From assembly GCA_030737835.1 (NCBI GenBank), contig CM060853.1:17108895-17172894 (forward strand): 64,000 nt of DNA, written 5' to 3'. The position numbers were made by a program, and so were the translations under genes. Of this stretch, positions 1-64,000 are shown piece by piece (the stretch's first letter is position 1; the number at the start of each line of letters is the position of its first letter). This stretch comes from Acorus gramineus. Its lineage: Eukaryota > Streptophyta > Magnoliopsida > Acorales > Acoraceae. Under the pieces are notes generated by a model, which was given only the letters and a program-made list of their open reading frames with translations, was not told the origin of the DNA and ran no database searches.

Positions 1-503
1 ATGGTATAAAAAATGTTAACAGTGTCAAAATTGTTATCCTTAAATTTACAAGATTATTTTTTTCATAACTTTTTAAAGTTTTTCTCTCTCTTTTTTTTTT
101 TGTTACTTATATATTATAAATATTTGTATAATATTAAACATATATAAGTGTCACAAAATATGTTATAAAACTTTGAAATATTAAAAAATATTTTATAACA
201 AATTTTTTTATTTTTTTACGATTTGACTCTTAATCGTAAATTTAAATATACATAAAAATAATAATAAACTTCACAAACAAATAATTTTTTTTATTTAATA
301 ATGTTATTTAATTGGGGGTTTTAAACAATTAAATATATGTGATGATATTTAAAATAATAGATAATATAAGGGTAATCAAGTAATTTTATTTTTTTTAAAT
401 TGTGAAAGAATATTTTTTTAAGTAAAATTTTTAAAAATTGCTGATTTTAGTATTTTCAATATTTAGATTTTTAATTTGGTATTTTCACCTTTATAAATGT
501 ATG

Positions 504-875
504 CTATTTATTTGTCTTCATAAATTTCTATAATTATGGGACAATTATTTTTTTTGATTCGTGCGTGTCATCCTTGCAAAGGGGCCATACTAATCTTCTC
601 TTTATCGTTCAATTTTAACGGATGTCCTGAAATACAATTATTAGAGTAGTGTTACATAAAAAAAAATAGCTTATTCTATATCTCAAAAGTTACATGCTAA
701 TTTCACCAGTGGTTGATGAAATCCGAGATGTTGCAGGTTCAAACTATTGGAAAAAATCAATTAATTGGGAGTGGAGGTGATGAGTATTTTGATAAATTTT
801 TACTATTTATTTGTCTTGATAAATGTCTATAATTATAGGACAATTATTAGAACATTATTTTATATAAAAAAAAGT
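504..875. repeat. Local direct duplication flanking the U6 copy
   Basis: The stretch 504-549 is repeated at 803-848 with only about three differences in 46 bases; similarity continues weakly after the ACAATTATT word (643-670 against 849-876). The right-hand copy has no U6 insert, so it serves as a paralogous unfilled site. The rest of 1-2600 is AT-rich non-coding DNA in which I see no gene. Confidence 0.7.
541..642 (-). pseudogene. U6 snRNA retropseudogene with target-site duplication
   Basis: Read on the minus strand, 627-556 matches plant U6 snRNA from the GGACATCCG element through the ACGATA..GAGAAGATTAG..ATGGCCCC core to GGATGACACGCAC. The first ~11 and last ~15 bases of U6 are missing and there are several substitutions, so it cannot be a working U6 gene. 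The 3' side (minus strand) ends in a short A-run (548-555 on the plus strand are T). The copy is bracketed by the 9-bp direct repeat ACAATTATT at 541-549 and 634-642. An A-tail plus target-site duplication is the signature of reverse transcription by non-LTR retrotransposon machinery. Seen directly: homology, tail, repeats. Inferred: mechanism. Confidence 0.85.
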
Positions 876-2619
876 TGAACAGCAATAAAACCTAAAAATT
901 ATAGGATTCATTCGGAAGGTATTTAATCTGTCCGAGATGGAACGTGGGTAATTTTTTTTTTTTATATAGCATATGTGACTTCCAGCAATCAAAAGCCTCA
1001 AAATCTAATATCCATTATGATGATGATTTTCTCAATAAAAAGTTCTTTTTAATAAAATTAGTGTTTTAAAATGAGTTCCAAAATAAGAGTTATCTAGGTG
1101 TCATTGTGTAAATCATCACGAGCTTGATTAAGTTGTTAACGACACATATTTAACATGCTCATTTCATAATTTTATGTAATGGAAAATGATGTCCAGGTCC
1201 AATTACGTTGTTTATTTTTTTTTTAATTATAAACTTTTTTATTGAAATATATGTTATATGAAATGAAGTATATACTTAGATACAATATATAATGTATTTT
1301 CTTTTTATTTTTTAAAAAATAAAATAAAAATTTTACTTTATATATTATGATAGAACTCTATATATTATAATAACATAGTATATATTACGCTATCATAGTG
1401 TATGAGACTAGAAAGTAGGCTATAAAATAGATAAAGTATAACAACAATCTTATTTAAAAGAGATATTATTTACCTATTAGTGCATGTCAAATTCGAAACT
1501 CTCTTTTTTAGTCTCTGGAATCATGGGTGTCTCTGGTCTTTCTCACTAATTTCATATTCAATCAGGACAACATTTCTTTTTAGTTTTGCTTCCACTTACA
1601 ACAGAGAGGTCACACTCTTTCTTTCTTTTTTTTTGGGTTACTAAGAAAATACGATGGAGGTCTATATCACTCCAAACTGACATACAAATTATTCTTCCAC
1701 CCGAAATTATTATTAGGTACATTGAACGAGTTACAAAAACATCATCTTTTCTCGATATACATGGAACCGATGATAGAGGGAAAAAGATACATTATGTGCC
1801 ATTCTTATTAGCTTTCCAAGTTACAAGTGAAAAACATAAGAATTAGAATGAGTGAGACTGCAAGTTTTTAAGAATTGCATTGATGGTTCCAAGAGTTAAA
1901 ATAAATTATTTAAACTTATAGAAACTTATGTTCTTTCGTTCATTTGATTTTTTTGACCTAATAAATTATTTAACAATCACATACATATCGAACTTTCTCT
2001 TTGTAGGATCGTAGATGTACAATAATAATCATAATTGAAAAGTTAATAGAACAACGTTTTTCAAATGCTGAGTTTGAAACATAAAATTTCAAAAATTCCA
2101 ACGTTTTAATCGCCCACTCGTTCTTAATTCTTGATTGGTAATGGATGATTCTCGGTTGTGACCAGATAATTTTTTGGAAATTAAACCTCCTTTATTTCAA
2201 TTTTTATTAATAGAGACAAAAAAGAAAGAGAGATGTATATTGTGTGAGCATGTCAAAAGTTGGACAACTGTTAACAGAAAGACCAAACTATTGTGATAAT
2301 GTTGAATCAAAATTCAAGCATCACACATTATGAACAGAATTCAAATTATGGAAAGTTTCACTGGCTTTGGTTTCTCCTGATTTAATTTTTTTTCCCATCT
2401 TTTGACGTAGTCCCGAGTAGAAGATATTTCCCTTCAAAGACATTTTCATATCATGACATAACACAAATAATGAATTACAGAGTTTTGATTTGTGTGGAAT
2501 ATTATATGTGTCACCAATGTATGGTCAGTGGGTCTGTCCATTAGAGCAAACAGAAGAATAAAAAGGACAGCTAAACAGTTAAAAAAGGAAGTTTTTTTTT
2601 TTCCATAGGTTGACATAAA

Positions 2620-2660
2620 AGCCACGTATCTATGCTTGGATTGAATCAGTATTTAAGGAT
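2620..2660 (+). promoter_or_regulatory. Likely NAC core promoter
   Basis: A TATA-like TATTTAAG lies at about 2650-2657, with a CCACGTA element (ABRE/G-box-like core) about 30 bases upstream near 2621. The distance to the ATG at 2971 leaves a pyrimidine-rich leader of roughly 290 bases. No transcript evidence is available, so the start site is inferred. Confidence 0.4.
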
Positions 2661-2970
2661 GTCCAATCCCTCACAACAATATTTTCTCTTAACAACTCCT
2701 CTTACATTTCAGTCTCTCAAAGGTTTCCTTCAAAAGACTCCCATTTTCAGGACTACCTCTCATCAATCCTTTGTGGTCCCTCTCTTCTTCTTTTTTTTTT
2801 TTTGATTGATTTGCCCTGATTGATGATTAATAAACTCAATTGGTTGAAACCCAATTGAGTTTTTGTGATGTGAGTTCAAATAGAACCAACCCAACTGAAA
2901 TTGTTTTGAAATTTGTGTTTTTTTTTTTTTTAAATCAGATTGGAAGAGTTGAAACAGAGGATCTAAAGCA

Positions 2971-4101
2971 ATGGAACAAGTAGGAGATATGGGTTTGCCG
3001 CCAGGTTTTCGATTCCACCCGACCGACGAAGAGCTCATAACTCACTATCTATCGAAGAAGGTCGAGGACGGAGACTTTGAAACAAAGGCGATCGGAGAAG
3101 TCGATCTAAACAAATGCGAACCTTGGGACTTGCCATGTAAGTGCTATTGAAAATTCCCTTGTAAACCATATATTCTGTTCTTTCTCTCAAAGTTTGTTTT
3201 GGTGATCACTGATCAGGGAGAGCAAAAATGGGGAATAAAGAGTGGTACTTCTTCTGTCTGAGAGACAGGAAGTACCCAACAGGGTTGAGAACAAACAGGG
3301 CCACTCAAGCAGGGTATTGGAAGGCCACAGGGAAAGACAAGAAGATATACAGAGCAAAAGCTCTGGTTGGGATGAAGAAGACCCTCGTTTTCTACAGAGG
3401 GAGAGCACCCAAAGGAGAGAAGACCAACTGGGTCATGCATGAGTACAGGGTTGAAGGGAAGTACTCCCTCCACAACCTCCCCAAGACAGCCAAGGTTGGT
3501 CACACTTTCATCAACTCCTCTGTTTTTTTTTGTTCAATTAGAATTCGTCTAAAAGTCTTTGTTTTTCTTTCTTTCATGGCAGAACGAGTGGGCGATTTGC
3601 AGGGTGTTCCAGAAGAGCTCAGGAGATAAAAAAACACATCTTTCAGGGTTGATGAGGATGGGCTCCTTTGGAGACCAATTGGGTCCCTCTCTTTTGCCTC
3701 CATTGACGGATCCCTCCAAAGCCTCTGCATCTCACGTGACCAACTTCTCCAACGCAATGGAGAGCCAGAGAGGCCATGAACAGATGGCCTTCGATTCCTT
3801 CGGTTCCACTCCCAACTCCTTGTATGGTTTTCAGGAGGTCTCAGATGTGGGAGGCCTTCAATTCCAAGGTGGTCCTAATTATGCTAGAGACCAGGCGAGC
3901 TTGCGAGCCTTGCTCGAGAACCACGGGTTCGACATGAAACAGGGGTTTAAAACAGAAATGGAGATGGGGTTCAGCATTTCTCAGGAGACCGGTCTCACCA
4001 GTGACGTGAATCCGGAGATCTCTTCGGTCGTATCGAACCATCATCATGAGTTGGGGTTACAGATGCAGGACTGTCTTTGGAGCTACACAGATTTAGAGTG
4101 A
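2971..4101 (+). CDS. NAC-domain transcription factor, NAC100/NAC80/ORE1-like
   Basis: Three exons: 2971-3136, 3217-3494, 3583-4101, all GT-AG, giving 320 residues. NAC proteins bind CACG-core DNA in the nucleus as dimers. The NAC domain fills residues ~9-160 with subdomain A ([14 protein letters not shown]), the C block ([20 protein letters not shown]), the WKATGKDK motif and the E block ending [11 protein letters not shown]. The three-exon layout with introns after DLP-W and TAK is the usual one in the family. The C-terminal half matches the pattern of the Arabidopsis NAC100/NAC80 group ([19 protein letters not shown]) and ends LWSYTDLE. This subgroup acts in senescence and organ-boundary growth and is normally limited by miR164; here the target site at 3731-3751 is altered. 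Family call is firm; the exact orthologue is not. Confidence 0.95.
3731..3751 (+). promoter_or_regulatory. Degenerate miR164 target site in NAC exon 3
   Basis: Aligned to the complement of miR164 (recalled from the Arabidopsis sequence), the 21 bases pair at miRNA positions 1-8, 11-12 and 14-19, and mismatch at 9, 10, 13, 20 and 21. Mismatches at 13, 20 and 21 are also seen in functional targets of this subgroup; those at 9 and 10 lie beside the slicing bond. The two central changes turn the usual Cys codon of the VxCFSN peptide into Asn (HVTNFSN), so the position is homologous to the normal site. Confidence 0.7.
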
Positions 4102-4671
4102 ATTAGTTGGGTTTTTTTTTTTTTTTTTTGGTACAAATTGATGGTGTTTGTGTGTTTGTGTGTGTAGATACTATACTAGATAGATATTCTGGATTTTCCA
4201 AAATAAAATTTGTATAAACACGGATTCTTGGTTTCTTGGTGAGATCAGGTTTATCATTGGTTCATGTGAAGGTCCTGTTTGTTAAGATGAGATGTGATCA
4301 GCATCTAATAATGCTTTACCTACCAACCTATCAAAAGAAGAAGAGAATAAAAGAGAGAAAGAGATGTGTGGGTCCTTCAAGATTCAATTAACATCCAATT
4401 CAGAGTGGCTAGCAATAATTGTTTTGGCTTTATGTTTAAGGTGATGATGAGGGTTCAATGATATGACTCTTGTGAAACTCTGTTGCACTTGTAACACATC
4501 TCGTCATCTCTCATTCTCCATGAACTGTTAGGCTACCCATTGAAAATGCGTGTCTTTTGCCTTTTCTCTATGAGGTTGGAGAACTGTGGTTCTCTAATTT
4601 CTCATATACTTCACTTTCCTGAGAGTCCTTGTTTCTATACTGCAAACACGGCTTTAGATCCTGATACATAA

Positions 4672-5265
4672 AGATATTGTTCATTTTGATTCTCCGTGCT
4701 TTCATGATTTTCAAAACACATATAAATCTATAAGAGCAATACTCACATATAAATACAAATGACACGCAACCGTGAGATGATATAATAGTAAACCGGAGTG
4801 CAATCCTCTGTGACATGCAACAAGGAAAGATATTGCCTATTTTGACTCTCAGTGCTTTCATGATTTTCAAAACACATATGGGGCTATAAGAGCCATATTC
4901 ATATATAAATACAAACTATACACAACCGCGAGATGTATAGTAATAAAGTGAAGTGCGATCCTTTGTGACAAACAACAGGGAAAGATATTGTCTATTTTTG
5001 ACTCTCAGTACTTTCATGATTTTCAAAACACACATGGGTCTATAAGAGTCATACTCATATATAAATATAAATGATACGCAACCGCGAGATGATGTAGTAG
5101 TTAACCGAAGTGCGATTCTCTGTGGCATGCTCTCGGTGCTTTCACGATTTTGAAACACACATGGGTCTCTAAGAGTCATACTCACATATAAACACAAACG
5201 ATACGTAACCGCAAGATGATGTAATAGTAAACAGGAGTGCGATCTTTTGTTGCATGCAACTAGGA
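4672..5265. repeat. Tandem repeat, ~150-bp unit, about four copies
   Basis: Four diverged units start near 4672, 4828, 4983 and 5131. Each carries the words CTTTCATGATTTTCAAAACACA, ATATAAATACAAA and AACCG(C/T)GAGATGAT and ends near GTGACATGCAACAAGGAAA or its variants; the fourth unit is shorter at its left end. Short open frames on the minus strand here merely read through the repeat and show the same peptide twice, so I do not call them genes. Confidence 0.8.
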
Positions 5266-5295
5266 GATTTCATTAATTGTTGTATGATTGATAGT

Positions 5296-5422
5296 GTGCC
5301 ACGTAGATAGACACACCTCTCTAAGGGATGATTGCATCATACCCTAAGGGGTGAATGCATTTGGCGTGATGCAATCACCTCCTTAAGGGTGGTGTGCCCG
5401 TCTACATGGCACTCCCATCATG
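5296..5422. repeat. Imperfect foldback next to the tandem array
   Basis: The arms 5296-5340 and 5374-5422 are inverted copies (GTGCCACGTAGATAG... against ...CGTCTACATGGCAC), roughly 80% alike, around a ~33-base centre. It sits within or beside the last tandem unit: ATGCAACTAGGA precedes it and ATGCAACTGGAA follows it. Confidence 0.65.
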
Positions 5423-5459
5423 CATGCAACTGGAAAATCTCTCTGTCACATGTCACACC

Positions 5460-5640
5460 GAACTCATAGTATACCTTAATGTGAGCTTCAACCTCACCCC
5501 TCTTGTGTCTATTAAGACCTTGGCTACCACAATCACATCCCATCAACGGCCACACGTCATCATCATATAGGGTTATACCCAACCAACACCGTAGCAGACA
5601 GGCTCTGATACCAAATGAAACATCTCAAACTTACACATAA
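5460..5640 (-). mobile_element. Possible fossil LTR-retrotransposon fragment (primer-site motif)
   Basis: On the minus strand TGGTATCAGAGCC (5605-5593) matches the initiator-Met tRNA primer-binding site used by many plant LTR elements, and it is preceded two bases upstream by TTTCA, a usual LTR 3' end. If real, an LTR would lie to the right and the ~150-bp repeats on the left would be internal DNA. No coding region is recognisable; broken, old. The extent is not determinable. Confidence 0.35.
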
Positions 5641-7720
5641 ACATATTGTTCATTTTTAAGCAAGTTCAAGGCTTCAAATGTGTCCTGGAGTGTAAAATTA
5701 TGGTCACATTTACGTCTACCCTATCCAACATTGCTAGATAACTGAGGCAACCCTATTCATATCCACATTTGGACGAATTTCAGGTTTGCAAAACAGAAAA
5801 AATCCAATCACATATCCAAACTCAATCCTCGCTTTTTTAGTGTAAAAAAACCCAACAATCTTATTAAAATAAAACTTTTTATAAATGTGAGATTTTAAAA
5901 ATCTCAACATTTTAATTGTGCATCCAAATAAACTCTAAAACATGGTGAAAATTCTTTGCTTCAATTCACCTCTAAACATGCATGGGTTTATTGGGATCTT
6001 GGTTTGCCCATCCCATTCAAAAGGCCACACATGACAAATGGATTTTACACAGAAAAAGCATGGGAAGAAGCAACAGCAACATGTGTTTTTTGTGGATTTG
6101 TTTCTAGTGTGGGTATGGAAGGAATGGATTGATCATGATATGCTCACCTGATCAATGTTGTTTTTGTTACTTGCCCTTCATACCCATCTTTGGTGGCCTA
6201 AATTTGTATAACAAGATGGTTGGCTTTACCAGATCTCACAGAGAGGGAAAGTAGGCTAACAAGGTCGTCATGCATGACTCAAACTCAACAGAAATTTTTG
6301 GTTTATCCATTCATCAGAGGATTTGAATTTGTGATGGCTACTCAATTTTAGTTCCCAAATTATATTTTTACAGATAATGTATGCAGTTACACAACAATAA
6401 TAGTATGTTTATATATAATATACATGTTATACTTTAAAAGAAAAATAAATTTTATATTTTGCTAGTTATAGGTTTGGCGTAAAATATTACAGTCTACTTT
6501 GCAGTCCTACCCGGAGTACTCAATGGGACGCATATAACAGTAGTGCTTTAAAAATTTTGTTCTACTATTTCCATTCTTCTCGATCACTTTACTTTATTAT
6601 AACCAAAAAATTCCTACTGATGTCTATAATCAACATATGGAAAAATATTAATATCATGTTTTAAAATGATAAAAAAATTAAAAGAAAAAAATTGATGATT
6701 ATGTCCTGATTGTTTTTGGAGATTAAGTTGAGGACTCTTTGATGCTTGCACGTAAAGACTACTTCCAAAATTGAGACAGGGACAATCTTCTAATTTTTAT
6801 TATTTCTTAGTTCATCCACTGATATGTTTTTTTTTATATTAAATGTACCACATACCCTAGCTCTTTTTAATGAGTTTTCTCTATCAAACAAACAAAAACT
6901 TTAATCTCAAAGTAACCAAATTTTGGTCATAATCCGAGTTTGCAATAGACCAACATAGTGCTTCATTCACAATTGACAAATAAGGCTAAACATATTCAAA
7001 TGTTAAACTTTGATAGACATCATATGACAGAATGAAACCTACTATATCAAACAACATATAGTTTCAATCATTACTTCAGAGTTTATTGTTAGTCTTTGAT
7101 TTTTGTGCATTAAAAGGTGTTAAATCGTATATTAGGAAAAAAAAATGATAAAAGGAAGTTTTTTTATAAAAAAAATCAATTTTGTAAATAATGTATTTTC
7201 ATAATTTGGAATAGATGGAACATGATAATAGTTAGAAAGAAAAAAAAAATAGTTTCAAAGGCTATCATTCTTGTAGCTAGTAATTTTTGTTATTTGGATG
7301 TTCCTAAATTATATATATATATATAAAGAGTATATAATCAAATAAATTGAATACAAACATTTTCATATTTTGTTGTATATACAATCAGTGTAGTCTTATA
7401 TTTCCTTATATTGAATCAAACTGCATGAATAGTAGATGTGGACAGATGTAGTTATAATACCAATCCAACCCAACCCCCAACCCAACCCAATAGGTGGAAG
7501 ACAAAGGAAGGAAAATACCAAAGGTGTAATTCATCCCCTCTTTTGACCGTGTTTGTTTGGGAGCCAACTAGATTAGAAGAAGAAATAGAACAAGCCAATT
7601 CTGTTGCTATCCAAGATTTCTAGAATTATTGGGCATAATTGATGTGATAAAAGCATTGCCACGTGGACATTTTACAACATCCAATGCTGAGCTTTCCCAC
7701 GCTAGTCGAGAGACCTCAAT
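5641..7720. other. AT-rich intergenic DNA
   Basis: No gene, RNA or recognisable transposon end was seen here. It holds homopolymer runs and a short (AT)n tract near 7310. The open frame at 7438-7623 has no recognisable domain and no splice context. Confidence 0.6.
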
Positions 7721-8531
7721 CAGTGGCGGCTTCAGGAATTTTTATAGATAAGGTCACTAAAAAATTAATATTAAAAAAAATAAACCACAAAAAAAAAAAT
7801 CAAGGATTTTCAATATATAAATTTTTACAATTGTTCTTGACGAGATTTCATATTTTGAAATCGTTGCATGATAATTGCAGTATCAACATTATCAAATATA
7901 TTTTTTTCAATATATGTAACCAAACAATCATTCATACATAATTATTTCAGTATCAACATTATTTATACACGATTATACAATCATAGAAGAATTTTAAATT
8001 AAAAATAAAACAAAAAAGAAAAAATACATCAAAATTAAATTCATGACTAGATAACTAAAGCAGAGTAGGAAGAGGAAATTGACAACGTGATCAAAGATGA
8101 TTGGAACTTGGGAGCCGCGATTGCCGATTGACAACGTGGATGATCGACGCGTCCATGTGGCGAGAGTCTGCCGACTTTACAGAAGGCAAAGGATCTCAAA
8201 TTTTTTTAATATATGTAAGGTGGGGATAGGGACATAGGTTTTTTTTGACTTTTTGGTGAATACTGGTAGATGTAGTGAATATTGGATAAAATATGGTTGT
8301 TTTAAAAATTAAATGTAAAATAAATATCAAACCCACTTAATCCCATATAATCCGAGTATCCCACATTTTCCTCTCTTTTTTTTCTTTTTTTTTTTTGTTA
8401 AATGGGTTTGCTGGCTTGGGTTAACATGTAAACATGGGGTAAAGGTTAAATAGGTTAGGTAGTTTAATTTTTTTTTTTAAATTCGATGGGGGTCAATTGA
8501 CCCCATACGATTACACTTGGGGCCGCCCCTG
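7721..8531. mobile_element. Non-autonomous hAT-type element
   Basis: The left end CAGTGGCGGCTTCAGG and the inverted right end (CAGGGGCGGCCCCAAG when reversed) match at about 12 of 16 bases. They are flanked by 8-bp repeats ACCTCAAT (7713-7720) and GCCTCAAC (8532-8539), 6 of 8 identical. Terminal inverted repeats with 8-bp duplications define hAT elements. The ~810-bp interior is AT-rich and has no transposase; the ORF at 7663-7941 straddles its edge and is chance. Confidence 0.65.
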
Positions 8532-8643
8532 GCCTCAACTGTTCATCATAAACGTCGCCCGCCAAAGCCTTTTGTCACCTTCTCTCACACGTGGGACTTC
8601 AACCTCACGTGAGAGTAATAAGTTTATATTTAAATATTTTTAA

Positions 8644-8905
8644 TTTTAAGTCTATGTAAACTATATGATTTAGTGATTGATCCCCTTATTTTCTTCATAT
8701 TATAATTTAAGTCTCTAGATTTAAAGGGTATGTTTTTTATTAGTCTCTATGAGGGAATAAATAAATAAAAAAAATCAAACAATTTAGTGATAGGTTCCTC
8801 CCAGGGACTAATAAAAAATATATCCTTTATATATAGGGATTTAAATTATAATATGAAGAAATGAGGGATCAATCACTAAATTAGATAGTTTACATGGACT
8901 AAAAA
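8644..8905. mobile_element. Foldback MITE
   Basis: The two ~110-base arms are close inverted copies: the left begins TTTTAAGTCTATGTAAAC and the right ends GTTTACATGGACTAAAA. They share the words GATTTAGTGATTGATCCC and TTCATATTATAATTTAA in opposite orientation. The short centre (~8755-8800) is A-rich. No coding capacity. The target duplication could not be resolved because both flanks are runs of A and T. Confidence 0.75.
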
Positions 8906-8932
8906 ATAAAAATAAAAAACCCTTATATTTAA

Positions 8933-9415
8933 GCATGTCAATTATCCGAAAAAAAATCCGAATCCGATCTGAATCCATATTCGAAAAATTAGAAATATCC
9001 GATATTCGAAGATCCGGAGTGCGGATATGGATATCAGTCTATCCGATTCAAAAAATATCCGTATCCGACATATATTATAAAATATATATATATTTATATT
9101 ATATATTGCCCATAATGCTATCTTGTATGATTAATCACTAAGATAATATATTATAATACTATTAAAATTTCAATGAATGATATCTGAAAGAGATAATAAG
9201 CCTTAAAATCTTAATTTTAATTTTGATGTCTCTCTAAAATATCACTTGATTATCCAAATTAATGTTAATATTCAAACATGTCAATTATCCGAAAAAAATC
9301 CGTATTCGATCCGTATCCGAAGAGATCTGAAACCAAAAATTAATATTTGTATCCGAATCCGAAAGTTAGGATATGGATATTAGTATATCCGATCTGTATC
9401 CGTCCGATTTACAGG
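8933..9415. repeat. ATCCG-rich dispersed repeat, two copies
   Basis: CATGTCAATTATCCGAAAAAAA opens both 8936 and 9276 copies, each followed by alternating ATCCGTATCCG/ATCCGAATCCG words and a GGATATGGATAT segment. About 200 bases of AT-rich DNA separate them. It resembles common plant transposon-derived ATCCG repeats, family not assigned. Confidence 0.55.
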
Positions 9416-11100
9416 CTTACTTATATTTAATATAACATGGTTCCGTTCCGTTCATTTTACAACCTCACTTAAAAGACCCTTGGATTTTGATGAAAAAAAT
9501 TGGTAAAATCATTATCTAGATAACTAATTGGAAACTGTTCTGTAGTCCTTTTACAATCGAAATATTAAAATTGTCCAGCGCACTATATACTCTATTATAA
9601 AAAAATAAAAAAAATATGCATTCAATTTCTATAAATGTACATCATTTTTGTTGTAAATTAATATACGTTGTTGACAGATTATGTACTTGAGGGAAAAAAA
9701 AAATCAAAATGTGTGTGAATCATGAATGGGGTTACAATAGGGTTGAATGTATCAATTTCATAATAATAAGCTATTTATGTAAATAAAAATGCCCTTATTT
9801 TTTTCACCCAACCTCGCTGCAAATTCTCTAACGTAACTTTTTTAGTTTTCATGGCCTTGAGGTTTTCATCTGCTCTTCCACGGCACCATATTTTTATATA
9901 TTGTTTATTAAAAAAATATATATATTTTTATATATTGTTATTTAATTTGTTATTTTTTTAAGGAATTTGTTTTAAACAAACAAAACAAAAAAAAATAGTA
10001 ACACTTGCACATTTATCAATTGTATTCTATAAGTAGAGCTAAATATGTGGATAACTATTGTGTGGGATATACAATGAAGCCGTGTGTTTAATTTCAACAT
10101 CTGCATCTGATTTTGCTTGGTAGGTCTATTCGATAATTCCGTTTTTGGCAAGCATGAGAACTGTGTGAAACAGAAATGGTTAGTGGGAATCACAACTGAT
10201 GCTCTCTCTCTTTCTCCCACTCACATATAGTATATTCTCATTAAAGTTTCCCTTAAATTAAGGTGTGTTTGGAAACAGATTTCAAAGAGAAAAAAAAAAT
10301 CTCATATATATAAAACTGTTTATAGCTTTTTTAGCTTTTATCAAAAAAAAACTGAAACAAGTTTAGGTTAAAGATGACTTCTTAAAAATCAGAATCTTCA
10401 AAAATTGTTAAACTCATTTTAAAATGCTAGCTAAGCGGTTTATGCACTATACATAAACTTTATAAATTAAAAGAAAAGAAAAAGAAAATCCAATAGAAAT
10501 TTATAGAATATATTGTTGCATACAGTTTTACATGCATATAATTTTTTAAAAAACTTATTAATTACTTCACGTAGTAGAGCATGTATATTTTTTATAAAAA
10601 GAAGAAAGTATATAGTACTCCAGCGTATTACATGTATATCTACTACTCATTCCAAAAGTCATTTTTAACTCGATCTACTTGATTAGTGTTGTAGTTAAAC
10701 ACCCTCTGACTTTGTGCAAAAATTATAAAATTTACATATTTTATCTAATAAATCATATGAATTGTTAGATAAAATACTTCATGCATGCGTACAATAAGTA
10801 TGCATGTAACAAAAAAAAAAAGAAGAAGGCAACCAGACAAAAAAAAAGGGTGTTCATAATTGCACATGTGCACTTAAAATGCAACAAAAAAATGCCTGCC
10901 TACGTGTCATTTCAAGTTGTAAGAATCTCTGTTCCTAAGTGTCACTATTTTTTTTTTTTTTATAAGTACATGTCACTAGTTGATCACCAACTAATGTTGA
11001 ATCTTGATTTTCCTTGCATAAAAGGCAAGTTGGCAAACTATTGTGCAACATGTAGAAGCTTAATTTGTCTGGCAGAGTAAACTATTGTGCAACATGTAAA
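9416..11100. other. AT-rich intergenic DNA
   Basis: Nothing gene-like was found on either strand. Open frames at 9972-10220 and 10781-11080 are low in complexity, lack conserved motifs and are interrupted by homopolymers. Confidence 0.6.
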
Positions 11101-11104
11101 TGAT

Positions 11105-14100
11105 TAATTTGTAGATGACTTTGTAATTAAAACAAGGTCAAGCTAGGTATCCATAATCGATTTCTAGAGAGTGACTACACATATGTGGTCATCCATAATA
11201 ATAGAATATTACTCACAAAATAAGCAGTGTTAACATTGCAAATATATTGATGATACATTACTCTTAAATGTAATACTGGAAATTGTATGATTATTTTTTA
11301 AAGCTATTTTCCTACACAATAACAAGTAAAATATACACAGATACAATTTTAAAAGTCTTTTCTTTTTGAAATATGCATCAATCACTGAAATCTTTTATAT
11401 TGCATAACCGATCACTAAAATTCAATGCTAACTAAGCAAATATGATATATAGAATATGCTAGGATACATATTAGTCAATTAACCATATATATTATAAAAT
11501 GTTTCTTTGACATGTTTTGCATCAATTATATTAAAATTAATTAAAATTTGATATATACCTTAAAGTCCAAACAAACCACCTATTTCGCAACAGTGATGAT
11601 TACACAATACTCATCAACTTCCCCAACAAAATAATAAAAATATAAATATAATTATAAATAAAATAAAATAACATTGAGCAACCAGATTACAAATTGACCA
11701 ACTAATATACAATGGACATACGACATAAAACTATTATTCTAGAATACTGTTAATGAGTATGGTTGGCCCATTTTTGTTATATACAGTGTTACACATGTAT
11801 ATAAGTGTGTATATTATCATGATTATATATATCGTACATGATAACTATAGGGAACTATGATACCTTATCGATGAATGTAATATTCAAAATGATACGATGT
11901 ATATATATAAGTAATTGTACACTTGTGCATACTATTAATAGGACCAACTGCAGAGATCATTATATATGTTGTCAATCTTTATTAAATTCTACATAACTAA
12001 TGGATTTTCTTTTCAATTAAATTAAATATGGTAATACATGTTATAGTCCATCATATCTCATTTGCTTTAGCATAAATCAACATAAACTTTACATACATCA
12101 CAGGAGACAACAATGAATACATGCATGACTACATATGACAACCATTTCAATGTTAATTTTTTTTAATTTATTAAGTTGTGACTAATAGCAGGTAACATGA
12201 ATTGTATAGGAAAAATCAGTACCTATAGTTTTATAAGAAACAGTATCATATGTCACTGTCAAATATTGTTCCACCGGTAAAAGGAGGCTGATCTAGAAGC
12301 ATGCATGAACTAATTTGGAAAATGATGTAAATGAATACTTCCACCAAAAAAAAAAAAAAAAAAATGTGAATGAACAGTTTCAACCAAAAAAAAATGATGT
12401 GAATGAATAGTTTCACCCAAAAAAAAAACGATGTGAATGAATAGTGAAACCAAATTTTCAACAACCAATACTCCATATTATAATATGAGGACTTAATTTT
12501 TCCAAGTGTTTTTAACAGCGGAAAAATCCATGTCACCCCTTATAAACTAACTGAAATCTATATAATCATCTAACTTTACTTGAAATTCATATAATTCTTT
12601 GAAAACATCTAGTAAATCCAAATAACTCCTGAATAAAATTTTCGTTAATAGATGATAAATATTTTATTTGGTTAACTCTCACTGAAGATACAATATACTA
12701 ATAACCATTATAATGTGTTAAAAATATGAAAAATATTCTATAAATGACAATTTTTTCTATCCAAATATGGTTTTATAATATATATAGAGAGGGCAAAATC
12801 GTCATTTTCATATGATTTTTTGCATTTTTAACGCATTGTAGTGTTTTTTTAGTATATTGTGTCTTCAATCAAGGTTAAGCAAACAAAATATTCACAAAAT
12901 ATTCATCATCTATTAACGAAAATTTTACTCAGGCGATTATTTGGATTTACTAGGTGTTTTCAGAGGATTATATAGATTTCAGTCGGATTTCATGGAGATG
13001 TATAGATTTTTCCCTTTGAATAGTTTATCCACACTGCACTACATGCATGTTTATTGTAAGCTCCTTGTGTCCTATCTTCGTAGAAGATAGGACCCCTGGA
13101 TATCTAGTCGATCGATTGCCTAGGATTTCTCATTTAGAGAAAACCTCAAAATATAAAAATATGATTATATGTATTATCACAACTTTCAATTTTACATCCA
13201 AAGAAGACCCAAGTTTATTACATATATATATAAATATAGTAGAGTTTTTTATTACTCTTTGTGACAAATAATATGTTAACTACGTACATTTTGATTTTGA
13301 TTTGAAAACCTACTCTGTTGTAGGTTTAGAAATATTGTGATCAATATATGCCAAATGCTATTGAGATGGATTCGAGTGCTGTTTGGTTAGGACTGTGTCT
13401 GTGTGGCTTTGTCCGGACATATATATAAAAATAATAATAAAAAGTTGGCAGAATACAAAATTGCACGATGGTTAAGTCGTAGATGACAACTTATCTAAAA
13501 CAAGGTCAAGAAGCTAGGAATCCATAATCAATTTGTACACAACAACTGCATATATTTGGTCATCCATGATAATAAATATGTTACTCACAAAATAAAATAA
13601 AAAGTGTTGGGGTTGCAAATTTACATTATTAGTTTAGCTGATGGTAGTATGCATGTACATTTGATGTACTCTAATTAGGACACGTAGAATATGTGAATTT
13701 TTTAAAGCTATTTTCTTACACAAAAATAAACAAAATAAGGGAGATAGGATCCTATCAATGTTGGATCCATCTATTTTTATCAATATTGAATGAGAGTTAT
13801 AACACATGTCAACCTTTTATTGGAGACTAACAAAAACGAATAAGATTGATATGATTTAGTCTCGTGGCAAAATAAATACAACAAAACAATTTTAGAAACA
13901 ATGTTTTCTTTTGAAATGCATCACTGTTTTTTTTTTTTTTTTTTACAGAATTGATTATTAAAATCCAATCTATAATATAAGAAAATCTGGCAAATAAATG
14001 CCAATTGGGAATTCAATAAACCGCGTGACGTGGTGTGTCCCAGGTCCATAATCTCAGAAAATGTTGTAGAACACAAATAGGTCAATCATATTAAAATTGT

Positions 14101-14945
14101 TTCTTAGCTTGACATGTTTTGCATTAATTAAGATTAATTAAAATATCTTGCTCAAAGCCCAAACAAATTAAACAATGTATTATACAACAACGAATACTAT
14201 ACAATCAGCTTCCACAATACACAGAAATTGATCACCCAAAAAAAAGAAAAAAAAAACATTAGCAACCAGAATACAAATTGACCAACAGAAAACTATAAAC
14301 AGTTCGTGTTCTATAATAAATTGTTAACACAATTTATATAATTATACACTTGATTACAGTGTTACACATATAGATGTGTATGTCTCATGATTAAATAAAA
14401 TTGGTCATAGCCTCAAGTAATAATAATAATAATAGCAACAACATTGGTCATGGCATCCAATTTACTACTTTCAAATCCCAACAAAACCACCCATTCGCTA
14501 ATCAACGATAGTATACAATGATATGGAACTATGATTCCTTGTGAATTAATTAATATGCTATTTGAAAATGATACAATGTGTATAGATAAGTAATTGTACA
14601 CTTGTGCCTATGAATTGGACCAATTGCAGAGATTATATACATTTAATCTTTGAAATATGCGGCCATGGCATCACTCAATAGATATATACTTATTCTACAT
14701 ATTTATTGAATTTTTTCCCAAATTAAAATATGGTGAAACATAAGATCACCATATATCGCATTCTTTTAATCAACTTAAAGTCATCAAACTAAAGGAGACT
14801 AACATTAAATACCTGACTACATGACAACCATTTCAACCTTAATATATTGTGAATGTGCATCAAATCATTTTCTTATATTTGTAAAACAAGTTGTGACTAA
14901 TTAAGCGGGCAACATGAATTATATGGGAAAACTTCCTACGCTCTC
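11105..14945. repeat. Diverged segmental duplication (two ~1.2-1.5 kb copies)
   Basis: Blocks at 11105-12290 recur in the same order at 13470-14945. Matching anchors: AAAACAAGGTCAAG..CTAGG..ATCCATAATC; GGTCATCCAT(A/G)ATAATA; GAGCAACCAGATTACAAATTGACCAAC; AGTAATTGTACACTTGTGC; GGACCAA(C/T)TGCAGAGAT; and GACTACAT..GACAACCATTTCAA. Spacing between anchors differs through indels. No open frame is shared by the copies, so they appear non-coding. A foldback MITE (12519-13014) lies between them. Confidence 0.8.
12519..13014. mobile_element. Mutator-like foldback MITE
   Basis: Long inverted arms (about 12519-12740 and 12810-13014) share GGAAAAATC termini and the words CTGAAATCTATATAATC, CTAGTAAATCCAAATAA and TTTTCGTTAATAGATGAT in opposite orientation. 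Flanks TTTTAACAG (12510-12518) and TTTGAATAG (13015-13023) match at 7 of 9 bases, fitting the 9-bp duplication of Mutator-like elements. No transposase. Arms differ at a modest number of sites, so it is not very recent. Confidence 0.75.
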
Positions 14946-14949
14946 CCAA

Positions 14950-15830
14950 GAATTATTTGTCAAGCACCCATATCAACCACATCACACCACAATTCTTCAA
15001 CATAATTTTTTCTTATAGTAAAGTGAACGAGACAAATGTCTGTTACTTTAATTTCAGAACCCTTCTTGATCCAACCGATCTTGTAGGGAGCTGGATGCTT
15101 CTTCACTAATGTTGTAGACAATGTTCTTGCCGCAACCACTGTTGATGATGAAATCACAGACCTTTTTATCATCGTGATTGGAATATGTTGTGTCATTGCA
15201 TGAGATCCTTCTTTACTATTGGACTAACAATGCGACAACAAAGTCTCCATCTCCTTGATTAACTTCCACGGAATCATAAGAGTAGGCAACTTCGTTTCAG
15301 TCTTCTTTAGTCTCATGATCATCATCTTCTACTTAATTCAACGAGGTTTATCGAGTGATGACCTGGTTGGTTGCGTAGAGAAGTGCGATAACACTTCTCT
15401 GCAGGTGTTGGTCGTCCATAAGGATTGATTGGTCTTCAACTGTCCTGAACTATAGTCAGTCGCTTCCTGTACTTTAATTGATTCATTCCGACTTGAAACA
15501 AAAGGTGGTCGGTTGGTCATAGGTTGCTCCCTCTCCATCTCTCCAACTGTGATTCTACCTTCGTGGCAGCATTGATAAAGGTATAATTCATCTGCATCTA
15601 CGCACAATCCTAGATCAACAATCGCGATCCATGGATGAAAAGAGCAATATGTGGAACTTCAGTCTCCATATATAAGTCTTTGTGCGACGATAATCTGTAG
15701 AATTCTTCTGTGCGAATATGACTTGCTCACAGTCCAGTGAAAGGAATCTTGCTTTCAACGGACGCTCATCTTCAACCAACCAGTCTAGGAATTCTCTGTC
15801 TTTGACATTAAGATAACCATTAAAAATTGG
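14950..15830 (-). mobile_element. Fossil Ty3/gypsy gag-protease fragment
   Basis: Minus-strand peptides resemble the gag and protease region of gypsy elements: a gag-like segment containing FLDWLVE near 15790-15740, and a protease-proximal segment with CLVHFTI and LWCDVVDM near 15060-14965. Broken, with many breaks; no LTRs were recognised nearby. Old by the degree of decay. Confidence 0.55.
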
Positions 15831-15831
15831 A

Positions 15832-16232
15832 AGGTCAATCTGGATATGAAAATCCTATGAATTGTGCCTACAATTTTGCGGCCCTGAAAAACTTTATGTC
15901 ACGACAACTGCTAGGGCTATTTCACGAAAAATGAGGTTATCTTTAGGAGTGCCACTTGCTATGTGGAAAATATACGGGAGTCTCTAGTGTGTTTCATTAA
16001 AAATTGGGGAACTGGTTAATTGTGCGGGGGCAGCAAGTGTGTTCTTGGAGAGAGGGTTAATAGTACTTCATGGGTAGTTACTATAGTTTTTGTTTGTAGG
16101 ACTACGTCTATTCTGTTTCTTTGTCTTTCGTTTTTGCTCTTGTTCTTGTTGACACTTACTTCTCTTTCTCTTTATAATATTGAGGTAGATTGTCTATCGT
16201 TTCTTTCAAAAAAAAAAAAAAAAAAAAAAAAC
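15832..16232 (+). mobile_element. Possible 5'-truncated LINE 3' end with poly(A)
   Basis: The segment ends in a T-rich 3' stretch (CTTTATAATATTGAGG...TTTCTTTC) followed by ~24 A residues at 16208-16231, which resembles plant L1 3' ends. TAAAAGTTGGA follows the tail (16233-16243) and TAAAAATTGGA precedes the segment (15821-15831), a 10/11 match that may be the target duplication; a similar word at 15998 makes the left end uncertain. The frame at 16020-16235 has no recognisable reverse-transcriptase motif. Confidence 0.4.
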
Positions 16233-16243
16233 TAAAAGTTGGA

Positions 16244-17001
16244 TATATATATATATATATCTTTCTAAAAAGGCTCCAAATCAAGCACCAAAAGTCACCA
16301 ACGCATCATTTTGCATATTGTTTAAGATCATTGAGATTAACGAAAACGAGAGAAGATATGGAATTTTTTTTATTTTTTTTGCATGGATAACATGAACAAT
16401 AAAAGACTAACGACATGTAACACAGTAATTATTTCAGTCGACCCAAACAACCAATTAAGTGCATTCAAAACAAAAGGCAATGCCAGTTTACACAAATGTA
16501 ACAATGTAAGTAATCATAGATATAAGAGTGATGTTACACACAAATTTTTTTTTCAGTCCTAATTCCAGTACCACAAGCGTCGATAGAAAATTATCAGAGC
16601 ATAAACTCTCACTAACAAAGTATATATGATTCATTTTTATATCCATATAATTCATTGGAATATATATTTCATTTTTTTATAAAAACATGTATCTCATTAG
16701 ATGAGTTACACTATTTTTAAAAAACCTAAAATACATGAAGACTAAAATTGGGGTAACATTATTCATAGTTCCATACCATACTTAAAACAATGTCCGCAGT
16801 TTACAAAAAGTTCCTGATTCCTTCATCAAACACAAAATCAATGGAACAAGAGAAATAAAAAAATTCCAAACCACCCATAACACATATTCATAGTCAGATC
16901 CCAAATCCAAATCCATTACAATGAAAGCATTCACATTTTTTTTTAATGAAACGATAGGCAGACAGACAGTGCCCAAAGCATATAAAAAGAAAAAAAAAAA
17001 A
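16244..17001. other. Intergenic DNA and 3' flank of the membrane-protein gene
   Basis: A short (AT)n tract lies at 16243-16262. The open frame 16782-16976 on the minus strand lies in the likely 3' untranslated region of the gene that ends at 17002 and has no recognisable motif. Confidence 0.45.
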
Positions 17002-17570
17002 TCACATTACAGAAGCTGAGAGAGACCAATATTCTTCAGTTAAGAGCGTCCCCTCGCGTCGTAAGATGAAGTTCCCAACAAAAGACCCCACAACGACGAA
17101 CACGGAAAGCGACCACGCTATCATGGACACAACGAACGATGTATTCACGGCCGAGACCCACCATGCGCAGGCGAGGCTGATGCATATGGATGAAAGCGCC
17201 CAAAGACCCAGTTCATACCTTAACTGAGTCTTGGGATCATTGTTGTTGCCCACCTTGTTGAGCTCGACGAAGCAAATCAAGGCGAAAAGCAAGGACAGAA
17301 ACACTGCAACACGATAGCCTACATATTTATCGTCCCATGCGAAATAGAGTACAAATCCAGAGCAAAATATAACCCAAATCGCTGAACAGATTGGATAGTA
17401 CATTGATTTGTCTCCTTCACGTGCTTTCTCTGTGAAAAAATTTTCAAGAAACTGAAAAAAAAATTTTTTATTGGAAACCCTAATTGACTTCTTGGAAAGA
17501 TGCATTGGGATTTTTGAGGAATACCAGCGCCGCCTTCTTCCATTGCCTTTTCCATGGATTCCCGATTCAA
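17002..17570 (-). CDS. Small four-helix membrane protein, function unknown
   Basis: Proposed model: exon 1 17570-17525, intron 17524-17430 (GT-AG), exon 2 17429-17002, giving 157 residues (MNRESMEKAMEEGGAEKAREGDKS then MYYPICS...). Splicing joins the acidic start to the membrane part in frame; the alternative is an unspliced start at 17505 (MHLSKKS...), which reads through the same frame. Four hydrophobic segments are visible at about residues 26-44, 49-66, 85-108 and 112-134, connected by a polar NKVGNNNDPKTQLRYE loop after the second. No signal peptide and no known domain. A TATA box (TATATATAAA on the minus strand, ~17663-17673) stands ~95 bases upstream of the first ATG and supports that start. 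I do not recognise the family. Confidence 0.65.
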
Positions 17571-17662
17571 CTTTTAAGGGCTTCGTCGGCGTCTCGGCTA
17601 TCCGTGATGAACTAGGGTTTCGAAGACGGAATGGTAGGAATTGGGGGAGAGAGAGTCGAGAC

Positions 17663-17673
17663 TTTATATATAG
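17663..17673 (-). promoter_or_regulatory. TATA box of the small membrane-protein gene
   Basis: The minus strand reads TATATATAAAG about 95 bases upstream of the ATG at 17570, a standard plant TATA-box distance. Confidence 0.5.
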
Positions 17674-17699
17674 TGGAGTTGATACGGGTCACGTATGGG

Positions 17700-18357
17700 A
17701 ACGGGTCAATCCAAGTGTGTTTTGAATTTTTTAAAAATAATATGTATTTTTTTTAATGAGATAAATGATTTTATACAAAATGAAACATGTGTTTCAATGA
17801 ATTATATGAATGTATTTATAAAAAAAATATGAATAATTTTTATCGAAACGTATACCTCTGTTGATTTTTTTATCAACGCATATGAGACTGAAATTTAGAC
17901 TGAAGAAAAAAAACTATGTGTTTAGCACTCGTGGTCTTAATGTGCCTCTATTTGCACCTCTCAAAATAAGATGGTTTTATTTGTGTCTCTCAAATATTTT
18001 GAATGGCTTGTGGCAAAACTGTATTTAAAATTTGCTCCCAACATCTTTTTTAAAAAAAACTTTTTTTTTACTTTTTGTGTGCTATCTCTTTACATGTGTT
18101 AATCCATCTCTTCAACCATTATCGAGACATGTGTTAATCCATCTCAATTTCTAGGATTTTAGTTTATGCATCTTGAATTCTGAGTCCTGTAAATAACCCC
18201 CTTTATCTTTATTTTTTGTTTTTCCTTGTAAGGTTTGTGCTCCGCGGAGGGAGAAGAAGAACGCGGTCCTCTAGCCGGCCGGCTCTTTGTGATATGTTGT
18301 AACTTTGTTTTTTAAATACACTCTAGTTCTGGGAACTTGCTTGGGCGTGTATAATCC
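17700..18357. other. Intergenic DNA
   Basis: No gene is apparent. The stretch near 18240-18300 is locally GC-rich (CTCCGCGGAGGG, CTAGCCGGCCGGCTC) without an open frame of note. Confidence 0.5.
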
Positions 18358-18876
18358 AATGTTTTAAAAATTCTATCTGAACTCCGGTTAATCCCCCCAC
18401 CTACTTCTAGAGGTTCAAACCTATAACGCTTAGCGTTTAATCATTTTTTTTTATTAATCTTTAGTTGACCAATAAGCTATTAAGATCGAACCTCTTCTTG
18501 GTAGGATGGGAGAGGTACCCCTTCTTTAGTGAAAGGACTTGGATTTGAGTTTTGTCGTCTGCTGATAGAGAAGATTTGACTAAGAAAAAAAAAAATTACC
18601 CACAAAAAAAAAAGCTATTAAGTTACTTTATATATTATATACAGATTAATAAAAAAAAATTATACCATTTCGATTATTCTTATATTATTAATTTTATTTT
18701 GATGTTACTTTGTTATTATTTTTTTATCTAAAATTAGTATATATATAAAACTTATATGTATATCTATCATATTTATTATTTTAAAAACTGATTGATTAAT
18801 CCCCGCCTAACCGATTAATTCCTAGTCCATGCTCAACCGTCCGACCAGTGCCTAGCTCTTTTTACAACAACGGTGT
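18358..18876. mobile_element. Possible hAT-like relic
   Basis: The ends CAATGTTTTAAAAATT and, reversed, CGTTGTTGTAAAAAG are similar, and the inside holds paired GATTAATCCCC(G/C)CC words and a GCCTAG-type segment often seen in plant DNA-transposon relics. No clear 8-bp flank repeat was found, so the assignment is weak. Confidence 0.3.
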
Positions 18877-19367
18877 AACTGTGTAATCCGATGTAAAAGG
18901 AATATATTAATCATGTTTCTACCTATTTACAATGAGGGACTATTAAATATGTATAATCCGATGTAAAAAGAAGTAAAATGGGCTCAGTGTAACGGTCTCA
19001 ATCTACATACGAACGTTGATATACTCCGTCATGTTTTGCAGCTTCATAAATTATGATAGTGTAATATATATATACTCCGTTATTATAATGTATAATGTTC
19101 TATCATAATGTATGATACGTAAAAAAATTTATCATTTTTTCAACTTAAAAAACAATATATTAATATATCTCCGTATATACTTTATTTCATATAACATGCA
19201 ATTCAATGGGAGAAAAAAATCAATGTAGAGTGTAATCAGGGCTGCACATCAGGCTGAACATATCATTTTCCATTTAGAGCCCACGTGGCCTACTTGGTCC
19301 GAAACTAGTTTAATTTGGGCCTCCGTCGCTGCCAGGCCCGCAATGTTAGTAAAGAAACCACAATTTC

Positions 19368-19670
19368 TTTGTATAGGAAAATGTTCATGCGTTCAAAATT
19401 TCTTATGATATTTTTTAAAATATATATATTTATTTAATAAAATGCATTATTTATAAAATATAGTATATTTTAAATATTAGAAACCACAATGAATCAAGCA
19501 CGTGTTGTTTTCTACACTACTAAACATTTTAAGAACTGTATAATTTTTAGAGGGCACTTTGTATAGGAAAATGTTCATTAATGCGTTCAAAATTTCTTTT
19601 GATATTTTTTTAAAATATATATATGTATTTAATAAAGTACATCATTTATAAAATATAGTATATTTTAAAA
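19368..19670. repeat. Direct repeat of ~110 bp, two copies
   Basis: 19368-19475 and 19558-19670 both run TTTGTATAGGAAAATGTTCAT..GCGTTCAAAATTTCTT..GATATTTTTT and end TATAAAATATAGTATATTTTAAA. They differ at roughly ten sites plus a short indel. Confidence 0.8.
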
Positions 19671-20081
19671 TTCTTCTATACGAGGGTATAACTTTTATGG
19701 GTCCGGATCCTGCATTATAGTTTTCTTGCAATGATCGTACTTGGCTCTCTTTTTTAACATACCATGTGTAATCAATCAAAATGAATTGCTCAAATCTAAT
19801 ATTTGGTTTGTGGACACCACTGTTATTAATATCACCAATGGTCCAACCGTGTTTTTTTCTTTCTTTCACACTGTGGATCTCAACATTCTTCTTATTTTTC
19901 ACTTTGTTGGCTGTTTTGTTTTATTTTTACTTGGTTCCTTCCCACATGAGAGGAATGAAAGCACGGAAAAAGATATACTCAGTCTATTTTATAAGTCATT
20001 TTTTTGTAGACAAACTCGTTTTTTTTTTAATCATATATTGACCTATTAAAATATATATTGTTATATAAAGTATACACTGAT

Positions 20082-20255
20082 GAGATACATTAGTGTATAT
20101 TTTATATAAAAATAAAAAAAAATTACCGTCATACATTGCGATAGTTAAGTCATCTGGTCTAACCCCTTATGAGGCATAGCCGTTAAACTATCGCAACGTA
20201 TGGCGATATATTTTTTTTATTTTCTTTTAAAAATATATATACACTAATATATCTT
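20082..20255. mobile_element. Foldback MITE
   Basis: Arms of about 65-70 bases: the left starts GAGATACATTAGTGTATA and runs to CATTGCGATAGTTAA; the right reads TTAAACTATCGCAACGTATGG and ends TACACTAATATATCTT, its inverted copy. A ~35-base loop separates them. It lies about 500 bases past the 3' end of the sphingoid hydroxylase gene. No coding capacity. Confidence 0.7.
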
Positions 20256-20752
20256 AAAGACTAAATCCATTGATCATACATATTTTAAAATGACTTGTGA
20301 TTATTTTTTAATTTTATAGTGATTAAAATCAATTTAGCTAAATTTATAGTGTCAATATTTCCCACGTAGAAAATGACTGAGTATATCAAAAGTTGTATAC
20401 ATAGATAGAAAGTAGGAAGCATGGAGAGGTATTATGTTCAGTCATATTTAATGGTTCAATTGAACATTTATTAGTGACAACAATGTATAACAAAAAAAGA
20501 ACAGGCATACCGAACTACCTCTTGGTACCGTTTCGTGAGTTGATGAGAAGTTATTATATGTCCCTTGTTGGTAACTGTTTTAATGTTTTAATGTCTCCAA
20601 CTACTCCGCCAGATCACATTAGTACTGTGGGTGGTTAGTTTACATCAATTGAAATAACACTCAGCTCCATCCATGCTTACTCTCTCTAATCATGCATTCC
20701 CAATCATATTATTAGAATGAATATGAATATACAACTGTAACGACAACAATAG

Positions 20753-21630
20753 CTAGCCCTTCACTGGCCTGACCACCAAACCACCCTCCGGCCTCTTCTC
20801 AATTGAGTAAGGCAAGTGACTCCCAAGAATTATGTCCCAAAACACAAAGAAAGGCTGAGAGAAGTTGTGTTTACCCCCAAAACGCTGGTGGTGCACGTCG
20901 TGGTACGCCGCATTGTTCGCGAAGAACATGTGGAAGGGGTTCCCAGGGAGCCACAGCCCGCAGTGGTCGTTGATCCCCTTCATTGTGGAGAACGAAAAGA
21001 ACACGATCGAGGCTCTGGGCGACATCCCCGATACCAAGAACGATAGGGCTCCGCCGATGGTGTCCAGGAGAAGCCCCTCCAGTGGGTGGTTATACTGGCT
21101 CCCATACGCATAAGGCACGACTAGGCGGTGGTGCCACGAGTGGATGTGCTTGTACAAAAACCTGTTGAGGTGCATGTACCTGTGGAGGAAGTATTGCCAC
21201 GCATCAAACACAAACATCGCTACGAAGAATTGCCTCGCCAGGGCGAACCAAGGCCAAGGCCAAGGCCATGATTCGGCTGTAGAATTGATCGCAACTTCGC
21301 CCTCCGTGACCTACACTTGATATGTAACCAAACTTATTGTTATTGTGGGTGTGATTGATTGATTGATTGTAAATTGTGATCTTAATATACCTTGAACATG
21401 AGGAATGCAACTATAGCTTGGAGTGTTTGTTGGAGGAGGACGCCTTTGATGACATCTCTCTTGGAGACCAAGTTCTTGAGGTCTTCTTCTTTCTTCGAAT
21501 GGAGGCGATATTCTTCGAATATCAAACCGAGGGCCATGTATACGCCGGAGTAAAGCCAATAGACCAGAATCGGCACGAACGTCGCTAGGAACTCATCGGA
21601 CGTGAAGTAGGTCATGTTTGGGGTAGTCAT
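20753..21630 (-). CDS. Sphingoid-base C4-hydroxylase (SBH)
   Basis: A di-iron ER membrane enzyme of the fatty-acid hydroxylase superfamily that adds the C4 hydroxyl to dihydrosphingosine, making phytosphingosine for plant ceramides. Exon 1 21630-21391 (80 codons, MTTPNMTYF...AFLMFK), then exon 2 from 21316 to 20753. Three histidine boxes are present: HRYMH, HSWHH and HDVHH, with the conserved NHPLEGLLLDTIGGALSFL and DHCGLWLPGNPFH blocks; the order matches Arabidopsis SBH1/SBH2. Length 267 residues, against about 260 usual. The nearest acceptor (TAG, exon starting 21311) gives the wrong frame; an AG five bases upstream keeps the frame open (K-CRSRRGEVAIN). Start chosen at 21630; a second ATG at 21615 also fits the family length. 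Confidence 0.9.
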
Positions 21631-21696
21631 AGAACAATGTGTGGTGTAGCAGGAGTGTTGGTTGTGTGGGATATGAAGGAGAGATATGGGGACTTG

Positions 21697-21704
21697 TTTA
21701 AATA
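21697..21704 (-). promoter_or_regulatory. TATA box of the SBH gene
   Basis: TATTTAAA on the minus strand, about 70 bases upstream of the ATG at 21630. Confidence 0.45.
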
Positions 21705-21900
21705 GAAAAAATAGAGGAGCCATAAAAGGAAGGAAGCTATGACTTTTGTTCCTTTGCTCCCATCTAACATCCGTACATGATGACCAGCACCAAATAATGT
21801 TCAAGTGGACAAAATTATTTGAAAGTTGCATTTGCATGCATATATATATATATATATGTTTAAAAAAATATAGGAGCTTTATATGCATGTGGTCCAACAA

Positions 21901-22179
21901 AAGGGGAAAATGAAATGTTGGTGTCTTTGATCAGTCAGTATGGCAAAACAGTCGTTACAGTGTGTCTGAATCTTAGCAGGTCTATATTAACATGCTTTAC
22001 ATGTATTCAATCTCCTGTTGTGTATTTTTTGTGTAACACTGACAGGTTGCATGAAGAATTGAATTAAATTGAGAAGTAAAGTCGGATACAATCATTTGTT
22101 GTCACAGTATACGAATGACTGTCGATCCCTCACACTTTTTCTTTTTAATCTAAAATTGCGGCTCACAAAGGGAAAAGAA
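21901..22179. other. SBH upstream region
   Basis: About 280 bases without a gene, between the SBH promoter and a hAT-like element; nothing specific recognised. Confidence 0.5.
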
Positions 22180-23245
22180 TAGTGCCGGCTCTTTTATTAA
22201 ACAAGTTAGGTAATTTTTTAAAACTCTCATATGCACAAAAACTTTAAATTATTTATTTTATAAGTAGATCTAGATATTGATCAATAATAGCTTAACATAT
22301 TGCAAAACACATTTATATTTTAAAAAAAATTAATAGTAATTTGATATGGTTAAAAAATAACTAATAAAAAATTGACAACATTTTATAATATGTAAAAAAA
22401 TTGTAAAAAAAATTACATAACCAGTAGAATTTAAAGGCTTTTTTTACTCCGAGAAAAATGAGAATGTGAAACAGCAAAGCTTAAAAAAAGTGCCTCTTCA
22501 CACTCTTCTTTTATTCATGTCACTCTATTTCATTTTTATTTAAAAAAAAAACATTTCTTCTCACTCTATTTCTTTTTTATATCAAAAAAACCTATATGGA
22601 CTTCATGTTTGGTAAACCTCTCTAGACTTCTTGTATGCTATGGATGAAAAAAACTTTGTGGTGTGGACAGTTATATATTGTGGAGTTTAATGATGTGCGC
22701 AGAGAATTGTTGGCGCTATATAGGGTTTGGGGGCAACGCTCTGAGAAATTTTTTGTTGGATGTCTTTCGGATATTGACTTTTTTTTCTCTTAATGAGATA
22801 TCAGTATAAAATGGCATCTCATATTTTTTTCATTAGGTTCTAGGTTTTTATTTTTGACGTGACCATTGTAAAAACTTCTCGTTCATAGTGGATTGATCTC
22901 TAGTGTGCTCCGTGGACGTAGGCAAGATTTGTTGAACCATGTAATTCTCTGTGTCTTTCCTTCAATTTGTTTGTTTATTCCTTTGATTGATTGCATCCCA
23001 AGATTCAAAATTCGTAACATGGACAACAACAAAGAACAAGGTTTTCTTTTATTTGAATAAAATAAAAACTTGAATATAGAAACTTAATTAGTAATTTTCC
23101 ATCCCAAAAGGATAGAGAAATAATTTTTAAGTAAAAAATTCATAATTTCAAAATTAAAATAAATATTTAATCATTAATAATTAAATACAAAAAATTATAT
23201 TTAAAATCATCGCCTTAGGCCTCATAATATTTCCAGCCGACCCTA
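22180..23245. mobile_element. hAT-like element copy A, holding a solo LTR
   Basis: Ends TAGTGCCGGCTC and, reversed, TAGGGTCGGCT. The body is a diverged copy of 50231-50875: both share CTCTTTTATTAA, TTATAAGTAG..CCAGATATTGA-type, AATTGACAACATTTTATAAT, AAAACAGCAAAGC and CTTGAATATA..TTAATTAGTAATTTT in the same order. Copy A is longer mainly because a ~350-bp insert splits it at 22670-23019. Flank repeats of copy A are unclear. No transposase. Confidence 0.65.
22670..23019. mobile_element. Fossil solo LTR inside hAT copy A
   Basis: A ~350-bp block absent from the sister copy at 50 kb and bracketed by TGGACA (22664-22669 and 23020-23025). It ends TAACA and carries CCGTGGACGTAGGCAAGATT followed by TTGAACCA, a pattern common near the 3' end of copia-type plant LTRs. 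No internal region is present, so it is read as a solo LTR. Confidence 0.6.
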
Positions 23246-23292
23246 CGGAAGGAGAGTAAATATATATACAAGCACCCATATCATGCATGGCA

Positions 23293-23827
23293 GATGTCGA
23301 TTGTACATCACCATGTAGTGAAAATTATGTGGGAGATTGTGTCACTCTAGATATATGAGTGGGGCAGGAGCTAAGGGGGTTTCAATTGACAGAGGCCGAT
23401 TGGACATCACCATATGTAATGGAGATTATGTGGGAGATGGTGCCGCTCTCAATCTTTGAGTGGGTCAAGAAATAGCTGGGGCATAGCCAGGTTTCAATCG
23501 ACAGAGGTCGATTGAACATCACAATGTAGTGGAGATTATACGTGGCAGCAGGTGTGGCTTTTGATTTTTAAGTGGGGCTAGGGGGTTTCAATTGATAAGA
23601 GGCAAATTGGACATCACCATGTAATGACATAGTTTAACAGAGTGGGGGACTCGGTGAAATCTCGTTTACTTAATGCTCCCCCAATCCCTTCCGGCACTTC
23701 TTGTTTTCGTGTCCCTTTCTTTTTTTTGTTTTCTCTTCTGCATTCTCTCACCTACGATTTAGATTTGTAATCCAGTTTAGTAATAGAAGTGATGGTATCA
23801 AGATCTACCTTTTCTCAACAAAAAAAA
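23293..23827 (+). mobile_element. Non-LTR retrotransposon 3' end with internal tandem repeats
   Basis: The segment is flanked by a near-perfect 15-bp duplication (ATATCATGCATGGCA at 23278-23292; ATATCGTGCATGACA at 23828-23842, 13 of 15 identical) and ends in an A-run at ~23819-23828. Its left two-thirds is an array of about 3.3 units of ~100-115 bp (starts ~23293, 23391, 23503, 23599), each with GATTG(G/T)ACATCACCAT and GGAGATTATGTGGGAGAT words. The right third is T/C-rich and unrelated to the array. No open frame of note. Confidence 0.65.
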
Positions 23828-23879
23828 ATATCGTGCATGACATAGTGTTTGTTTGGTCACAAATCATTTAAAATCATGG

Positions 23880-24700
23880 GTATAATGATATCAAAATAAG
23901 TAAGAATAAGCTGTGTAGGGCCCATTTTTTGAGCCTACTAATTATGCTCCATGTGCCTGTGACCTAAGACCCGAATAGCAAAGGCCTGCAACCCAAATAT
24001 CCCATCGTACGTAGGTTTGGCCCGTCTAGCCCACCATATCCGATGACCAGCATATTTCAAGTCAGATTTAGGATCAAATCACAATAGAAAATATGATTTT
24101 GGGATTATCAATGGAGATATTTCAGAATCTCATATAAATATGAGATTATATATTGGATTTGAAAGTATCATTGACTGATTTTTCAAATCCCAACAATATA
24201 TATGGACCATCAATGGTTGACTTTTCAAATGCTAACAATATATATTTTAAATTTGGAGCTATCAATAATTGATTCTTAAATCATACCAAACAAAATATGT
24301 ATATTTAATCAGGGATAATCAATTATTGATTCTGAAAATCCTTAAATATACATAAATTTGATCACCTAAATCAAGGATCTCTCCCTATCCGTTGATGAGA
24401 GAGAGATTTACCATTGATTCTAGTGCATCCGTAAAAGTATTATAAATAGAAGATCAGTTCCCTCCATTGAGGTATATGTGAGAAATATTTTTTTACTAAA
24501 TCCCATGTACAACATTGGCTGACTTAAACATCAGAGAGTCTTCTACAGGTCACCCCCACCTCGTTTTTGCGACACTCGAGGAGGAGGATCGCCGGTAACC
24601 TAGTGGTAATTGTCAGAGGTAGTGGACAGGATGGATCCGACTACCCGAACCTGGTACGTCTGATTTTTGCCCCTCCAAGCTAGTATTGGTCTTTCAAGTT
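23880..24700 (+). mobile_element. Possible fossil LTR fragment
   Basis: A TATA-like TATTATAAATAG near 24438, followed by ACTTAAACATCAGAGAGTCTT and a C-rich CACCCCCACC stretch, resembles the promoter-to-R region of plant LTRs. Internal sub-repeats (TTTTTCAAATCCCAACAATATATAT-like words) occur twice near 24180 and 24220. No coding remains seen; extent uncertain, broken. Confidence 0.3.
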
Positions 24701-25525
24701 CCCTTATAATTGTGTTATGTTACGGTATACATTTCAATGGTATAAAAGAGGCTCAAATGTCAAATCATATATGATTATCTCTTATTAATCAGTAGGTCAC
24801 ATATCAAATTATTTTTTTTTACAATTATAATTTATTATTCAAATCTTATTCACTTTTTATCCGGAACTGATCCATAGCCAACTTCATCATTACATTTTCT
24901 CACTAATATCAACAAACACTTAAAAAAAATGATTTTTTTAATAAAAATAATTATACATTCTAAAATAACTTACACAAGATTTAATGTAAAAATTTACAAA
25001 TATAACGAAGTATTAAACATTTATACCAAGCGGAACAATTCTACCAACTCCCAAAAAAGACTGTTTTCAAGTGACAAAATTGTCAGTCGTGTCTACCTAT
25101 ACAAGTTGTGTCCGATACAATTAAATTTTATTTTATTTTTTATAATAAAATGATGGCCAATACATTACCTCCTATGTTTTAGATGTTTCATTATCATTGG
25201 CGTTACAGGTGGGCCAATACATTAACTCATACGTCACCAGCCTCCAAAGCAGTTATGCTCATTCATTGACACGTGCAACTTCTGATCCACAATTTATCTA
25301 TTATAAATTTTGATTAGGGACCAGTTATTTAAAATAATAAATATCATTGAAGATAATTGTTTATCAAGTTTAGGCCCTACTCATTATTTTTATTTACTGG
25401 ATTGCGATGGAGGGGTTTTTCTTTCATTTTGCATTTGAAATTTGAAAGAACAAATTTGATCAAAAGTTGGATAAAATATGAATTGTTGTTTGGATAGCAT
25501 AGGTGAAATAACAGTAGATAAGGTG

Positions 25526-25591
25526 AATATAATTTTATTCTCCCAATCTAAATACTCCCCAGTATTTAGATTGGGAGAATAAAATTATATT
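25526..25591. repeat. Perfect 31-bp inverted repeat, CCCC loop
   Basis: 25526-25556 (AATATAATTTTATTC... to ...AATCTAAATACT) is the exact reverse complement of 25561-25591, with four C residues between. The match stops at both outer ends. Nothing ties it to a gene. Confidence 0.95.
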
Positions 25592-26068
25592 GATATTATT
25601 GATCTCTTGACATTGGTTATTCCACTCAGTCCTCATTTGCCACTACAAATCAGATAACATTCTCACTTTTTTATAAATAAGTATATGGAATGTCAAATAA
25701 TTTTTTAAACTTTCACAGATCTTTATTCATATTTTATCTAAAATTTATTCATAATCAATCAACAATAAAAATTTCGTTATATTATAATTCCATCGAGAAT
25801 AATTAAAGTTTCATCTAAACAAAGAATGATTTATACCATGAGTAGTTATATATCCCAAAATAATTATCGTTCCCAAGTAACTTTGTTCATCTATCTAAAG
25901 CCCTTAATATGTAGGCTCGGAGTTTTTCCTGCATAAACCAGTCTGATTGCAGTTATTTATTTTTTCATTCCTCTCCGGTAAGTTGGAATTTTATTTTCTT
26001 TTATTTTATTTTAATTTTTTAGACAGGTCTACATGAGGGCTATTACATAACAGAGCCCTCAATTGAAA

Positions 26069-26158
26069 TGCCACTTATTGGCTCTCCCCAAATGAACCAT
26101 GCATGCATAAAACCTCAACCCTTGCCACTTATTGGCTCTCCCCAAATGAACCATGCAT
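26069..26158. repeat. Perfect 36-bp direct repeat
   Basis: 26069-26104 and 26123-26158 are identical (TGCCACTTATTGGCTCTCCC... to ...ACCATGCAT), separated by 18 bases. It lies ~350 bases past the 3' end of the lectin gene. Confidence 0.95.
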
Positions 26159-26511
26159 AGATACACGAATTAACTTAAAATGTGTTTTCTAAGATATCCA
26201 AAGACAATGTAATATAAACATACACAAGACAGCTCTGACTACTGGGGAGTTCCTGGGCACACAAACAACATGAAACAAAAACAGCGGCAATCATTCTAAA
26301 GATGTGTACTGTCCGATTCGTCGCAGATCATCCTACATATTACAGTAAGATTCTGATCAGTAGAATCATTACTAACAAAGAATCAAGCAACCAAAATGAG
26401 AATAGTATGGTTGTAAATATGCTTGCATGATCTTACCGAAACAAATATATGTGCTTGCATGATCAGTTGGATATTAGATCCAAACTTGAGTATAGACATA
26501 CATAAAACAAT

Positions 26512-29500
26512 TTACTTACAGTATGGGACAAGCTTCCACAGCTGGTTATCGCCTTTCCAGCACTCCCAGAGTACAATAGTTGTGCCATCGCGCACTCCAC
26601 CGTGATCCTTGTCACCGTGAAAAGCATCCAGACTAAGACGAACATTACTCGCCATTCTGATAGCCTTGAAGCCATGTTTTATGTCCTTGCTCAATGTCCA
26701 CAAAATTGTCTGGTTGAACTCACCCGCACCATAAGGAATCAGGCGAACCTACAGTAGAGGTTGTGATTGTTGTTATAGATAGCGTTTGGAACTAGCTTTT
26801 CATTTTAAGCTGTTTTTTTTATATATACATTAGATTCCCAGGAAACATATTTTGTTAGATGCCTTGAAAAGCTCCTTTTTTCTCTCTTTATAAATCCAAT
26901 CGTGTTTCCAAATGCTACATTAATAACTTGATAATCAACAAAAACTCAATCATGTTCATTGGATTCGATCAATCCAGAAAACAACTTACAGAAAATATCA
27001 AGATTAAAACTAAATGAAACGTCCAAGAAAAAACAACCATTGCATCAAGCTTAGAACTTGAAAAACTAACAAAAGACACTCCAACTCACTGCCAGTAATA
27101 CCACAGTCAAGGTACAACATGACTTTGTAGTAATATTCAGTTAACGTGCCAGACAACTCCAGTTGGAATATATCAGAGTTTCAAATTTATATTATCATAT
27201 TGGAAGAACAAAAAAATATATAAAAAAAATAAATTCATAAAACTAATGAAAATTCTACTCTGCTAAAAACAAGTCCAATCCCCATGCTATGTTACTGAGA
27301 CCAAATGATAGGCAATATACGATAAAGAATACAACACCAGAAGACATGGAGTTAAAAAAAATAGATGTGGCCATATATCTTCCTAAATTTGAAGAATTTT
27401 ATCCATCATACAGCTGAGTGAAAGAGATATATCTAGCATCTGGTCCTCTATAACTACACACACACATTTATCCTTTAGAGTGTAATGATTAAGAGAGAAT
27501 ATTTCTTTATACATAAACAAATGAATTTGATATAGAGCCGTCAGTTTGATAAGTTATGTTTCCAGAATATATACTTGAATCATAGTCATGTTTGCATGAC
27601 CATATATGGTGACACAGTGCTGAAGTTTACATTCAGACACACAACAAAAACTAGTCTCCTGCAAGAAGGACGAGAGATAACAGTACACAACTACTTTTAA
27701 ACCGTTGCATTTACGAAATAATGCCCTGTAATACAGTCACGAACCAATTACTAAATTGTATGGAAATATATTGATGTTTGGAGGTCAAGACTTGGCAGAT
27801 TAACCAACATTGGTGAAATTATATACAGCATAAGGTGTTAAGAATCAAAAGGTAGAGGACCTTGAAGTGATTGGGATATAAAAAAATCATACAAGTTGCC
27901 AGGTTTGTACACAAGTGAAGAAAATATCAAACTTTCCATACCATGGGAAGATTGTTAGTAATCACATCAATAGTTCAGGGGGAAATAGAAAACGTAAAAG
28001 AAAATTTCAAGCATCTATGAACCTCAATTTAAATGCATTTCTCTGTTATCCAGATCCACACTTCACCTTTACTTGCATAGTTGAGTGAATCAGCATATTA
28101 TGTACTTGGAAATAGAATAAGGCATTAACAGCTGCAAAACCAGTACACTTCACAGGCTATTGAATGATCAGATCCCAAAGAAAAGCTACAAAATCCATGA
28201 TCATCAGTTTAATCTCTATTTATAAAACTGATGTTGAAATCTTGGAGATCAACAACTGTGGGTGCCTTGGGTACCAAACTACCAATGGAAGAGTCATAAT
28301 ACCCAAATAAAAATGACCTCTAATTCATAGAATGGAAAGCACACTTTTCAAGTTCATCAAACCTTGCTCCTCAGAAGAAGGGGAAAAAAAATCATCAGGC
28401 CTCCATTTCTGGAGGGCATTGGCTTCTTAGTTATGGGAAGGCATATCAAGAGAGCGAAATTGTTTTTCAAAGGACATTAAGAAGATATAGATCTCCAAGT
28501 TCATAGGATCAAAACAGTTACTTTAAGCATGTCAAAGAATTCTGGAGAATTGCACGTGACCAAAGACAAAGTAAGGACTTGCTTTCTCTAAATAAGAAGT
28601 ATGTGTCTCTAACTTTATAGGAGTGTTTTATAATTTAATGTGCATCAACCCAAGCTCATCCTCAGGTGTTAAGTTTAAAAGGCCATTATAAATGGGGAAA
28701 AAAAAGTTGTGCTAAAATTCCTTGTCATCGGCACTGAACCAACACTCACTACCCATGAAAATTACCATGCCAACATTTGTACAGGAATTAACAAGTTTAA
28801 TATGTTTGAATTTAAGATCAATATTGGTCATCATGAAGAGAATAAAAAACAAGATAATCACTTGTTGCTCTATTGCAGGTGTTGGAGTTCAGATAAAACT
28901 TAGAGAAGCCATGCACTTATTGCTCTATTGTGTGTGTGTGTGTGAGAATAAGCACAGGGACATTTTCTATTTTCCAATAAGAAGTTTGAATGACATAAAA
29001 ATCAAAATATCAATGCTACATAACCTTCTAGAGATGCTTCAATGAAACAATCATAGCAATCCCTTAATTGAATGATATTTTGAATTGTGTAACGACCGCT
29101 TAATTTCATGAAACCAACACATGGAACAAAGTCTAGACAGGAAAATTTTCTTATCAACACTTATTGATGGGATTGTCATCAGTATGTATAGAAGACATGT
29201 ATCTGTCAAAGTGCATCAACGAGAATTTATCAATAATTTTTTAATTAATAGAAGACACGTGTCTATCAAAATGTATTAAAGAGAATTCTATCAATGATTT
29301 TTTAATTAATGAAATATTTGTAACTCTATGATGGTCATGTCATGTGTCATCCATACATATACTGATGGGACTGTCATCTGTACTTACAGATAATAAATTT
29401 TCCGTCCTCTAAATTTAAATTTTAATATCAAAATCCAGAATTTCCATGTCTTCACTAATCAAAACTCCCAAGAACAGACAGAGCATTCCAAGTGAAAGAA

Positions 29501-30158
29501 AGAGAAGATCCAATCCACTTACGGGCTGGGTCTCGCCGATTGGGTGCTGAAGAGCCCACCCGGTCGCCTTGTTCACCAGAGCAAACGAAGGCAGCCCCTC
29601 CCTGTCCTTCACTCTCGTCGCAAACTTCTCGTCCTTGATCCAATGCTACCCAACCCCCAAAAACCAAAACAATCAAGAACCCATATCTTCAATTTGAACG
29701 AAGTTTAATAAAAAAGCAGAATTTACCTGAAAAGGGTCTCTATGGTTGGCGGGGGCCAAAACGACGGACCCATTACGGACTGTGAGGGAGAGGTCCGAAT
29801 CGGCTCGGCAGAAGACCCTGACGTCGGGACCGTTGGGAAGGACGACGCGGGGGATGTCGGGGTGAGGAGGGGGAGGTGGTGGGTAGAAGGGGGTCTCGTG
29901 GGCCACGTGATGGACGGTGGTGGGGGGGAAGGGACCGTCGAATGGACGGTCGTGATGGGGGATGTGGTGGGGGTGGTGTGAGTAGGGTGGGGGATAGACT
30001 TCCGGTGGTGGTGGTGGGTAGGGGTGAAGGTGGGGAGGTTCATATGGGTTGGGGTGGGGGTGGTGGGGATAGACTTCCGGAGGTGGTGGTAGTGGTGGTG
30101 GGGGGTAGGGGTTAGGGTGAGGTGGTTGGTGTGGGTGGTGGTGATGGTGGTGATCCAT
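26512..30158 (-). CDS. EULS3-like lectin (Euonymus lectin domain, His/Pro-rich N-terminus)
   Basis: Three exons: 30158-29727, 29645-29523, 26748-26512, phase 0 throughout, 263 residues. EUL-domain lectins are nucleocytoplasmic carbohydrate-binding proteins tied to abscisic-acid and stress responses in Arabidopsis (EULS3). Residues 1-~100 are almost only His, Pro, Tyr and Asn, beginning MDHHHHHH and with a repeated PPPPEVYP motif. The EUL domain runs ~108-263: FALVNKATG, RMASNVRLSLDAFHGD, GGVRDGTTIVLW and a terminal DNQLWKL QxW-like motif. Intron 2 is ~2.8 kb. The last codons (PYCK, stop) coincide with a good donor (ACT|GTAAGT), so a further 3' exon replacing the last residues is possible. A TATA box (ATATAAAC, minus strand) is at ~30213-30220. 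Confidence 0.93.
29190..29310. repeat. ~60-bp tandem duplication in lectin intron 2
   Basis: 29190-29249 and 29250-29310 both read AGAAGACA(T/C)GT(A/G)TCT(G/A)TCAAA..GAGAATT..TTTTTTAATTAAT. The word GATGGGA(T/C)TGTCATC recurs on both sides (near 29166 and 29366). Confidence 0.75.
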
Positions 30159-30212
30159 AGAAGTTGCTCTGCCTCTTCAAGTGTTGGTGGAGTGATTGAG
30201 AGAGAGGGGTTT

Positions 30213-30220
30213 GTTTATAT
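30213..30220 (-). promoter_or_regulatory. TATA box of the lectin gene
   Basis: The minus strand reads CCCATATAAACAAACC about 55-60 bases upstream of the ATG at 30158, followed by a CT-rich leader. Confidence 0.5.
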
Positions 30221-32050
30221 GGGCGTGTTTATGGAATTACTTGGTGGTTAAGACTTAAGAGAGAGCCGTAGAGGGAAGGATTGAAGGAAGCAGAGGTCTT
30301 CAGTGGCCAATGGGATTCAAATATTCAATTCAATATTTCAATCTCTGTGGCGTGTGAGCTGCTCCACCTGCCATTCTTAATTTCAGATACTTTTCTTTGG
30401 TTGTTTGTGAATACGATATCTCGTGTTTTTCGTCATGGGATTGCAAAATTAATTTAACAGAAAATTAAAAGTTCATCCCCATAACTTTTAAAAAATACAG
30501 TTTTTTAATATTATTTATCTAAAATCTGTCTGCAAGAAGTTGTTATAGTAAAATTGTTTGGTTACGTGATTACAGAAAACTGTTTTTGCGATCGTACAAT
30601 CAAACGCATCCTTAATATTCACACATGTTCAAATATTTTTGAATTTATAGTCAATGTAAAAAAATTAACGAGGTATATAAGAATGTATTTGAAGTTGTAA
30701 AAAGGACTGCATAATAACAACTCTAATAGAATTCATGTCAATCTTAATTTCTTATACTTTCTTTGATTTGTAGATCACATATTTTAATATTCATATCCTA
30801 TACTAATCATTCATATAATTATATTAATGTTTGATATCTTCGGATTCAAAGTGCATGTAAAAATAAAATTAAGGATTATACATCACCTAATGAAATATAT
30901 ATCTCGTTGGATGACTAACAAGTATGTGCGACTCATTTTGGAATGTAAAAAAGTCTATGTGTTTGCTCTTAAAGAGCGGTCACTTTCACCTACTATTTAC
31001 GGTTCTTACCTGGTTATTAAGTCCATCCTCTATCTCCCCCCTTGCCCCTCTCTGGTGTTTGTGAGGCACGCCAAGGTTGAAGTGGTGGAGGTGGAGGTGC
31101 CACGAAGATGGAACCACTAGGGAAGTGGAGGGAGAAGGTTGGGGTTGTAGATACCTTAATTTTGACCGTCTAAAGAAAAGAAAATACTTTAAATAATATT
31201 TAAAACAATAATGATTTGTAGGCCCCAATTATTAAATCCCACCCCAAGCCTGATGAGGTGACAAGTTTGAATTATACGATAGAGGAAAAAATTTAGATGA
31301 TATGGTTATTCTTTGAACTTTTTAAAATGTTATTTAATTTTAATGTTTTTTTAATATAAATAAAACAAAGGACACGTTGAATTTTAATTTATTAGGTGAT
31401 AATTTTATTTAGTCAACTTTTTATAATTTTATGAAACTTACATATTTTGAAAAATAATAATGTTAAATAGTACTTTTTTATGACTAATAAGGTTAAATAG
31501 TATAGATATTATTATTCTGAAACAATGAAATGTAAGAATAATTTTTGTAATTGTATTTATTAATAATTTTGATCTATTGATTGTTATTATATTTTTTATA
31601 TTCATAATTTTGTATTAATGCATACATATAAAAAATAATATTTTTTGAATTTATAGAACATAACACTAAAAAACAATTTCTATGTTAACATTTTACAGCA
31701 AAACAAACGACGGATATTGTTTTCTATAAAATGATTTTAATACAATTAAACACCAACCATGAATTTCTTTTTTTAAAAAATATTTTTTCATGTAAAATAA
31801 AATCCTTAAGAAATCAAATTAAATGAAACCACCCAGACCCTAACAGCGTACTCACGATCACGATATATCATCAATCTCAATTAAAGATAATAAACCCATC
31901 CAAAACATTATTTATCGCATCCTAAAGAAGTTTAGCGTTTGGTCCACACCCAGAGAAGTACCGAATACAATCCGCCTTATTAGCGTCGTTGTGAAAAGAC
32001 AACAATACCCCTAATCGTTTCAGATATTTACACAGGGTATAAGGCCTTAC
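30221..32050. other. Shared upstream region of two divergent genes
   Basis: About 1.8 kb between the lectin gene (minus) and the CCAR1/RSA1-like gene (plus). It is AT-rich; a GC-richer patch at 31030-31140 (GGTGGAGGTGGAGGTG) is open on both strands but shows no recognisable domain. I see no gene here. Confidence 0.5.
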
Positions 32051-32059
32051 CCTCTCTCT

Positions 32060-32368
32060 CCTCACCCCCTCACTCATCGAACAAGTGAAACCCTAGACAG
32101 AGAGCGCCGACCATCAACGCTCCCCCCGAAAGCCTAGCTTCTTCACCGGATCTTCGCTGCCGTCTCTATCTGCTTCACCATATGCAGTCTTCGAATCTCG
32201 TCACTGCTGTCGACCACCGAGCTTCGTCTCCTCAGCTGGCCGATCTTCACCACAGCGACTGTCTCTCTGTAGATCATCTCTCCTCTTCGGATCTCCACAC
32301 CGGATCGACCTGAGGAATCACCATCCGTCGCACCAGGCCATCTTCTTCGAGTTAGAAACCGATCCAAG
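32060..32368 (+). other. Non-coding first exon of the CCAR1/RSA1-like gene (approximate start)
   Basis: A CT-rich segment (TCTCTCTCCTCACCCCCTCACTC near 32050) leads to a donor CCAAG|GTGAAT at 32368/32369, and a matching acceptor GATGCAG| lies at 35504, 30 bases before the ATG. This is a typical 5'-UTR exon with a ~3.1-kb leader intron; the transcription start is inferred. The minus-strand frame 32143-32367 is its shadow. Confidence 0.55.
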
Positions 32369-35300
32369 GTGAATATTTTTGATCTGTCAACAGTTGGCTT
32401 TTCTGTTCGATAGTTGGAAAGTTGGGTTTTATAGGTGCTGGTTTTGATTCACATAAATAGGTGGGTTTTGTTTGTGGTCAAAGGGCTGTGGAGGTTGGGG
32501 ATGTTTGAGGGGGAAGAGAGGTTCTGTATAGGTGCTTCTTAGGAGACCAAAAGTTGGGTTTCTTTGAATAAACCTCAACAATACATTACCTTAGAGTCTC
32601 GTCTTCTTCTCATGTGCCCCAACATGTGTTCACTGAATATTCACAGCAAACTCACCAAAACACCACTATCTCTACTTTACATGTGTTTCAACATGAGATG
32701 AATTACAATCCATCAAACTACTCTCTCTTTTACCTTGACCAAAATGAATTTTAACACTTTTTCCCTAATCAAAGAGAGACCACCCAGATTTCATATTGGC
32801 TCCCTGATGTGGGTTTTGTTTTCAGTTCTCAAAATAATCTGTCAAACCAAATTTTCTCTAGCTTATGGAGTCAGTGTAATTTTTTTTTTTTTGTGGGTGT
32901 GTGTGTTCTATTATCTTGCCCTCCAATTTCATTTATGAATAGAAGTTTGCTTATGATATTTTTTGTTTCTGTTCTACTGTGTTTCATGTTTCAAACCTGG
33001 AAACTTTGATTCACCTATTTGTATAAATTTTGGTAGTTGAATATGTCAAAAAAAAAAAAAAAATTTCTGTTCAGTGAATTTATGTTAGATGGAATTAGTC
33101 CAATGTGGTTAAAAATGCATGTTTGTCAATTACTGTATTGTGTGGCTGCTTCTTATTATTTATGACTATCAATCCCATGTTCCTTCATCAAATGCATGTA
33201 AAACTTCAATGCCACAGGGGAAAAAATGTTTCTTATCAATATGTGGTTATTTGATGAGATCTGGAGGACCTATTCTGTGTATATTATTATATATAAAGTT
33301 AAGTAATCTGGAAAGATACATTAAAGACCTAGTTTTGGCTTTGGTCAAACTAGCGTCAAGATCTATTTTGAAAACTAGCCCATGCTATTGATTAGTCCTG
33401 AAATTAGATAATAAAAAAAAATTCATAACAAAAATGAAAATTGACGTCTCTTTTTTTTTTCAAACATGCTAATCACATGTTGATTGCAAAACCTCCCAGT
33501 GCAAACAAGATTTATAGAATAAGTCCATGAACAACCAACTTTATTTCTCGCTTGATGAGGACATCAGGTTGGGTTGGTTTTGGGTTGACGATTGGTTTGT
33601 TTAAAAAAACGTAACATTTAGGTGATGATTGTATAAGTATGGTTGTGATGTCTGATGAGGTGTTGACAGCTACTGTTCAGCTCTCTCTTTCTTTCTTTCA
33701 ATTGCTTATATGAATTTCCTCTTTCTTTTTTATTGTGCACCTCAATCAATTGCCACATTAGGATTGGAAAATGATTTGTTTGTCTTCTCTATACTGAACC
33801 TCATCGGATGAGGGATTCTTTCAATATATATGACATGTTTGAATGTTAGGAATTGATTAGAAACAAGAAGGGATTTGGGAAGCATAGGAGTAGGGAAGGA
33901 GGTTAGAAATCAGAGAGGATGGGGAACTTCAATTTGGCATTGGTGATTGTCACTGCAAAACAAAAGATTTTATATGTCCTTGTGATATCTTTTTGTACTG
34001 CACCGCATCATAACTTCCCTTCTTTATCCCAGTCATTGCACCGCATCATGTTATCTAGGTATTTCTATATGATGAACAGATTATTTAAATCATAAGATTT
34101 TAATTGTGTTCATCACTATCATACAACTCAGTGGATGTTCTAGATCAAAATCCCTGTTTTTTTTCCTTCTTATTTGATGGAACTTTTAATGGGTTTTAGG
34201 CTTCCAGTCTATTCAGGTATTTTAACTAATGCAAGCTTAGGTTATAATTATCTGATTTGTTTGTGTGGATGCTAGAGATTGACTTGAGTCTTGACTCTAT
34301 TGATTAAAACTAAATCATGCTTGCTATCTATGTATTTTGGATATTTATATGTATTTCCTACTATTCCATGTACTGATCAAAGAGAATAAAGCAACGTATG
34401 TTTCTGATACCGGAGACTAGTCTACTCATTACTCATTATACAATAAGCCTTATTTTGGTTAAAAATAAAATTTCAAGGAGATTGAATGTTACACAATGTA
34501 TAGAATAATAAGAATCCAATTAGAGATCTTCGTGTGGTTGGCTAATTCCTCATTTTATGTTGATTTATGTTGAGGTAAGTCTACTTTTTCATAAAATATG
34601 ATGATAGAATTCCCCAAATGAAAATAAGAATGAATATGGTTTCTCTTCATGAATAGTTGGTTTACTTTCTTCATCAAATGCTTATCTGATATATGATTGA
34701 AAAGACTTGATTTTTATTAATGTTTTTTTTTTTTGGTACTCCCTTCCTCTAAATATTTTATTGTCATAGATTTGTATTAATCAAGTAGTGAATGTTTGTT
34801 TGGATGAAGATGGGTGGAAACAAGCTTGAAATCCAAGAAAATCCTATGTCGGAGATTCATCAGGGCTTCTCAACTTAACCACATATTCAGTGCCCCGTGG
34901 AGTTGTTTTTTGGATTGGGGAATGTTGTACTATTTACAAGCTTTATGTATTGTATTATGACAAGATTATGTTTATTCAATATTCAATGGTCCCCAATCCC
35001 CATGCTATGGAAGTTTGTAATTTCTAGGTTTTTGAATGTGGTTTATGTACTATGCACATTCACCACTTTTTAAATAGACGTAAATTATTGGTTAATCTGT
35101 ATTGGCTTTCATGTGGAATTTCATTGTTCACTCTCTGAATTAGTGGTACATGTATTTCATGGAACAAATAAATAATTTTTTTATTGGGAAAAATAAGCAT
35201 TTTTTCAAGTCTTCAGCTAAACATTAAAATAGCATTCAACATTTATTAAATAGACTAAACTACCCTTGTAATAAACATTATTATTAAGTGGTGAACCAAA

Positions 35301-35534
35301 CACACTTATATGAATAAGTGCTTGTATTATCCGCTGAACCAAATAGTTTTTTTTTTCTTCGTCTGAATTGCATAAAATTATTATATAATCTGCACTTATA
35401 AATCAACACTTAAAATCAGCATTCCCGAACCAAACGCAGCTTTCCCCCTTTCTTTAACCGTTGAAAAATCAAGTTTTTGATGATTTCTGTTCGATTTGAT
35501 GCAGGTTTTGGTCATTTTTTTTTGTTGAGAAGTT

Positions 35535-38500
35535 ATGTACCCGTCGAGGGGCAATGCTGCATATGGGCAACAGCCCTATGGTTCTCAACAACCGTACGGG
35601 CAGATTGTAAGTACTCAATTTTATTGATCACTGATGTGTTTTTGTGGAAATTCAGAAATTGTATGGATCAAATGTGAGTCTCATATTTGACATAATTGGT
35701 GGATGTAGTCTGGCTCCGGTTATTCTGCAAATCCTGTCGGGGGTGGCCATGAGGGGGGTTCTCGGTCATCGTCTATCATGGGTGCTCCCCAAGAAACTGA
35801 TATGAGTGGTTATAGGAGTCAGTCCTTGCACGCTCAGTACGGGGGACAGTATACCTCAGTTTATGGGACGGCTTCTATGAGCAGCGTGCAGCAGGTGGTT
35901 ATTTGGCTTCTTTTTGGAATAATTAAATTGGTTCAATTTCTTATACGCGTTGCCACATTATTTGTTTTGGGTATATGCTAGTAATTTATTGCATTGTTAA
36001 TAATTTAATATAGTTGTATGATATCGGTTAGCCTTGACTGTTTGAGGGTGAAAAATGGAGAGCGACTGACACTTATTTTTCCCGAACCGATAGAATGATC
36101 GATGGAATTAGAATTAGGTGATTCTTTTTTGGTAGGTGAGTGCTTTTTTTTCCTCATTATATCTTCTCTTATCAACAAGAGTAAGGCTTAAATCCGGGTG
36201 CCTATACCTGCCAACGGGTGGTTCGATGGAATGAGGTGGTCCTTACACAACAATTCCTACAGAACGCATTCAGATGAGGATATTAAGCAATAGAAAGCCT
36301 TAATATGTTATCGATTCAACCTTTTGTGGGCTTGCCTGTGATCGCATATGCTTTCTTGTTTACATGTGCAAATTTTATCCATTTTTCAAGAGATTGCAAG
36401 TGCTTGTTGTGCATGCCTCTTCACCTTTAATAAGCATTGGCATTGATGTCGTATAACAGTATGGATCAACCTACAGATTTGGAATGATCCAACTTTGTCG
36501 AAAGTTCTATTTTCCACTCTACCAAATTATGCTATTTCTGTGTTCCATGAGCCTCACTCTATCCTGTTTTGACGAACCGAATCTTACCTATTGCGCTATT
36601 TAGAGGTGAAACAATTAGTTAAAATCCTTTTTATCATATCATTGTGTAGAGTATAATAAAGATCACTCTCTTTCAATTCATCTTCTTCAAAAGCTGAACG
36701 GATTTTAAATAAATAAAAAAACTCAACGGATCACCACTTACTTAGTGGAATTGACTTTCAAATTCCTTGAGTTTCACTGGAAAGGCCACGAACAATCTAT
36801 TCAACATGTTTAACAAGTCTTCATTTTATTGCATTTGACATTATTATTATGAGAACTTTTTCCTACCTTACTCTAGACTTCCTTGAGTTTCACATTTTTT
36901 TCATCATTTCGTGCATGATGTTGCTACATGATATATTCTTCCAGAGAGAATAAGAATATGATCATGTTGATTTGTTTTCTGTTGATTTTCTCTTTGTTAT
37001 CGCTGTGTTTATTTTTGGGCCTTTATACCTCACTCTAGCAGTCTACCTTTGAAGGAGAATCTAATGATTATGTAGTGTCAAAATTCTTTATTAAGTCCAT
37101 CAACGAAGCAATATGTATCAGTTAATTTAATATCAATATCCTATTCTAAATATTTCGGATACGTATTTTAATATTTGAATTTCAAATTACTTCATATTTG
37201 GAGTGGATAAAAATATCTAGGCACTAAGTTTTCTTGTTTCCTTGATATTTGGGGCAATCAAACAATTAATTGAGGATGGAAGAAGATGCACAGAGAGAGA
37301 GTATTTGCTGTTGATTTTTATGATTTTCATATTCTGTTTTCCCACTGAGTTTGTGGTTGCATGAGAGGGTAGTCTGATGACCACTAATACTGTGGAGTGA
37401 AGTATTTGTTGTGGACGTCATGGCATCAATGATTAAGAAACAGTTTTGGTCTTTACAGCTTTCTGGAGTGGCGGGTCAAGGTGTAGGATCATCCAGTATC
37501 CAGGGTCGTACTGGATATGCTTCAGGCCCCGCAGACTCTTCTAAGTTTCCATCTGCTGGCCTGGGATCAAGCTTGGGATCGAATAATGAGGACTTCCTCT
37601 CCTCTTCCAACCTTGGATATGGCTATAAAGGCGACCAGTACGCCCCAGGAAAAGGCTCGGATTATGCTTCAGTAGACAGACGGCTTTATGGCGAACACCA
37701 GAGTTCCCTTTTTGGAAGGGATTTGCAGAATGAATCAGCTAGAAGATACACAGATATCTCCGCACATGGGTACCAAAAGCAGGTTTGCATTGTAGGAATC
37801 TATGTATTCAGTTTTCTGTTTGGTCGCATCACCCACATACATGTATATACATACATATGCATATCGACATGTGTACATATGTGTTGTGTATGTTTGTTTT
37901 TTGTGTGTGTTCTCATCTGCTAAATATTAATGGAAAAAGCTGTTATCTCACCACTTTTCTATTTGTTTCGTCATTGCAACAGTCTGAGATGCTTGACCAT
38001 GATGATCAGGTATTTAATTTGATTTAATTCATTCAAGTATTGTCATGCATGATGGTTCTAATTTTGATTAATTATAAATTTTCTGCTAGGCTGCATTACT
38101 TCGGAAACAACAGATGCTTACAGCTCAATCGTTGCAAACGGGACAGGATATGAGGTATTTTTTGAGTAATTGCTATATGAGATTACCAGATATTGTTGTG
38201 TGACTTTCATTATTTGCCATTTTTCCAAAAAATGATCTCATTATTATTTCATATAATTTTCTTGAGGGCTTGTGGTTCTAAATCCAAGACTGGCAACATC
38301 ACTATAAATGTCTTGTAGATGTAGTTCGCCACATTAGTTCTTTCCCTTCAAATCAGTGATATCAGCCCCTTTCTGTTTTCTGGGGAATGTAATATTTCTT
38401 ATCCCACTGAGTAGAATGCATTTCTGGCAGACCGGTTGATTATCTTGCAGCCCGGGGTGCTTCTGTTCGTCATGTACCCCAAGATCTTAGCCCTTATGGT

Positions 38501-41096
38501 GGAAGAATGGATGCTGATCCTCGCAATCTATCCATTCTTGGTAGTTCTCCGTATGCTGGACAGCATCCACCTTCTGCTATAGGTGGAGCTCCAAGGAGAA
38601 ATGTTGACAATCTCATTTATGCACAAGGATCATCAAGCTCAGGTTATGGGGTGGGCTTGCCACCTGGCCGGGATTACATTGCAGCAAAAGGGCTCCATGG
38701 CACACCGCTGGAGTCAGATTATTCTGGAAGCCTACTAGCACGCAGTGCCCATCCAAGCGCAAAAGATGAACGAAGGAATGATAGAGATGCATTTCACCGT
38801 GAACCTGATACTCGGGAGGTGGAACGTCGTAGGGATCATGCACGCGAGAGAGAACGGGAGCGGGAAAGGGTGGAGCGAGAACGCGAACGGGAACGGGAAC
38901 GGGCACGGGAACGAGAACGTGAACGAGAACGAGACCGAGAAAGACAACGGGAAAGGGATCGTCTGCTGGAGCGTCGCGACAAGGAGAAAGATCGAGACCA
39001 TAAACGTATCACTGAACCTCGGCTTGGTCGAACTCCACCGCTTGGACGGACTCCACCGCTTGGACGGACTCCACCGCTTGGACGAACTCCACCGAAGATC
39101 GTGAGAGATCGCCGGGATCCTTCATTGATAAAGGATGAAAGATCTCTACTGCGAGACACCCCACATCGTGAAGCTTTGCATAGGTGGACCTTGATGTTTT
39201 CTTTGCGTCCTACTATAGTTATGAACAGATTGCTGCTTCATTTATGGTGCAGTGTTCTTAAACTAACTTTGTGCTCTGTTATGCTGAAGGCGACACTCAC
39301 CTGTTAAGGAAAAACGGAGAGAATATATCTGCAAGGTAAAACTATTCAAGGAACTGGTGTGATAATGGTGTTGGGGTTGGGCACTTGGTCATCATGTGGC
39401 TTTGGAACTGAGGGCAATTATAGATTCAGATTTTCTTTCTTTGAAATCGTTTTTCTTTGGAACATTGTTTAGAAGTTCCATCGTTCTTCCTTATTCTTGG
39501 GATTCTTAATGTTCAATTTTATTTTTCCAGGTTATCTTTTTCACTCTATTTGATAGACATATAGGTCATCATACAGTCCTTGTTTCGGTATAGACACTGT
39601 TCTTCTTGGGTCTTATTGCCAAGAATGTCACAGTTTGTTTGTGAAATTTTGAGCTTGCCGCTTGATTCCAGATCCTTTTCCTGTGTTTAGAATATTAGAC
39701 TTTCCCATTGAAGGTGGTGTACCCAAGGAAGTGCTTTTATGAATGCACTCACTTGAGAATATGAGTCTTGCATGTTTGTAATTGATGTCTAAGTGCTATT
39801 TTATGTGATGGGTTTATGTCTATTATTATAGCAAACTATCTTGCAAGTTGCAAGCTATTTCATGTGATGGGTCCTTGGGGTTGGTTCTTATCTTTTTAGA
39901 AGTGATCTTGCCTTCCATCTTTTTGGATGTTCTCCGTCAATATGCTTTTTTTTTTTTAAATATCCCAACTTACCACAAATAAAACAATATCCTTCATCGG
40001 CGCTACATGAAAAATTATAATACATATATATATAGAGTTTGTTTCACCTTAATTTACTGTTGTGGTACTTGCAGGTTCATCCCTTCTGTTTGGTTGATGC
40101 TGAGAGGGACTACCTTTCTATAAATAAACGATATCCCAGGCTGTCGATCTCTCCTGAATTTTCGAAGGTATGATTTCTTACTTGGTCAATGCTCTCTTGT
40201 GACGAGGGCAAATAACTATATCTGTATTGATTGATCTTTAGGTTATTTGGTACTGGCCAAAAGAGAACCTCAATATCTCGTTCCATACTCCTGTCAGGTA
40301 TTGCTTTTCTCGATGACTTATTATTTTCTGGAGTATCCATCAGTCATTAGATCCTTGAATTCATATGATTTATAGTCCTCCCCTATTGGGGGAAGCTGAG
40401 GAGTAAGTTCAAAAGAACATAAAATGGTAGAATATTTTATCAGGATATGTTGTATAAAAAGTCTGGCTTGCTAATAACTGCATATTTAAGGGAGATGGGC
40501 AAGTGACAATTGATGGTTTTAGGGAGAGAAGGTTGGCAGGAGAAAAATAAGCAGACTTGAATTGAGGTAGTTAGAAAGAAATAAGAAGTATTAAACTGTG
40601 ATTTGGATGATGGATGATAAACTTTACTCTGTTGAGTTCTTCTAGGAACTTATGGCATCCTAGGTTTTATAAATATTACTTAAATATTTGAGAATAGGCT
40701 AGTTTGACACATACATAAATTTATGTATGTGCTTTTGTTTATCTATCATATATAGTATCATATAGATTAGATGATTTTTTTTTCTTCATAATTCATCTAA
40801 TGTTTTTTTTATTTGAGGTGTTTCTTGCCAAATATATGGGGCCTTAAGTTTATTGGTTCCCCCATCCTGTTCATCTCATGATTTTGATTTCTGCTTGTAC
40901 ACAATATGGACTTCTGAATCACTGAAGAGCATTATGTCCTGACATCACTGTGTGTCTTTGAGCAGCTTCGAGCATGACCTTGTTGAAGTAGGTGGGAAAA
41001 CTGAACAAAAGGAGTTATCCACAGAGCCAGGGACAGAGGAAACAGGGAAAGCAAAACATGGTACTGTTTGGAATTCCAAGGTAAGCTTTAATTGAA

Positions 41097-41154
<58 letters not shown>

Positions 41155-44100
41155 CATATATTGATTATTGGTGATTGTAAAGCATCCCTTTAAGTGTGAT
41201 TTGATATGTAAGCTGCCTAACTGCCTGTTCTCGGAGATTGTGACTGAACAATTTGCTGGCAGCTTTATGAATTTTCTATCATCACCATGTCCCATGTCCT
41301 ATCATGACCAACTCACCATATAAATAAGTCTCAAATTGTTATTTATCCAGGATGCTAAGATTTCTCTCTTCTTTTTTCCATGCAAGTATTGATTCTAGAT
41401 TTATAGTCTATTGCCACTTCGTATAAGTTGAAGTCACCTTCTGTCCACACTCGTTGGTGATTTTGTTTTGAAGCATCCACCCAGTATATTATGATTTCGT
41501 TTTTTTTTTTTTACGTATTAATTTATTTATTATTTTATTTTTATCTACTTTGCTATATGATCATCTCAGGCACATGCGATCCTTCTCTTAATGTTCAACT
41601 TTCCTTTCCGGAACACAAGTCTCTTGCTAATGTTGAATTATTTTCTCCATTTAATTATTGGTTATCATCACTTTGTTTTCTTCTCTGTTTGTATTGTTTC
41701 TCTTATTTTAAAGAAACTGTGTCTTATGTGTGCACTCTAAAGTATTTTCACAACATCAAGTAATACTTGTCCTGACAGCTGTTTTTACTCATCTATAGTT
41801 AGTGAAACCAGTTTTAATCCTAGGAGGTAGAGCATCTCTTCATCTCAAAAAGACAATTTCTTATCAATTGTTCCTGTGTTGCTGTCCCTATGTATAGTTG
41901 CTGATGTTAATATCGTACACCACCTTTTCCAACATCTCTGGTTTTCTGATGGTAAACGTTTTTCAGTTATCCATGTACTTAGATTCAGTTATAGAAATTC
42001 TGGCTCTCATGCCTCTTGTTGATGTTGGATTGCTATAATGATTTTCAGGGGACATGCTTACATTTCCTAACATTTATGCTTGTGGATTTTTTTACCTAGA
42101 ACGTCTGGATTTCATGCCTCTTGTTACTCTCCTTGTTGCCATATGTTGGATTGCTAATGTGCATAGTTCAAAAATATGTGCGGACCGCATGTGCGGTGGG
42201 GTCCGCACACAGCATATGCGGCCGCATGTACTGTACATGCGGCCGCACTTTGGTTTAGGAAGCGTTCGAACGCCTTCCTATATTTTTTTTTTAAAACAAA
42301 AAGTACACAGGCCGTTTGAATGGGTGTTCGAACGGCCTCGGGCTTTTAAGATGGTTCAGCCCTAAACTCTTCCCATTCTTCTCTCTCACATTCCCTTTGA
42401 ACCCAAAGCCCCCAAATCCTTCTAAACCCCTTTTATTTTCATCAAATCTTTCTTTCAAATCCTCCCAAATCTTCCTATATCACATCCAAATCCCTTCAAA
42501 CACCATTACCGGGAACATGCTTACATTTTCGAGCATCCTTGCTTGTGTATTTTTTTACCTAAGTGCAACTCCTTGTTGTGTATTGGCTTTTGGAAAATAT
42601 TCATTTTTCTATGTATCTTTCCTTTTTTTCACCATAGGACCTGGGATGCGACTTCCCTTTCTCATGCATCCTACTCATGTTTCCTTTCTTTCCCTAAATT
42701 TTTCAACATGCATGTTGACAAATTTTGTTTCTAATGGGAGATGTAGATATATCTGTACATTCACATTCATGGGCTGTTATATATATGTTGGGAGGCTCAG
42801 ATACATTCAGTCATTCAGATTCATGGACTATATCATTAAACAATAAAATCTTAACTTGTTGGCATGGAAATGCTTATCGTTGCAATAAAGCCTGTTTGTG
42901 CTTGGAGAATGGTAGTTTTTTTTATCAACAACATGGCTGCCAAAGCAATATAAACAGTGATTTATGTGATTTTTTTGTTATAATGTTTTTGTTGGATTTC
43001 ATTATATATGAAGACATGTTTGATACTAACCTAACAAAATAAAGATCATAAGTTGTAGAAACTGTGTTGCAGTTTTGCTCAAATATATTTTCAGGCTGAC
43101 CCAGATGAATGGGACAAGGATTAATGGCAATGGTTTGGGTAGTAGCCACTGCTTAGGCTTTTTGTGCGATAAAGTTATGTAATTTTGTTTGTCTTGAGCC
43201 ATATTAGTTTGGCAATAAAATGAATATGGAAGGTCGATGTTTGAAAACCAAAAGGGCCATCTTAATTATAGCCTTTGCACTTGTTAGCTACATTTTTTTC
43301 ATATTGGTTTCTGCTTATAGTTAATTAATGATTTGATATTTTTTTTTAAATGAAAATGGTTGGCATCTGGCCCATCATAAATTCATATTGTTCACACTTT
43401 TTAGCTACATTTTTTCCATATTAATGATTTGATAATATGTCCATAAATTCGTGGAATATAATATGTGGCCATCTTTGAGTTTGCTCAATATTATAACAGA
43501 AAATAATATTTCTGCCTCTCTTCCCTTATGCAGGTTATTTTAATGAGTGGAATCAGCAATGATGCTCTGGAGGAACTGTGTAACGAGAAAAGCACTGAGG
43601 GTAGGATAGCCCATTTTAATAATCTTTTGAGGTTTGCTGTTATCAGGAAGGATCGTTCTTTTATGACAATTGGCGGCCCTTGGAATGTTGCTGTTGATGG
43701 TGGTGATCCAGCAGTTGATGGATCTTGTTTGATTCATACAGCTCTCAGGTTCATGCTGCTACAACACATATTTGTTATGAAATAGGAGGCATTGTGTTTT
43801 TAAGATAATGAATGGAGTTTTGAAGAAAAGCCCATTTTTTTGTTTTCTTTTCTGTTATAGATATGTGAAGGATATAGCACAGCTAGATTTACACAATTGC
43901 CAGCATTGGAATCGCTTGCTTGAGGTATTTTCTATTGCACTATTATGTTATAGTTATGTTTCCCAAATCTTTTTATTCGTCTTTTTCATCTATGGATAGC
44001 CACTGACTGCATTTATGCATTTAATTTGTGTAATGTTTTAATTAATGGTAAGCTAGAACTATTCTTGACTTAAATTTCTGTGTAAATCAATATATGCAGA

Positions 44101-47100
44101 TACACTATGACAGAGTTGGCAAGGATGGGCTCTTCAGCCATAAAGAGATTACTGTGTTGTTTATTCCAGACTTGTCCGCCTGTCTTCCTTCTGTGGATGA
44201 ATGGCAAAAGCAATGGATTGCTTACAAGAAGAACTTAACTGAAAAGGAAAGGCGACTGGCCTCGAAAAAGGAGGTTCGATGCTGGTTAATTGCAGTGTAT
44301 ATATTTTTATTATTAAATGAACTAGTGATTCACTTCATTTTTTGTCTTTTTTCTAGAAGTCCAGTGTGAAAGAAGAGGTTACTCAAGGTATGGCTGGTAA
44401 AATTGAAAAAACAGCATAATCAAATCAGTGATTGGGATTATGTTGATTTTTTCTTTGTTTGATTAGAAAATTCTTTGGATCATAGTTTTAACTTTTAAGT
44501 CTCATATATGTAGGGAAACCAAGCCCTCCAAAGTCTGAGAAATATGTTGGTTCTGCAAAAGACATCAAAGTTGAAGACCTTCAAGGAAATAATGAGAAAG
44601 ATAAAAAGGAAGGGCTTGATAATATGGACTGTGAAGTGGCAACTGATATTAGTAAAGACAGGTTGATTAGGGGTGACCAGAATGAGTCCTTAAAAAGTGT
44701 GGCTGAGCAGAATGAGGAAGAAACTTCAGCATCTTGTAAAGAAGAAGAAATGAAGGGTAACAAAATGAGTGGGGGTAATAACAGAAATGAGAAAACAGAT
44801 TCATCTGAAATAAAGGTGGTCCAAAAAACAGGTAAGAAGAGAGTGGTTAAGAAGACAATGAAGGGAAAGGTTGCAGTCAAGAAAGTAACTTCAGGGAACA
44901 CAAGTAAATGTCAAGAGAAACTGGAGGAGCTGGATACTGTGAATAAGCAAAACATATCAGAAGCCATTGAGCAACAAAATGTTACTTCTGCTAGTTCAGG
45001 TGCTGTGAAAACATTTGTGAGGAAGAAAACTGTGAAGAGGGTGCCTGCTGGAAAGATGATTCAGAAGGACGAGACAACCAGCAATGATGGTGCACAAAAT
45101 GAAAAGAAACCAAAGGAGGAAGCTGAAAGTCAAGAGGGTGAGCTGAAGCGCAAAAATGAACCAGGGAAAGAAACTGGTACAAGAAAAATTGTGAAGAGGA
45201 AGATTGTCAGAAGAGTTCCCAAAAAGAAGGTTATTGAGGGTGAAGACAAGAGTGTGAGTGAAAGCAACCAGGATAAGATGGTAGAGGAAAATTTTGTTAC
45301 ACAGCATGCAAAAGAAGTGGAAGATGCAAAGATACAAATAAAAAATGTTGAGCAGCACCCAATCGGGGTAAGTAAATTTGAAAGTAAGGTTGGTGTTAAT
45401 GATGTTGGAAAGGAATTGGAGGATGGTCATGATGAGATAATAGGAGGCAGATCAGTTGAGGAGGATATAAAGGGAAGAGAGAGTGATTCCAAGAGTAACA
45501 AGGATAAGGAAGTTAGGAAGCAGAAGGAATCAAACAATCATGATCAAGATGGGAAGAAAGGCGACTCAAAAGATGATAAAGAAAAGAAAACCAAGTATGA
45601 CTCTGACCGAAGTTTGAGCAAAGAAGTCAGGAAGAAAGAAAAGTCAGAAGAGCCTCCCCAACATCCTGGTTTTTTTCTCCGAACAAAATGGAGCAAGGAA
45701 TCTAAAGTAAGTTGATTCTTATGTTCTCGTGCTGAAATTCTTAATGCAATATTATCATGTTTCTGTGTTGAATGCTTAATGCAAACTTATCAAGTGAAAT
45801 AATTTTATTGAGGAACTTCATTTGTAGATGCGGTTGATGACACTATCATTGGATGGGCTCCTGGATTACAATGACAAAGATATTGCGGAATCCACATTCG
45901 AGGTTTGCATTCTCATTCCCTTAATTACTCCTTTGTAAGACAAGAGTTCATAGATTGTTTTGTCTGGTCATTATTGTTCTTCCCATTTATTTCTGTTTGA
46001 ATGCAGTGTCATGGTGAAAGAGGATAAGCGCTATATGTATTGCTTTGACTTGTTCTATTATCACACACTGCTGGTTCTCTGCCATTTTCACTGACATTTT
46101 TATACATCCTGATTGCGAACATGTGCAAGGAACTTGTTTGATGATCTCATCTATTTTAATTTTGGACGGTCAATGTTTTTATATTGTTGTTGATCTATTT
46201 TAAATTATACACCTGAACATTGTCAACTAACTTGTTTTGGTCTCAGGAACACTCATCACATGATGGGAGAAAAATATTTTTTTTTACACAAAAAGTAGAT
46301 TAATTTGGGAACTTCCTTCTCAAAATATGTTAAGGCATTCTTGCTAAAGAGGATTTTTTTTGGTGAATATGGGTGCTGTTGAGAGAATTTAATTTTAGCG
46401 ACACTCCCTCTTCAATTTTATATATTATTTTATCAAAAGTGTTTCACATGCCTTTCCTTTTAGAAAAAGGGATTCATATGTGGTCTTTTATCCTGTGCTA
46501 TTTGGTCATAGTTTGTAGCTTAAATGGGAATGCTAATCTAGTCTCTTTATTTTAATGTTTTGCATATTTTGATGTTCTTCTTATTGGTCATCTGCTTCCT
46601 GCAGCTTTCTTTATGTGCTGAATCACTTTATGAAATGCTCCAATACCAAATGGGTTGTCGCCTCCTTTCTTTTCTTGAGGTAATTTGGAGAAAAATGTTA
46701 TGCTGTCATATCATTCGTACTATCTTATATGAACTAGCTTATACTAATGGTATATGCTATCTCTATACAGAAATTGTACATTAGATGTGTTATAAAGAGG
46801 AACAAACGCAAAAGAGAAAGCAATGAAAACCCGGATAAGGACAAAGAAAAGTCCTCACAAAAGAGGCCAAAGATAGTTGAGGAGCCTCCTCAAAATAATG
46901 ATACTGATGAACTAAAAACCATGAAATCTGAAATCCCAGATTCTGGAAAGACATTGGCTAAAGATGATGGTTCTGTAGCTGAGCAAGTTGAATCCAAGAA
47001 AGAGACAGATGATGAGCCTGAGAAAGAAACTGAGGAGCCTGAGGAAGAAGCTGAGGAGCCTGAAGAAGAACCTGAGGAAGAAATTGAGGAAACTGAGGAA

Positions 47101-49222
47101 GAAATTGAAGAACCTGAGGAGGAAATTGAAGAACCTGAGGAAGAAACTGAGGAGCCTGAGGAAGATGTGGATGAGCCAAAAGAAAACATCAAGGATGATG
47201 TAGAAATGAATGATGCAGTTCATGAGGTAATTTTGTTATAATCAGTTGTTGGATTCTGGAATTTGTATCCTTCACTGATGCCTATTACAGTCTTGCATTG
47301 TCTATGCCTATAATTTGTTGGATTTCTCCCTTGCATTGCTTATATGATTATAATTCTTTCCTTCCCCTTTCCTACATACCCGGGGTTTATAGAATTAGAA
47401 ATGATCACATTGTCCTGGTTCAACATTGGTGTGTTAATGAGATGGTCGACATATTATGGAAATTGCAGGATCCTGTAGTTTTTATATGTTTCTATATTTA
47501 TCTTACAACCCATCTATAATGTATGTTATCCATAAAGCACACTTTTGTAGATTGTACAAAGATTATGGTTCCCAGCTTTATAAGTTAAATAAAACGAAGA
47601 AAAACATTAAAAAATGAGGAAAACAAGAAATACCAAAAGTGATTATGATATCATACTCGTGATTCAGATCATAAAAAATGCAAAGCACAATTTATTCAGA
47701 CAATCCAATCAATTTTTCAAATTGTGTGCAGCCATTTTTCCTGGTGTGTGTATTACCATCAAAGTGCTAGTTATAGGTTGATTATGTATAATATTTTGGG
47801 TGCTGAATCTGGAAGTTTCTGGAGTTGGTGTCCCCTCTTTAAGATGTACTATAAGCGTCTTCCTGACAGAATCCATGTGTATTTAACGATGATTATCACA
47901 AAAAGGCTGATGTGAGGTTCGGGAACTGTCAGTAAAATTTATTGTTTAGATGTCTGTCTTTGTAGAGTGTTATTTATGAAGTAAATCTTTTAAGATAAAT
48001 GCCCCTTGGACCTGTAATATTTCTCGATGCTGTTTGCTCTATGCTGGGCAATAGTTGGGAAGGAACAATAGGATTTCATTGGCATATCCAGTAATCCAGA
48101 ATGGGTATGAAGATAAACACTGGAGCCCGTGAACACGGTTTTTAAGGAATCTCAAGCATTTCAACTGGTACATTTGCCCCAAAAAAACGTATACCTATTA
48201 TGCAACACCTTTTTTTTTCTTCCTTTCTAATTCCAAAGGTTCGGTTTTGGTCACCCCCCCTCCTGTTCTCCATGAGATTATATAAAAATTTCAGTTGGTG
48301 AGCTCTACTTTTCACTTTAGTTGATTTTGATGAAACTGGTCATTGCTTTATTCTATATCCATACATGCTTAATCATAGTATTGTTATCTGTGTGCTAGTT
48401 GATAAGGTCAATTCATAACTCTATTATCATGAAGTTCCTTTTACCATGGAATATTGGAATATTACTCTATTATCTTGAAGGTCCTTTTACCATGGAATAT
48501 TGGAAAACTACTCTGTTATGGGAAAAGGGTACTTTCTCTGAAGTTGAGGTGTTCAACATAAATGTCACTGGTTCAATATACCCCAATGATGAAAATATTT
48601 TACACTTGTAGCAGACAGAAAACTTGGCTGAGGCATCTAGTGTAGACACCAAACGTGAGGAAGAGGACACTGATGCCAATGAAGAAAAGAAATCACTACC
48701 TGCTGATCATGAGAAGTCAATAGAAAAAAGTGAAAAGAAGGATGTAAAAGATGAGACTGACAAGAAGCTGGATGCTGCAAGAGAACAAGTTGTTGACAAG
48801 GAATTGTTGCAGGTGTGTTACTGTTTAAATTCATTGGATGAGTAATGTCTATTCGGTTGAGTACATCAATGTCACATAGAAAAAAAGATTGTTCTGTTGT
48901 CATGTGTTGATTTGGTTATTAAACAGGCATTCAGGTTCTTTGACCGCAATCGGGTGGGGTACATCAAGGTTGAAGATATGAGGCTGATTCTTCATAACCT
49001 GGGAAGGTTTCTTTCGCACAGGGATGTCAAGGTGACCTTTCCTTTACATTTCATCTGCTTTTCCTCAGTAAGGTTGTTTCTACCGGATACTGAGTATAAT
49101 TTCGTGTTTTCTATTATTCTTTTTGAAATCAGGAAATGGTTACCTTTGCCCTTTTAGAAAGCAATACCCAAAGGGATAATCGCATATTTTACAAGAAATT
49201 AGTGAGGCTATCCGATATTTGA
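35535..49222 (+). CDS. CCAR1-like nuclear protein, RSA1/EMB1579 type
   Basis: Twenty-one coding exons, total 4413 bases, 1470 residues (Arabidopsis RSA1/EMB1579 is somewhat shorter). Ends in order: 35535-35606, 35709-35894, 37459-37782, 37983-38009, 38090-38154, 38431-39183, 39290-39335, 40075-40167, 40242-40297, 40966-41080, 43534-43748, 43861-43924, 44100-44273, 44357-44387, 44514-45706, 45828-45902, 46605-46679, 46771-47226, 48615-48812, 48927-49031, 49133-49222. N-terminus is Gly/Ser/Tyr/Gln-rich; then an Arg-Glu array (~361-410), GRTPPL repeats, a conserved core (REYICKVHPFCLVDAERDYL; WNRLLEIHYDR) matching the CCAR1/DBC1 region including the inactive Nudix-like fold, lysine-rich repeats (VKRKIVRRVPKKKV), an acidic EEPEEE tract and a C-terminal degenerate EF-hand (DRNRVGYIKVED). 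Known role in the family: nuclear, phase-separating, needed for embryogenesis and salt response. Exon 4 is only 27 bases. Confidence 0.93.
38838..38965 (+). repeat. Arg-Glu codon repeat in exon 6
   Basis: A run of CGnGA(A/G) codons encoding alternating Arg and Glu (RERERERERVERERERERER...), a charge-patterned segment typical of RNA-processing condensate proteins. Open frames on the opposite strand (RSRSRS or FPFPFP) are by-products of this periodicity. Confidence 0.85.
39023..39094 (+). repeat. 18-bp minisatellite, four copies, coding GRTPPL
   Basis: Four in-frame units CTTGG(A/T)CG(A/G)ACTCCACCG at 39023, 39041, 39059 and 39077; units 2 and 3 are identical. They encode LGRTPP repeats with possible proline-directed phosphorylation sites (TPP). 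Confidence 0.95.
41099..41151. repeat. (AT)n microsatellite at the start of intron 10
   Basis: About 25 AT units starting some 20 bases after the exon-10 donor at 41081. Confidence 0.95.
42049..42575. repeat. Direct repeat flanking a GC-rich insert in intron 10
   Basis: 42049-42105 and 42509-42567 share ACATGCTTACATTT..CA..CTTG(T)G..ATTTTTTTACCTA. Between them lies a GC-rich palindromic patch (42178-42250: GTGCGGACCGCATGTGCGG and CATGCGGCCGCA words) followed by a C-rich stretch. The patch resembles the subterminal repeats of hAT elements and has a CATAGTTCAAAAAT edge near 42162, but no second end was found. Intron 10 (41081-43533) otherwise holds nothing gene-like. Confidence 0.5.
46985..47170 (+). 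repeat. Acidic codon repeat in exon 18
   Basis: Repeated GAGGAACCTGAGGAAGAA-like units encode EEPEEE(A/P/I/T) runs. The strands and frames opposite show SSGSS and LRFF-type frames, which are periodic shadows. Confidence 0.9.
48418..48520. repeat. 46-bp tandem repeat in the intron before exon 19
   Basis: Two full units start at 48418 and 48464 (ACTCTATTATC(A/T)TGAAG..TTCCTTTTACCATGGAATATTGGA as two adjoining words) and a partial third starts near 48510. Confidence 0.85.
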
Positions 49223-49854
49223 TCCGTGGTGCTGCTTAGTCTGTGTGTCATGCCATCCATAGCGAATCTTACACACAATTGTGTGAGAATTGATAGTAGG
49301 TTTTGTGTTCACAACTTCCTTGCTGAGGGAACTTATTAAAGTGCCGTGTCAACTGATTGTACAAGAAGATGGATTTTGATTTTTTTTTATCATTGTGTCT
49401 ACCAACTGTACTTATACAATATTGTCAAGCTTTTATTGAATGTTCGAAGCGATGATATATGGATCAGCTACTTAATAATTGTATCATATTTTAAATCATT
49501 CAGATATTAATATTAATATCCGAATTTAGAGTAGAAGCATATGTTGTTTGGATATTTGACACCTCCAAATGGAGCTGGTCTATTACCACCAACCTTAATG
49601 AAAAAAAAAAAAAAAACCCAATGAAAATTAGAAACACATTTAACTTGTTTTTATTTTAGACACTTATGTCGGTTTGACATAAACTCAGTCACACTGGAGT
49701 ATCTAATGTGATCGAAGGTGTATTGTCGTAAGTTGTTTAGTTAACTGTTGTATTTTAAAAGTGGTGTGATACACCTTGGATCACGGTATGTTATTCGGTT
49801 TGACACAAACCCAGTCAAATTGGGGGTGTCACCTAACCCTATTTCAATTGATAA

Positions 49855-50183
49855 TAATTTAATTTTTTTATCTATTATAAATATTATAAAAACACAATAA
49901 ATAAATATCATAAATAAATAACATTCACATTCTTAGTCACATAAGTTGATTCAATATTCACATATCCATCCTATCATGCACATTTACAAATCCAATACAC
50001 CATTCTTTTTCCGCAAATGAAAACCTATTATTGACATAATAGTTTTTATTGTTCAACATTCACATGGTGTATTGATTGTAAATGTGTATGGTAGGTTGAA
50101 TATGTGAATGTTGAATCAACTTACATGATTGTATATGAATATTGTTTATTTATGATATTTATAATTAATAAAAAAAATTAAGA
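49855..50183. mobile_element. Foldback MITE in the nest
   Basis: Arms 49858-50010 and 50072-50180 are inverted copies: AAATATCATAAATAAATAACATTC... against ...TGTTTATTTATGATATTT, with ATCCATCCTATCATGCACATTT matched by AAATGTGTATGGTAGGTTG. A ~60-base centre separates them. It directly adjoins the inner end of the level-1 left arm. Confidence 0.65.
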
Positions 50184-51585
50184 GTTTTTTGCATGTATAC
50201 CATTCAAAAACATGCATTTATAATTAATTTCTGGGTGACTCTTTTATTAAGCAACTTAGGCAATTGTCTAAGGCCCCAAGATGCACAAAGGCCCCTAATT
50301 TTTATTTATTTATAAGTAGGTCCAGATATTGACCAATGATAACTTAACATGTCGCAAAAAAATATTTATTTTTTTAAAAAATTAATAGTCATTTTAATAT
50401 GGTTAAAGAATAACCAATTAAAAAATTGACAACATTTTATAATACCTAAAAAATAGCAAAAAAAATTTACATGACCAATAGAATGTAAAGGTTTTTTTGA
50501 ATCCTCAAATGGGATATAAAACAGCAAAGCCTAAAAAAGTACCTTTTTCACATTATCTTCTTATCCTCTATTCAATCTTTCTTCTTTATTTCAAAAAAAC
50601 CCTTCTTCTCATTCTATTTCTTCTTTATATAAAAAAAAACTTCTATGAACTTGTTGGTCTTGCACATGAAAAAAATTCTATAGTGTGGACAACAAGGAAT
50701 TGACAATGTCTTTTTTTATTTGAATCAAATAAAAACTTGAATATAAAAAATTAATTAGTAATTTTACATTCCAAAAAACTAGAAGAATGGTATTTAAATA
50801 AAAAATTAATAGTTTAAAATTAAAATAAATATTATTTAATTGCCTTAAGCCTGATAACATATCAAGCCGGCCCTATTTAATTTTATACCACTCTAAATAA
50901 CCTATTTATTTTTATTCCATTGAAATATATAGAACTTATGCATATTTACCATCCTAGTTAACTTTCACCCAAATTTCTATTAAAACCGTTAAAGTGGTGG
51001 AGAAAAGACTAAATTACCTTTTTTTTTTTTTTTTTTGCATATTTAACCTTATCAAATACAATATTTATATAAAAAAAATATATTAATTTTAACATGAAAA
51101 TGATAAATTTCATCTAAAATCCATAAACATAATAATTAATCATACAAACTATTTATTAACAAATATATAATAATTATCAATATTTACATTAGTAAAAATG
51201 GAATAAAATTATTTTGAGAACAATTAATAATATATATTACAAAATACAAATTTTAAAAAAAATTAGATTTTAATTGGAAGAAAATAAAAAAAGGGATAAG
51301 GTTGAATGATTCATGATTGATTTAGAAAGAACATAAAATTAATTAGGTTATTATATTAAATTATTTACATTATGACAAAATATTATATGTTAAGGTTATT
51401 TTCGTTATTTTTATTTTTTGGTTAAAAAACTAACTATAGTTGACGTTCATTTTAGTTAAAAATGATAAAAGAGAGGCACATTTTTACATTAAGAAAAAAA
51501 TTAATAGTATAAAAATAAATACGGTATTTGTAGTGGTATAAAAATAAATACCATATTGTTTGATGGTATACATGTAAAAAACCCG
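50184..51585. mobile_element. Inner TIR element (nest level 2)
   Basis: Left end GAGTTTTTTGCATGTATACC and right end, reversed, GGGTTTTTTACATGTATACC are near-identical. After the terminal part the sequence is AT-rich; paired TTTATACCACT..AAATA and TAGTGGTATAAAAATAAATA words give further inverted similarity. It is itself interrupted by the hAT copy at 50231-50875. No transposase. Confidence 0.6.
50231..50875. mobile_element. hAT-like element copy B (nest level 3)
   Basis: Ends CTGGGTGACTC and, reversed, TAGGGCCGGCTT, flanked by ATTAATTT (50223-50230) and TTTAATTT (50876-50883), 7 of 8 identical. It is the sister of copy A at 22180-23245 and lacks the solo LTR found there. The frames 50497-50703 and 50678-50860 are inside it and show no transposase signature. 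Confidence 0.7.
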
Positions 51586-52056
51586 AAAATTAAATTGTTG
51601 TCAATTGAATAGTATTGAGCGACACACTTTTGGTCATAATAGACACAACAGTTTGATTGGGTTTGTGTCAAATCGAATAACTTACCGTGATCCAAGGTGT
51701 TTCGCATCGTTTTTAAAACACGGCAGTTATAAAGTGTTGGGCGACACACCTTGAGTCACAATAGACACTCCAATTTGACTAGGCGTGCGTCAAATTAAAC
51801 AACTTCTGATGACACACCTTGCGTCACGTTAAACACTCCGATAAGACGACGGGCTCATCCAAATATGACCCTAGTTTGGGTGATCATTACATATTAAAAT
51901 TAAGATTTCAGCTAGTAAGGCAAGCAATTTAGGTGTACTATTATTTCCATGAAACAGGTACATCAAAAATGAAGAAGGGAAGAACAAAAACAAAAACCTG
52001 GTGAAGCTGTCCTTGAACCATTTATACAGGGAAACAAAATAAAAACAACTCATCAT

Positions 52057-53664
52057 TCATGAATATGTTGGAACCCCAATAAAACTCCTCATTGCCTGCT
52101 TCTTCATCACCTTCCCATACACACCCCTCCCCATCTTCAACACCCTCTCCATCTCAAACCCCCCCACCCCCCCTCCGCCGCCATTCTTCTTCACCGCCTC
52201 CACCGCCGCCTTCAACACCCTCTCATCTCCCCCCACCGCCTCCGCAACGCTCTCCGCCACCACCGCTTCCGCCGGAATCCGCCTCCCCAACTTCCTCATC
52301 GTCTTCTCCGACTTATAACACTCCGAAAACGCCTCCCAAAACGACGCCCTCAACCACCCCCTCTCCCTCGCCTTTGTCCCCCATCTCTTCAACCCCTCCT
52401 CCAGCCTAACCACCGCCTTCCCCGCATCACCCTCCCCGCCCTCAACAACTCCCTCAATCTCCTCTGCATGACACGCCCCCTCTTCGAACACGCACCTCTC
52501 GCACCCGCATTGGAACCCCCACGCCTTCGCCAATGCACGCCTCTTCTTCAAAGCCAAGAGCACGTCGAAGTAGGCGAACGTGATCTCCTCCCCCGCCTTC
52601 ACATCCCTCGATGCGAAGACGACCATATGGTCACCGATATGCAGACGCCTCGCATTCGGGGTGCACGAGTGGTTGACGAGCGACGCCAGCAGCCACAGCC
52701 CAACGCCGTGGCAGCCTTCATCGTCCGATCCAAGCTTCTTCGATGATATCGCCTCTTCGGTCATTGAATTCACATCCAAAACCTCCAAGATCCTACCCAC
52801 ATCAGGCTTCTCATTAAGAAAAGCTCGCACCTTTGAATTGGGCCTAAAGAGCTCTGTCTCCGGAACTTCATCGGCCGACAATGCGTAGATCAATCGGAGG
52901 GTCCGACCGCATCGCTTCACCGCCTCGAGCACCTGTTCGACGAATCCCTTCCACATCACAAGCTGCGCGAGCTCGCGCGATTGGTCCGCCTGATCGGGCA
53001 GCATCGCCCGCCCGACGGAGACGGCCTCCGTGACGAACATCGGAGTCCCTGCTTCGACCGCCTTCGCCGCGAAGACCCCCCGCCCCGCGAGATCCGACTT
53101 CCTGATCTCCACCGGCCCGACGTACTCCGCGAGCTCCGGCGCCTTGTCTCGGAATCCGTTGCGGACCCAATCGGAGACGTCGATCGCGCCCGTCCTCGAT
53201 TGGGTCTCGAGCCTCTTGCACCGGCCGAACAACCCGTCGAGCGCCTTGTCGGCGCCGCCGCCTCCACTGTTTCGGGCCCGGCGGAAGCACTCGGAGGCGT
53301 CCGTGTAGCGGGCGAGACCGAGCAAGATCTTTCCTTTCGTGGTGAGCGTCTTCAGATGGTTGGGTTCGATGTTCAGAGCTTGATCGCAGTCGTCGAGAGC
53401 TTCGGAGAGGTACCCAATTCGGGTTTTGGCGTCGGCGCGGTTGGAGAGGGCCAAACAGAGGGACTTGTTGAGCTTGGAAAGGTTGGGTCTTTGTGGGTTG
53501 GAGAGGTGGGTCTCGCAGAGGGAGATGAAGTGGGTGTAGTGGGCGATCGATTGGTTCCACTCCTCTCGCAGAAGGAGCTCTGTTGCTTTGAATCTCAGTT
53601 GCTGCATTTGAAGCTCCTCCACATCTTCTTCTTCAACTACTGCTGCTACTCTCTGACCTCCCAT
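52057..53664 (-). CDS. TPR-SET domain protein, ATXR1/SDG35-like
   Basis: A single uninterrupted exon of 535 residues from the ATG at 53664. Residues ~20-135 form TPR helices (LSNRADAKTRIGYLSEALDD; ALNIEPNHLKTLTTKGKILL) that mediate protein contacts. The SET domain is split: SET-N at 186-222 (GRGVFAAKAVEAGTPMF), an insert, then NHSCTPN at 331-337, the EITFAYFD block at 360-367 and the CGCERC post-SET cysteines at 386-391. These are the cofactor and zinc motifs of SMYD-like lysine methyltransferases. A catalytic role on histone or other protein lysines is inferred from the family. The C-terminus has a Gly-rich linker (KKNGGGGGVGG). The coding sequence is strikingly GC-rich against AT-rich surroundings. 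Confidence 0.9.
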   Translation of the reverse strand: MGGQRVAAVVEEEDVEELQMQQLRFKATELLLREEWNQSIAHYTHFISLCETHLSNPQRPNLSKLNKSLCLALSNRADAKTRIGYLSEALDDCDQALNIEPNHLKTLTTKGKILLGLARYTDASECFRRARNSGGGGADKALDGLFGRCKRLETQSRTGAIDVSDWVRNGFRDKAPELAEYVGPVEIRKSDLAGRGVFAAKAVEAGTPMFVTEAVSVGRAMLPDQADQSRELAQLVMWKGFVEQVLEAVKRCGRTLRLIYALSADEVPETELFRPNSKVRAFLNEKPDVGRILEVLDVNSMTEEAISSKKLGSDDEGCHGVGLWLLASLVNHSCTPNARRLHIGDHMVVFASRDVKAGEEITFAYFDVLLALKKRRALAKAWGFQCGCERCVFEEGACHAEEIEGVVEGGEGDAGKAVVRLEEGLKRWGTKARERGWLRASFWEAFSECYKSEKTMRKLGRRIPAEAVVAESVAEAVGGDERVLKAAVEAVKKNGGGGGVGGFEMERVLKMGRGVYGKVMKKQAMRSFIGVPTYS

Positions 53665-55345
53665 GGCTTCAAATGGATTTCCACTTTTGGGTTTCCTTGA
53701 TCAAGTTGATTTGAATATTGGGTTTTGATTAATTTGAATTGTTTTTACTAAGGAAGAAGGGGACGTAACGGTCGGATCCCAGGCATTTGCATTTTGCAAC
53801 GGCTATATCTGTTGAGATTTTAAGTGGGTCCACTTTTGATTAAATCCATTTAAGCACCATTAAATTACATACTTTTTTTTTAATTATTTTTATTTTTTTT
53901 TTTTGAAAAACTGTGTTAATAATTATAATTTTTTACTGAACCAAATTTTGCAATAAATCATATACCGTGAATAATGTGTAATAAATGTTTGGAAAAATAA
54001 TTTGAGTGGGTGTGTCTAACATGCATCTAGTATTAATTGGGTGGGTCCAATTTTTGCCTACCCATGACATGGTTTGCATATGATGAATGTATGTAACAAA
54101 TCTTATATTTCCAAAGCTAAAAATAACAAAAAAAATAATAAACCAAATATATCACAAACTGTCCAATTGCCCCATGGGAAGCATTCATTAAATACCCAAA
54201 ACAAGTGTCACATTATGCATCCACAAACACCCAAAATAGGACATTGTGCATCCACAAACAGAGTTTCCTTCAGCAGCTCTAAGAAAAAATTGAGACAGAT
54301 CGAGAGAGAACAGAGCATAAAGTGAGAAAAAACAGGCTTGAAGAACCGCATATCTACCAATTTGGGCAGATGCGGTTCAGTCAAGAGTGACCGAACCGCT
54401 CAGGTGGCCGCATGAACCAATTTTTCAAACACTGAATCCGTGTGGAACTAAACTTTTCCTTTTTTATAGCAGATGATTTTCCTTGTTTTTTTTTTATTTG
54501 CACTAAGGGAGTTGTAATTGTATTTTGTATGTTAAATGTTAGATATAACATAACAAGATCATCTGTTTTGATTTTAGATTGGAATAGATATGCCCACTTT
54601 TTATAAATTAAAATAAATAAATAAATAAAAAGAGTTCAAAAAAAAAAACCATCTTTCTTCTCATCTGCATAATACTTTATAATTGACTCTTTAAAAGATA
54701 AACCACAGCTTGAATGAAGTTCAGTATTAAACACAGATGAGTTACAATTCAGTCACGTGACCAAAAAAGGCACAAACCTCACAATTGAGGATTGACTAGC
54801 CCTGACCAAATACATACTTCCACAGATCCTATCCGAGAGAGACAAGAATTTCTCTGTAATATCTTAGGACCAAATAAAATAATTCTGTGGTAAGACTTAG
54901 TTACATATTACCAATATAATTCATATTCACATTAATTGGTATCACGAGTTCTACACTTGAGGTATCTTTTGGGTTGTGTAACAGGCCCTTCAATTCAATG
55001 ATCTTGTGCTCGATGTCTTCTCTGTAGTCTGTACCACTGCATCACAATAAAATATATAAATTAATAAAATGACATGGTAAACATTAGTGTGTAATAAATC
55101 ATATGCAAAATTCTATGTTATAAAGATGCACCTTGTATTTTTCATCTTACCCTACAAAGCCATTGAGGGGGTCAAGAGGGGAACATGAAGCAGGCGAAAT
55201 AAATAATTGGCACGTATGAATCTCCAATCATATGATGGTGGATACATAAAATAAATCTATTTATCGATCATCACATGCGCGATGAATATCCTCTCGTTCA
55301 CTTGAAGTCAAAATTCGGATGCCTGTACATGTTGAGCTCGTTTGG
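53665..55345. other. Intergenic DNA between the SET gene and APC2
   Basis: Holds the SET-gene promoter and the APC2 3' flank. At 54335-54440 a segment with AACCGCATATC, GATGCGGTTCAG, GACCGAACCGCTC and GTGGCCGCATGAACC words, edged by AATTTTTCAAACACTG, resembles one end of a hAT-type element; the other end was not found. No gene seen; frame 54074-54325 has no motif. Confidence 0.45.
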
Positions 55346-58300
55346 CTACTTCTTTAAGTAGTACAGTCCATCCTTAATTTCCAACTTCTCTTCAGATGCA
55401 AGTTCAAACAGAAAGCTCTGCAGCTGTTGGAGTGACTTATCATATGAAAGTTCAGCAACGCAGAACATCTGTTATATAATTTTATTGGTAAATTAGTATC
55501 ATAATTAATAATCAAGACAATTTGATAATTGATAGATTCCAAAAATTGTAAACATGAAATAGTAATCGACATTGCACCTTCAAAGTATTGTGAATTCGGT
55601 CCAAGGCCATGCTGCCGAAATTGGTAAGCATCCCCACAATGAACTTCTGCAAAAAGATAATGGATGGTTCTCAGGTAGATCATCCTTGAATAAATGATGC
55701 AAATTCCATTCAAACATATACTACTGATGTGATGCGGGAATCATCAGACAATTGAAAATTGACTGGTGTGATTATTGATCTCTCAAAATTTATGATCCAG
55801 ATTGCATTATATTCCAAATTAACTCATACAAGAACTTGTTTAGAGTTTTATCAGATTTAAAAGGATTTGTCAACAGACCATACTACTGCATGGCAAATTA
55901 TGATGTAGGGCAGTTGCCAAAAAAATGCTGAGCATCCTTCGCAGAAAAAAATTAATTGCACATGTAGGTTGGGATGGATTCTGAAACAAACAAGGTGCAA
56001 TCTTTGGGCTTATTTCTTGTAGCAATATACTACCCCATCAAATATTTGACTAACCTAACCAATAAATAGGGGTACAGATAGATATTACTTTATTTGGACA
56101 ATCTTCAGCCTGAAGACACGGAAAAAGAGATGAAAAAAAAAGGTTAGATGAATTAGAGCAAACATTCTTAAGTTGTTTGAATGATTACTTGATCACTCGT
56201 GGTAGGAATTAGACCCTTCTAAACAAACTGGATACTTTAAAGAGTAAATCAATGCAGAATGGAAAGGCCAGAGCTCTAAGAAATGTAATGGACGATATAA
56301 ATAATGCTGATATTTAGATTAAAAATTTGGTCAAAAAAATAAATTAAAAAGGACTCTATGGGTAATACCAGAGTCAGAGAACAAGATGATATTTTACAAG
56401 TCGCAGTGTGCTATTTAAAAGGCACAATGCGTAAGCAATTGGCCAATGTTTATAATTAAGGGTAGAGTCCAGCATAATACCGACCTCATATACTGTCATC
56501 TCTTTCCGCAATTGTTCTTCAACAGAAGCCACTGTTTTTTCACCTTCTTCATCAGCCATTAAAAGCTCCTCACAACTTCCACTTGTCATGCCATTCCTGT
56601 TGGCATCTCCCAATTCCTCAATAAGAGTAAAGTTGTTATCATTAGCCACCGCTCCTGGCGTCTCAACAAGAATTCCCTTGAATAAAGGAAAAATGAAAAC
56701 AGTGTGTGAGAGATGAAAACAAATGATTACATGTCAATAATGAAAACTACAGTGTGTGACACAAAAAAAAAATACTACATTGCAACATCCATAACATCAT
56801 ATTTATTTGTCCCCGAAATTTTGAAAAGTAGTATCTGGTATGTGTTTTTTCTCAATTGACCTAAAGAAAAACAACAGAGAAATGAAGACATTGAGAGAAA
56901 TAAGTAACATAAATAAGGATTATAGCCAATGACAATGCAATGATAAGGAAAAAGATAAAACTGTTTTTTCTTCTGTTATGAGTCTTACAATATCTCTGTA
57001 GAGACTGGCTATACTTGTTTATGATTTATAGTTAGTCTTGGCAACCTGCTCTCAATCTAACATCCTTAGTTATCGATGTCAAATAACTGAGACAAGATGG
57101 TGAGCATTTGGTGGGTAGGGCAAGATATCTTATTGATTAGGCAGTTTAAGCTTATGCCATAAATAGAAAATGGCCTTCTTTTGATGTTTCAAATACTATA
57201 ACATTTATGAAAAGATGGTGTCCTTTTGTCATGATGTCCAACAAATACAAGTTAAACAAATAAATAAACTTTCAAAGCAACTTCCAACAAATAAAAAATT
57301 GACATGCAAAACTACATGGATCTGTATATCAGCCTAGGTGAGCCGAGATAATGATAGTAAACCATTTTTTAGTTGTTTTGTAAAATGCTTTTGTCTGCAG
57401 TTTGTAACCATCTCCAGACCAACACATACAAAGTATAAACTGAAAGTGTGAACGGGGAAAAGAATTATGCATCAGACCTTGCTTATCCAAAAGCTTATTC
57501 TTCTATGAAGTGTGTCCACAGGTATTCCAATAGCAGCCGCAAGATTCTTTGAAGTCCAACTGCACATAATAGCAAATCAACATAGTTGATGTTATGCAAA
57601 AATGATACATGAGGAGAAAAGTATGCTTTATATAAATTTCCAGAGAATGATGAAAGAAAAAGGAATATTTCTGATGAAAAGAGTTAAGCTAATATTCAAT
57701 CCATTTGTTTTTACAACATTTTTCCAGCATCGTCAAAGAATTCACAGGTATATAGAAGGATCCACTGGACAAAAGTTCGGTTCCCAAGAAAGGTATCATG
57801 CTATTATGATTTACCACTCTATAAACTAACCAAATAGGCAACAAGAACATAAGAGATAATTGCTGCATGCAATTACCTGGTCTGTTCTTGAAATTGCATG
57901 ATAATTGCTGCATGCACTGGTGACACTGTAAATTGCAAGCTGCGATCTTCAAATTGTAACTCCAACTGAATAGGATAACAACAAGAAGAATAAACATTAC
58001 TGAAAGTTGTTAACTCAGATAGAAGCACCAAAATTTTATTCCCCCTCCATTATAATCATGCCACAATTCTGCCAATGAAGAATCTTGCAAAACTAATCAG
58101 CTATAAGGAAACTTTTCCAAGCCTCACAATCAAGAGAAATAAACTTTACAGTTTTTCAAGTCCCTAACCTTGACTGTTCCAAGATTCTTCTTCCACAATA
58201 GCTTACGAGGTGTTTTAATTTCATGAAACCTCTTTGCATAATCAGAAAGAAGTTGTTCCACGGGCTCAGGTATGTTTAGTGATTCAGCCTGCCAATTTAT

Positions 58301-61300
58301 TCAGGATAAAAAGTGGAAAAAAATGTTAATGATTAGTCTTAGTTATAAAAGATTAATGTCTAGGTAGATATAAAATAATGTAGTGTAGATCAGAAAGCAT
58401 TACTATGGAGAGGACATTGAGAGGGGAATTTATTCAGTTTTTATTGTAAACTTTTCTGAAGTAAAAGAGGGGAAATCATATCAACAAAAGAATGAAACGC
58501 AGAGAGTAAACTATATTTGCCAGGCAAAGCCTTCCCAAAATCAACTTCTTGCAAATCCATGGGGTGAATTGGCCTTGGGGCGCCTAAATTTAAGGGGAAC
58601 TATACTGAATTAAATAATTGAGGAACAATCCTAGGCTTGGACAAAAAAAGGCACACCAGAGATGCTAGAGTTGTAGAAGCTTAATTTCAATGGATATTGT
58701 TTGGGGATATCAACAAAACAGGCATCAAGGACATCATTCGAGATACCTTCTGTTTATTAGAGTGGTAAACTAGGTGGGACTGAGCTACAGGTTCTTCTTC
58801 TAGGGCCAAGGAGGTCACTTCTTGTCCTTGGACAGGGATTCCTCTCTGAAAGGGACTAAAGGTGGCAGGGGTCTCTAGGCTCTCAGGGACATATGGATAT
58901 TCATACATTCTTGGGAAATCTTGGTATTACAAGTTTTTCGATCCAGTATTTCAAACTCTCTGTATATGGGGAGGCTGGACCAAAGGATTAGCCAAGTTAG
59001 TTGGAAATGGGCATATATTCTTTGCTTCAACCCCTTTGTTTCAATTTCTTTTTTTTTTTTTTTTTGGGAGGGGGGGGCGGCGGGGGGCAGGGGTATGAAT
59101 AACCAGTCTATCTCAAAAACCTCATGTGGGTATATATTACAATAGTACAATGTTAGAGACAGTAGAGAACACAAATCCTACAAGCTATAATCCAAAAATA
59201 AGCACAGAATATATATTCAATTTAAAAAAGATAATTTTCATTTACTCAAGTTGGGTGGCCTCATAGCCGCTTCTTGAAACGCACATGTGAAAGAACATCA
59301 TGGCTTTATACTTGTGTATCCAATATTCATATAATTGCTTCAAACTAAAATAATCAAGTCAAATCAGGACATTCATAAAAATTCCTTGATAAGGTATAAT
59401 TCAATCTTCTAACATGTATGCAGTGAATGATCTACGTGGTGTTACAGGAATGCATGGCTGCAGAATACAGACCATATGTCAAGAACTTGTATTGACGAAC
59501 ATCCTGCAGCATAGTACTGGTGCATCAATTTTCTTTTCATTCAATGTGCGAATTTTGTGCTCATAAATGGATATATGCTAATGATATAATATCTGATCCG
59601 ACATTCAAAATCCAACACCAACACTCAACGCTTGCTGGACCACTATTAATATGTCTATCAACATTTGTCCCACTATCATGCACTAATATATCTGAAGATT
59701 TCTGTATCAATAAAATGCGATTCTGTGTCAATTACATATATTATGTAAAACTGAATATTGAGAACAACAAAAACAAAATTATGCATGATGGACTTCATCA
59801 TAAGAGTAAATGCCTTGATCCATTGAGATTGGTGACATGCTCCTATGAATCATTTGGTTGTATGAAAATGCTTAAAATCTAAATCATCAGTTTACCACTA
59901 TCCTATCCCAGACAACCCCAGAATAATTTGAACATGGCTGGAATAACTTATGCAAAGATTTATTCATGGAATCTCCAATTTAAAAGGACCTTGACCTGCA
60001 GAAAAACCAAACAGAAATTGGGGCATGAAGTCCAACTATTCCTATCCCTTCCTATTCCTGAATAGAAGGTGGCTTTGAAGCCTAGCCATAGCACACCTGA
60101 CGCCTCCTCTCTCTTGGAACCACTCGATGCAATTGTAATTTAGACTTTCCCATTTGATTTGTATATAATATATTTATAATATTTTATTGATTTATCACTA
60201 AACTCAATTGGCATGCATCTCAAACAAGCAATGCAATATATATAGATAATCACAAGTAATACAAAACATACCACATATATAACACATTCAACATCTGTAT
60301 ATCCACATATAATAGTCCAACTTTTGATACCTGGATTGGTGGCCAAAAATTTGAAGATATTATTGTAGCATCAACACTATCCAGTGAAAAAACAGCATCT
60401 TCCTTCATGACATCTGAAATACACCATCAAAAGTATGTCGTTGTATAATTACATATGATTGCATAATTGAACTTCTTGAATGTTATCTAGCAGAGTGTCT
60501 CTATATCCATAATATCATAACAAGCTAAAATTTTCCATCATACCCCTCTGAGATGGCCGCATTGTAGATGCCTTTATATTGGTATTAGTCCTCTTTGAAC
60601 CAATCAGATCATTCAGCATAATTTCACATCTTTGCATGCTGCTCTCTCCAAAGTGTATCTGATAACACATAAATCAAGTTCAAACGAAGTAGATATTCAG
60701 ATAACCAATAATGGATTAAGCAGAATCAATAAAAAAAATCTGTTCCAAGTTGTACAAGAGAAAACCTACTTTAAGGAGTTCCAGAGTACGTATTTCTGAG
60801 TCAATGTCATAGTCAGACTTGTTTAAAAGCTTTTCTGCTAGCATAACACGATATTCATTGACCAGCTGATCCTTGGAACCAATTATGCTGACCATCATTC
60901 CAAGTATATCAACTTTCCTTCTGTTCCTGCTACCCTTCGAGGGGTCCGCCTCTACTGGATCAGGTTCCCAACTGAAACAAAGGATAAATAAGAAAATTTA
61001 GGAAAATTGTAAGTAAGCTGGACTAAACTCAGTATATAGCCCTTGGTTCAATAAGATAAAAGAAAATTACCACTCAGCATTGATCCATGCTTGTTTGTCA
61101 TCAGAGATGAAATCATCTTCACAATCAGTGTTGTCTTGGTTCTCTGCATCTTTGTTCAACTCTTCAAGAAGACTGTCAGCCGTATTTCCAGTTCCGCTGG
61201 GATTTCCTCCATTACCATCAGTTAGCATAGTTACAATGCATTTAATAGTATCCTTTCTTCCCCTCAAATAGTCCCGTATCGGTTCCCCAACTGCTTCCAA

Positions 61301-63913
61301 GAATACACCAGTTGGGTCAATTGTTCGGAGAGCTTTAATTGTTGAAACATATTGGTGCAATATGTCATTGGTTGATGCTCCAGCGGTGAGCAAACGGTAT
61401 CGTAAAGCGGAAATAAATGAATCAACGAGTTTTGAATGTTGCCCAGTATATTCAAGACATTGTTTCAGATCTTCGATTGCCGGAGAACTGGATAATGTTG
61501 TAACAATCAACTACATTATCTCACTAAATTATAGAAAAAAAAAAATACACTTCCAATATTGGGCAATACATGACAGGAAATTGAACCATTTTTCACTTTT
61601 TTCAATCACAATAGATACAAATGCAGTACGTAACCTGTGTTTAACCCACTCCGTAATGATTATACTATCATCATTGGCAAACTACACAAATGCATGAATT
61701 GAGAATAAGATGGTGAAATCGTATCCTTGGACATGTGATAAACTAATTTTGCATTTGCTCATGCTCTCCTCGTTGGGTATCTTAATAACTGTTTTCTAAT
61801 TTATCTATTTTACTATTCCTAATATATTACTCTAATAAAACAAGGCCATACCATTCAATTTCTGGTGTAACATAAAAATGGGCATACCTAGTTGATGTAC
61901 TTTATAATTGTAAATTATGAAGCCATGATCCCCCATAATGGTCTTATTAAGTGGGAGTGACCCAGACAGTATGTATACATATAGTATTAAGCCAGCTCAA
62001 CAACCGTGTCTAAGAGTTCAAGACAATAACAGTTATTCATATTAATTAAAAAAAAAAAAAGATCTGTGTCAACCTAAGCATATCCGTTAGAGTGACATCA
62101 GAATCCACAAAAAAATTGAACAAATATGCTGTATCACCACCAGAAAATTTAACATGTAAAAGTTACAGTTAACAAGAATTGACTTGTTTTCCATCAAAAA
62201 AAAGAAAAAAGAATTGACACGCTGAGATATTTTTGCCACCATCATAAAAACACAAGGTGCCCCAAAGGGAAGTGAGCAAGAGACCAATTGAACAGTTGAA
62301 AAGCAACACAAAACTCCCATGCACCTGTACAATGAGTATCTCAGAAGACTGCCATGAAGGAGACTGGAGTTACAGTATGTACCTTTCAGGATAATCCACT
62401 ATAATGTCAAAAAGTTTGCCTATCCTCAAGTCCTGCAAGGTTTCGTATGCAAAATACTCAAGACGTAACTTCCATCTGACGAGTCCTTCAGAATGAACAT
62501 CAATCCCAGTGTAACACGAGGGATGTGAAGCCAAAGGAGACTTAATACTCATCGGCACACTATTATACTCAACAGAGTCACCGAGATAAGCTATAAGTGC
62601 ATGTAAGAGATGGAGAGGAACAGCCTGCATAGAAGTGCAGAAAACCATTTAAGCAATGCCAAGGAAGAGTGATGATTAAGTTTATAGAAAGCAAATGAAC
62701 ATAAAATGTTAATCAAAATTCCACACCATGTAAGCAAGCTTCTCATTTCTCACCTAAACCCCATGATGAAGACACATGTTGGATATGCATGTCAAAAAAA
62801 CTAAAAATAAGCCAAATTGTGTTTCTAAGCAAACGAATATGTTTCATTCAAAAAAAGCAAACAACTATTTTGATTTTTGTCTTTATAACTATTCTAAGAT
62901 TTATGCTGACAACACATAAAGTTAAATGAAGTTGATAATTACACACTACTATAGTCATATTAATTTTTTAATTTAAGGATGCATAATCACTTTTAGAAAA
63001 AAATAATTATAATAAAATATTTTATTTATTTATTTATTGTTGTCACTGTTGCGTCCACATACTAGTTTTTCTAGATTTTGCATATCATCGAGTTTGCACC
63101 ATGTTATGTCTGTGTCCCGTGTCCATACTTCATAGCCTGACTAAAATGACACAACTAGTCTAAGGCAAAGATAATTTAAACACACATCAGAATAGGGGGG
63201 TGGCATAGATCAATATCATCACCAATTTCCAAATCATTATACGTGAATAAGTACATTATGATAAGCCCACCAGTTTAGATCTACCATCTTGCAACAAGGT
63301 CAACAAGATACAAACAAAATTTCCCATTGCTTAGCCAGTAGTACACTTTGAAAACATATATTTGGCTACCATTAACAACATACACAAATCAAAGATGTGC
63401 TTAAACAATACCTGAATCCACTGTTTAATTGATTCCAGAACAGGACTCCTGTAATCATCACTGGCCAATTCACAAACTTTGTTCTGCTATCAAACAAAAA
63501 AAAAAACACATTCATATTTGAAGAAGAATTAAATAATGAAAAATACTATTGCAAAAAGAGGCTAATCAATCTGACAGCAGATTTCCAGGAAACACCCCCC
63601 AAAAGAATAACATCATTAATCACCTTCAGGAGCAGAAATATAGCAGAAGCATAGGCATCTTCAGTCATGGATGTAAATCCAAGGCTTCTGAGATCTCGAA
63701 CAACATCGCCAATGTTTTGCACCAATTTGTTGTTCTTTAAGATATTTGTACCTTGATAGTTTCCATCAATATCCATTTCAAAACTTGAAGAGAGCTTGTT
63801 TCCGTTTAAGTCATTCTTGACATTGAATTGAACATCCCACCCATCTCCATATTCAGAAGCCATAGTCATGCTTAATTCTTCCAATTTTCCCTTAAAATAT
63901 AATCGCGGGATTT
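55346..63913 (-). CDS. APC2: Anaphase-promoting complex subunit 2 (partial, 5' part off the edge)
   Basis: APC2 is the cullin-like scaffold of the nuclear APC/C ubiquitin ligase; its C-terminal half binds the RING subunit APC11. Thirteen exons are visible, high to low: 63913-63624, 63486-63412, 62624-62383, 61487-61071, 60971-60770, 60658-60544, 60413-60331, 58288-58169, 57965-57877, 57559-57478, 56676-56485, 55646-55578, 55468-55346, encoding 698 residues to the stop. About 170 N-terminal residues lie past the right edge. Key segments: LVRWKLRLEYFAYETLQDLRI, the cullin core SPAIEDLKQCLEYTGQH and VNEYRVMLAEKLLNKSDYDID, SNFWPPIQ, KTPRKLLWKKNLGTVKLELQ, and the final winged-helix ending GLYYLKK. 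Each block matches Arabidopsis APC2 as I recall it. All junctions are GT-AG and in frame. Single-copy and essential in known plants. Confidence 0.95.
59046..59093 (+). repeat. Poly-T/poly-G tract in an APC2 intron
   Basis: About 17 T residues (59049-59065) followed by a G-rich stretch at 59066-59093 with runs of 3, 8, 6 and 4 G. It lies in the 2-kb intron between the exons ending 60331 and starting 58288. The G-rich strand is opposite to the APC2 transcript. Confidence 0.85.
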
Positions 63914-64000
63914 CTAAGAAAAATAAATAAACACAATCATATGTGATAACATAATTTTTGGGAAAAAAGATCTTATGCAAATGAGTTCTATTTCTACATA

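Follow-up and report, generated by a model that had tools for sequence, protein, structure and literature searches.

The NAC gene of the window and its duplicate

The window, by which we mean the whole 64-kb stretch of DNA analyzed here (beginning at C7:17108895, in a genome of 398.6 Mb that its genes mark as a plant's), carries a three-exon NAC gene with an altered target site for the microRNA miR164 in its last exon, and shares several stretches with the surroundings of a duplicate gene on C11:

2382..2723 (no strand): upstream stretch common to the C11 duplicate, 66% by blastn
2971..3136 (plus strand): exon 1 of the NAC gene, translated, with the start codon at 2971 and a GT donor at 3137
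3217..3494 (plus strand): exon 2 of the NAC gene, in-frame open from 3219
3583..4101 (plus strand): exon 3 of the NAC gene, which encodes the C-terminal region and holds the altered miR164 site, aligned to the C11 duplicate, with the stop TGA at 4099-4101
3731..3751 (plus strand): miR164 target site in degenerate form, CTCACGTGACCAACTTCTCCA, with miRNA positions 9, 10, 13, 20 and 21 left unpaired
3742..3743 (plus strand): AA where the C11 duplicate has TG, the two bases of the site at which the copies differ, in codon 202 of the codon alignment
4268..4402 (no strand): downstream non-coding stretch common to the C11 duplicate, 75%, colinear by blastn

The three exons are separated by GT-AG introns and join into an intact open reading frame of 963 nt that encodes a protein of 320 residues, of which 10-134 match the Pfam NAM domain (PF02365, E 3.1e-50). 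Immediately 3′ of the gene lies a tandem array (4670-5257), the first part of which (a 156-bp unit in 2.9 copies, 4670-5124) continues into a second part built of a 127-bp unit (2.0 copies, 5002-5257).

The initial annotation placed the gene in the NAC subgroup that miR164 targets and labeled it NAC100-type. Of the solved NACs, four different sequences match the protein, and by far the best of them is the NAC domain of ANAC092, also known as ORE1 (7xlj; 298.6 bits vs 185.7 bits for ANAC019). A genome search with exon 2 returned 63 matches, the best 30 of which were made into loci, and a NAC-domain tree of 16 short rows (15 of these 30 NAC rows plus ANAC092) unites the window gene, its C11 duplicate and ANAC092 in one group with a support of 82/75. 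Two further loci, L034 and L035, adjoin this group (78/93); the latter also has ANAC092 as its top solved match (272.5 bits), though it falls outside the group itself. Within the group, the C11 copy and ANAC092 are closer to each other, with the window gene outside (89/88), which counts against a simple late duplication; in a tree of all 30 rows without ANAC092, the window gene pairs with the C11 copy with a support of only 0.537. ANAC092, ANAC079 and ANAC100 are all given as miR164 targets in PMC2908682, as are ORE1-type NACs, including the grape VviNAC33, in PMC8251598, which ties the Arabidopsis and grape ORE1-type relatives to leaf senescence or de-greening. Both the solved match and the tree thus bear out membership in the miR164-targeted subgroup, and given the grouping with ANAC092 and the common listing of the three Arabidopsis genes, the label NAC100-type appears acceptable, with the proviso that ANAC092 was the member compared. 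The window gene is like these known targets in its top solved match and in having a C11 duplicate that retains the site, and differs from them in that its own site is broken at positions 9-10.

The genome search yielded one close duplicate of the window gene, on C11. The two coding sequences differ by a dN of 0.107 and a dS of 0.511 over 296 aligned codons (a second method gives a dS of 0.444); the C11 coding sequence in this alignment runs one base past the stop, which leaves the alignment unaffected. The intact reading frame and the resulting pairwise dN/dS of 0.21, a ratio that is blind to recent change confined to one branch, lead us to reject a reading of the window gene as a pseudogene. 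When 20 kb of C11 was compared with the window by blastn, the coding region and the flanks on both sides match in the same order and orientation, with further colinear matches beyond the two stretches given above at 1681-1765, 6043-6106, 6253-6307 and 6620-6841; out-of-order matches are also present, many of which are repeats at 49.6-51.8 kb. Over the 20 kb of C11 compared, the pair fits a segmental or whole-genome duplication, and we consider the latter its likely origin. The stretch at 6620-6841 is non-coding and 77% identical to a region 3′ of the C11 duplicate, in order, and could possibly be a conserved regulatory element.

The altered site and its pairing with miR164

Plant AGO1 cuts its targets opposite miRNA positions 10-11 and requires central pairing for this. 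A lack of 5′ RACE ends is by itself weak evidence, as in an orchid a site was reportedly present and yet no cleavage product was recovered (PMC9777940). The 21 bases at 3731-3751 read in frame S-H-V-T-N-F-S, and the bond 3741/3742 lies opposite miRNA positions 11 and 10. The initial annotation had described a still recognizable miR164 target in which two adjacent changes opposite positions 9 and 10 replace the usual Cys by Asn and leave the seed pairing intact, and each element of this description holds. At the homologous place (C11:10360214-10360234, CTCACGTGACCTGCTTCTCCA), the C11 duplicate matches this 21-mer at all but two bases and encodes HVTCFS where the window gene encodes HVTNFS; such a near-identical 21-mer at a homologous place argues that the window site is no chance match. 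Alignment and pairing agree that the AA at 3742-3743, where C11 has TG, lies opposite miRNA positions 10 and 9, with AAC (Asn) replacing TGC (Cys), and miRNA positions 1-8 pair with the window site. Positions 13, 20 and 21 are likewise unpaired in the C11 duplicate and are therefore not part of the window change; the feature that distinguishes the window copy from the C11 copy is the mismatch pair at 9 and 10. Whereas functional targets combine an in-frame H/Q-V-x-C-F-S motif with continuous central pairing, the window site has N in place of C and is unpaired at 9 and 10. The remaining six codons of the site are free of synonymous change relative to C11 (P 0.075-0.151, not significant), which is compatible with a site still under constraint or with a recent loss.

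In the mRNA of the window gene, taken as the three exons joined with assumed ends, 3731-3751 is the best miR164-like place with 5 mismatches; a second miR164 site in this mRNA was considered and rejected, as the next-best places carry 9. When pairing was computed at every start on both strands of the 64-kb window, 6 of 127,960 starts reached −23.9 kcal/mol or lower, three of them at the altered site and three at 61749-61751. The latter belong to the sole other region of the window that pairs as well (61749-61771, plus strand, −25.2 kcal/mol), the pairing pattern of which is quite different and which is probably due to chance.

The pairing scores of the five NAC-type sites found in the genome were computed with its commonest miR164, and the energy ratio is relative to a perfect duplex:

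Window site: penalty 8.0, −23.9 kcal/mol, ratio 0.54
C11 site (L012): penalty 4.0, −32.6 kcal/mol, ratio 0.74
L016 site: penalty 4.0, ratio 0.76
L014 site: penalty 2.0, ratio 0.87
L018 site: penalty 2.0, ratio 0.93

The duplex of the window site is weaker than those of all four other NAC sites. The C11 site is itself borderline with its penalty of 4, as is the L016 site, and miR164 regulation of the C11 copy is what its sequence would predict. All four other sites code for Cys at the altered codon, from which Cys appears to be ancestral and Asn derived; this direction of change also leans in part on the motif with Cys at that codon, which we take to be the usual form of miR164 sites. The window gene has, in the C11 copy, a paralog in the same genome that retains the site. 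The scan for sites at minus-strand NAC loci covered six of them directly and the others via genome patterns only.

MIR164 genes of the genome

Two genome patterns were used for MIR164 and NAC sites: CACGTNNCNNNNTTCTCCA, which occurs at 11 places (vs 10 for the reversed control), and CACGTNNCCTGYTTCTCCA with one mismatch, which occurs at 12 (vs 8 for the control); a MIR164 with other letters could have escaped both. Together with folding, these patterns point to seven MIR164 hairpins (L004, L005, L006, L007, L009, L010 and L017), with the mature miR164 reading TGGAGAAGCAGGGCACGTGCA in five and ending in CGTGCT and CATGCT in one each. Four further loci (L003, L011, L013 and L015) were set aside as neither MIR164 nor NAC sites and look like chance matches. 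Two of the hairpins, L009 (C8:6128402) and L010 (C8:6164269), are near-identical and lie ~36 kb from each other, as if a MIR164 gene had recently been duplicated locally.

No MIR164 match is obtained at Rfam gathering scores for any of the seven hairpin loci; under an E-value threshold, each of them matches RF00647, with top scores of 32.3-43.7 bits that fall below the cutoff of 64. Five of the seven also or only match this family weakly on the strand that carries the mature sequence (27-40 bits), and L007 and L017 do so on the opposite strand only. As the hairpins are near-palindromic, the name MIR164 rests on the exact mature sequence and the fold. The seven loci pair 17-20 of the 21 mature positions at −0.37 to −0.62 kcal/mol per base. 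The pairing count, being the best of many fold windows, is a blunt measure (12-18 of 21 at non-MIR164 places vs 17-20 at MIR164), and since even the antisense of the C11 site reaches 18 of 21 by the same measure, folding alone separates the MIR164 loci poorly; what tells them apart is the energy per base together with which mature sequence they hold.

Against the window site, the miR164 of every one of the seven hairpins fails to pair at positions 9, 10, 13, 20 and 21, and that of L017 also at position 17. The altered site itself, with up to three mismatches, occurs at 8 places in the genome (vs 9 for the reversed control), comprising the two NAC genes and six others. In none of these six is a strong fold combined with good pairing of the 21-mer: they pair 12-17 of 21 positions at −0.17 to −0.34 kcal/mol per base. 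Hence, a miR164 variant of this genome that would pair with the two altered bases, named in the initial annotation as an observation that would speak against its claim, is absent among the seven hairpins and the places within three mismatches of the site, and the genome patterns and folding likewise turned up no new microRNA that would compensate for the change. Small RNAs of the type TGGAGAAGTTGGTCACGTG, if abundant, would contradict escape. Two places that partly resemble the altered site, L026 (C66:1911484) and L013 (C69:1060865), are alike in having a short palindrome and a CACCCT repeat and look like members of a repeat family.

Probable escape from miR164 and the competing readings

Of the two intact ORE1/ANAC092-type duplicates, the C11 copy keeps its site, and we consider it highly probable that the window copy escapes slicing by miR164. 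With AA standing where the Cys codon of the C11 copy has TG, the predicted pairing to miRNA positions 9 and 10, in the slicing center, is lost, and, as we picture it, miR164-loaded AGO1 would cease to slice the window mRNA. Little other repression would be expected from a site with central mismatches in coding sequence, and the control of the pair would be split into a miR164-dependent C11 copy and a miR164-independent window copy. The block to slicing foreseen in the initial annotation is the outcome that the sequence leads one to expect; we infer that slicing is also lost in the plant, where effects on dosage or senescence-type functions might follow.

The closest known case is the dominant Arabidopsis mutant cuc1-1D, in which a G-to-A change replaces Cys by Tyr in the miR164 site of CUC1 and renders the mRNA miR164-resistant, and which is reverted by a miR164b changed C-to-T (PMC5608315). 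Read in frame, the mutation hits the base of the codon that is also one of the two changes in the window gene, opposite miRNA position 9 (C in miR164); that paper gives nucleotide 9/21. Since the single change of cuc1-1D already confers resistance and the window gene, on this frame reading, has that change plus its neighbor, escape is to be expected. Unlike the miR164-resistant point mutants of CUC1 and CUC2 (cuc1-1D and cuc2-1D), we are dealing here with a natural two-base difference, in an ORE1-type gene, that yields Asn and not Tyr. Two silent central changes have likewise been reported to make BCBP resistant to miR398 (PMC4005643). For the protein, rice offers an analogy: point mutations in the site are described as leaving DNA binding and yeast transactivation unaffected, and deletion of the site as abolishing or strongly impairing transactivation (PMC3991743). 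As those point mutations were without effect in yeast, the Cys-to-Asn change may be tolerated as well.

Several other readings of the same site were weighed against escape. Continued repression of the window gene by miR164, through residual slicing or through translational inhibition of the uncut mRNA, would draw on the full pairing of miRNA positions 1-8 and on the report that mimic-like sites in 3′ UTRs cut protein output in cis (PMC2908682); the window site sits in coding sequence, however, non-cleavable sites with central mismatches acted only from 5′ UTRs in vitro (work cited in PMC4005643), and a single change, as in cuc1-1D, is already sufficient for resistance (PMC5608315), for which reasons we regard such repression as improbable. 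It is highly unlikely, in our estimate, that the AA stems from a rare allele, or from a mistake in sequencing or assembly, with the site retained in the usual gene: the data come from one assembly, the two differences are adjacent and no second haplotype copy of the window gene was found (the genome matches lie on C7 and C11 only), but the reading frame is unbroken, and around the site the two copies differ in a way that resembles ordinary divergence.

The initial annotation had offered escape and mild decoy activity side by side; escape stands as the best reading, and the decoy half finds weak support at best, given a site that lacks a bulge, has four mismatches outside the center and forms a weaker duplex. 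A decoy of the mismatch type would bind miR164-AGO1 uncut, leaving less of it for the C11 copy and the other NAC targets. Synthetic decoys that carry two mismatches at positions 10-11 are able to sequester miRNAs, though less well than bulged ones (PMC3121747), and the window site has the mismatch or bulge at miRNA bases 10-11 that this paper calls for (A-A at position 10), pairs at positions 1-8 and is one of only two regions on either strand of the window to reach −23.9 kcal/mol. Against these points, the same paper permits three mismatches outside 10-11, which the four of the window site (9, 13, 20 and 21) narrowly exceed; the pairing is ungapped, with a 2x2 internal loop in place of the 3-5 nt mid-site bulge required by PMC3441763, although the other limits of that paper are respected; and for miR172, one central mismatch lacking a bulge did not make a working decoy (PMC2908682). 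Moreover, the energy ratio is only 0.54, and the amount of mRNA would have to rival that of miR164. The site resembles IPS1-type target mimics in having its pairing broken at the slicing center and differs from them in lacking a target bulge, in lying in a coding mRNA and in its further mismatches. We accordingly find a decoy role very hard to credit, and less credible still is the stronger proposal of a window copy that has been conserved and selected as a slicing-proof miR164 binder, one that both escapes and mildly titrates miR164 from its duplicate and other NACs; if titration were true, the two copies would be linked via their shared microRNA.

As an escape from miR164 by one of two duplicates, the event is ordinary in kind, as one-sided miRNA sites are common among plant duplicates: in poplar, 459 of 1,023 transcription-factor pairs derived from whole-genome duplication are reported to have only one copy targeted by miRNAs (PMC8195341), and miRNA targeting is described as having widely diverged among Arabidopsis and Brassica duplicates (PMC5322543). 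What sets the present pair, of likely whole-genome duplication origin, apart from this general pattern is that the exact lesion is visible. In tomato, a review describes three ORE1 copies and all of them as regulated by miR164 (PMC8157701), so that copies of the ORE1 clade do not as a rule lose the site. In the literature searched, the coverage of which is incomplete, no natural ORE1-type copy with such a lesion came to our notice, and six 19-letter site strings occur in none of its papers, which says little on prior publication. Copies that differ in miR164 control would provide a natural test of the role of the microRNA for ORE1-type regulators, and as the remaining 21-mer is unchanged between them, the window gene and its C11 duplicate would constitute a minimal comparison of an unsliceable and a sliceable site.

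Elsewhere in the window, the sole match above an Rfam gathering cutoff is a U6 snRNA-like sequence on the minus strand at 530-635 (60.3 bits, cutoff 44), which could be a gene or a pseudogene. An open frame on the minus strand at 20756-21310 has a histidine-rich HRYMH...HSWHH pattern, which we take to be reminiscent of fatty-acid or sphingoid-base hydroxylases, and 21 bp tandem repeats at 47010-47165 lie inside another open frame (46738-47238), in which the unit would encode a glutamate/proline-rich stretch.
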